The translations under genes and the position numbers were made by a program. 39,713 nucleotides of DNA from Xanthomonas arboricola. GTDB taxonomy: Bacteria > Pseudomonadota > Gammaproteobacteria > Xanthomonadales > Xanthomonadaceae. A model generated the notes under the pieces. That model made no database searches, was not told the DNA's origin, and worked only from the letters and a program-made list of their open reading frames with translations. The stretch covers positions 145,649 through 185,361 of the forward strand of contig NZ_QREM01000008.1 of NCBI RefSeq assembly GCF_003353015.1. The letters run 5' to 3'. Of the stretch, positions 1 to 39,713 are shown piece by piece; the stretch's first letter is position 1, and each line of letters begins with the position of its first letter.

Positions 1-15
1 GTGTATAAGAGACAG
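1..15. other. Residual Tn5/Nextera mosaic-end adapter
   Basis: The first 15 bases, GTGTATAAGAGACAG, are the last 15 bases of the 19-bp Tn5 mosaic end (AGATGTGTATAAGAGACAG) used in transposase-based sequencing libraries. The thiolase reading frame becomes sensible exactly from base 16, and the adapter places a TAA in that frame at 6-8. This is a library or assembly artefact rather than genomic DNA, and it marks base 16 as the true contig edge. Confidence 0.93.
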
Positions 16-416
16 GCGCAGACGAGGCGCAACGGCGCGGCATCGCACCGTTGGCGCGCATCGTGGGGCATGTCACCCACTCGCAGGAACCTGAGTGGTT
101 CACCACCGCACCGGTCGCTGCAATCCAGACCTTGATCGGCAGGATCGGCTGGCACCTGGACGATGTGGATCTGTTCGAAATCAACGAAGCCTTCGCGGTG
201 GTGGCGATGACGCCGATCGCCGAGCTGGGCATTTCGCACGACAAGGTCAACGTCAACGGCGGTGCCTGCGCATTGGGGCATCCGATCGGCGCATCCGGCG
301 CCCGCCTGGTGGTGACATTGGTGAATGCGTTGCGCACGCGTGGTGGCAAGCGCGGAATCGCGACCCTGTGCATCGGCGGCGGCGAAGCGACGGCCATCGC
401 TATCGAATTGATTTAA
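16..416 (+). CDS. Acetyl-CoA acetyltransferase (thiolase), C-terminal part, truncated at the left edge
   Basis: About 133 C-terminal residues of a thiolase, an enzyme that condenses or cleaves acetoacetyl-CoA/3-ketoacyl-CoA in the cytoplasm. Visible family signatures in order are NEAFA, the GHPIGASGAR block with the catalytic histidine (codon 279-281), and the CIGGGE block with the catalytic cysteine (codon 369-371). The other active-site cysteine and the N-terminal two thirds lie outside the window. The frame is open back to base 16, where adapter sequence begins. Whether it is biosynthetic or degradative cannot be decided from this piece. A FadB-type enzyme lies far away at 30.6 kb, with no sign of linkage. 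Confidence 0.93.
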
Positions 417-458
417 TTGTTTTTAACGGCGATTTTGCAAAACTGAATGCGCGTACGC

Positions 459-486
459 TTGACACTGGTCCTTGGACCGTCATCAT
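459..486 (+). promoter_or_regulatory. Probable sigma70 promoter of the first lipoprotein gene
   Basis: A perfect -35 TTGACA (459-464) is followed after 16 bp by CATCAT (481-486, 4/6 match to the -10 consensus), about 50 bp before the ATG at 539. The spacer carries an inverted repeat, GGTCC-TT-GGACC (467-478), which could be an operator. The boxes are seen; function is inferred. Confidence 0.5.
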
Positions 487-538
487 GTCGGGGGCGCGCA
501 ATAGCGCGTTGCCTAATCTAACGACGAGGATTGAAACA

Positions 539-880
539 ATGACCATTAACAAGCTGCTGATCGCAATGGCTCTGGGCCTGGCCCTGACCGCTTGCTCGAA
601 GCCGGAACAGGCTCAGGACGCTGCTTCTTCGGCTAACGAAGCCGCTGCAGACGCTCAGACCGCTGCTGACCAGGCTGCTGCCTCGGGCTCGCAGTCGGCC
701 GACGCCGCTCAGGCTGCTGCCAACACCGCCGCTGCTTCGGCTGACACCGCTGCTGACGCTGCCCAGGCTGCTTCCGGCGCCGCCACCGACGCTGCTGCCG
801 AGCAGGCTGCCGACGCTGCCAAGACGGCTGAAAACACCGCCGAAGCTGCCAAGGACACCGCCGAAGAAGCCAAGAAGTAA
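539..880 (+). CDS. Ala-rich predicted lipoprotein with LEA-like repeats
   Basis: 113 aa. The start is the ATG at 539, which has GAGGA 8 nt upstream; the open frame extends further upstream but that part is not credible. The N-terminus is a classical lipoprotein signal (Lys, hydrophobic stretch, LTAC lipobox; lipidated Cys19). The mature part is almost entirely Ala, Asp, Thr, Glu, Gln and Lys, with short repeats of the AADAAQAA and TAEAAKDTAEEAKK type. It has no aromatic residues and resembles the amphipathic 11-mer repeats of group 3 LEA proteins. Probably an envelope-anchored, helical or disordered protein; the function is unknown. A strong terminator follows, so it is likely monocistronic. 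A shorter relative lies 239 nt downstream. Confidence 0.88.
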   Translation: MTINKLLIAMALGLALTACSKPEQAQDAASSANEAAADAQTAADQAAASGSQSADAAQAAANTAAASADTAADAAQAASGAATDAAAEQAADAAKTAENTAEAAKDTAEEAKK

Positions 881-910
881 TCACTTCTTAGCTCCAAGCG
901 CGTTCGGGAA

Positions 911-940
911 AAGCCGCTGGTTTCCAGCGGCTTTTTCTTT
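911..940 (+). terminator. Rho-independent terminator
   Basis: A perfect 9-bp stem (912-920 with 924-932), a TTT loop and a T-rich tail (TTTTCTTT), 30 bp after the stop codon of the first lipoprotein gene. The orientation fits termination of that gene. Confidence 0.9.
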
Positions 941-1119
941 GCCTGCGATTTGCCGGGACCTGGCCGCAACGCGGTTCATGCCGCCGCACCCGCGCCGCGT
1001 CGGGGGGCGGACAGCGCATGCCGCCTGGTGGCTGAATGGCCGGCAGCGCATTGACGCCGGCTGCATCGGTGCCTGCATAAGCTCCGCCTTCCAACACCGG
1101 AACAGGACCAGGACCACCC

Positions 1120-1446
1120 ATGAAAACGATCCGCATGCTGTCGTTGAGCGCCATCACTGCCCTCACCCTGGCCGCTTGCCAGGGCCCTGACGCCGAGCAG
1201 GCACAGCGCGATGCCGCCTCCGCTGCCAAGCACGCCGCGGCTGCGACCGAACAGGCCGCCGATCGCGCCGCCGTGCAGGCCAAGGCCGCCACTGCCGACG
1301 CACGCGTGGCAGCGCGCGAACTGGCCGCAGATGCCAGCCGCGCCACCGCCAACGCCGCAGACGCCACCGCCGACAAGACCCGCGAGATGGCCAACAAGGC
1401 CGAGCAGAACGCCGACAAGCACGACGCCGAACATCCGCAGCATTGA
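1120..1446 (+). CDS. Second Ala-rich predicted lipoprotein
   Basis: 108 aa, ATG preceded by AGGACCAGGA. The signal peptide ends in the lipobox LAAC (lipidated Cys20). The mature region is rich in Ala, Lys, Arg, Asp and Glu and predicted helical (AADRAAVQAKAATADARVAA-type periodicity), ending in a His-rich tail. It is similar in design to the lipoprotein at 539-880 but more charged, so the two may be diverged duplicates. The terminator between them makes separate transcription likely. The function is unknown; a role in envelope stress or desiccation is only a guess from the LEA-like composition. Confidence 0.85.
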   Translation: MKTIRMLSLSAITALTLAACQGPDAEQAQRDAASAAKHAAAATEQAADRAAVQAKAATADARVAARELAADASRATANAADATADKTREMANKAEQNADKHDAEHPQH

Positions 1447-1562
1447 TCCACCGCGTGACCGTATCTGCAGTTTGCGGACGCGCCGGCCGAATTGCGCCGG
1501 CGCGTCCGTGTCCTGCCAACGGCGACCTCGTGTTGTCGAGACTGGCAAGCTAGCATCCGTCC

Positions 1563-3272
1563 ATGCCCTCCTTCTTTACTGCACGCCGCCGCAACCAGCT
1601 GGCGCTGGCGTTTTCCGCACTGATCTTCATCGCCATCGGCGTCGGCATCTTCGTCGGTGCCCGCCGTTCCCTGGCCGACGCGGCGCTGGTCTCGCACACG
1701 CATGAAGTGATCGGCCGGGTCGACGAGATCCAGGCGCGCGTGCTGGATGCCGAATCGGCGCAGCGCGGTTTTCTGCTGACCGGCAACGATGCCTACCTGC
1801 TCGACTACCAGACCAGCGTCGAGCGCCTGCCGATCCTGCTCGGCAACCTGCGCCGCCTGATTGCCGACAATCCCGCCCAGGTGCAGCACCTGGACAGCTT
1901 GCGTCGCCTGGTGGAAGCGCGGCTGCAGCAGATCCAGCAGGTACTGGACGTGTACGCGCGGGACGGCCTGGAGCCGGCGCGCGTCGGCATCCGCCAGACC
2001 GCCTTCCGCACCACCAGCGCGATCCGCGAGCAGGCGCTGACCATGGTGCAACGCGAGCAGGAACTGTTGACGCAACGCGCCGAAAGCAGCCGGCAGAGCG
2101 CGGCCTTGTTGCTGGTGCTGGCACTGGCCGGCATTCCGTTCGGGCTGGCGGTGGTCGGCACCGTGTATGCCCTGCTGATGCGCGAGCTGCGGCATCGCTC
2201 GCAGGCCGAGAAACGGGCCGCGCAGGCCAATCGCGAATTGGGCGACAGCGTCATCGCGCTGCAACGCAGCACCGCCGATCTGAATCTGCTCAGCCGCTAC
2301 ACCGGCCTGCTGCAAAGCTGCATCAGCGCAGAAGAGGCGTTGGTGGTGACCAGCCGCACCCTGGCCAGCCTGCTGCCGGGCGTGGCCGGAAGCGTGTACC
2401 TGCTGCGCGCCTCGCAGGACCGCGCCGAGGCGATCAGCCACTGGGGCGAGCCGCTGGTGCACAGCGCCCCGCATCTGCTGCCTGAAGAGTGCTGGGCGCT
2501 ACGCCGGGGCCAACCGCACATCATCGACGACCTGGCACGGGATGCGTCGTGCGCACATATCGCAGCGCCCGAGCACGGCCGTTCCGTCACCACCGCGTGC
2601 CTGCCGATGTCCGCGCAGGGCACCCAGCTCGGCTTCCTGTTCCTGTCGTCGCCGGGCCCGGGGCCGATGCCGCGCCTGGAGATCGCCGAGGCGGCCGCCG
2701 AACAGCTGTCGCTGGCGCTGAGCAATCTGCGCCTGCGCGAATCGCTGCGCCGGCAGTCGATTCGCGACCCGCTGACCGGGCTGTACAACCGCCGCTACCT
2801 GGAGGAATCGCTCAGTCACGAGCTGGCGCGCTGCGCACGCCGCGGCCTGCCGTTGTCGGTGCTGATGCTGGACGTGGACCACTTCAAGCAGTTCAACGAC
2901 AGCCAGGGCCACGCTGGCGGCGACCTGCTGCTGGCGGCACTGGGCGAGTTGCTGCTGAACCGGCTGCGCGCCGAAGACGTGGCCTGCCGCTATGGCGGCG
3001 AGGAATTCACGGTCATTCTTCCCGAGGCCGACGGCGTCGAGGCAGCGCGTGTGGCCGAGGACCTTCGCGGCCATATCGCGGCCCTGGCAGTCAGCGACGG
3101 CCAGCGCGCGTTGCCGCGGGTGACGGCCTCGATCGGGGTGGCCAGCTTCCCGGTCGATGGCGAGCTGGGAACGAGCCTGATCCAGAAGGCCGATGCGGCG
3201 CTGTACGTCGCCAAGCGCGGCGGCCGTAACCGGGTCGAGCGGCACGGTGCGGCCAGGCCCGCACTGGGCTGA
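1563..3272 (+). CDS. Membrane diguanylate cyclase, CHASE3-GAF-GGDEF
   Basis: 569 aa. Expected to make cyclic di-GMP from two GTP at the inner membrane. TM1 is at about 12-32, followed by a periplasmic CHASE3 sensor (35-175, with the typical AESAQRGFLLTG stretch). TM2 is at 181-206, then a short coiled coil, a GAF domain (about 240-390) and a GGDEF domain (about 401-560). The catalytic signature is GGEEF at 478-482. An allosteric I-site RAED (469-472) sits at the canonical five-residue distance, so product inhibition is expected. No EAL or HD-GYP domain is present. It stands alone, with no cognate regulator beside it. Its ligand cannot be told from sequence. Confidence 0.95.
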   Translation: MPSFFTARRRNQLALAFSALIFIAIGVGIFVGARRSLADAALVSHTHEVIGRVDEIQARVLDAESAQRGFLLTGNDAYLLDYQTSVERLPILLGNLRRLIADNPAQVQHLDSLRRLVEARLQQIQQVLDVYARDGLEPARVGIRQTAFRTTSAIREQALTMVQREQELLTQRAESSRQSAALLLVLALAGIPFGLAVVGTVYALLMRELRHRSQAEKRAAQANRELGDSVIALQRSTADLNLLSRYTGLLQSCISAEEALVVTSRTLASLLPGVAGSVYLLRASQDRAEAISHWGEPLVHSAPHLLPEECWALRRGQPHIIDDLARDASCAHIAAPEHGRSVTTACLPMSAQGTQLGFLFLSSPGPGPMPRLEIAEAAAEQLSLALSNLRLRESLRRQSIRDPLTGLYNRRYLEESLSHELARCARRGLPLSVLMLDVDHFKQFNDSQGHAGGDLLLAALGELLLNRLRAEDVACRYGGEEFTVILPEADGVEAARVAEDLRGHIAALAVSDGQRALPRVTASIGVASFPVDGELGTSLIQKADAALYVAKRGGRNRVERHGAARPALG

Positions 3273-3368
3273 GCACGCGCGCCATCGACCTTGGTTTGCG
3301 TAATCCGTCACACAAAAGATCGGTCCACGCGGCGATAGTCGGTATTGATCCCCTGGCGAGGCAGTCCG

Positions 3369-3926
3369 ATGTCGATGTGGCGCGATCAAGGTCCCAACAA
3401 GAAAGACGGTGCTCCCGCAGCAGCTGAAGTTCCTGCTGCAGACGGGCGCTTGTTCACTGCCGAGGTTGGCCCGCCACCGCCGGCCGCTGTCGCAGCGCCA
3501 CCGGGCGTGGCGCCCGCAGCCGCCACGCCGCAGCGCCACAGCGAGGCCAAGGAATCGCTGATTGCGGCAGACATCAGCATCGAAGGCAAGATCGAGGGCG
3601 CCGGTCACGTGCGCCTGGCCGGCCGCTTCAAGGGCGACGTCAACGTCAAGGGCGATCTCACCATCGAACGCGGCGCCAAGCTCAACGGCGGCGTGCGTGC
3701 GAACAAGGTGATCATCGCCGGCGAGCTGGAGGGCAACATCGAATCGGCCGCGCAGGTGGAGCTGCAGACCTCCGGCGTGCTGGTCGGCGACGTCAAGGCC
3801 GGTAGCCTGACCGTGGCCTCGGGTGCGCGCATGCGCGGCCAGGCCGACTTCGGTTGGGGCGAGGACGCCGGCAAACCTGTCGGTGCGGCCACGCCCCTCG
3901 TCGGCGGAGACAGCGACGCCACATGA
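3369..3926 (+). CDS. Bactofilin
   Basis: 185 aa from the ATG at 3369, preceded by CGAGG at 7 nt; a second ATG lies two codons on. After a Pro/Ala-rich disordered N-terminus (about 1-60) comes the bactofilin (DUF583) beta-helix, about 65-160. It shows the repeating pattern of hydrophobic and glycine residues, as in AADISIEGKIEG, GDVNVKGDLTIERGA and GELEGNIES. Bactofilins polymerise without nucleotide and scaffold cell-shape, stalk or motility functions at the membrane. Its stop codon overlaps the start of the zinc-ribbon gene (ATGA), so the two are translationally coupled. Confidence 0.93.
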   Translation: MSMWRDQGPNKKDGAPAAAEVPAADGRLFTAEVGPPPPAAVAAPPGVAPAAATPQRHSEAKESLIAADISIEGKIEGAGHVRLAGRFKGDVNVKGDLTIERGAKLNGGVRANKVIIAGELEGNIESAAQVELQTSGVLVGDVKAGSLTVASGARMRGQADFGWGEDAGKPVGAATPLVGGDSDAT

Positions 3927-4288
3927 GTGCGCCCCGCCCGGGCACGCCCGGAGCCACGCGCAGCTGCCCGCACTGCAAGGCGACGATCCTGGAAAGCGCC
4001 AGCGTCTGCCCTGCATGCAGGCATCACCTGCGCTTCGACTCGGCGGCAGTGCAGCACGCACAACCGGCACCGATCGTGCCGCTCAAGGTCGATGGCACCA
4101 TTCGCCACCCTGCCGATGGCGAGCCATGGGAATACACCGTGGTGGTGGTGGTGCGTAACGGCAAGGGCGAGGAGATCAGGCGCCAGGTCGTGGACGTCGG
4201 TGCGATGCAGGGCGGCGAAGCGCGCGGCTTTACGCTGGCGGTGGAGGCGACCGCTGTGCGCGCGCCTGGACGGCGGGCGCGGCACTAG
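3923..4288 (+). CDS. Small zinc-ribbon protein coupled to the bactofilin
   Basis: 121 aa. The ATG overlaps the bactofilin stop (ATGA). The N-terminus carries two CxxC knuckles, CPHC and CPAC, about 17 residues apart: a rubredoxin-like zinc ribbon. The rest looks like a small beta domain ([26 protein letters not shown]). No enzymatic motif is seen and the function is unknown. The coupling suggests that it works with the bactofilin filament, which is inference. The heptamer array begins six bases after its stop codon. Confidence 0.85.
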
Positions 4289-4293
4289 GGTGC

Positions 4294-4454
4294 GGGATTC
4301 GGGATTCGGGATTCGGGATTCGGGATTCGGGAATCGGGAATCGGGAATCGGGAATCGGGAATCGGGAATCGGGAATCGGGAATCGGGAATTGGGAATTGG
4401 GAATTGGGAATTGGGAATTGGGAGTTGGGAGTTGGGAGTTGGGAGTTGGGAGTT
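4294..4454. repeat. 23-unit heptanucleotide tandem array in four ordered blocks
   Basis: Exactly 23 contiguous 7-bp units (161 bp) without indels. They are 5 x GGGATTC (4294-4328), 8 x GGGAATC (4329-4384), 5 x GGGAATT (4385-4419) and 5 x GGGAGTT (4420-4454). Each block differs from the next by one base. Every unit has a GGG run at 7-bp spacing on the + strand. It starts six nt after a stop codon. The same heptamer core builds the intercistronic elements at 18.2, 18.9, 25.1 and 27.1 kb. A hypervariable copy number is likely. Confidence 0.97.
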
Positions 4455-4741
4455 GGGGCGGATGGTGCCGGCCGGCGCGTATGTCGGTTTGCTTTTCCGC
4501 GTCGTGATTTCCTGATCTTGACTGACTGCTTCGATAGGAACCGCGCGAAGCGTTGAGATGCACGCTGCATGTCTGGCGCAGCCCGCGCCACGCCGGGCGC
4601 CTGATCGATTCGCTGGATTCGCCTTGATGAAGCACTCACGCGATCAGCAAGCGGCGTCTGCGAGGCCTTGCCGCATCGGTGCACCGATGCGTGCCATTCC
4701 CATTCTCAGGATCTGCACACCGGCTTGGCCAGAGTTGCCGC
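4455..4741. other. Intergenic leader before the ligase-associated operon
   Basis: 287 bp between the heptamer array and the exonuclease start, with no convincing gene. It holds a possible weak promoter (TTGACT at about 4518, without a clear -10) and a perfect 18-bp palindrome at 4673-4690. An open frame could extend the exonuclease upstream to 4679, but this part lacks family similarity. Confidence 0.5.
4673..4690. promoter_or_regulatory. Perfect 18-bp palindrome, candidate operator of the ligase operon
   Basis: GCATCGGTGCACCGATGC is fully self-complementary and ends 51 bp before the exonuclease ATG at 4742. Its length and position fit a dimeric repressor site. It does not resemble a LexA box. 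The regulatory role is inferred. Confidence 0.45.
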
Positions 4742-5752
4742 ATGCGCAACGGCAACGAACAAACTGGCGATCTGGTGGTGCTTGGCCCCGAGGGCCTGTA
4801 TTGCCCGCAGGGCGACTTCCATATCGATCCCTGGCGGCCGGTGCCGCGCGCGGTGATCACGCACGGGCATGGCGACCACGCACGCAGCGGCATGGGCGAA
4901 TACCACTGCACGCACGAGAGCCTGCCGATCCTGCAATGGCGCCTCGGCGAGCAGGTCTATCACACGCATGCCGACGGCGAAGCGTTCGAGCTGGGACGTG
5001 CGCGGGTGTCGTTGCATCCGGCCGGGCATGTGCTCGGCTCGGCGCAGGTGCGCATCGAAGTGGATGGCGAGGTCTGGGTCGCCTCGGGCGACTACAAGCG
5101 CCAGCACGATCCCACCTGCAAGCCGTTCGAAGTGGTGCCCTGCGACACCTTCATCACCGAGGCGACCTTCGGGCTGCCGGTCTATCGCTGGCCGGACACT
5201 TCCGATGTCGCGGCCGATATCGTCGCCTGGCGCCACGAATGCGCCGAGCGTGGCGAGGCGGCCATCCTGTACTGCTATGCCCTGGGCAAGGCGCAACGCG
5301 TGCTGGCCGAATTGCGCGCCTGGGACACGCAGCCGGCGTTGCTGCATGGCGCCATCGCCGTGGGCGTGGAGGTGTATCGCCAGGCCGGCATCCCGATGCT
5401 GGACACCCAGCCGGTCAGCGAACACGCGCGTGGCGCCGACTATGCCGGGCAACTGGTACTGGCGCCGCCATCGGCGGCCGGCAGCGCCTGGATCCGCCGC
5501 TTCCGGCACGCACAACAGGGCTTCGCATCGGGCTGGATGCGCATTCGCGGCAACCGCCGGCGGCGCAATTACGACCGCGGTTTCGTGGTGTCCGATCATG
5601 CCGACTGGCCGGACCTGCTGCGCACCATCGCAGACACCGGCGCACGGCGGGTGATCGCCACCCACGGCAACACCGATGCGTTGATCCAGCACCTGCTGGA
5701 ACGCGGCGTCGCTGCCGAAGCCTTCCGCACCGATTTCGGAGCCGAGGAATGA
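4742..5752 (+). CDS. Ligase-associated MBL-fold DNA exonuclease
   Basis: 336 aa from the ATG at 4742. A metallo-beta-lactamase-fold nuclease of the ligase-associated exonuclease family. The metal-binding HGHGDH is at 41-46, with later family blocks including PAGHVLGSAQV, ASGDYKR, TEATFGLPVYRW, SDHADW and THGN. Members of this family sit beside an ATP-dependent ligase, an Lhr-type helicase and a phosphoesterase in a bacterial DNA-repair cluster, and the same neighbours follow here. The start has only a weak Shine-Dalgarno. The stop overlaps the next start (ATGA). Confidence 0.92.
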   Translation: MRNGNEQTGDLVVLGPEGLYCPQGDFHIDPWRPVPRAVITHGHGDHARSGMGEYHCTHESLPILQWRLGEQVYHTHADGEAFELGRARVSLHPAGHVLGSAQVRIEVDGEVWVASGDYKRQHDPTCKPFEVVPCDTFITEATFGLPVYRWPDTSDVAADIVAWRHECAERGEAAILYCYALGKAQRVLAELRAWDTQPALLHGAIAVGVEVYRQAGIPMLDTQPVSEHARGADYAGQLVLAPPSAAGSAWIRRFRHAQQGFASGWMRIRGNRRRRNYDRGFVVSDHADWPDLLRTIADTGARRVIATHGNTDALIQHLLERGVAAEAFRTDFGAEE

Positions 5753-5982
5753 ACCGCGCGCCTGCACGCACTCATGCGCGCCCGCGCCTGCGGATCCGTT
5801 TGACCGGCGCGCTCGCGTTCCGTCGCCATGCACTGGCATTTCGCGTGCATCGCGCAGCGCCGGCGGCGGTGATCGGGCCGCCACGGCCGTTCCGGCGTCC
5901 GCGCTGTCTGAGCGCCTTCACGCGGCGTGCGCTGGAGCTGCGTGCCGCCGACAAACGCAGCGACCTGCAGGATCCGGCGTGA
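5749..5982 (+). CDS. 77-aa Arg-rich ORF coupled on both sides in the ligase operon
   Basis: The ATG overlaps the exonuclease stop (ATGA) and its TGA overlaps the ligase GTG start (GTGA), so it fits exactly into the chain of overlapping genes. The protein is strongly basic (over a quarter arginine), with no recognised domain, signal peptide or membrane segment. About three quarters of its codons end in G or C, similar to its neighbours. A high-GC accidental frame can also look Arg/Ala-rich, so the main support is the precise double overlap. Without this gene, the exonuclease and ligase would be separated by 226 untranslated bases in an otherwise gapless operon. A nucleic-acid-binding accessory role is a guess. 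Confidence 0.6.
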   Translation: MNRAPARTHARPRLRIRLTGALAFRRHALAFRVHRAAPAAVIGPPRPFRRPRCLSAFTRRALELRAADKRSDLQDPA

Positions 5983-7583
5983 AGCGCTTCGCCGCGTTGT
6001 ACCGCACCCTGGATCGCAGCACCGGCACGCTCGACAAGCGTGCGGCCCTGGTCGCCTACTTCAGCAGCGCACCGCCGCTGGATGCGGCGTGGGCGCTGTA
6101 CCTGCTGGCTGGCGGCAAGGTGGCCGGCACGCGCATGCGCATCGCCAGCAGCGGCGAATTGCGCGAATGGATCACCGACACCGCCGGGATCGCCGACTGG
6201 CTGGTGGCCGACAGCTACGACCACGTCGGCGACCTGGCCGAGACCTTGGCCTTGTTGCTGGACGACCCGGTCACCGAAGCGGCCGATCTGCCGTTGGCCG
6301 ACTGGATCGAGCAGCGCCTGCTGCCCATCGCCAATCAAGATGTCGAGGTGCGCAAGGCCTGCATCGTGCAGGCGTGGCGCAGCCTGGCCTTCGACGAGCG
6401 CCTGGTGTTCAACAAGCTGCTGACCGGCGCCTTGCGCGTGGGCGTGTCGCAGCGCCTGGTGCAGCAGGCGCTGGCGGAGATGTCCGGGATCGAGATCGCG
6501 CGGATTGCGCAGCGCATGCTCGGCAGCTGGCGGCCGCATCCGGCCTACTTGGCCAATCTGCTGACCGCCGAAGAACTGCCCGGCGATCGTCAACAGCCCT
6601 ACCCGTTCTTTCTCGCCTCGCCACTCGAAGCCGAGGTCGAAACGCTGGGCGCGGTCGATGACTGGTTGCTGGAATGGAAGTGGGACGGCATTCGGCTGCA
6701 GCTGATCCGACGCGCTGGCGAAGCGGCGCTGTGGTCGCGTGGCGAAGAACGCCTGGATGGCCGTTTCCCGGAAATCGAACAGGCCGCGCTGCAGTTGCCC
6801 GATGGCACCGTCATCGACGGCGAGCTGCTGGCCTGGCAACCGGAGCAGCCCTTGCCGATGCCGTTCACCGCATTGCAGACGCGCATCCAGCGGCTCAAGC
6901 CCGGGCCAAAGACCTTGGCGGCGGCGCCAGCGCGGGTGGTCGCCTACGATCTGCTTGAACTCGGCGGCGAGGACTTGCGCGAGCGTCCCTTGCAGGAGCG
7001 CCGCGCGTTGCTGGAACAGGTGCTGGACACGCTCGCCGACCCGCGTATCGTCGCCTCGCCGCTGGTGCAGGCCGGCGACTGGCAGGCGGCGGCGCAGGTG
7101 CGACTGGATGCGCGCGAGCGCGGCGTGGAAGGGCTGATGCTCAAGCGCGCCAGCTCGATCTACCAGTCAGGCCGCCGCCGCGGCGACTGGTGGAAATGGA
7201 AGATCGACCCGCTCACCATCGATGCGGTGCTGCTGTATGCGCAGGCCGGCCACGGCCGCCGCAGCACGCTGTATACCGACTACACCTTCGGGTTATGGCA
7301 CGAGGGCCAGCTGGTGCCGATCGCCAAGGCCTACTCGGGCCTGGACGACAAGGAAATCCTGCAGCTGGATCGCTGGATCCGCGCCAATACCACCGAGCGC
7401 TTCGGCCCGGTGCGTGCGGTCACCGCGCATCATGTCTTCGAGCTGGGGTTTGAAGCGGTCAACCGCAGCGCGCGGCACAAGTCCGGCATTGCGGTGCGTT
7501 TCCCGCGCATCCTGCGCTGGCGGCAGGACAAGCCGATGCGCGAGGCCGATCACCTGAGCAGCCTGCAGGCGCTGGCACGGTGA
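5979..7583 (+). CDS. ATP-dependent DNA ligase (ligase-associated repair cluster)
   Basis: 534 aa, GTG start overlapping the preceding TGA. The three ligase parts are visible: an N-terminal alpha-helical DNA-binding domain (1 to about 200), an adenylation domain with motif I KWDG (nucleophilic Lys234) plus DGELLAW and GVEGLMLKR motifs, and a C-terminal OB domain starting near the DWWKWK motif. It seals nicks using ATP. It belongs to the family annotated as cisplatin-damage-response or Lhr-associated ligases, distinct from the NAD-dependent LigA used in replication. It is coupled to the helicase by GTGA. Confidence 0.94.
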   Translation: MKRFAALYRTLDRSTGTLDKRAALVAYFSSAPPLDAAWALYLLAGGKVAGTRMRIASSGELREWITDTAGIADWLVADSYDHVGDLAETLALLLDDPVTEAADLPLADWIEQRLLPIANQDVEVRKACIVQAWRSLAFDERLVFNKLLTGALRVGVSQRLVQQALAEMSGIEIARIAQRMLGSWRPHPAYLANLLTAEELPGDRQQPYPFFLASPLEAEVETLGAVDDWLLEWKWDGIRLQLIRRAGEAALWSRGEERLDGRFPEIEQAALQLPDGTVIDGELLAWQPEQPLPMPFTALQTRIQRLKPGPKTLAAAPARVVAYDLLELGGEDLRERPLQERRALLEQVLDTLADPRIVASPLVQAGDWQAAAQVRLDARERGVEGLMLKRASSIYQSGRRRGDWWKWKIDPLTIDAVLLYAQAGHGRRSTLYTDYTFGLWHEGQLVPIAKAYSGLDDKEILQLDRWIRANTTERFGPVRAVTAHHVFELGFEAVNRSARHKSGIAVRFPRILRWRQDKPMREADHLSSLQALAR

Positions 7584-10072
7584 GTGCCGCGCAGCAGACG
7601 CGCGGCACGCCCTTGCAGCAATGGCGTGCCTGGTTCGCGCAGCGCGGCTGGGCGCCGTTGCCGTTTCAACGCGATGTGTGGAAGCGCTATCTCGCCGGCG
7701 AGTCCGGCTTGCTGCATACGCCCACCGGCAGCGGCAAGACGCTGGCTGCCTTCGGTGGGCCGCTGCTGGAGGCCTTGTCCACGCGTGGACGCAAGCCGGC
7801 GCTCAAGCCGGCCGCGGCCGCGCGGCGCCAGCAGCAACGCACGCTGCAGGTGCTGTGGATCACGCCCCTGCGCGCACTCGCCGCCGATACCGCACGCGCG
7901 CTGCGCGAGCCGGTGGAGGCGTTGGGGCTGGATTGGCAGGTGGGCCTGCGGACCGGCGATGCCAGCGCGCGCGACAAGCGGCTGGCGCGCAGCGGCAAGC
8001 TCGATGTACTGGTCACCACGCCCGAATCGCTGGCCTTGCTGTTGTCCTATCCCGACACCGCACCGCAGTTGTCGGCGCTGCGCTGCGTGATCGTCGACGA
8101 ATGGCATGAGCTGCTCGGCAACAAGCGCGGCGTGTTGCTGCAGCTATGCCTGGCGCGGCTGCGCGGCTGGGCGCCGGCGCTGCGCATCTGGGGCCTGTCG
8201 GCGACGCTGGGCAACCTGGCGCAGGCACGCGACGTGCTGCTGCCGCATCTTCCCGATGCGGCGCTGGTCGCGGGCGCCAAACCCCGCGCGATGACCCTGG
8301 AGACGCTGCTGCCCGACAGCGGCGAGCGCTTCCCGTGGGCCGGGCATCTGGGCCTGGCGCAGCTGGCGCGCGTGCTGCAGAAGATCCTGCAGCAACGCAC
8401 CAGCCTGGTGTTTACCAATACGCGCGCGCAGGCCGAGTTGTGGCACCAGGCCCTGAGTGCGGTGTGGCCGGACGACCTGGCCACGCTCGCGCTGCATCAC
8501 GGCTCGCTGGATCCGTCCTTGCGTGCGGCCGCCGAACAGGGCCTGCGCGACGGCAGCCTGCGCTGCGTGGTCGCCACCTCCAGCCTGGACCTGGGCGTGG
8601 ATTTCCCCGCCGTCGATCAGGTGCTGCAGGTCGGCAGCCCGAAAGGCATTGCGCGCCTGCTGCAGCGCGCCGGCCGCGCGCGCCACCGTCCGGGCGAATC
8701 CGGGCATGTGGTGTGCGTCCCCTCGCATGCACTGGAGCTGGTGGAATATGCCGCCGCGCGGCGCGCCATCGCGCACGGCCAGATCGAAGCGCGACCGCCG
8801 CCGCGGCTGTCGCTGGACGTGTTGGCGCAGCACTGCGTGACCCTGGCACTGGGTGGCGGCTTTCAGGCCGATGCGTTGTTCGAGCAGGTGCGCGGCACCG
8901 ATGCATTTGCAGCGCTGGATCATGCCACCTGGCAGGCGGTGCTGGACTTCATCGTGCAAGGCGGCAGCGCGCTGGCGCATTACCCGGATTTCCACAAGGT
9001 GGTGCGCGACGAACAGGGCGTGTATCGCGTGATCGACCGGCGCGTGGCACTGCGGCATCGCCTGTCCATCGGCACGATCACCAGCGACGGCAGCGTGCGC
9101 GTGCAGTTCCTGCGTGGCGGGCGCCTGGGCGCGGTGGAGGAACAGTTCGTCGGCCGTCTGCGCCGTGGCGACCGGTTTCAATTTGCCGGCCGTTTGCTGG
9201 AGCTGGTGCGGCTGGAAGACATGACCGCCTACGTGCGCGTGGCCAAGGGCGGCAGCGGCGCGGTGCCCAAGTGGATGGGCGGGCGCATGCCGTTGTCGTC
9301 GGCCTTGGGCCGCGAGGTCGAAGCGCTGTTTGCCGCCCCTGGCGATGCGCCGGAAATGCAGGCGCTGGCGCCGTTGCTGCACTTGCAGGCGTCGCTGTCC
9401 TCGCTGCCCGGCCCGGATCATCTGCTGGTGGAAAGCATCAAGGCGCGCGATGGCCGGCACGTGTTCGTGTATCCGTTCGCCGGCCGCCAGGTCAACGAGG
9501 GGCTGGCCGCGTTGCTGGCGGCGCGCTGGGGCCGGCGTCAGCGCAATACCTTCAGTTTTGCTGCCAACGATTACGGCTTTGTGCTGTCGCCGGCGCAGGA
9601 CGTGGAACTCGATGCGGGCGTCTTGCAGACGCTGCTGTCGCCGGAAGGCCTGTTTGCCGACCTGCGCGACAGCCTCAACCTGGGCGAGCTGGCACGCCGG
9701 CAGTTCCGCGAGATTGCGCGCGTGGCCGGCTTGCTGTCGCCGTCGTTGCCCGGCCGTGCACCCCGCAGCCTGCGTCAGCTGCAGGCGTCCAGCGGATTGC
9801 TGTACGACGTGCTGCAGCGTTTCGATCCGGACCATCTGCTGCTTGCGCAGGCCGAGCGCGAAGTGTTCGAAGGCCAGCTCGAGCTGGCGCGGCTTGCCCA
9901 TGCACTGGAAGATTGCGCGCGGCGCGAGCTGCGCCTGTGCAAACCGCGCAGCCTCACCCCGTTGTCGTTTCCGTTATGGGCCGAACGCGTGCGCGGCCAA
10001 CTCAGTACCGAAGACTGGAAGGCGCGCGTGTTGCGTGCTGCCGAACAACTGGAGCGCAAACATGGGCGATAG
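7580..10072 (+). CDS. Ligase-associated Lhr-like DEXH-box DNA helicase
   Basis: 830 aa, GTG start overlapping the ligase stop. A superfamily 2 helicase with Walker A TPTGSGKT (47-54), motif II DEWH (173-176), motif III GLSATLGN, and a second RecA domain with ATSSLDLGVDFP and QRAGRARHR (motif VI). A long C-terminal Lhr-core extension follows. Lhr-core enzymes are 3'-5' ATP-dependent DNA translocases/helicases. The 3' end overlaps the phosphoesterase gene by 11 nt. Confidence 0.94.
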   Translation: MSAAQQTRGTPLQQWRAWFAQRGWAPLPFQRDVWKRYLAGESGLLHTPTGSGKTLAAFGGPLLEALSTRGRKPALKPAAAARRQQQRTLQVLWITPLRALAADTARALREPVEALGLDWQVGLRTGDASARDKRLARSGKLDVLVTTPESLALLLSYPDTAPQLSALRCVIVDEWHELLGNKRGVLLQLCLARLRGWAPALRIWGLSATLGNLAQARDVLLPHLPDAALVAGAKPRAMTLETLLPDSGERFPWAGHLGLAQLARVLQKILQQRTSLVFTNTRAQAELWHQALSAVWPDDLATLALHHGSLDPSLRAAAEQGLRDGSLRCVVATSSLDLGVDFPAVDQVLQVGSPKGIARLLQRAGRARHRPGESGHVVCVPSHALELVEYAAARRAIAHGQIEARPPPRLSLDVLAQHCVTLALGGGFQADALFEQVRGTDAFAALDHATWQAVLDFIVQGGSALAHYPDFHKVVRDEQGVYRVIDRRVALRHRLSIGTITSDGSVRVQFLRGGRLGAVEEQFVGRLRRGDRFQFAGRLLELVRLEDMTAYVRVAKGGSGAVPKWMGGRMPLSSALGREVEALFAAPGDAPEMQALAPLLHLQASLSSLPGPDHLLVESIKARDGRHVFVYPFAGRQVNEGLAALLAARWGRRQRNTFSFAANDYGFVLSPAQDVELDAGVLQTLLSPEGLFADLRDSLNLGELARRQFREIARVAGLLSPSLPGRAPRSLRQLQASSGLLYDVLQRFDPDHLLLAQAEREVFEGQLELARLAHALEDCARRELRLCKPRSLTPLSFPLWAERVRGQLSTEDWKARVLRAAEQLERKHGR

Positions 10073-10706
10073 CGTGCAGCTGCAGCTGGCCGGCGAAACG
10101 GTGGAACTGCTCGGCGAACGCGCACTGTATCGTCCGGCACAACGTGCCTTGTTGATCGCCGACCTGCATCTGGGCAAGGCCGATGTGTTCCGTCGCGCCG
10201 GCATCGGGATGCCGGCCGGCGGCACCGCGCACGATCTGGAGCGGCTGGATGCGCTGCTGGAACAGCGCGAGGTGGACGCGTTGTGGATCCTCGGCGACCT
10301 GCTGCATGGCCCCGCACCGCGCGCAGCCTGGCACCGCCGCTGGAGCGCATGGCGCGAGCGGCATTGCGCATTGCGCGTGATCGCCATCCGCGGCAATCAC
10401 GACCGCGCCTTGGCCGGCGCCGACCTGCATATCGAGCCGGCCGGCGAACAGGTCGAAGATGGCCCCTTCGTGCTGCGCCACGATCCGCTGCCGCATCCGA
10501 CCGGGCACGTACTGTGCGGGCATCTGCATCCACTGGCCGCACTGCCCGGCATGGCGCGTCGCTGGCCGGCGTTCTGGTTGCGCGAGCGCGTCACCATCCT
10601 GCCGGCGTTCTCGCATTTCACCGCCGGCATCGTGCCGACGCTGGTCGAAGGCGAACGCCTGGTTGCCTGCGTGGAAGACGATGCGCTGGCATTGCCGGTG
10701 CGCTAG
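10062..10706 (+). CDS. Ligase-associated DNA-repair metallophosphoesterase
   Basis: 214 aa. The calcineurin-like phosphoesterase motifs are all present: DLH (34-36), GD (78-79), GNHD (111-114) and GHLHP further on. This matches the MPE partner of Lhr-type clusters, a metal-dependent nuclease or phosphodiesterase acting on DNA ends. The start is the ATG at 10062, inside the helicase gene, in keeping with the coupling along the operon. It is the last gene; a convergent gene ends 32 bp away. Confidence 0.92.
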   Translation: MGDSVQLQLAGETVELLGERALYRPAQRALLIADLHLGKADVFRRAGIGMPAGGTAHDLERLDALLEQREVDALWILGDLLHGPAPRAAWHRRWSAWRERHCALRVIAIRGNHDRALAGADLHIEPAGEQVEDGPFVLRHDPLPHPTGHVLCGHLHPLAALPGMARRWPAFWLRERVTILPAFSHFTAGIVPTLVEGERLVACVEDDALALPVR

Positions 10707-10738
10707 CGGGCGCGGCAATGCGCTGACCGCGGCTGCCG

Positions 10739-12004
10739 CTACGCGGTCGCTCCGGCCGTGTCGACCGCAACACGCGGCAGCGGTTGCGACAAGGCCTCGA
10801 CGAACTCCGGCGCCAATGCCAGCTTGCCGAACCAGCCGTGCTGGGTACCGCTGAGCACGCGCAGCATATGCCCGCGCCCGCCGGGCACGCGCCCCATCGG
10901 ACGCAGCAGCAGGTCGCGTCCATGCGCCCACAGATCGCGTTCGGACTGGAACAGCGGCGTCAGCCAACGGCTCCAGCGGTGATAGATCGCCACATGCGCC
11001 TGGCGCTCGCGCTGGTAGTGCTGCAGGGCCGCGTCCAGATCGTCGCCGATCCGCAAGGCGTCGCGCAGCGCCAACGCATCCAGCAACGCCATGTTGACGC
11101 CCTGCCCCAGCTGCGGACTCATCGCATGCGCGGCATCGCCGGCCAGCACGAAGCGACCGCGATGCCAGCGCGCCACCACCGCGTCGCGATAACTGGCGCG
11201 CGCCAGTGCGCCATGCACCTGCACGCTGTCCAGACGCGCATGCGCATCCGGCCACATCCGTGCAATTTCCTCGCGCCATGCCGCAATGCCGCGCTGTTCC
11301 CACGCGGCGAAATCGCTGCACGGCAGGCTCCAGAAAAAACTCAACCGCGGGGTATCGTCGCCCGGGCGCGTGCCCACCGGCAGCAGGCCGATCATCTTGC
11401 GCGCGCCGATGTAGCGCTGGCGCAACTCATCGACGAACGGCCAGTCCTCGCGCGGCAGCAGGCACCATAGCGCGCCCCACGGATAGACCCGATCCAGCCG
11501 CGTGCCCTGCACCTGCGCGCGCAAGGTCGACGCGGAACCATCGGCGGCGATGATCAGATCGTACGGGCCATGCCACTGCCCGCGCTGGTCCTGCACGCGC
11601 ACGCCGTCGTGATCGATGGCGGTGATCCGGGTATCCACATGCAGCTGCGCGTGCTCCGGCCAGGCCTCGCGCAACAGCGTGAACAAGGCGCCGCGCTGCA
11701 TCCCCAGGCCCATCAGCCGCGCATCCAGGTCGCGATACTGCATATCCATCACCGCGCGTCCGCACGGCGTTTCGCCATACAACCGGCGCACCGGCGCGCC
11801 ATGCGCGAGCGCCTGCGGCAGCAAGCCCATCCTCCACAGCACCTGCAAACCGCTGGGCTGCAGCAGGAAGCCTGCGCCCACCGGCCCGGGCGCGGCAGCG
11901 CGTTCGAACACGTCCAGTCGATGCCCGTCGGCGCCCAGCAGCACCGCCAGTGCCTGCCCCGCCGTGCCATAGCCCACTACCGCAATCCGCAATGCTCGCT
12001 GCAT
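10739..12004 (-). CDS. FAD-dependent monooxygenase (UbiH/salicylate-hydroxylase type)
   Basis: 421 aa. Class A flavoprotein monooxygenase: dinucleotide-binding GYGTAG (11-16), the ADG stretch at 154-156, and the FAD-ribityl motif AGDAAHAMSP (288-297). It should hydroxylate an aromatic or related substrate with NAD(P)H and O2. The substrate is not evident. It stands alone between convergent neighbours. The two C-terminal helices are Trp/Arg-rich without a membrane anchor. Confidence 0.88.
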   Translation of the reverse strand: MQRALRIAVVGYGTAGQALAVLLGADGHRLDVFERAAAPGPVGAGFLLQPSGLQVLWRMGLLPQALAHGAPVRRLYGETPCGRAVMDMQYRDLDARLMGLGMQRGALFTLLREAWPEHAQLHVDTRITAIDHDGVRVQDQRGQWHGPYDLIIAADGSASTLRAQVQGTRLDRVYPWGALWCLLPREDWPFVDELRQRYIGARKMIGLLPVGTRPGDDTPRLSFFWSLPCSDFAAWEQRGIAAWREEIARMWPDAHARLDSVQVHGALARASYRDAVVARWHRGRFVLAGDAAHAMSPQLGQGVNMALLDALALRDALRIGDDLDAALQHYQRERQAHVAIYHRWSRWLTPLFQSERDLWAHGRDLLLRPMGRVPGGRGHMLRVLSGTQHGWFGKLALAPEFVEALSQPLPRVAVDTAGATA

Positions 12005-12048
12005 GTCCTTCGCTCTTTGGACCTCACCGATCCCGCATGGACCGATGC

Positions 12049-12074
12049 AAAAAAACCCCCGCCGTGGCGGGGTT
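12049..12074 (-). terminator. Rho-independent terminator of the cold-shock gene
   Basis: On the minus strand a GC-rich stem (AACCCCGCC type, 8-9 bp with one bulge) is followed by a run of seven T. It begins about 25 nt after the cold-shock gene stop codon. Confidence 0.88.
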
Positions 12075-12098
12075 CTTCAACCGCACAATCGAGTCACG

Positions 12099-12305
12099 TC
12101 ACTCGACCGGCGTGATGTTCGAAGCCTGGGCACCCTTGGGGCCCTGGGTCACGTCATAACTGACGCGCTGGCCTTCCTGCAGGCTGCGGAAGCCCTTGGA
12201 GTTGATCGCGGAGAAGTGCGCGAAGACATCGGCGCTGCCGTCCTCCGGTGAGATGAAGCCAAATCCCTTGGCGTCGTTGAACCACTTGACGGTACCGTTC
12301 GGCAT
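12099..12305 (-). CDS. cspA: Cold-shock domain protein, CspA family
   Basis: 68 aa, the usual length. Single-stranded nucleic-acid-binding OB fold with RNP1 KGFGFI and RNP2 VFAHF, and the family's N-terminal NGTVKWFN. The ATG at 12305 is preferred over a TTG seven codons upstream because the protein then begins like other CspA proteins. It has its own predicted promoter and terminator, so it is probably monocistronic. Acts as an RNA chaperone in cold or general stress; whether it is cold-induced is not visible. Confidence 0.94.
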
Positions 12306-12363
12306 GGTGATGCGAGACCTTTGCAATAATTAATGGGTGGTGTACGACGATGCGTACGCGCCG

Positions 12364-12392
12364 AGTATGCAAAGCTTATGCCCCGATGACAA
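12364..12392 (-). promoter_or_regulatory. Predicted sigma70 promoter of the cold-shock gene
   Basis: On the minus strand the -35 is TTGTCA (12392-12387, 5/6), the spacer is 17 bp, and the -10 is CATACT (12369-12364, 4/6). It abuts the stop codon of the upstream phosphorylase gene and would give a leader of roughly 50 nt. Confidence 0.5.
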
Positions 12393-13145
12393 TCACCCGC
12401 GTGCAAGTTCGCCGATCAGCTCCGGCAATCCGGACGAGGCGGCATCGACGTTGGCCAACACCTCGGCCATGGTGATTTCCTGCGCGTCGCCGCAGCCGGC
12501 CGCCCAGTTGGCCACGATCGCCAGACACGCATAGTCCAGGCCTTTTTCGCGTGCAAGACCGGCTTCGGGCATGCCGGTCATGCCGACCAGATCGCAGCCG
12601 TCGCGACGCATGCGGGCGATCTCTGCAATCGTTTCCAGCCGCGGTCCCTGGGTGGCGCCATAGCATCCGCCGGCGACCATCGTGACGCCGGTCACCTTGG
12701 CCGCGGCGATGACCTTGCTGCGGAACATCGGCGAATACGGATGGCCGAAATCCACGTGCTGCACCTCGCTGCCCGGCTCTTCGCAGAAGGTGGACACGCG
12801 GCCCCAGGTGTAATCGATCAGCTGATCCGGACACGCCAGCACGCGCGGACCGAACTGTTCGGTGATGCCGCCGACGGTGTTGAGCGCCAGCACGCGGGTG
12901 GCGCCGATTTGCTGCAGCGCAGCGATGTTTGCGCGGTAGTTCACCTTGTGCGGCGGCAGCGAATGGCCTTCGCCGTGGCGCGCCAGGAATGCCACGCGAT
13001 GGCCCAGCAACATGCCGACACGGATCGGGCCGGAGGGCGCGCCATACGGCGTTTCGATGGCGTACGTCTGCACCTGGTCCAGCTGGGCGAGCTTGTAGAC
13101 ACCGGTGCCGCCGATGACGGCCAATGCGATGGAATTGGGGGACAC
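12393..13145 (-). CDS. S-methyl-5'-thioinosine phosphorylase (MTAP/PNP family)
   Basis: About 250 aa. A nucleoside phosphorylase: the phosphate-binding GGTGVY is near the N-terminus, followed by ARHGEGHSLPPHKVNYRAN, NTVGGI, and the purine/ribose region MTGMPEAGLAREKGLDYA. Pseudomonas places an MTIP enzyme next to nagZ, as here, which favours methylthioinosine over methylthioadenosine as substrate; this is by analogy. The start is taken as the GTG at 13145, with AGAGG 6 nt upstream; a TTG at 13160 is possible. It follows hpt, and both act in purine salvage. Confidence 0.85.
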   Translation of the reverse strand: MSPNSIALAVIGGTGVYKLAQLDQVQTYAIETPYGAPSGPIRVGMLLGHRVAFLARHGEGHSLPPHKVNYRANIAALQQIGATRVLALNTVGGITEQFGPRVLACPDQLIDYTWGRVSTFCEEPGSEVQHVDFGHPYSPMFRSKVIAAAKVTGVTMVAGGCYGATQGPRLETIAEIARMRRDGCDLVGMTGMPEAGLAREKGLDYACLAIVANWAAGCGDAQEITMAEVLANVDAASSGLPELIGELARG

Positions 13146-13233
13146 GAGCAACCTCTGCAACGAAAGACCAAGACGGTGGCGCGCATGCCGGCGCGCCGGG
13201 CTGCCCGCAGCGACGCGGGCACGCTGGGGGCAG

Positions 13234-13788
13234 TTACTGCTTCATCGCGTAGATGGCGGGAATGCCGCGCAGCTGCTCGTTGACGTCCATGCCGAAGCCG
13301 AACACGTAACGGTCGGCCACTTCCACGCCAACATAATCGGCGGCGACGCCGGGCACGCAACGGTCGTGACGCTTGACGGTCAGCACCGCCACGCGCACGT
13401 CGGTGGCGCCCTGCTCCAGGCACCACTGGCGCACGCCCTGCAGCGTGTAGCCCTCGTCGAGGATGTCGTCGACCAGGATCACCCGGCGGCCGAACAGCGC
13501 GGTGGCCGGACGGTGCTTCCACACCAGCTCGCCGCCGGTGGTTTCACCGCGGTACCGGGTGGCATGCAGGTAGTCGAACTGCAGGTCCTGGCCGCGTGCG
13601 CCCAGCTCCAGCGCCAGCTGGCCGGAGAACGGCAGCGCGCCGTGCATGATGGTGAGGTACACCGGCACTTCGCCGGCATAGTCGCGCGCAATCGCGTCGG
13701 CAATGCTGGCGACGGCCGCATCGATGGCGGGGCGGTCGACCAGCAGATCGGCTTGGGCCAGGGCCTGGGAAATGGTGAGCGTGGACAT
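13234..13788 (-). CDS. hpt: Hypoxanthine-guanine phosphoribosyltransferase
   Basis: 184 aa. The type I PRTase signature VILVDDILDEGYT is at 103-115 and binds the PRPP ribose phosphate; the C-terminal purine-binding part includes KRHDRCVPGVAADYVG and DRYVFGFGMD. It converts hypoxanthine or guanine plus PRPP to IMP or GMP. The start ATG overlaps the nagZ stop by one base (TGATG), so translation is coupled. With the downstream MTIP-type enzyme, whose product is hypoxanthine, it makes a plausible salvage route: methylthioinosine to hypoxanthine to IMP. Confidence 0.94.
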   Translation of the reverse strand: MSTLTISQALAQADLLVDRPAIDAAVASIADAIARDYAGEVPVYLTIMHGALPFSGQLALELGARGQDLQFDYLHATRYRGETTGGELVWKHRPATALFGRRVILVDDILDEGYTLQGVRQWCLEQGATDVRVAVLTVKRHDRCVPGVAADYVGVEVADRYVFGFGMDVNEQLRGIPAIYAMKQ

Positions 13789-14792
13789 CAGGCAGTTGTT
13801 CCGGAAGAGGCGGAAAGAGGAGTGGTGAATGAGGCGTCGGAGCCGGCGAGCAGGCCATCCCAGCCCAGCGCGCCGCGGCCGATCAGGCCGATCAATGCTG
13901 CGGTATTGAGGCTGCGGCCGGCCACGGCCTGCAGCGATTGTTCGACCAGTTCCGGGTGGCAGACCAGCACCACGTCGCAGCCGGCATCCAGATGCGCATG
14001 CACCCGGCTCGCCACGCCGCCGGCGCTGAACGAAGCGGCCATGCCGATGTCGTCGGAGAACACCACGCCGCGAAAGCCCAGTTGCCCGCGCAGGATCTGC
14101 TCGATCCAGCGCTGCGAATAGCCGGCCGGTTCCGGGGCGACCTGCGGGTAGACCACGTGTGCCATCATCACCGCATCGGCGCCGGCCTCGATCCCGGCCA
14201 CGAAGGGCAGCAGATCCTCGGCCTGCAAGACCTCCAGCGGCCGCGGGTCGCTGGCATGGTCGACATGGGTGTCTTCCAGCACGGTGCCGTGGCCGGGGAA
14301 ATGCTTGAGCGTGGCGGCCATGCCGGCGCCGTGCAGCGCCTGTACGTAGGCGCGGGTGAAGCTGGCCACGACCTGCGGGTCGTCGCTGAAGGCACGGTCG
14401 CCGATGGCGCGGTTGCCACGGCCCAGATCCACCACCGGCGCGAAGCTCAGGTCCACGCCGCTGGCACGCACCTCGCTGGCCATCAGCTGCGCATGCGCGC
14501 GCGCCGCGGCGAGCGCGGCCTCGGGGTCCTGCGCGTACTGCGCGCCGAAGCGCTGCAGCGGCGCCAGCGCGCTGTAGCCGTCGCGAAAGCGCTGTATGCG
14601 CCCGCCCTCCTGGTCCACGCAGATCAGCACCGGGCGCGGTGCGGCCGCGCGGATGGATGCCGACAGCTCGGCCACCTGCGTGCGCGAGGCGAAGTTGCGC
14701 GTGAACAGCACCACGCCGGCGACCGCGTCGTGCTGCAGCCAGTCGCGTTCCTGTGCGCTGAGTTCGGTACCGGCAACGCCGATCAGAAGCAT
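13788..14792 (-). CDS. nagZ: Beta-N-acetylhexosaminidase NagZ (GH3)
   Basis: 334 aa, cytoplasmic (no signal peptide). Removes GlcNAc from anhydromuropeptides during peptidoglycan recycling. The family signature KHFPGHG is at 163-169, substrate-binding Asp60 lies in CVDQEGGRIQR, the EDTHVDH loop is near 173-179, and the catalytic nucleophile is in FSDDIGM (around 247-248). GGGAG-like Shine-Dalgarno 8 nt before the ATG. An extended -10 promoter lies upstream. First gene of nagZ-hpt-MTIP. Confidence 0.95.
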   Translation of the reverse strand: MLLIGVAGTELSAQERDWLQHDAVAGVVLFTRNFASRTQVAELSASIRAAAPRPVLICVDQEGGRIQRFRDGYSALAPLQRFGAQYAQDPEAALAAARAHAQLMASEVRASGVDLSFAPVVDLGRGNRAIGDRAFSDDPQVVASFTRAYVQALHGAGMAATLKHFPGHGTVLEDTHVDHASDPRPLEVLQAEDLLPFVAGIEAGADAVMMAHVVYPQVAPEPAGYSQRWIEQILRGQLGFRGVVFSDDIGMAASFSAGGVASRVHAHLDAGCDVVLVCHPELVEQSLQAVAGRSLNTAALIGLIGRGALGWDGLLAGSDASFTTPLSASSGTTA

Positions 14793-14836
14793 GTTGGGGG
14801 ACTCCCGGGCCAGGCGCCAGATTGGCGCAGCGCGGC

Positions 14837-14865
14837 ATTGTCGCAGATGCGCGTTGCAGCGTCAG
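14837..14865 (-). promoter_or_regulatory. Predicted promoter of nagZ, extended -10 type
   Basis: On the minus strand CTGACG (-35, 14865-14860) is followed after 17 bp by GACAAT (-10, 14842-14837), which is preceded by TGC, giving the extended -10 TGCGACAAT. The expected start of transcription is about 38 nt before the nagZ ATG. The 15-mer CGCATCTGCGACAAT recurs upstream of rlmD. Confidence 0.6.
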
Positions 14866-14931
14866 ATCGCGCATTCAGGCAGGCGCGTGTTTGCCGCCGT
14901 CGCCACCCCGCTGCAGCCCGCCGGCCGTGCC

Positions 14932-16497
14932 TCAGAGCACCTCCAGATTCGCCCGCCAGTACGCGGCCTGCGCCTGTACCTGCTCCAGCACGTCCGGTGC
15001 CATGGCATCGAGCTGCCGGTACGGCAACGCCAGGCGCTCGTTGGCACCCAGCAGCGTGCGCTGCCGCGCCAGGAAATCCCAGTACAGCGCGTTGTACGGG
15101 CAGGCCTGCGCGCCGATCCGTGCCTTGCGCTGGTAGCGGCAGCCACCGCAGTAGTCGCTCATGCGGTCGATATAGGCCGCGCCGCTGATGTACGGCTTGC
15201 TGCCGAGCAGGCCGCCGTCGGCGAACTGGCTCATGCCGACCGTGTTGGGCAGCTCGACCCACTCGAACGCATCGATATAGACCCCCAGGTACCAGCGATG
15301 CAGCGCCTGCGGCTCCAGCCCTGCCAGCAGCGCGAAGTTGCCGATCACCATCAGCCGCTGGATGTGGTGCGCGTGCGCGTTGGCCAGCGAATTGCCGATC
15401 GCATCGGCCAGGCAGCGCATGCCGATCTGCCCGTCCCAGAACCAGTGCGGTAGCGGTGCATGCTGGTCGAGCTGGTTGGACTGGGCATAGGCGGGCATCT
15501 GCGACCAGTACACGCCGCGCACGTATTCGCGCCAGCCCAGGATCTGGCGGATGAAGCCTTCCACCGATGCCAGCGTTGCATGCCCGTCATGCAACGCTGC
15601 CTCCGCGCGCGCGATCACCTCGCGGGGATGCAGCAGCTTGACGTTGAGCGCGAACGACAGCAGCGAATGGAACAGCCGCGGGCTGCGCGTGCTCATCGCA
15701 TCTTCGTAGCGGCCAAAGTTCGGCAACGCATGCGTGATGAAGGCATCCAGGTGCTGCAAGGCTTCGTCGCGGTCCCGCGGCCATGGCAGCGCGCCGGCAT
15801 TCGGCGCGCCGAAGCTGCGTACGCCGGCCGCTTCGATACTGCTCCACAGCGCGCGATGGTCATGCGCTGCGCGCCACTCCGGCGGCGCCGGAGGATCGCC
15901 TGGCCACGGCGCGCGGTTGTCGTGATCGAAATTCCAGCGCCCGCCTTCCGGCTCGCCTGCGGCATCCATCAGGATGCGGTGGCGACGGCGCATCTTTCGA
16001 TAGAACACTTCCATGCGCCACTGGCCGCCGGCGCGAAAACACCCGGCCACTTCATCGCGTTCGGTCAAAAAATGCTCGCTGCCGACCATGCGCGTGGCGA
16101 ACGGCTGGCGCGCGCACCAGTGCCGCAATGCCTGGTCCAGCCGCCATTCGTCCGGCGCCTGGTACTCCAGCCGGCTGGCGCGGTAATGCGCCACCAGCGC
16201 GTCCAGATTGGCAGCGATCGCCTGCCGATTGCTGGGGTTGTCGATGGCCACGTAACGCACCCGGTGACCGGCCTGGCGCAGGCGCGCGGCGAATGCGCGC
16301 ATCGCCGCGAAGATCGCCAGGATCTTCTGCGCATGGTGCAGCACGTAGTCGGTTTCCTCGCGCACTTCCACCAGCACGTAGACCACGCCCGCATCGATCG
16401 CATCGAACCAGCTATGGTGCGGATTGAGTTGGTCGCCCAGGATCAGGCGCAATGTGTGCGCGACTGCCTGCGGGGTGCGGTCGGCTGTGGCTGCCAC
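14932..16497 (-). CDS. phrB: Fe-S bacterial cryptochrome/(6-4) photolyase (PhrB-like)
   Basis: About 521 aa. The sequence opens with LRLILGDQLNP and continues as a deoxyribodipyrimidine-photolyase-related (DPRP) protein. Four cysteines at 362, 450, 453 and 466 (in MRC, YCGGC, ACPYN) have spacings 88, 3 and 13. These equal those of the [4Fe-4S] ligands of Agrobacterium PhrB (350, 438, 441, 454), the prototype FeS-BCP (6-4) photolyase. It should repair UV (6-4) photoproducts using light, FAD and a lumazine-type antenna. Start is the GTG at 16497 (GAGG 10 nt upstream) or the GTG at 16512, which would overlap the upstream stop. Coupled or nearly coupled to the FAD oxidoreductase. Confidence 0.92.
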   Translation of the reverse strand: MAATADRTPQAVAHTLRLILGDQLNPHHSWFDAIDAGVVYVLVEVREETDYVLHHAQKILAIFAAMRAFAARLRQAGHRVRYVAIDNPSNRQAIAANLDALVAHYRASRLEYQAPDEWRLDQALRHWCARQPFATRMVGSEHFLTERDEVAGCFRAGGQWRMEVFYRKMRRRHRILMDAAGEPEGGRWNFDHDNRAPWPGDPPAPPEWRAAHDHRALWSSIEAAGVRSFGAPNAGALPWPRDRDEALQHLDAFITHALPNFGRYEDAMSTRSPRLFHSLLSFALNVKLLHPREVIARAEAALHDGHATLASVEGFIRQILGWREYVRGVYWSQMPAYAQSNQLDQHAPLPHWFWDGQIGMRCLADAIGNSLANAHAHHIQRLMVIGNFALLAGLEPQALHRWYLGVYIDAFEWVELPNTVGMSQFADGGLLGSKPYISGAAYIDRMSDYCGGCRYQRKARIGAQACPYNALYWDFLARQRTLLGANERLALPYRQLDAMAPDVLEQVQAQAAYWRANLEVL

Positions 16498-16501
16498 CGC
16501 A

Positions 16502-17551
16502 TCAATCCTCACCGCTGCCCACGGCAACGCCCGCGCACACGCGCGCTGCCAACGCCACACCGCTTTGCCAGGCCCCTTCGACCTTGCCGCCGGCCAGCCA
16601 GTCGCCGCAGATGCCGATGCCCAACCGTGCCTCCCAGGCACAGCCGACCTGCAGCGCAGGCTCGGTACTGGCCGCCGTCCAGCGATACGCAGTGCAGGAG
16701 TGCGGCAATGGCAGGCCAAGCGCGGCCAGCGCCGGCAACAGGCTGGCGATCACCGCTTCCGGCGTGGCGTCGAGATGCGCCCGACTCCACTCGGCAGTGG
16801 CATGCAGCAGCCAGGTTTCCACGCCTGCCCTCCCCGGCTTGCTGGAGTTGCGTGCCACCCAGCGCACCGGGCCGGCGTTGACGAACAAGGCGTCGTAGCC
16901 GGGATCGACCGCCAAGTCGAAACGCAGCACCACCGCCCAGGCCGGCTGCATCCGTGCCTTGGCGGCAAGTGTCGCCAGCGTGGGGGCGAGGCCCGCCAGC
17001 AATGCAGCCGCACGCGGTGCCGGAACCGCCAGCAGCACGGTGTCGAAGGCGTGTGTCGTCGTGTCTTCCGCCAGCTGCAACTGCCATGTGTCGCCATTGC
17101 GTTGCAGTGACCGCACGCAGGCGCCCAACCGAACAGTGAGGTCGGCTGCAAGCGCACGCGCCGGTGCGGCCATGTCCGGCACCCCGACAAAGCGCGTCAA
17201 CCCGCTGTGCGACGCACGCAGGCCGGTGCCATCCCAACTGGCGAGGCGTGCAGGCCAGGCCGCCGCGATGCCGTGCGCGATCCATGCATCCACCACGGCG
17301 GCAAACGCCGGATCGCGCGCGGTGAAGTACTGCGCACCGTGATCGCACTGCCAGCCATCGCCGCCACAGCTGCGCATGCGCCCACCGGCCAAGTCGGCCT
17401 GCTCGAACAGCGTCACCGCCATCCCCGCCGCCTGCAGTCGTTGCGCGCAGGCAAGCCCGGCCAAGCCGGCACCGATCACCGCCACCATCTTCGATCGGGC
17501 AGGTTGCATCATCTTGTCAACTGCGGGCCGTCGCAACAGGCCGCCGGCCAT
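16502..17551 (-). CDS. NAD(P)/FAD-dependent oxidoreductase (amine-oxidase/renalase-like)
   Basis: 349 aa. N-terminal Rossmann FAD motif VIGAGLAGLACA (GAGLAG at 27-32), then GGRMRS and DHGAQYFTARDP, typical of the small renalase-like flavoproteins, and a C-terminal FAD-binding ICGDWLAGGKVEGAWQSG. The substrate is unknown. The ATG at 17551 directly follows the stop of the DsbA-family gene; internal ATGs at 17512 and 17488 would give a more usual N-terminus. The neighbouring photolyase also needs FAD, but a direct link is speculation. Confidence 0.86.
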   Translation of the reverse strand: MAGGLLRRPAVDKMMQPARSKMVAVIGAGLAGLACAQRLQAAGMAVTLFEQADLAGGRMRSCGGDGWQCDHGAQYFTARDPAFAAVVDAWIAHGIAAAWPARLASWDGTGLRASHSGLTRFVGVPDMAAPARALAADLTVRLGACVRSLQRNGDTWQLQLAEDTTTHAFDTVLLAVPAPRAAALLAGLAPTLATLAAKARMQPAWAVVLRFDLAVDPGYDALFVNAGPVRWVARNSSKPGRAGVETWLLHATAEWSRAHLDATPEAVIASLLPALAALGLPLPHSCTAYRWTAASTEPALQVGCAWEARLGIGICGDWLAGGKVEGAWQSGVALAARVCAGVAVGSGED

Positions 17552-18235
17552 TCACACCGCGCAGCCGTCCGGCCCGCAGGCATCGGGACCACCGATTGGC
17601 GCCGACTCGGCCGCCAGCTGCAACAGCGCCTGCGCGAAACTCTCCGGCGGCTGCGCACCCTGGATCAGGCTGCGTCCGTCGATGACGAAACTGGGTACCG
17701 CGCGGATTCCGAGCGCAGCGGCTTGCGCCAGTTGCGCCTGGACGGCAACGACGCCTTCGTCGGAGTCCAGCAGTGCGTGCACGCTCGCCGCGTCCAGACC
17801 ACCGGCGGCTCCGGCGGCCACCAGCGTTTCGGTCGCGCCGACGTTGTGGCCTTCGGCAAAATGCGCATGGAACAGCGCTTCGATCACGGCCTCGACATCG
17901 CCCTCGCGGCTGGCCAGCCAGATCAGCCGATGTGCGCGCAGGGTGCTGACCTGCACCTGCCCGCGCCCGAAGTCGAGCGGCAGGCCATCGGCGCGCGCGG
18001 TGGCCTGGGTCTGTGCCAGCATCTGCTCCACGCGCGCGGCACCGCCGAATTTTTGCGCCAGCGCATCGCGCAATGGCGTCGGCTCCAGGCCGGCATCGGG
18101 ATCCAGCTCAAACGCGTGGTAGTGGATGTCCAGTACCGGTGCCTGCGCACCGAGCGCGGCCACCGCCTGCTCGAAACGGCGCTTACCGATCCAGCACCAG
18201 GGACAGACCACGTCAGACCAGATATCGATGCGCAT
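17552..18235 (-). CDS. DsbA-family oxidoreductase (FrnE-like)
   Basis: 227 aa without a signal peptide, so probably cytoplasmic. Thioredoxin fold with a CPWC active site at 11-14, the helical insertion typical of FrnE/HCCA-isomerase relatives, a cis-Pro loop AVPSFVIDG and a Cys-containing tail (CGPDGC). Expected to be a thiol-disulfide oxidoreductase. The start at ATG 18235 has no Shine-Dalgarno: the C-rich arm of an intercistronic repeat ends three bases before it. The next gene begins right after its stop. Confidence 0.9.
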   Translation of the reverse strand: MRIDIWSDVVCPWCWIGKRRFEQAVAALGAQAPVLDIHYHAFELDPDAGLEPTPLRDALAQKFGGAARVEQMLAQTQATARADGLPLDFGRGQVQVSTLRAHRLIWLASREGDVEAVIEALFHAHFAEGHNVGATETLVAAGAAGGLDAASVHALLDSDEGVVAVQAQLAQAAALGIRAVPSFVIDGRSLIQGAQPPESFAQALLQLAAESAPIGGPDACGPDGCAV

Positions 18236-18238
18236 GGG

Positions 18239-18383
18239 CGGGGATTGGGGATTCGTCATCGGGGATTCGCAGAGCATAAACCCAATACCAAGGCAGGGAT
18301 TGGCCAGTCGCAGCGCAAGCATCCCAGGTCCGACGCATCGCTTCAGCTTTTACCAATCCCGAATGCCCAATCCCGACTCCCGG
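18239..18383 (-). repeat. Intercistronic heptamer-based hairpin element, CYTH/dsbA gap
   Basis: On the minus strand it starts 1-2 nt after the CYTH stop with a GGGA-rich arm (18383-18352: units GGGAGTC, GGGATTG, GGCATTC, GGGATTG). A variable apical part of about 80 nt follows, then the complementary arm with AATCCC repeats (18271-18239). It occupies the entire gap and stops 3 nt before the dsbA-family ATG. The arms should pair in the transcript. Confidence 0.8.
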
Positions 18384-18384
18384 A

Positions 18385-18882
18385 TCACACTGCCCCGCTC
18401 CAGGTCCTGAACGGGTGCGAGGCCAGCGCCAGGTTGTAGTAGCGCACGTCGTCGGTGACTTCCGCGCCGATCCACGCAGGCCTGGCGAAGGCCTGGTCGG
18501 CATGTTCCAGTTCGATCTCGGCCACCACCAGCCCGGCATTGTCGCCGAGGAATTCGTCCACTTCCCACACGTGGCCCTGGTACTGGACCAGATGCCGGCG
18601 CTTGTCGATCAAACCGCCGACGCACAGCGCCAGCAGCGCGCGCGCCTCGACCACCGGAATCGGATACTCGAACTCCTGCCGCGTGTGCCCCACCTCGCGC
18701 GATTTCAGATTGAGGAACGCGCTCTCGCCCTGGAGACGCACCCGCACCGAGGCGTTCTGCGCACCGCTGCGCAACGCCGCCTGGTCATTGATATAGCCCT
18801 GCGCCATCGGGATCACCGCATGCGCGGCAGCGCGCCAGCCATCGCCGGTCACCAGGAATTTGCGTTCGATTTCGATGGGCAT
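18385..18882 (-). CDS. CYTH-domain protein (class IV adenylate cyclase/inorganic triphosphatase-like)
   Basis: 165 aa. The ExExK signature EIERK sits at residues 4-8, and alternating charged strands line the triphosphate tunnel (VRVRLQGESAFLNLKSREV, EFEYPIP, EVDEFLGD, AEIELE). Bacterial single-domain CYTH proteins of this length are generally inorganic triphosphatases, so tripolyphosphate hydrolysis is likelier than cAMP synthesis. The ATG at 18882 lacks a Shine-Dalgarno and is preceded by the C-rich arm of a repeat element. It lies downstream of rlmD on the same strand. Confidence 0.9.
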   Translation of the reverse strand: MPIEIERKFLVTGDGWRAAAHAVIPMAQGYINDQAALRSGAQNASVRVRLQGESAFLNLKSREVGHTRQEFEYPIPVVEARALLALCVGGLIDKRRHLVQYQGHVWEVDEFLGDNAGLVVAEIELEHADQAFARPAWIGAEVTDDVRYYNLALASHPFRTWSGAV

Positions 18883-18889
18883 GGATTTT

Positions 18890-18988
18890 GGGGGATTGGA
18901 GATTCGGGATTGGGGATTGGCCACAGCAGCGAACTGGCGGGCGTCGGGAATCCGCTCCTGCGAATCCCCAATGCCCAATCCCCAATCA
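18890..18988 (-). repeat. Intercistronic heptamer-based hairpin element, rlmD/CYTH gap
   Basis: On the minus strand it starts at the rlmD stop codon itself (TGATTGGGGATTGGG). The arm 18988-18960 has the units GGGGATT, GGGCATT, GGGGATT. An apical segment of about 40 nt is followed by the complementary arm of AATCCCC and AATCTCC units ending at 18890, eight nt before the CYTH ATG. It fills the whole gap between the genes. Confidence 0.82.
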
Positions 18989-20320
18989 CCGCCGTTCAAA
19001 CACCGCAATGCTCTCCACATGCGCGGTATGCGGGAACATGTCCATCGCCCCGGCGGCCTTGAGCGTAAAACCCTGCTCGTTGACCAGGTAGCCGGCGTCG
19101 CGCGCCAGCGAGCCGGGGTGACAGCTCACATAGACGATGCGCTCGAATTTCTTCAGCGGCAACTGCTGCAGCACTTCCAGCGCACCCGAGCGCGGCGGGT
19201 CCAGCAGCAGCTTGTCGAAGCCCTGCCGCATCCACGCAGCATTGCGCTGGTCCTGGGTCAGGTCGGCTGCATGGAACTGCGCATTGGCCAGCCCATTGCG
19301 CTGCGCATTCTCGCGTGCGCGCGCCACCAGCCCGGCATCGCCCTCCACACCGACCACCTCGCGCACGCCGCGCGCCAGCGGCAGGGTGAAATTGCCCAGC
19401 CCGCAGAACAGGTCCAGCACGCGGTCCTCGGGCCCGGCGTCGAGCAGCGCCAGCGCGTGGGCGATCATCTTCTGGTTGAGCGAGGCGTTGACCTGGATGA
19501 AATCCAACGGCCGGAACGCCAGCTCCACATCCCACTGCGGCAGGCGGAACGACAGCGGCACCTGCTGCGGCCACAGCGCATGCACGCTATCCACGCCGCC
19601 CGGCTGCAGGAAGATCGCAAAACCCTGCGCCTGCGCGAACGCGGTCAGCGCCTGCAGGTCGCGTTCGCTGAGCGGCTGCATGTGGCGGATGGTCAAGGCC
19701 ACCGCCTCGTCGCCGGCAATGAATTCGATCTGCGGGATATCGCGCTTGCCGTCCAGGCCTTCGACCAGCGCCGCCAGCTGCGGGATCTTCTCGCCGATCT
19801 GCGGGATCACCGTATAACAGACCGACAGATCGGCCACGAAGCGCGGATCCAGCTCGCGAAACCCCACCAGGGTCTTGTCCTTCTTCTCGACGCGACGGAC
19901 CGAAAAGCGGCCCTTGCGCCGGTAGCCCCAGTTATCGCCGACCAGGGCCGGCAACACCGCCTGCGGGCTGACGTGGCCGATGCGCTCCAGGTTGTCCATC
20001 AACACGCGCTGCTTGGCCACGATCTGCTGCGACTCGTCCAGGTGCTGCAGCACGCAGCCGGCGCAGACGCCGAAATGCGGGCAGCGCGGGGTCACCCGCT
20101 GCGGCGATGCCTCCAGCACCTCGACCGTCCTGGCCTCGTCGAAATGCCGGCTGCGCGCGGTAGGTTCGGCGCGCACCAGCTCACCCGGCAAGGCGCCACT
20201 GATGAAGGTGACTTTGCCGCCCTCGCCGTCGCGGCGGGCCACGCCGCGCCCGTCGTGGCTGAGGTCGGTGATTGCGGTCTGGAACGGCGTACGGTCGAAG
20301 CGGTTTCGGGTTCTGGCCAC
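18986..20320 (-). CDS. rlmD: 23S rRNA (uracil-1939-C5)-methyltransferase RlmD
   Basis: 444 aa from the GTG at 20320. N-terminal TRAM domain (about 10-70), Fe-S cluster cysteines Cys80, Cys86, Cys89 (CPHFGVCAGC) plus a later Cys in DLSVCYTV, a SAM-binding LDLFCGLGNFTLPLA motif, DPPRSG, and the catalytic cysteine in VYVSCHPGSLARD. Makes m5U in 23S rRNA. No clear Shine-Dalgarno; an extended -10 element 33 bp upstream supports this start, since an upstream extension of the frame would lie before the predicted transcription start. Confidence 0.94.
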   Translation of the reverse strand: MARTRNRFDRTPFQTAITDLSHDGRGVARRDGEGGKVTFISGALPGELVRAEPTARSRHFDEARTVEVLEASPQRVTPRCPHFGVCAGCVLQHLDESQQIVAKQRVLMDNLERIGHVSPQAVLPALVGDNWGYRRKGRFSVRRVEKKDKTLVGFRELDPRFVADLSVCYTVIPQIGEKIPQLAALVEGLDGKRDIPQIEFIAGDEAVALTIRHMQPLSERDLQALTAFAQAQGFAIFLQPGGVDSVHALWPQQVPLSFRLPQWDVELAFRPLDFIQVNASLNQKMIAHALALLDAGPEDRVLDLFCGLGNFTLPLARGVREVVGVEGDAGLVARARENAQRNGLANAQFHAADLTQDQRNAAWMRQGFDKLLLDPPRSGALEVLQQLPLKKFERIVYVSCHPGSLARDAGYLVNEQGFTLKAAGAMDMFPHTAHVESIAVFERR

Positions 20321-20352
20321 GTGGCGACGAGCTGCGGGCAAAAAGGGTGCGT

Positions 20353-20361
20353 ATTGTCGCA
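20353..20361 (-). promoter_or_regulatory. Extended -10 element upstream of rlmD
   Basis: TGCGACAAT on the minus strand, an extended -10 (TGC then GACAAT), inside a 15-mer identical to that upstream of nagZ. The hexamer ends 33 bp before the rlmD GTG. No good -35 is present at 17 bp. Confidence 0.45.
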
Positions 20362-20477
20362 GATGCGATCGATCGCGGCCGCTTCGCGCCGTAGAACAAT
20401 TGTCGCGCCCCTCAAACACAGGCACACTGCCGCTGCACGCGGCTGCGAGGACGCGGCATCGCTGACAAGGAGGCAGC

Positions 20478-21200
20478 ATGAACATGGCGACACGCCACGA
20501 ACCCCGACCCCGACTCTTGCTGGTAGAGGACGACCCGATCAGCCGTGGCTTCCTGCAGGCGGTGCTGGACGGTCTTCCCGCCCATGTCGATTGCGCAGAC
20601 TCCCTGTCTTCGGCACTGGACCGCGCGCGCGATCGTCGCCACGACCTGTGGCTGATCGACGTCAATCTGCCCGATGGCACCGGCAGCGGCCTGTTGCGTG
20701 CCCTGCGCCTGCTGCACCCGGACGTGCCTGCGCTGGCGCACACCGCCGACACCCATCTGGCGATGCAACGCAGCCTGCAGTCCGATGGCTTCCTGGAAAT
20801 GCTGGTCAAGCCGCTGACCTCCGAGCGCCTGTTGCAGGCGGTGCGCCGCGGGCTGGCGCGCGGCCGCTACAGCGTGGCCCCGGTGGGTGTGGTCGACATC
20901 GCTGCCAGCGATTGGGACGAAGCGGCCGCGCTCAGCGCGCTCAACGGCCAGCAACACCATCTCAACGCGCTGCGCGAGTTGTTCCTGGCCGAGTTGCCGG
21001 GCACCCGCGATGCGGTAAATTCGGCCCTGAAGGTCAGTGACGATCAGGCGCTGCGCAGCCATCTGCATCGGCTGCAGGCCAGCTGCGGATTTGTCGGCGC
21101 CGCACGGCTTGCCGGCGCGGTGCGCCTGCTGCGCGGCGACCCGCATTCCAGCACGGCGCAGACGCAGTTCCACGCGGCCGTGGCTGCGCTGCTGCACTGA
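20478..21200 (+). CDS. Response regulator with C-terminal Hpt domain (REC-Hpt)
   Basis: 240 aa, with a strong Shine-Dalgarno (AAGGAGG) 6-7 nt before the ATG. The receiver domain (about 12-125) has the acidic pair Asp18/Asp19, phospho-acceptor Asp61, Thr89 and Lys111-Pro112. After a short linker, residues 150-238 form an Hpt-like helical bundle with the likely phosphorylated His197 in HRLQASCGF. The canonical HxLKGS is altered, with Gln-Ala replacing Lys-Gly. It has no DNA-binding or enzymatic output and no neighbouring kinase, so it is probably an intermediate or sink in a multistep phosphorelay with a hybrid kinase elsewhere. Confidence 0.87.
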   Translation: MNMATRHEPRPRLLLVEDDPISRGFLQAVLDGLPAHVDCADSLSSALDRARDRRHDLWLIDVNLPDGTGSGLLRALRLLHPDVPALAHTADTHLAMQRSLQSDGFLEMLVKPLTSERLLQAVRRGLARGRYSVAPVGVVDIAASDWDEAAALSALNGQQHHLNALRELFLAELPGTRDAVNSALKVSDDQALRSHLHRLQASCGFVGAARLAGAVRLLRGDPHSSTAQTQFHAAVAALLH

Positions 21201-21346
21201 AGGATTGCACCGCGGCCGCTGGACTCGACGCAGCGGCGGCGACCGGAATGGGCGGCATCGCGCACCACGCATGCACGGCGGGCCTGCATGCCGTCCGACG
21301 CATTTCGATCATTGCTCGCGCGACTGGTTGACCGGCCTTGCGGCCC

Positions 21347-22069
21347 TCAACGCCGCCGCGCCAGATCCTCGAGCATTTCCCAGGATTTCAGTCCGCGTCC
21401 GCTCAGATGATGCAGCAGCACGCCGCGCATGCTGCGACGCAGACCCGGCATGTCGTCGGCTGCGGGCATGACGTCCTGGCCCAAGGCCAGCAGCGCCGCG
21501 CCGGTCACGGTGTCGCGCCGATCCTGCGCCATCGCCTCGCTCAATACGCGCAAGGCGCCTTCCTGCGGATCGAGCCGGTAGCGCGCCGCCGGGTCGATCG
21601 CCTGACCGTCGCGGTCGTGCTGCAGATCGAACGCAACGCCCAGGCCATCGAGCACATCGCGCTCGAACTGGCGCAGCCCCCAGGCCAGCGGCAGGCCGGA
21701 TGCCAGGTGCGCACGCGCCTGCGCATAGCAATCGAACAACTCCGGCACCGGGTCGTTACGCGGCGCCAGGCGCAGCAACAATTCACTGATATAGAAACCG
21801 GCCAGCATCGATTCGCCCGCCAGGCGGGGCGCAGTATCCAGCGCCTCGGCCTGACGCAGCTGCGCCAGTTCGCCGCGCTGCACCGCGGTGAACTGGATCA
21901 ATTGCAGTGGCTGCAGCGCCCCCCGCAAGGCCTGCTTGCGTGGCCCGTGCACCCCGCGCGCCAACAGCCCGACCCGCCCATGCTGCTCGCTCAGCACTTC
22001 CACCAGCAGGCTGGTCTCGCGCCAGGCGCGCACATGCAGGACAAAGCCGCGCTCGTGTTCGATCAACAT
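21347..22069 (-). CDS. recO: DNA repair protein RecO
   Basis: 240 aa. N-terminal OB fold ([35 protein letters not shown]) followed by the helical RecO_C domain. RecO helps load RecA onto SSB-coated DNA in the RecFOR pathway. The start at 22069 begins like other RecO proteins. It is the last gene of the rnc-era-recO block but is separated from era by an unusual 245-bp gap. It converges with the REC-Hpt gene across 146 bp in which no clear terminator was found. Confidence 0.94.
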
Positions 22070-22298
22070 GCGCTGTCGTGCCGCAGGGGCCGAGATTGCA
22101 GGACAGACACTCCGATATCGGCAACGGCCGCGGTCAGCCTCTGCCGGCGGCGCCCCCGATCACAGCCGTTGCCGACAACCGCCGCAGCGGCCAGGCGCAA
22201 TCGGGACCATCGCGACATCGCTTGCATCGTAGCTCCACGCCAGTGACGGTCTGGGCGATCGCATCGACAGGCTGTCAGCACAGCGTCGGTGCCGCGCC

Positions 22299-22314
22299 GG
22301 CCCCGGCCGGGGCC
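22299..22314 (-). other. Perfect 16-bp GC palindrome right after the era stop
   Basis: GGCCCCGGCCGGGGCC immediately follows the era TGA. There is no T-run, so it is not a standard terminator. It might stabilise the era 3' end or pause polymerase ahead of the 245-bp era-recO gap. The rest of that gap has no convincing gene, apart from a low-complexity 72-codon frame overlapping recO. Confidence 0.5.
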
Positions 22315-23214
22315 TCACTCGTATCCGAACGCCTTCAACGCCGCTTCGTCATCCGACCAGCCTTCGCGCACGCGCACCCAGGTCTCCAGGAACACCTTGG
22401 CGCCGAACAGGCGCTCCATCTGCAGGCGCGCCTTGCCGCCGATGTCCTTCAGGCGGGTGCCGCCCTTGCCGATCACGATCGCCTTCTGGCCTTCGCGCTC
22501 GACCCAGATCACCGCGCCGATGCGCAGCAGCGCGCCGTCTTCGGCAAAGCGCTCGATCTCCACGGTGGTGGCGTACGGCAGTTCTTCGCCGAGCTGACGC
22601 ATCAACTGCTCGCGCACCAGCTCCCCGGCCAGGAAGCGCTGGCTGCGGTCGGTGATCTCGTCCTCGCCGAACATCGCGTCGGCTTCCGGCACCAGCTTGA
22701 GCAGGTCGCCGACCAGCGCCTCCAGGCCCTTGCGCTTGAGCGCCGACACCGGATGCACTGCAGCGAACGTGCGCCCCTCGCTGACCTGGGCCAGGAACGG
22801 GAACAGCGCGGTCTTGTCCTTGAGCCGGTCGACCTTGTTGACCACCAGCACCACCGGCACCCCGGCGTCGCTCAGGACCTTGAAGGCCAGGGTGTCTTCG
22901 TCGTCCCAACGGCCGGCTTCGATCACCAGCACCGCCGCGTCCACGCCCTCCAGCGAGCCGCGCGCGGCGCGGTTCATCACCCGGTTCATCGCGCGCTTCT
23001 GCTCGCGATGCAGTCCGGGCGTATCGACCAGCACCAGCTGCCCCGCGGGGAAGGTGGCAATGCCCAACAGCCGGTGACGCGTGGTCTGCGGCCGGTTGGA
23101 CACGATGCTGACCTTGGCACCGACCAGGGCATTGGTCAGGGTGGACTTGCCGACGTTGGGCCGGCCGATCACCGCAACGCTGCCGCTACGGTGGGGGGAA
23201 GAGGTTTCGCTCAC
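22315..23214 (-). CDS. era: GTPase Era
   Basis: 299 aa. P-loop GRPNVGKS (17-24), switch regions with DTPG, NKVD specificity motif, and a C-terminal KH domain ([16 protein letters not shown]). Era binds the 3' end of 16S rRNA and guides 30S maturation. The GTG start overlaps the rnc stop (GTGA), the usual coupling for these genes. Confidence 0.95.
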
Positions 23215-23894
23215 GTGTTGGAATCCAGTTGTGCGATGACGAGGGTGGCCGCCTGTTGCTCGGCGAGGCGACGCGAGCTGCCCTGGCCTTCGGCGCGGGC
23301 GACGGGCTGTTCCAGGATGCAGGCGACATGGAACTGCTTGGCATGTTCGTCGCCGCTTTCGCTGATCAGCGCGTAAGTGGGCAGCGGCAGCTGCCGCGCC
23401 TGCAGCCATTCCTGCAGCCGGGTCTTGGGGTCCTTTTCCGCCTTGCCCACCGGCAGCGCGGCCAGCGAGGGTTCGAACCACGGCAGCACCACCGCACGGC
23501 AGCGCTCGAAGCCGCAGTCCAGATAGATCGCCGCCACGATCGCCTCGACCGCGTCGGCCAGGATCGAATCGCGGCGATGGCCGCCGGATTTCAGCTCGCC
23601 CGGGCCCAGCGTCAGCCGCTCGCCCAGGTTAAGCGCGCGGCCGATCACCGCCAGCGCCCCTTCGCGCACGAGTTCGGCGCGCGCGCGGGTCAATGCGCCT
23701 TCATCGGCCTTGGGCCAGCGCTGGTACAGCGCCTCGGCGATCAGCAGGTTGACGATGCCGTCGCCAAGGAATTCCAGTCGTTCGTTGTGCGGTGTTCCGG
23801 CGCTGCGATGCCGCAGCGCCTGGGCGAGCAACCCCGGATCGGCGAACGCATGCCCGATCGGATCGCCACGCTGGAAGGTTCTATTCGCCACCAC
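23211..23894 (-). CDS. rnc: Ribonuclease III
   Basis: 227 aa, normal length. Catalytic signature [10 protein letters not shown] at 37-46, a second acidic cluster in [13 protein letters not shown], and a C-terminal dsRNA-binding domain ([11 protein letters not shown] to the end). The position usually held by Ser in the LGDS motif is Gly46 here. The start is the GTG at 23894, overlapping the DUF4845 gene by 14 nt; a GTG one codon on is equally possible. Processes rRNA and structured mRNA. Confidence 0.95.
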
Positions 23895-24258
23895 GTCCCG
23901 TCATGTCCTGTGACGTCTCGAACTTACCGACAATATCCAGGTTGCCGATCAATTCGCGGCGCACTTCATAATTGACCTTCATGCGCCAGCCACCGTCGGC
24001 GCGCTCGAACTTGACGTCTTCCTTCTTGACGTTTTCCGAATAGTTGATGTACAGCCGGCGAAAGAACAGATCCTGCAACTTGGACGGATCCATGTTGGCG
24101 CTATCGGGTTCCTTGGCCAGGCTCTTCATGGCCGTGCGCACGGAATAGTATTCCTGGTACATCGGAAACAGCTTCATCCCGATGTACAGGGCAAACCCCA
24201 CCACCGCCAGCACCACCACGAACGACGTCAACGTCATACCGCTTTGCTTGCGCTTCAT
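23881..24258 (-). CDS. DUF4845 small membrane protein
   Basis: 125 aa. A single N-terminal membrane helix (about 9-30, [27 protein letters not shown]) with a pilin-like look, then a soluble periplasmic domain ending in a Gly-rich tail. Conserved between lepB and rnc in many gamma- and beta-proteobacteria; the function is not established. It lies 28 bp after lepB and overlaps rnc, within the operon. Confidence 0.9.
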
Positions 24259-24286
24259 TGTGCTTCCCCGGCACGCCGTGCGTGCA

Positions 24287-25087
24287 TTACTGGATTCCGG
24301 TCCCGATCCGCGACGGATCGAAACTCCCCTTGCAGAACCATCCTTCGCAATTGAGCCAGATCAGGAACGCCTTGCCGCGCAGGTTGGCCTCCGGCAGGAA
24401 GTGCGTCTGGGTCCAGAATCGGCTGTCTTCGCTGTTGTCGCGATTATCCCCCATCACGAAATAGCTGTCCGCCGGCACGGTCCAGTCGCCCTGCCCGGCC
24501 GGCATGTTGCGGTCGACCCACTCCAGCACGGTGTGCGTGCGGCCCGGCAAGTCCTCGACCAGCAAGGTGGTGCCGGTCATCTCGGCGCCCTTGCCCTTGC
24601 CGATGTATTCGCCCTTGATCGTGTAACGCATGGGTTTTTCGTTGATGTACAGCGTATCGCCGTGGAAGCCGATCTTGTCGCCCGGCAGGCCCACCACGCG
24701 CTTGATCCAGTTCTGGTCGGGCGCATGCGGCGGCTTGAACACCACCACGTCGCCGCGCTTGGGCTCGCCGGTGGGGATGAACTTGGTATTGGTGATCGGC
24801 AGACGGAACCCGTAGGCGAACTTGTTGACCAGGATGAAATCGCCGATCAGCAGATTGGGCATCATCGAACTGGACGGAATCTTGTACGGCTCGGCAACGA
24901 AGCTGCGCAGGATCAACACCACCGCCAGCACCGGGAAAAAGGCGCGCGAGTAATCGATGATCGCCGGCTCGCTGTCCAGCAGACCGGCGCGTGCGGCGCG
25001 GCGCTTGGCCAGGAACAGCTTGTCCAGCAGCCAGATGAAGCCGGTGCCCAGCGTCAGCACAACCAGGACGATTTCAAACCATTTCAT
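24287..25087 (-). CDS. lepB: Signal peptidase I
   Basis: 266 aa. Two N-terminal membrane segments (about 4-24 and 47-64) place the catalytic domain in the periplasm. Catalytic Ser74 lies in PSSSMMPNLL and the general-base Lys129 in IKRVVGLPGD; GDNRDNSEDSR is the conserved box E. It removes signal peptides from exported preproteins. Good Shine-Dalgarno (GAAGGA, 7 nt). Separated from lepA by a hairpin repeat element that fills the gap. Confidence 0.95.
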   Translation of the reverse strand: MKWFEIVLVVLTLGTGFIWLLDKLFLAKRRAARAGLLDSEPAIIDYSRAFFPVLAVVLILRSFVAEPYKIPSSSMMPNLLIGDFILVNKFAYGFRLPITNTKFIPTGEPKRGDVVVFKPPHAPDQNWIKRVVGLPGDKIGFHGDTLYINEKPMRYTIKGEYIGKGKGAEMTGTTLLVEDLPGRTHTVLEWVDRNMPAGQGDWTVPADSYFVMGDNRDNSEDSRFWTQTHFLPEANLRGKAFLIWLNCEGWFCKGSFDPSRIGTGIQ

Positions 25088-25096
25088 TGATGTTCC

Positions 25097-25190
25097 TTCG
25101 GAACGGGATTCGGGATTGGAGATTGGGGATTCGCAAAAACAGTAGGGCTGGCGTCGTTGCCAATCCCCAATCACGAATCCCAAATCCCGG
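25097..25190 (-). repeat. Intercistronic heptamer-based hairpin element, lepA/lepB gap
   Basis: On the minus strand the arm starts directly after the lepA TAA (CCGGGATTTGGGATTCGTGATTGGGG, given in two parts: 25190-25175 and 25174-25162). An apical segment of about 30 nt carries GGCAACGACG and TTTTTGCGA. The complementary arm of AATCCCC, AATCTCC, AATCCCG and AATCCCG units ends at 25097, just before the lepB Shine-Dalgarno. The two arms should form a long hairpin in the lepA-lepB transcript. Confidence 0.85.
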
Positions 25191-26996
25191 TTACTTATCC
25201 ATCTGCAGGACAGCCAGGAAGGCTTCCTGCGGAATCTCCACGCGGCCGACCTGCTTCATGCGCTTCTTGCCTTCCTTCTGCTTTTCGAGCAGCTTTTTCT
25301 TGCGCGAAACGTCGCCACCATAGCACTTGGCCAACACGTTCTTGCGCATCGCCTTGACCGTGGAGCGCGAGATGATCTGCGAGCCCACGGCGGCCTGGAT
25401 CGCCACGTCGAACATCTGCCGCGGGATCAGGTCCTTCATCTTTTCGCACAGTTCGCGGCCGCGCCGGTCGGCGTAGCTGCGGTGCACGATGATCGACAGC
25501 GCATCGACCTTGTCGCCATTGATCAGCGTATCCACGCGCACGAACGGGCCGGCATCGAAGCGCAGGAAGTGGTAATCCAGCGAGGCGTAGCCGCGCGAGA
25601 CCGACTTGAGCTTGTCGAAGAAATCCAGCACCACTTCGGCCATCGGCAGCTCGTAGCTGATCTGCACCTGGCTGCCCAGGTAGTTGATGCCGATCTGGGT
25701 GCCGCGCTTTTCTTCGCACAAGGTGATGATGTTGCCGACGTAATCGGGCGGGGTGAGGATATTGGCGCGGATGATCGGCTCGCGGATCTCTTCGACGTTG
25801 TTCAGCGGCGGCAGCTTGGACGGGTTGTCCATCGGGACGATGCTGCCGTCGGTCTTGAGCACTTCGTAGACCACGGTCGGCGCGGTCGAGATCAGGTTGA
25901 GGTTGTATTCGCGCTCCAGCCGCTCCTGCACGATCTCCATGTGCAGCATGCCGAGGAAGCCGCAACGGAAGCCGAAGCCCATCGCTTCGGAGCTTTCCGG
26001 CTCGAAGCGCAGCGCCGCATCGTTCAGGCGCAGCTTGTCCAGCGCCTCGCGCAGATCCGGGTAGTCCTCGGCATCGACCGGAAACAGGCCGGCGAACACG
26101 CGCGGCTGCATTTCCTGGAAACCGGGCAATGCATGCGGCGCCGGGTCGGCCGCCAGGGTCAGGGTGTCGCCGACCGGCGCGCCGTGCACGTCCTTGATCG
26201 AGGCGTTGATCCAGCCCACTTCGCCCGCGCCCAGCGCGGCAAGCTCCTTGCGCTTGGGCGTGAACACGCCGACCTTGTCGACCAGATGGGTGCGGCCGGT
26301 GGACATCACCAGGATCTTGCTGCCCGGCTTGATCTCGCCCTGCATCACGCGCACCAGCGAGACCACGCCCAGGTAGTTGTCGAACCACGAGTCGATGATC
26401 AGCGCCTGCAGCTTGTCGGTATCGCGGGGGGTGGGCGGCGGAATCCGCTGCACGATCGCTTCCAGCACCAGGTCGATGTTCAGGCCGGTCTTGGCGCTGA
26501 CCGCCACCGCGTCCTCGGCATCGATGCCGATCACCGCCTCGATCTCGGCCTTGGCACGCTCGATGTCGGCGGTCGGCAGGTCGATCTTGTTGAGCACCGG
26601 CACCACTTCCAGGCCCTGCTCCACCGCGGTGTAGCAGTTGGCCACCGACTGCGCTTCCACGCCCTGGGCCGCATCCACCACCAGCAGCGCGCCTTCGCAC
26701 GCGGCCAGCGAGCGGCTGACCTCGTAGGAGAAGTCCACATGCCCGGGGGTGTCGATGAAGTTCAGGTGATAGACCTGCCCGTCCTTGGCCGTATACGGCA
26801 GGGACACCGACTGCGCCTTGATGGTGATGCCGCGTTCGCGCTCGATCGGGTTGGAGTCGAGCACCTGGGCCTCCATCTCGCGCGCCTGCAGGCCGCCGCA
26901 CAGCTGGATGATCCGGTCGGCCAGGGTGGATTTGCCGTGGTCGACGTGGGCGATGATGGAGAAGTTGCGGATGTTCCGCATTGAATCAGAGGACAT
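25191..26996 (-). CDS. lepA: Elongation factor 4 (LepA)
   Basis: 601 aa, full length. GTPase motifs [17 protein letters not shown] and NKIDLP, then domains II, III and V and the LepA-specific C-terminal domain ([41 protein letters not shown] region). A ribosome-associated translation factor. The ATG at 26996 is annotated; an ATG five codons downstream would also give the common N-terminus [16 protein letters not shown]. Neither has a clear Shine-Dalgarno. Confidence 0.95.
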
Positions 26997-27035
26997 TGAG
27001 GTGGGCGCCGGCGGTGCCGTCGTCAGGGTAACGCA

Positions 27036-27047
27036 GCATTATCGCAC
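27036..27047 (-). promoter_or_regulatory. Extended -10 promoter element of lepA
   Basis: GTGCGATAATGC on the minus strand: TGC followed by GATAAT (5/6). It lies about 42 bp before the lepA ATG and suggests that lepA can be transcribed separately from rpoE-mucD. A 6-bp hairpin, GGCCCC-TTT-GGGGCC (27052-27066), lies just upstream, where a -35 would be; no -35 is visible. Confidence 0.55.
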
Positions 27048-27066
27048 GGTCGGCCCCTTTGGGGCC

Positions 27067-27168
27067 GGGGATTGGGGAATCGGGATTCGGGAATCGCAAA
27101 AGCAGGGTGGACCGTCGCGTATCGCGGACCCGCTTCTGCCAATCCCGAATCCCGAATCCCGGCCGCGA
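27067..27168 (-). repeat. Intercistronic heptamer-based hairpin element, degP/lepA gap
   Basis: On the minus strand the arm begins a few nt after the degP stop (CGGCCGGGATTCGGGATT and a further CGGGATT; 27166-27140). The apical part has GGCAGAAGCGGG and GCTTTTGCG around an inner GTCCGCGATACGCGAC hairpin. The complementary arm GATTCCCG, AATCCCG, ATTCCCC, AATCCCC ends near 27067. Same architecture as the three other elements. Confidence 0.85.
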
Positions 27169-28749
27169 TCAGCCGCCGGCCTTCAGGGCCACATAACTGG
27201 TCGCCTTGCCGTCGGTGACCAGCAGCATGACCACGTCGCCCTTCTTGTAGCTGGACAGCGCGCGGTTGAGGTCGGCGACGCTGCCGACCTTGGTGCGGCC
27301 GACGCGGGCAATGACCAGGCCCGGCGACAACGGCGGCTGGGTGCTGCGTGCTGCCGCGCCGGTCACCGCGGCAATACGCACGCCCTCGCCGGCTTCCAGG
27401 CCCAGGCGGCTGCGCTCGACGGCGGTCAGATCGGCCACCTGCAGGCCGAGCAGTTCCACGCTGGCCGGGGCGCTGGGCTTGGCGTCGTCGGCAGCGGTGC
27501 GCGGTGCAGCGTTGCCGGCCGGGTTGTCCAGCGCCGTCAGGGTGACCGCCACCTTGCGCGGCTTGCCATCGCGCAACACGTCCAGGGTGACCTTGGTCCC
27601 CGGCGCCATCAGGCCGATCATCGGCGGCAGGTCGCTGGCGACATCGATCGGCTTGCCGTTGACCGCGCGGATCACGTCACCCACTTCGATCCCGGCCTTG
27701 GCGGCGGGGCTACCGGGCGGGATGTCGTTGACCAGTGCACCACGCGTATCCGGCAGGCCCAGGCCCTGCGCCTTGAGCGAGTCGATCGGGCCGACCGCCA
27801 CCCCCAGCATGCCGCGGCTCACGTGGCCGGTGGCCTTGATCTGCTCGGCGGCGCTGAAGGCCAGATCGATCGGGATCGCGAAACTGATGCCCATGTAGCC
27901 GCCGGAGGCGGAGAAGATCTGCGAATTGATGCCGACCACTTCGCCACGCGTATTGAGCAGCGGGCCACCGGAGTTGCCCTGGTTGATCGCCACGTCGGTC
28001 TGGATGAAGGGCACGTAGCGCTGGTCTGCATACGGGTTGCTACGACCGGTAGCACTCACGATGCCGGCGGTGACCGAGTGATCCAGCCCGAACGGCGAGC
28101 CGATCGCGACCACCCACTGGCCCGGCTTGAGCGTGTTGGAATCGCCCAGACGCACCGTCGGCAGGCCCTTGGCGTCGATCTTGAGCAACGCCACGTCGAA
28201 CTGCTCGTCGCTGCCGACCACCCTGGCCTTGAACTCGCGGCGGTCGGTCAGCTTGACGGTGACCTCGCTGGCGCCGTCGACCACGTGGTGATTGGTCAGC
28301 ACATAGCCGTCGGCCGAAATGATGAAGCCCGAACCCATCGACTTGCCGGCGATGCCGCCATCGTCATCGCCGCCCCGGCCCGGCCCCTGGCGCGGCCCGC
28401 CCGGCATCTGGAAATCCGGACCGAAGAAGCGACGGAAGAATTCCGGCATCTGCTCGTCGCCGGGCATCGCGCCGCCGTCCTGCCCACCCGGACCACCGCG
28501 CCGCTGGCGCGCCATGGCGTCCTTGCGGGTGATGGTGGTTTCGATATTGACCACGCCCGGGCCGACCTGCTCGACCAGATTGGTGAAGTCCGGCAACCCG
28601 GCCACCAGCTGCGGCGCCGGCGTGGCGCTGCGGTTGGCGGCAATCGGGGCAACGTCCTTGGCAGCGGGCGCGGACTGCTGCGCGCAGGCGGCCAGCGGCA
28701 AGGTCATGGCGATCAGGCCGAACATCTGGGTGCGAATGCGATGGTTCAT
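27169..28749 (-). CDS. mucD: Periplasmic DegP/HtrA-type serine protease, predicted lipoprotein
   Basis: 526 aa, GGAGG 7 nt before the ATG. The signal sequence ends in lipobox LAAC (Cys22; next residue Ala, so outer-membrane sorting is expected), which is unusual for DegP. Trypsin-like domain with the triad His155 (TNHHVVD), Asp185 (FDVALL) and Ser260 (GNSGGP). A long Gly/Pro/Asp-rich LA-type loop is at about 84-132. Two PDZ domains follow, about 295-390 and 430-520. It degrades or refolds misfolded envelope proteins. Third gene of rpoE, anti-sigma, mucD. Confidence 0.94.
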   Translation of the reverse strand: MNHRIRTQMFGLIAMTLPLAACAQQSAPAAKDVAPIAANRSATPAPQLVAGLPDFTNLVEQVGPGVVNIETTITRKDAMARQRRGGPGGQDGGAMPGDEQMPEFFRRFFGPDFQMPGGPRQGPGRGGDDDGGIAGKSMGSGFIISADGYVLTNHHVVDGASEVTVKLTDRREFKARVVGSDEQFDVALLKIDAKGLPTVRLGDSNTLKPGQWVVAIGSPFGLDHSVTAGIVSATGRSNPYADQRYVPFIQTDVAINQGNSGGPLLNTRGEVVGINSQIFSASGGYMGISFAIPIDLAFSAAEQIKATGHVSRGMLGVAVGPIDSLKAQGLGLPDTRGALVNDIPPGSPAAKAGIEVGDVIRAVNGKPIDVASDLPPMIGLMAPGTKVTLDVLRDGKPRKVAVTLTALDNPAGNAAPRTAADDAKPSAPASVELLGLQVADLTAVERSRLGLEAGEGVRIAAVTGAAARSTQPPLSPGLVIARVGRTKVGSVADLNRALSSYKKGDVVMLLVTDGKATSYVALKAGG

Positions 28750-28858
28750 CAGGTTGCCTCCGATGGCAGGGCGACAGGGGCCAAAGCCCCTGCCATTGCA
28801 GGGGTCCGGCACGATAACGGAAGGGGGGACGCCGAACGGATGAAGAGCGCCGGCGGCA

Positions 28859-29746
28859 TCAATCCTGCGGCGGCTGCACCGGCAGCGGCCGGCTTGGCGC
28901 AGGGCTGGCAACACCCTGCGGCGCGGGCTCGAACGGATAGAACGCCGTGCCTTGGCCGCCTTGGCGGAAGCTGGCATTGAGCGGACTGTCGCCGGCACCG
29001 GACAGCGCCGCGCGCGGCCACGGGCGCGCCTGCAGTGTGGTATCCGGATGCGTGAACGGATTCGATGGCGCCGCAACGGCCGTGGCGGCCGCCGAGGCGG
29101 GAGCAGCGGATGCCAGCACGCGGGCTGGCGCCTGCTGCTGCCGCGCCGCGACGCTGCGGGCGGCCTGCTGGTTGCGCGTGGCCGCGCCACGGCGAGCCGA
29201 TGCCAGCGCGGCAGCCGGCACCGCTGCGGCCAGCGCGGCGACCTCGTCGGGGGCGGCCGGGCCAGGCTCGGCCGGTCCCTTCGGCACCACGGGCGTGGTG
29301 GGAGCCTGCGCGGTGGCGGGCAACTGCGCCACGGTGGCGAACACCGGAACCTGGGTGACAGGCGCTGCGGTCTCCGGCAGACGCTCGCGCGCCATGAACA
29401 AGGCGATCGCCGCGACCGATGCCGCAATCGCCGCGCCACCGCCCCAGCGCCAGCGCGCCGCCGGACGCGTGGATGGCTGCGCCTGCGGCACCGGCTCATC
29501 GGCAATGGCACTGCGTACACGCGCGGCAAAATCCAGCGGTGCCGGCGCGCTGGCCGCACCACGCAGCACATCGCCGCACAGCTGCCAGCGTTCGTGGCAG
29601 CCGGCCAGTTCTTCGTCGTGGGCCAGACGCCGCAGCAAAAAGCGCGACTCGTCGGCGCTCAATTCGCCATCCACCAGCGCAGACAGCTGCTGGCGGTAGT
29701 GGCGCTCGAACTTGTCGGTGGTGGACATGGCAGGGTTATGGCTCAT
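28859..29746 (-). CDS. rseA: RseA/MucA-type anti-sigma-E factor
   Basis: 295 aa. The N-terminal cytoplasmic anti-sigma domain (about 12-85) has the typical LSALVDGELSADESRFLLRRL. One membrane helix lies at about 103-119. A long periplasmic tail rich in Ala, Pro and Gln follows; it is longer than that of E. coli RseA and has little sequence similarity. Expected to hold sigma-E at the membrane until proteolysis releases it. The ATG overlaps the rpoE stop (ATGA), and mucD follows after 109 bp. An ATG six codons on is an alternative start. Confidence 0.88.
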   Translation of the reverse strand: MSHNPAMSTTDKFERHYRQQLSALVDGELSADESRFLLRRLAHDEELAGCHERWQLCGDVLRGAASAPAPLDFAARVRSAIADEPVPQAQPSTRPAARWRWGGGAAIAASVAAIALFMARERLPETAAPVTQVPVFATVAQLPATAQAPTTPVVPKGPAEPGPAAPDEVAALAAAVPAAALASARRGAATRNQQAARSVAARQQQAPARVLASAAPASAAATAVAAPSNPFTHPDTTLQARPWPRAALSGAGDSPLNASFRQGGQGTAFYPFEPAPQGVASPAPSRPLPVQPPQD

Positions 29747-30363
29747 ACACGGTGTCGCTCACGGGTAGCGCTGTCGGTCTCCAGCAGAGGCCGCAGCTCG
29801 ATGTCGATGGCCTCGCGCGCCCGGAAGATGCGCGAGCGCACCGTCCCGATCGGGCAATCCATCTTTCGCGCGATTTCGTCGTAGCTCAGCCCATCCACCT
29901 CGCGCAAGGTGATGGCCGACCGAAGTTCTTCCGGCAGGGCTTGGACCGCACGCATCACCGTTTGTTCCAGCTCCTGTCGCATCAATTCGCGCTCCGGGGT
30001 GTCGGTATCGCGCAAGCGGGTCGCCCCATCGAACTGCTCGGCATCGCTAATCTCGATGTCGTCGGTGGGCGGCCGGCGGTTGTGCGCCACCAGATGGTTC
30101 TTGGCAGTGTTGACGGCAATGCGGTGCAGCCAGGTATAGAACTGGGAGTCGCCGCGGAAACTGTTGATCGCGCGGTAGGCGCGCACAAACGTATCCTGGG
30201 CCACATCCTGGCATTCGCTCCAGTCGGCGATGTAGCGCCCGATCAACGCAACGATCCGGTGCTGGTATTTGCGCACCAGCACATCGAACGCCGCACTCTC
30301 GCCGCGCTGCACACGCCGGACCAGTTCCAGGTCCAGCTCCTGAGGTGTATCGACTTCGGCCAT
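29743..30363 (-). CDS. rpoE: RNA polymerase sigma-E factor (ECF family)
   Basis: 206 aa from the ATG at 30363. Sigma region 2 spans about 25-95 (DVAQDTFVRAYRAINSFRGDSQFYTWLHRIAVN) and region 4 about 135-188 (LPEELRSAITLREVDGLSYDEIARKMDCPIGTVRSRIFRAR), the RpoE/AlgU group. The open frame continues upstream to 30456, but a sigma-E-like promoter at 30403-30429 lies inside that extension. Together with AGGAG 11 nt before 30363, this supports the shorter form. It controls envelope stress and is the head of the operon. Confidence 0.94.
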   Translation of the reverse strand: MAEVDTPQELDLELVRRVQRGESAAFDVLVRKYQHRIVALIGRYIADWSECQDVAQDTFVRAYRAINSFRGDSQFYTWLHRIAVNTAKNHLVAHNRRPPTDDIEISDAEQFDGATRLRDTDTPERELMRQELEQTVMRAVQALPEELRSAITLREVDGLSYDEIARKMDCPIGTVRSRIFRAREAIDIELRPLLETDSATRERHRV

Positions 30364-30402
30364 GTCGGGCCGCACTCCTGTCAGCCCACCGAAGTCGGGC
30401 AA

Positions 30403-30429
30403 TGAGACAACCATTGAAGGGAAAAGTTC
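30403..30429 (-). promoter_or_regulatory. Sigma-E-type autoregulatory promoter of rpoE
   Basis: On the minus strand GAACTT (30429-30424) and TCTCA (30407-30403) are separated by 16 bp, close to the RpoE consensus GGAACTT, N15-17, TCnnA. Transcription would start about 30 nt before the rpoE ATG at 30363. Autoregulation of rpoE from such a promoter is common in gamma-proteobacteria; here it is inferred from the boxes. Confidence 0.6.
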
Positions 30430-30597
30430 ATACCGATCCATACGATCGTCACGCAACAGGCTAGCTGCACCGATGCGTCACTGGCGACGCCTCGCGCCGG
30501 GCAGCCGCCGCCTTGTCGACGGTATGGGTATTTGACGTGAACGAAACAACCTCTGGATGATAACGACCTTTCCTTATATCTCCGGACGGCCAGACGC

Positions 30598-32679
30598 ATG
30601 CTTCCAGGTTTCGACGGGCTCCGATTCAGCCATTGGCAGGCCGACCTGCGCGAGGACGGCGTGGTCGTGCTCAGCCTTGATCGCCAGGGCGCACCGGTCA
30701 ACGCATTTTCGCAGGAGGTGCTGCTCGAACTGGGCGCGCTGGTCGAACGCCTGGCGCTGGACCCGCCCAAGGGCGTGGTGCTGCGCTCGGGCAAGCCCAA
30801 CGGCTTCATCGCCGGTGCCGACCTGAAGGAATTCCAGGAATTCGACCGCAAGGGCACCGTCAACGATGCCATCCATCGTGGCCAGCAGGTGTTCCAGAAA
30901 CTGGCCGAACTGCCCTGCCCCACGGTCGCGGCGATCCACGGATTCTGCATGGGCGGCGGCACCGAGATCGCGCTGGCGTGCCGGTACCGCGTGGCTTCCG
31001 ACGATGGCAGCACGCGTATCGGCCTGCCGGAAACCAAGCTCGGCATCTTTCCCGGCTGGGGCGGCAGCGCCCGCCTGCCGCGCCTGATCGGTGCGCCGGC
31101 AGCGATGGACCTGATGCTCACCGGGCGCACCGTCGCGGCCAAGGCCGCACGCGCGATGGGCCTGGTCGACAAGGTCGCCGCGCCGGCAGTGCTGGTCGAC
31201 GTGGCCGCCGCGCTCGCGCTCACCGGCAGCAAACGTCCCTTCAAGCAGCGCGCCACCGCCTGGGCCACCAATACCCTGCCCGCGCGCAAGCTGCTGGCGC
31301 CGCAGATGCGCAAGCAGGTCGCACGCAAGGCGCGCAAGGAGCACTACCCGGCACCCTACGCCTTGATCAACGTCTGGGAACGCGCCGGCGGCAGCGGCAT
31401 CCAGGCGCGCCTGGCGGCCGAGCGCAAGGCGGTGGTCAAGCTCGCCAGCACGCCGACCGCGCGCAACCTGATCCGCATCTTCTTCCTGACCGAGCGCCTG
31501 AAGGCGCTGGGTGGCAAGGACGCCGGCGCCGCGGCCCTGGCGCCGATCCGCCATGTGCATGTGGTCGGTGCCGGCGTGATGGGCGGCGATATCGCGGCCT
31601 GGGCGGCCTACAAGGGCTTCGAGGTGACGCTGCAGGACCGCGAGCAGCGCTTCATCGATACGGCCCTGGGCCGCGGCGGCGAGTTGTTCGCCAAGCGCGT
31701 CAAGGACGAGGCCAAGCGGCCGGCAGTGGCCGCGCGCCTGCGCGGCGACCTGGCCGGGGCGGGCGTGGCGCAGGCGGACCTGGTGATCGAAGCGATCATC
31801 GAGAACCCGCAGGCCAAGCGCGAGCTGTACCAGTCCGTCGAGCCGCAGCTCAAGCCCGATGCGTTGCTGACCACCAATACCTCGTCGATTCCGTTGACCG
31901 AGCTACGCGGGCATATACAGCGCCCGGCGCAGTTTGCCGGCCTGCACTACTTCAATCCGGTAGCGATGATGCCGCTGGTGGAAATCGTGCAGCACGACGG
32001 GCTGGATCCAGCCAACGTTGCGCGCCTGGCGGCATTCTGCAAGGCGCTGGACAAGTTTCCGGTACCGGTGGCCGGCACCCCCGGCTTCCTGGTCAATCGT
32101 GTGCTGTTCCCGTACCTGCTCGAAGCGGCCACCGCCTATGCCGAGGGCATTCCCGGCCCGGTGCTGGACAAGACCGCGGTCAAGTTCGGCATGCCGATGG
32201 GGCCGATCGAACTGATCGACACCGTGGGCCTGGACGTGGCTGCCGGCGTCGGCGCGGAACTGGCGCCGTTTCTCCGGTTGCCGATTCCCGCCGCGCTGGC
32301 CACCGTGGAGCCGGGCAAGCGCGGCAAGAAGGACGGCCAGGGCCTGTACAAGTGGGAGAACGGGCGCGCGGTCAAGCCCGAAGTAGCCAGCGGCTACGCA
32401 GCGCCGGACGACCTGGAAGACCGGTTGATCCTGCCGCTACTGAACGAAGCGGTTGCCTGCCTGCACGATGGCGTGGTGGCCGATGCGGACCTGCTCGACG
32501 CCGGCGTGATCTTCGGCACCGGCTTTGCCCCGTTCCGCGGTGGTCCGATCCAGCACATCCGCACTGTCGGCGCCGACGCGCTGCTGGCACGCCTGCAGGC
32601 GCTGCAGGCACGCCATGGCGAGCGTTTCGCGCCGCGTCCGGGCTGGGACTCGCCGGTATTGCGTGAACCGCTGGCGTGA
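30598..32679 (+). CDS. Bifunctional enoyl-CoA hydratase/3-hydroxyacyl-CoA dehydrogenase (FadB/FadJ type)
   Basis: 693 aa. The N-terminal crotonase domain (1 to about 200) has oxyanion-hole segments GFIAGADLKEF and HGFCMGGGTEIAL. A central NAD-binding domain starts with VVGAGVMGGDIA (GAGVMG at 324-329), and the C-terminal dehydrogenase part has HYFNPVAMMPLVEIV and GTPGFLVNR. It carries out the hydration and oxidation steps of fatty-acid beta-oxidation and needs a thiolase partner, which is not encoded next to it. The ATG at 30598 begins the protein sensibly. Confidence 0.93.
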   Translation: MLPGFDGLRFSHWQADLREDGVVVLSLDRQGAPVNAFSQEVLLELGALVERLALDPPKGVVLRSGKPNGFIAGADLKEFQEFDRKGTVNDAIHRGQQVFQKLAELPCPTVAAIHGFCMGGGTEIALACRYRVASDDGSTRIGLPETKLGIFPGWGGSARLPRLIGAPAAMDLMLTGRTVAAKAARAMGLVDKVAAPAVLVDVAAALALTGSKRPFKQRATAWATNTLPARKLLAPQMRKQVARKARKEHYPAPYALINVWERAGGSGIQARLAAERKAVVKLASTPTARNLIRIFFLTERLKALGGKDAGAAALAPIRHVHVVGAGVMGGDIAAWAAYKGFEVTLQDREQRFIDTALGRGGELFAKRVKDEAKRPAVAARLRGDLAGAGVAQADLVIEAIIENPQAKRELYQSVEPQLKPDALLTTNTSSIPLTELRGHIQRPAQFAGLHYFNPVAMMPLVEIVQHDGLDPANVARLAAFCKALDKFPVPVAGTPGFLVNRVLFPYLLEAATAYAEGIPGPVLDKTAVKFGMPMGPIELIDTVGLDVAAGVGAELAPFLRLPIPAALATVEPGKRGKKDGQGLYKWENGRAVKPEVASGYAAPDDLEDRLILPLLNEAVACLHDGVVADADLLDAGVIFGTGFAPFRGGPIQHIRTVGADALLARLQALQARHGERFAPRPGWDSPVLREPLA

Positions 32680-32789
32680 GGCGGCAGCGGCTCACGCAGC
32701 GCTGACCGGAGGCGCAATCGGCTTGCCCTCGATCGATTGCCGCATGCAGCTGCGAGGCGATGCAACCGGGCGCGAAGCACCGGCAAGAA

Positions 32790-32815
32790 GAACGGCGACC
32801 CAGGGCTCGCCGTTC
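32790..32815 (-). terminator. Hairpin between convergent genes, probable (bidirectional) terminator
   Basis: A perfect 9-bp stem, GAACGGCGA (32790-32798) with TCGCCGTTC (32807-32815), and an 8-nt loop. It lies between the FadB-type gene (+) and the receptor gene (-). The flanking tails are only mildly T-rich (TTCTT on the minus side). Confidence 0.65.
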
Positions 32816-32840
32816 CTTGTTGCAGCATCGTTGGCACAAC

Positions 32841-35693
32841 TCAGAAGCGCAGGCCCAGGCTGGTGAAGAAATAACGACCAGCCTGGTCATAGCCGCCCAG
32901 GGAGTTGCCGTTGAAGGTCAGGCTTCCGCCCACCAGCGGCGGTTCCTTGTCGGCGATGTTGTTGATGCCCAGCGTCCAGGTCACGTAATCGCCCAACTGC
33001 ACCGAACCGGAGAGATCGAAGTAGTTGTACGCCGAGACCTTGTTGTCCTGGTTCACCAGGCGCACGTCGGTGGTGCCACGGGTTCCGTTGGTATTCTCGT
33101 AGTCCAGTTCGCCGATGTAGCGCCAGCGCAGACCGACGGTGTAGCGGTCAAAGCTGTAGCGCGTGCTCAGCACATGCCGCCATTCGGCACTGTTGCAGGC
33201 CACGTTGACCACGCCGGCGCAGTCGTAGGTCACTTCCTGCACGCCCGGAACCGGCTCGTATTCCTGCTTGAGGGCATAGCTGCCCATCATCGAGGCGGTC
33301 AGGCGCCCCGGCCCGATGCTCCATGCGTAAGACGCGGTCAGGTCGATCCCCTGGAAATGCAACGAGCCGAAATTGTCCTGGGAATTGAAGATCAGGCCGG
33401 AGACGTCGGGGTCGCTTCCGCGGAACAGATCGCCGGTCGTGGCGTTACGGCGGACGCGGCTGCAGATGTCCGCATTGCCGGTCACACCGCACGCGGTCAG
33501 GATGTTGGACGAGCCGATGCTGCGGATCGCGTCGTCGATCTTGATGTCGTAGTAATCCACGCTCAGATCCAGACCCTTGATGGGGCTGGCGGCAAAGCCC
33601 ACCGTCCAGGTATTGGCCGTTTCCGGTTCCAATGCGGTATTCCCGCCGGCAATTTCGTTGTACTGCCCGGCAGGGTTGGCGGCGACCCGCCCGTACTGCG
33701 CGGCGGTCACGCCGGTGTTGGCGCACTGGGCCTGGGTCAGGACCGGATTGGCACCGGCACAGGGGTCGCTACCGCTCCACAGGCCGATCACGTTCTCGCT
33801 ATACAACTCGGTGATGTTCGGCGCACGGATGGCACGGTTCCAGCCGGCACGCAAATGGTACTTGCCATCGACGAAGGTTGCGCCCAGACCTGCCTTGTAG
33901 GTGCTGACGCCACCGGAGGTGTCGTAGTCGGAGTAGCGATAGCCAAGCTGCAAATCGAGAAGATCCAGGCTTCCGGCCTGCGCGACCAGCGGCACCGCGC
34001 CCTCGAGGAACAGCTCCTTGACGCCGATGTCGCCGGACACGTTGGAAGTGGGACCGCCCAGCCCGGTGAAGTTGCCGATCTGCATGTTGCTGTCGGCCAC
34101 GCGCTGGAAGGTTTCCTTGCGGGTTTCCACACCACCGACCAGGCTGATCGGGTTGTCGCCGGCCCACGGCAGGCTGTAACCGAAGTTGCCGGTCACATAG
34201 GCATTGAACACGCGCATCGAGGTTTCGTAGTTGACGATACCGATGCCTTGCAGCGCCTGCGCCTCTGCCGCGGTGACACTGTCGGTCCACACGCTGTAGG
34301 GCACGCAGCCATCGAACGCGCCGGGCTGGCACCCCAGCAGCGCGTCGCGCACGCGGGTGGTGACGAAATCGTTCCGGTTCTCCGACTTGGTGGTGCTGCG
34401 GTTATAGGTAAACGACGCGTCGTAGGACCAGTTGTCGGTGATATCGCCCTGGGCGCCGGCAGTGATGCTGAAACTGTTGGTATCCGAGTCGGTGATGCGC
34501 GGGCCACCTTCGACGTTGCGCTTGGCGACATAGACGGTGAACTCGTCGTCGGTGATGCCGACATCGTTGCAGAGGCTGCCGATCACCGAGGTGGCGCAGT
34601 TGACATTGAGATCGGTGAAGAACGCGCCCGAGGGCGCGATCTGGGTCGAGCTCTTGCGATTGACGAACAAGGTTTCAAGATACGGCTTGAAGTGCTCGTT
34701 GACCTCGTACTTGATGTTGGTGCCGGCCGTGTAGCGCGTATCCGGCCGCTGGTAGTAGTTCAACGGCGCGAAGTTGTAGAGATTCGGGGATGCAACCTGC
34801 GACCAGGTCCCGCCGGCCGAAGGCTGCACGTAGAACGCGCCAGCCGACGGAGCGACAACGTAGAAGTTGGCCGGGTCGGCAGTGGCAGAACCACCGCACG
34901 AAGTCCCTGCCGTGCTCAGTGCACAGGAAGAGTAATCGCGCTGCCCCTGCAGCAAGGGGTCGTTCTCGCGCCAGGTGGCCCATGCGGTGGCGTGCCCGGC
35001 TTCGCCGAAGCTGCCGCCGATCGCCAGGTCCAGGTTGCGGGAGATGCCGTCAAAGCCGGAATTGCCTTTCGGGTAGTCGTAGCCGGCATCGTCCATCAAT
35101 CCACGCATCAGCGTGTTGCCGTTGTCATGCTGATAGGCGTTGTAGCCCATGTCGACGCTGACGCCCTCGAATTCGTCGTCGAGCACGAAATTGACCACGC
35201 CGGCGACGGCATCGGACCCGTACACCGCAGATGCACCGCCGGTCAGGATGTCCACGCGGCGCACCAGCGCGGCCGGAATGATGCTGATATCCGGGCTTTC
35301 GCCAATGCCCTTGGGAATGCGCCTGCCATTGACCAGGGTCAATGTGCGCTGCGCGCCCAATCCGCGCAGGTCGACAGTCGCGTAGCCCTGCGAACCGTTG
35401 TTGGCGAAGTTGTCGAAGCTCGCCGAAAGCTGCGGATACTGATTGATCAGATCTTCGACCTTGGTCGAGCCGGTGTACTGGAATTCTTCCTTGTTGATCT
35501 CTGCCACCGGACTGGAGGCCGTCATCGTCTGGCTCTTGATGCGCGTACCGGTGACGCTGATCGCGTCCAGGCTCTTGAGTTCCGTCGAGGGCTGTTCCTG
35601 TGCCATCACGGTTCCCGACAGGGCCAACGCGGCGGCGCCGACCGTGAGCGATGCCCTGATGGCGTCGCGCAACTTGGTGGTCTTCAATCTCAT
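32841..35693 (-). CDS. TonB-dependent outer-membrane receptor
   Basis: 950 aa from the ATG at 35693, preceded by GGAGAGAGAG. Signal peptide about 1-31 (cleavage after VMA), then a TonB-box-like LDAISVTGTR and a plug domain (about 45-170; SSPVAEINKEEF, VDLRGLGAQRTLTLVNGRR, GGASAVYGSDAVAGVVNFVL). A beta-barrel ends in the aromatic sequence RYFFTSLGLRF. No N-terminal STN domain is present, so direct anti-sigma signalling is unlikely. Barrel extracellular loops carry several Cys pairs. The substrate is unknown. TPR-sulfotransferase genes follow upstream on the same strand. Confidence 0.93.
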   Translation of the reverse strand: MRLKTTKLRDAIRASLTVGAAALALSGTVMAQEQPSTELKSLDAISVTGTRIKSQTMTASSPVAEINKEEFQYTGSTKVEDLINQYPQLSASFDNFANNGSQGYATVDLRGLGAQRTLTLVNGRRIPKGIGESPDISIIPAALVRRVDILTGGASAVYGSDAVAGVVNFVLDDEFEGVSVDMGYNAYQHDNGNTLMRGLMDDAGYDYPKGNSGFDGISRNLDLAIGGSFGEAGHATAWATWRENDPLLQGQRDYSSCALSTAGTSCGGSATADPANFYVVAPSAGAFYVQPSAGGTWSQVASPNLYNFAPLNYYQRPDTRYTAGTNIKYEVNEHFKPYLETLFVNRKSSTQIAPSGAFFTDLNVNCATSVIGSLCNDVGITDDEFTVYVAKRNVEGGPRITDSDTNSFSITAGAQGDITDNWSYDASFTYNRSTTKSENRNDFVTTRVRDALLGCQPGAFDGCVPYSVWTDSVTAAEAQALQGIGIVNYETSMRVFNAYVTGNFGYSLPWAGDNPISLVGGVETRKETFQRVADSNMQIGNFTGLGGPTSNVSGDIGVKELFLEGAVPLVAQAGSLDLLDLQLGYRYSDYDTSGGVSTYKAGLGATFVDGKYHLRAGWNRAIRAPNITELYSENVIGLWSGSDPCAGANPVLTQAQCANTGVTAAQYGRVAANPAGQYNEIAGGNTALEPETANTWTVGFAASPIKGLDLSVDYYDIKIDDAIRSIGSSNILTACGVTGNADICSRVRRNATTGDLFRGSDPDVSGLIFNSQDNFGSLHFQGIDLTASYAWSIGPGRLTASMMGSYALKQEYEPVPGVQEVTYDCAGVVNVACNSAEWRHVLSTRYSFDRYTVGLRWRYIGELDYENTNGTRGTTDVRLVNQDNKVSAYNYFDLSGSVQLGDYVTWTLGINNIADKEPPLVGGSLTFNGNSLGGYDQAGRYFFTSLGLRF

Positions 35694-36078
35694 CTCTCTC
35701 TCCGAAAGTCCGAACGGGCAAATGCAGTGCGCTGCGTCGGCAGCTGAAGCGGTGCCGGCATGCACTACGACGTCGTTGGCGAGCGCATCGCGCTGCGCTG
35801 CCACACTGGCGAACGACCGGACGAAGAAGCGCCCGAAAAAACGTTGCCAACCCGATGTTAAGACCACGTTGAGGAGAATTAAAGCGCCATTCAGAAATGC
35901 TCTGAATCGGTGCGGCCAATCCCCAAAAGAGTGCAGGCGTCACGCAAAAACCCCCCTCCACCGCCCTTTTTTTCCACCTACCGGACGATTTGATGCCTGA
36001 CGCTCGCCTGCCGTCTGCGAACCAGGACCCGCCCGTCGGAAGACTGGACCGAGCGGCCGGTCGGCCGGCACCCGACCG
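35694..36078. promoter_or_regulatory. Intergenic region upstream of the TonB receptor
   Basis: 385 bp between the sulfotransferase stop and the receptor start. It is less GC-rich in the middle (around 35870-35990) and holds an inverted repeat, ATTCAGA-AATGC-TCTGAAT (35889-35907), and a single AATCCCC unit at about 35919. No gene was recognised. The promoter of the receptor must lie here or upstream, but no confident -35/-10 pair was seen. Confidence 0.5.
35889..35907. promoter_or_regulatory. Inverted repeat, candidate operator of the TonB receptor
   Basis: Perfect 7-bp arms (ATTCAGA and TCTGAAT) around a 5-bp centre, about 196 bp before the receptor ATG. The spacing is typical of a dimeric regulator site. 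The role is inferred; it does not match a Fur box. Confidence 0.4.
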
Positions 36079-37662
36079 TTACAAGGTTTCGACACCGGGC
36101 AGGACCACGCCCGCTGCCTGGAGTCGCTTCAGCAAAGGCAGGAGTCCGTCCAGATGACGGCGAGAGCTATGGACCGACCGTTGGTGGACATCGCCACGCA
36201 CCTGCGCAGCGCTCGCGGTCACGAACGGCACATTCTCCAGTTCGGTGACGGCGGCACCGCTCGTCAGGCCGCACCAGCTCAGCACCCGCGCGATCTGATC
36301 GTCGGTGTCGCGCACCAACGCTTCGTAGTGCACGTCGAGGATGCTGTCGGGCACTACCGCATGCCAGTGACGCATGGTCTGCTGATAGGCCAGGTAGTAA
36401 TCAGCGAGCTCATCGAGCGCATACGAAAACGGATAGGCGTTGTAGAACAAGGTCTTGTACATCGCATAACACGTATCCAGCGGATCGCGCACCAGATGGA
36501 TGATGCGTGCGCGGGGCAACGCGGTGGCAATCATGCCGCAGTAGAGGTAGTTGACCGGCATCTTGTCGATGAAGACCGGATGGTCGTGCACCAGCTCGCG
36601 GGCCCCGCGCAGATACTCCGCGCCAAGCGCCGCAAAATCGATCTGCAGCGATGCCTGGGCTGCGGTCAAGCCGGGGTTGGTCGCCAGCACGCCGGACGTT
36701 GCGCTGCCGAGCAGCGCACCGAAATCCATCAATTCCCCGGCCGAGCGCGCACCGCCGCGCTGGATCAGCAGGCGCTCCAGCAAGGTGGTGCCTGAGCGCG
36801 GCAAGCCGACGATGAAGATCGCCCCCTCGCCCGCATCACCCGGCTGCAGTGCGCGCAGGGCATCCGGGCCGTACGCCTGTCGCACCTGGGCGATATGCGC
36901 ACACTCGGACGCAACGTCGTACTGCAGCGTGTTGCGCTTGCAGGCCGCTGCGGCGGTCAACGTCTCGAACGATTCGGCATGCCGGCCCAGATCCTCCAGC
37001 TCCTTGCTCAAGGCGTACAGGCCCGCCGCCCGGGCGGAAGGTTCCGATAGCGTGGTCAAGCGGTGGCGCAGATCGTCCAGATGGTTGTGCTGCCCGGTCT
37101 GACGCCGGAGCGTGGCGCGCAGGTACAAGGCATCGCCCGTCGTGGGCGCCAGGTACAGCAGTCGCTCCAGCGTGAGCTCGGCCGCATCGAACTCGCCGCC
37201 GAAGAACTGCATGGTGGCAAGGTCGTACAACAAGCCGGGCTGTTCTCCCAGCAAGGTCAGCGCATGCCGATACGCATCACGGGCGGCCGCCACTTCGTGG
37301 CAGCCGCTGTACAGCGCGCCGATCCGCCACCATGCAGCACCGTCGGTGGCGGCCAGCGCCTGCGCCTGCGCGGCAACGCGGCGGGCCTGGCGGCGGCGAC
37401 GCAGCTGCAGCAGCAAGCTTGCGTACTTGATCAACAGCGGCACCGGTGAGGCGGCAACCGCCGCCGCCCGTGCGATGCGGTCCGCCGCACCCTGCGGGTC
37501 CCCATTGGCCAGCCGGGCCTCGCTGGCGAGTTCCAGCAGATGCGCATTGCCAGGCTGGTCGGCGCAGGCGCGGTCGGCGAACGCAACGGCCTCGGCGTAC
37601 CGTCCCTGACGCAGCAGTTGATAGCCGTTGTGCAACAGTACGCGCAGCTGTCTTTCAGTCAT
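36079..37662 (-). CDS. TPR-containing sulfotransferase (complete)
   Basis: 527 aa. TPR-like helical repeats occupy about 5-260. The PAPS 5'-phosphosulfate loop GLPRSGTTLLERLL is at 286-299. The 3'-phosphate region is IIHLVRDPLDTCYAMY, with Cys where Ser is common. Conserved late motifs are DKMPVNYLYCG and FVTASAAQVR. The domain is related to tyrosylprotein-type sulfotransferases, so the acceptor is probably a peptide or protein, with the TPRs as binding surface; this is inferred. No signal peptide. AGAAGAG precedes the ATG. Same strand as the small exported protein 40 bp upstream and the receptor downstream. Confidence 0.9.
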   Translation of the reverse strand: MTERQLRVLLHNGYQLLRQGRYAEAVAFADRACADQPGNAHLLELASEARLANGDPQGAADRIARAAAVAASPVPLLIKYASLLLQLRRRRQARRVAAQAQALAATDGAAWWRIGALYSGCHEVAAARDAYRHALTLLGEQPGLLYDLATMQFFGGEFDAAELTLERLLYLAPTTGDALYLRATLRRQTGQHNHLDDLRHRLTTLSEPSARAAGLYALSKELEDLGRHAESFETLTAAAACKRNTLQYDVASECAHIAQVRQAYGPDALRALQPGDAGEGAIFIVGLPRSGTTLLERLLIQRGGARSAGELMDFGALLGSATSGVLATNPGLTAAQASLQIDFAALGAEYLRGARELVHDHPVFIDKMPVNYLYCGMIATALPRARIIHLVRDPLDTCYAMYKTLFYNAYPFSYALDELADYYLAYQQTMRHWHAVVPDSILDVHYEALVRDTDDQIARVLSWCGLTSGAAVTELENVPFVTASAAQVRGDVHQRSVHSSRRHLDGLLPLLKRLQAAGVVLPGVETL

Positions 37663-37702
37663 CCGTTCTCTTCTGTTGGTTGCGATGCCAGCGGCGGCCC
37701 GG

Positions 37703-38161
37703 CTAATCGATGCGGCGTGCGCGTAGCGCCACCCCGGCAGCGGTCACCAGCATGTAACTCCCCATTGCGGCCTTGCGAATCACCACGACCTCGCCCTCGG
37801 CCAGCGGTCCGCGGCTGGTGGCTTCGGTCAGCGCCCAGCGCTGACGGCTATCCAGCGACACGATGCGCGTGCCATCCGTCTGGTACGCCACCGCAAGCAC
37901 CGTCGCCGTAAGTTGCGCAGGCGATGCTTGCTGCGTACCCGCCGCTGCCGACACCTGCCGGGTGCTGCGGCCGAATGCCCTCACTCCCCTGTCCGCCTCT
38001 GCCGCCCGCACCGCCTGGGTTGGCGGGAAACTGGCGTCATAACAGGCAAGCCGCGGCAATGGATCGATGATGGCAGCGCAGCGATGCGTCGGCATGTCCT
38101 GCGCCGATGCTGCCCATGCGCAGCTCAGGACTGTCAGACCCACCACCACTGGCTTGTGCAT
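37703..38161 (-). CDS. Small exported protein with CxxI/RLACYD motif
   Basis: 152 aa. Signal peptide about 1-20 (cleavage after ASA), then CAAIIDPLPRLACYD. Two cysteines in a C-x(n)-D-x(n)-RLxCYD pattern recur in many small periplasmic proteins of proteobacteria (for example VasI-like) and probably form a disulfide. A variable linker leads to a C-terminal SH3-like beta region (ATVLAVAYQTDGTRIVSLDSRQRWALTE, EVVVIRKAAMGSYMLV). The function is unknown. It sits 40 bp upstream of a sulfotransferase in the same orientation, so it may be in the same operon. Confidence 0.8.
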   Translation of the reverse strand: MHKPVVVGLTVLSCAWAASAQDMPTHRCAAIIDPLPRLACYDASFPPTQAVRAAEADRGVRAFGRSTRQVSAAAGTQQASPAQLTATVLAVAYQTDGTRIVSLDSRQRWALTEATSRGPLAEGEVVVIRKAAMGSYMLVTAAGVALRARRID

Positions 38162-38320
38162 GTGCGCATCTCACTGCTCGACTGCAGCAGAGCATACAAG
38201 CCAACCGGCGCGTGGAGGAAAGGCCGACCTGCTCGTCCGGCCGTCGGGCCGATTGAACGCGCCGCTGGCGCCGCCTAAGCTGCAGGTCCCCGCCCCCTGC
38301 AAGACTGCCCGGAAGACGCC
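38162..38320. other. Divergent intergenic region between exported protein and second sulfotransferase
   Basis: 159 bp that must carry the promoters for both directions. No confident boxes were seen. A GGAAG Shine-Dalgarno-like sequence lies 5 nt before the TTG at 38321. Confidence 0.4.
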
Positions 38321-39713
38321 TTGGACCTGTCCTTGCAGCATGCCGCACGCCTACTGCAACAAGGCCACCTACCGCAGGCGATCGCCGCCTATCGAGCCAT
38401 CCTGCAGGCGCAGCCCCGCTGCGCCGATGCCTGGTACAACCTGGGGTATCTGCTGCGCCGGAGCGGCGCTGCATCCGCTGCGCTGGATGCGTATGCGCAG
38501 GCATTGCAATGCGGTGCGGCACTGCCGGAACAGATCCACCTCAATCGCGCTGCGCTGCTGAGCGAGCATCTGCACCAGGATGCGGCCGCGTTGAAGGAGC
38601 TCGACCTGGCACTGCAGTGCCGGCCGGACTACGCCCCGGCCTTGCTCAATCTGGGCAACCTGCACGAAGAGCTGGGCGCACGCGAGCAGGCGGTCGCCGC
38701 CTATCGCCGCCTGCTTGCCGGTGCGCACCACGATGCCCCGACACGGGCGCTGCAGCTGCAAGCCGCCGCACGTCTGCTGCATCTGGATCCCCCGACGCAG
38801 GCGCACGACCCTCGCCTGCTCGAACTCGAGCAGGCCAGCTCGGTCGCGGGGCAGGATCCTGCGCTGGCGGCCACGTTGCTGCACGCAGTGGCCCATGCCT
38901 ACGACCGCCTCGGCCTGCACAACCAGGCATTCGATGCGGCCAGTGCCGCCAACCGGCATGGCCACGCCCATGCGAGGCGTTACGATCCGATCCGGACGCA
39001 ACAGCATTTCGACAGCATCGCTGCGGTGTTTGCCAACGCAAAGGACGCGCAACAGCCACCACCGATGGCTGCGGAAGAAAACACGGTGCTGACCCTGTTC
39101 ATCTGCGGCATGTTCCGTTCCGGCTCCACCTTGCTCGAACAGGCCTTGTCGCGCCACCCGAGCATTGCTGCCGGCGGCGAACTGGATGCACTGCCGCGAC
39201 TGGTTGCACAGTCACTGTCGCCGTTCCCGCAAGCCGCACAGCATCTGTCCTCGCACACGCTGGCGCAGCTGGCCGCGGCCTATCGGCACCGTGTGGCGGC
39301 AGCCGTTCCGCAACATGCGCAACTGCGCTACATCACCGACAAGCGCCCCGACAACTTTCTACTGATCGGGCTGATCAAACAGCTGTTTCCCGCTGCCAGG
39401 ATCGTGCACACACGTCGTCATCCACTGGACAACGGGCTGTCGATCTTCCTGCAGCAGCTCAATCCGCAACGGTTTGGCTATGCGGGCCGGCTGGAGGACA
39501 TCGGGCATTTTTATGCGGCCTACCAGCGCCTGATGGCGCATTGGCAGTCGCTGTATCCGGACAGCATCCACACCTTCGACTACGACGCCTTCGTCGCCGC
39601 GCCGGAGCCCACCTTGCGCGCCTTGCTGGACTTCCTGCAGTTACCCTGGGAACCGGACTGCCTGGAGTTCCACAAGGCGCCTGGCGCCGTCAAGACAGCC
39701 AGCTACTGGCAGG
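38321..39713 (+). CDS. Second TPR-containing sulfotransferase, truncated by the contig end
   Basis: 464 residues visible with no stop; the frame is open from 38279 to the last base. TPR repeats cover about 1-215 (AIAAYRAILQAQPRCADAWYNLG, ALLNLGNLHEELGAREQAVAAYRR). The PAPS loop GMFRSGSTLLEQAL is at 263-276, then YITDKRPDNFLLIG, the 3'-phosphate segment RIVHTRRHPLDNGLSIF, and at the very end KTASYWQ, the conserved late motif of this family. The start is uncertain: no ATG is present near the beginning, and TTG 38321 with GGAAG is the best candidate. It is divergent from the other sulfotransferase and only distantly similar to it. Confidence 0.88.
   Translation, partial: MDLSLQHAARLLQQGHLPQAIAAYRAILQAQPRCADAWYNLGYLLRRSGAASAALDAYAQALQCGAALPEQIHLNRAALLSEHLHQDAAALKELDLALQCRPDYAPALLNLGNLHEELGAREQAVAAYRRLLAGAHHDAPTRALQLQAAARLLHLDPPTQAHDPRLLELEQASSVAGQDPALAATLLHAVAHAYDRLGLHNQAFDAASAANRHGHAHARRYDPIRTQQHFDSIAAVFANAKDAQQPPPMAAEENTVLTLFICGMFRSGSTLLEQALSRHPSIAAGGELDALPRLVAQSLSPFPQAAQHLSSHTLAQLAAAYRHRVAAAVPQHAQLRYITDKRPDNFLLIGLIKQLFPAARIVHTRRHPLDNGLSIFLQQLNPQRFGYAGRLEDIGHFYAAYQRLMAHWQSLYPDSIHTFDYDAFVAAPEPTLRALLDFLQLPWEPDCLEFHKAPGAVKTASYWQ

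Follow-up and report, generated by a model that had tools for sequence, protein, structure and literature searches.

Heptamer repeats of the GGGAATC/GGGANTN type were described in two Xanthomonas genomes by Rehm et al. (2015; PMC4692102). They occur preferentially downstream of stop codons, on the coding strand, and are rare between divergent genes. Convergent inverted pairs were counted as 70 and 75 in two Xanthomonas genomes, and the published screen called for at least one GGGAATC unit per array (PMC4692102). Most of the repeats are transcribed. They form quadruplexes in vitro, with four units being preferred, and transcript starts and ends are commoner at quadruplex-capable repeats than at controls (PMC4692102). 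In Escherichia coli, REP elements located less than 16 nt from a stop codon reduce translation and stall ribosomes (PMC12306157). The title of PMC3733652 names a GTAG or CGTC tag next to the palindrome as a feature of REP elements with a RAYT transposase. Correia elements are cut by RNase III, while ERIC elements can expose an RNase E site (PMC10969869).

The window (the whole analysed stretch of DNA, 39,713 nucleotides from Xanthomonas arboricola) contains four hairpins that, judged by their sequence, represent the GGGANTN heptamer repeat of Xanthomonas in its paired, inverted arrangement. An earlier note on this DNA knew of no name for the family. It was already published (PMC4692102), and the main outline of the finding is a rediscovery of that repeat. 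The heptamer, the convergent inverted pairs, the post-stop site on the coding strand and the scarcity in divergent gaps are common to both. All four gaps carry two or more GGGANTN units (14 bp or more). The window hairpins differ from the set defined by the published screen in their GGGAATC content: this unit is present in the arms of the degP/lepA hairpin only, it is absent from lepA/lepB and CYTH/dsbA, and its sole copy in rlmD/CYTH lies in the loop. GGGAATC is present in orthologous lepA-lepB gaps of other species.

Four things go beyond the available text of Rehm et al. (2015), namely an octamer tail at the end of the arrays, placement at stop codons established with a covariance model, patchy amplification, also in genomes with no match to a Y1/RAYT transposase, and an apparent exchange between two forms of the hairpin. 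Neither the octamer tail nor the two-form exchange was found in the available portions of PMC4692102, and the words GCAA, GTAA, AAGC and octamer are absent from its main text. The word Xanthomonas is absent from the available portions of PMC2267715 and PMC1590033. A named RNA family was considered and rejected, as Rfam at the gathering score gave 0 matches in the window and six further loci. A repeat once seen as a simple tract with possible quadruplexes now appears as a composite: it has a defined end, often faces a second unit and is distributed patchily over a bacterial family.

By analogy, stop-near E. coli REPs and the Correia and ERIC hairpins are the nearest working models. Like E. coli REPs, the hairpins are palindromic repeats that lie about 15 nt or less behind a stop codon (PMC12306157), but they have another sequence and heptameric arms, and no link to Y1/RAYT was found for them. 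Like ERIC and the Correia/NEMIS MITEs, they are inverted repeats, lie between genes and would form hairpins when transcribed into mRNA (PMC10969869), but the window hairpins have no common body sequence between the arms. MITEs of this type are defined by terminal inverted repeats with a target-site duplication, and of these marks inverted arms are present here.

Paired heptamer arrays in the window

The genes rlmD, CYTH, dsbA, lepA, lepB and degP, which flank the gaps, were checked for domains, and their names come partly from the earlier note. The features are as follows.

25105..25188, minus strand: lepA/lepB hairpin in its GGGATT form, from orthologous gaps and RNA folding
25153..25160, minus strand: octamer tail that follows the G-rich units of the lepA/lepB hairpin, one mismatch to GYAAVRGC
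25133..25140, minus strand: facing tail of the lepA/lepB hairpin; the predicted stem pairs both tails
27068..27160, minus strand: degP/lepA hairpin, with GGGATT units in the G-rich arm and a mixed C-rich arm
18892..18989, minus strand: rlmD/CYTH hairpin, with an array that merges with the TGA stop codon of rlmD
18241..18381, minus strand: CYTH/dsbA inverted arrays that flank a long inner segment, with a weaker fold
4294..4455, plus strand: tandem heptamer array of the same family, unpaired

The earlier note claimed one architecture for four same-strand gaps, and this holds. Inverted GGGA(T/A)T(C/G) heptamer arrays form the arms in 4/4 gaps between co-oriented minus-strand genes, and in each the G-rich arm adjoins the upstream stop codon on the coding (minus) strand, with an onset 0-8 nt after the stop. 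The distance from the stop to the first GGGA is 2 nt for lepA, 3 nt for CYTH and 8 nt for degP, while the TGA of rlmD abuts the array directly. Two details of that description do not hold throughout. Closing of the loop by TTTTGCGA is exact in two of the four gaps (lepA/lepB and degP/lepA) but altered in CYTH/dsbA and absent from rlmD/CYTH. The C-rich arm comes within a few nucleotides of the next gene in three gaps, but the degP/lepA element stops about 70 nt before the lepA start.

The lepA/lepB hairpin is ordered as four G-rich units, tail, loop, tail complement and four C-rich units, and lepB starts 17 nt beyond its stem. When folding was compared with that of 200 dinucleotide shuffles, z was -7.9 for lepA/lepB, -5.4 for rlmD/CYTH and -5.7 for degP/lepA, with 0/200 shuffles as good in each case. 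The CYTH/dsbA arrays fold more weakly (z = -2.4, 3/200 shuffles as good) and are not one simple hairpin. The unpaired array at 4294..4455 begins 5 nt past a TAG stop and is made of blocks of GGGATTC, GGGAATC, GGGAATT and GGGAGTT. Such blocks of identical units look like the product of stepwise slippage.

Abundance, placement and spread of the repeat

The genome that was scanned (4.73 Mb, 24 contigs) bears out the suggestion of an amplified family. GGGANTNGGGANTN occurs 379+394 times (773) vs 8+8 (16) for the reversed control. A covariance model built from 12 hairpins (R1) gave at least 116 two-strand matches, which were merged by hand to at least 63 places; these are a lower bound, as R1 scored 150 of the 9853 first-look candidates in this genome. 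Fifty of the 63 places are tandem gaps, 9 are convergent, 1 is divergent and 3 lie inside a predicted gene. Divergent gaps are under-represented, with 1/60 placed hairpins vs 26/110 heptamer-free gaps of at least 60 nt in the same stretches (66 tandem, 18 convergent and 26 divergent; p = 5e-5). The proposed clustering at stop codons was recovered with the covariance model: 53/68 stops that adjoin R1 places lie at -20 to +16 nt from the outer edge, a further 4 at -32 and the remaining 11 at greater distances. The gene finder was home-made and extended some starts into elements, so that stops are the safer reference. In a tandem gap the hairpin occupies most of the space, which brings stop and start both close, and closeness to the stop is therefore partly a matter of space. 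Unpaired arrays make the stronger case for stop placement. By eye, 18/31 of them have the G-rich strand as coding strand and a stop within 16 nt, 0/31 adjoin a stop in the opposite orientation, and several of those that abut a stop have hundreds of nucleotides of gap free beyond. Two equal-scoring hairpins stand 99 nt apart at G000:C21:115630-115803, and the degP-lepA gap of X. cucurbitae (L023) is 314 nt long with 15 heptamer matches; both cases look as if entire hairpins had been duplicated in tandem.

An octamer tail closes many of the arrays. Behind the final heptamer of 50 runs (26 stretches of this genome), GYAAVRGC is exact in 21, has one mismatch in 6 and two or more in 23. With at most one mismatch and in a fixed register it is thus found in 27/50 runs, the same runs from which the motif was derived, vs about 0.5% of random 8-mers; in five other registers 0 or 1 of the 50 runs match. 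Heptamer-plus-tail matches number 101 vs 3 for the reversed control in this genome, and 107-134 vs 0-2 in 6/10 genomes of one genus (g7). The tail is not merely an extension of the stem, because many unpaired arrays also carry it. Facing units, each a heptamer array with its frequent tail, can pair into a stem of some 30 bp that encloses a variable loop. Four heptamer-rich genomes (G018, G021, G004 and G016) are nearly without the GYAAVRGC tail; among their arrays that were listed, some end in AAAGC- or AGAGC-like tails and others do not.

At least one heptamer pair is present in 173/197 genomes of the bacterial family, where one or two pairs may be due to chance, and 65/197 genomes have 50 or more. 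R1 matches are found in at least 67/119 genomes and at least 34/46 genera. The amplification is patchy, and members of one genus range from none or few to hundreds (g15, g24, g39). Hairpins in the lepA-lepB gap are seen in some Stenotrophomonas and Pseudoxanthomonas loci, and most other loci lack them. The earlier note proposed to look for a linked REP-type transposase. Y1_Tnp (PF01797) was found in 139/197 genomes and is weakly associated with repeat richness (55/65 rich genomes vs 84/132 others, p = 0.0026), but 10/65 repeat-rich genomes have no match to it. A Y1/RAYT transposase was thus rejected as a necessary mover. One genome (G195) has 21 Y1_Tnp matches, and each copy among the matches listed has one in-frame TAG. 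The letter at unit position 5 varies by genome among the matches listed (G004, G016 and G154, the last also at position 7), and among the arrays listed GGGAAT units predominate in G016 and GGGACT units in G004, a pattern that would fit homogenisation of the arrays across each genome.

Two hairpin forms at the lepA-lepB gap

An alignment of the lepA-lepB gap (A1) has 30 rows, namely the window, 28 Xanthomonas-labelled loci and [Pseudomonas] boreopolis. The gap holds two hairpin classes, GGGATT and GGGAAT, and both arms differ together. Four stacked pairs, one per heptamer, are U-A in 16-18 and A-U in 11-12 of the 30 rows, and they are broken in 1, 3, 1 and 1 rows. Where both arms are clearly of the A or the T class, they are concordant in 25/25 rows at lepA-lepB (31 rows in total), 17/17 at rlmD-cyth (28 rows) and 12/13 at degP-lepA (29 rows), the remaining rows being mixed, empty or of another letter. 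The compensatory arm changes between species that the earlier note had proposed to look for are thus present at three gaps. At degP-lepA, 11/29 rows pair a clear G-arm with a mixed C-arm, so some mismatch is tolerated. Covariation between the copies of one genome is seen at unit position 5 but not at position 7. The share of GGGAAT agrees between arms (r = 0.70, 0/10000 permutations) in the 59 scorable of 63 hairpins, which were found with R1, a paired-arm model that favours matched arms. At position 7 these 59 hairpins gave no between-arm agreement beyond chance. Arm pairing in 12 paralogous hairpins, all mainly GGGATT, was 81.9% vs 82.7% in shuffles, and element-specific pairing among these paralogues was rejected.

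Class is not structured by the gene phylogeny. A lepA+lepB tree (31 rows, of which 29 have a class; 11/28 inner branches well supported) requires 10 changes of class, at least 7 of which are forced by well supported branches, and this is about as many as for shuffled labels (mean 9.4). Class changes number 6 at degP-lepA and 9 at rlmD-cyth. Linkage was computed on 26/30 rows of A1 (12 vs 14 per class), omitting the diverged or outgroup rows L026, L027, L031 and L038. Linkage to the class is high inside the element, with r2 >0.9 at 15 columns, and exceeds 0.6 at three leader columns right before lepB, while for coding sites within 100 nt it is at most 0.16. Background linkage between common sites within 60 nt has a mean r2 of 0.44-0.50 in lepA and 0.14-0.21 in lepB; because it is low in lepB, the lepA side is the stronger evidence. 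At rlmD-cyth (21 rows) and degP-lepA (18 rows) the linkage between class and flanks has a mean r2 of at most 0.08 per bin, and single sites reach at most 0.41.

The lepA-lepB gap is 93% identical within A-A pairs, 88% within T-T pairs and 73.5% between opposite classes, and the flanks are 92-93% identical in all three sets. In comparison with X. euroxanthea (L009), the window has flanking genes that are 98.5% identical and a gap that is 72% identical. The loci L016 and L014 differ at 0/120 nt upstream and 0/60 downstream, with a gap identity of 72%. In 12 opposite-class pairs, which share members, differences in the 30 nt beside the element number 17/360 upstream and 7/360 downstream, and farther out 236/7200 and 174/4800; no clear excess divergence beside the lepA-lepB element was seen in these pairs. 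Nor did any empty site show a clean insertion or excision; what was seen is the substitution of one form for another at a given position. The correlation of gap with flank distance is 0.03 at lepA-lepB, 0.19 at degP-lepA, 0.14 at rlmD-cyth and 0.66 at cyth-dsbA. It was rejected as proof of special turnover, as seven control gaps span 0.10-0.56. Because the control gaps overlap these values, the claim of exchange rests on linkage and the tree. The rlmD-CYTH gap of two X. hortorum loci and Xanthomonas sp. Leaf131 (L014, L021, L022) measures about 0.8-0.9 kb and has no heptamers.

At lepA-lepB the two classes alternate between species, arms together, and independently of the flanking coding sequence. 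The same alternation is found at rlmD-cyth and degP-lepA on less data. Since the arms differ together, the tree requires 10 changes and coding linkage is absent, each exchange seems to take in an entire hairpin of about 100 bp as one unit. The simplest account would be that recombination between strains swaps the hairpin as one block. A more specific version is somewhat less likely than not: bounded cassettes of about 100 bp would be exchanged between Xanthomonas species, two forms would persist at one site and repeatedly replace each other, and the flanks would be left untouched within tens of nucleotides. The borders could come from a process driven by the hairpin itself, such as cleavage of the palindrome or hairpins in the heteroduplex that escape mismatch repair. 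Palindromes in heteroduplex DNA may evade mismatch repair while flanking mismatches get corrected. Alternatively, selection for matched arms could hold each form together while recombination shuffles its surroundings, and intermediates with mixed arms may be lost through their poorer pairing. The two forms amount to a natural experiment, with near-identical genes and different hairpins in close relatives, which makes the role and movement of post-stop palindromes directly testable.

Possible roles and rival explanations

The hairpins are most likely read through, because there is no T-run, the next start is near in 3/4 gaps and the repeats of Rehm et al. (2015) are mostly transcribed. By analogy with REP elements, they most likely act, if they act at all, on the mRNA near the stop. 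The hairpin would be copied into the read-through mRNA, where it would work like an E. coli REP at 15 nt or less past a stop, affecting terminating ribosomes as well as the decay of the mRNA that proceeds from the 3' side. The account that we put forward, with a confidence somewhat short of even, combines the two lines: paired GGGANTN repeats, with classes that would be spread by recombination as blocks and with a REP-like role in read-through mRNA near the stop.

A neutral or selfish repeat is a rather less probable but substantial alternative. Such a repeat would arise by slippage and a copying process and would survive behind stops since coding and promoter DNA rejects it, the hairpin having no role of its own. 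Patchy amplification within genera, the many lepA-lepB gaps of related genera that have no hairpin, the block structure of the array at 4294..4455, with its runs of identical units, and the avoidance of divergent gaps (1/60 vs 26/110) all fit this explanation. Against it, the arms remain matched, unpaired arrays hug the stop though hundreds of nucleotides are free beyond, and their strand is fixed (by eye, the G-rich strand is the coding one in 18/31 arrays that adjoin a stop vs 0/31 in reverse).

Three further explanations give the G-rich arm or the stem another function. A stem that joins the stop to the next start in tandem gaps and so favours reinitiation is unlikely. Stem edges have a median distance of about 5 nt from stops and are often about 9 nt from starts, and a Shine-Dalgarno match of at least 4 is found in 2/28 hairpins that lie at most 12 nt before a start (by eye) vs 22/61 ATG controls (p = 0.004). 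However, the 12-nt cut was picked after the list was seen, the search stretch overlaps the arm at this distance, and the starts come from the home-made gene finder, so that a few of these 28 starts are probably wrong. With starts within 25 nt there is no difference (11/41 hairpins vs 24/85 controls). In addition, lepB has a good Shine-Dalgarno match, 9/63 hairpins occupy convergent gaps, and unpaired arrays are numerous. It is slightly less probable still that, as Rehm et al. (2015) proposed for the repeat, the G-rich arm works through a G-quadruplex, in DNA or in RNA, with the hairpin in a secondary part. In favour of this, the repeat forms quadruplexes in vitro and prefers four units (PMC4692102), and 57/126 arms of the 63 hairpins have a G3+N1-7 motif, but 69/126 arms have none, and most rows of the lepA-lepB arm have one G-tract interrupted and the stem intact. 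An intrinsic transcription terminator between operon genes is highly improbable. The stems are stable and lie behind stops, and the excess of transcript ends and starts at quadruplex-capable repeats (PMC4692102) could be read in its favour. However, a G+C-rich stem with a T-run was found at none of the four gaps in a scan of loops of 3-8 nt, and the role is disfavoured by the sequence, which has no T-run past the stems and places the next gene a few nucleotides beyond the stem in 3/4 gaps (17 nt for lepB).

Whatever the hairpin does at lepA-lepB cannot be essential, since many relatives lack it there. Gaps without heptamers at this site fold with z below -2 in 7/37 cases vs 31/120 controls; as they fold like controls, a hairpin required at lepA-lepB in all genera was rejected. 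Three Pseudoxanthomonas loci (L056, L057 and L066) carry another large palindrome in this gap, of the TTCTCCC...GGGAGAAGG type, with z from -8 to -14.
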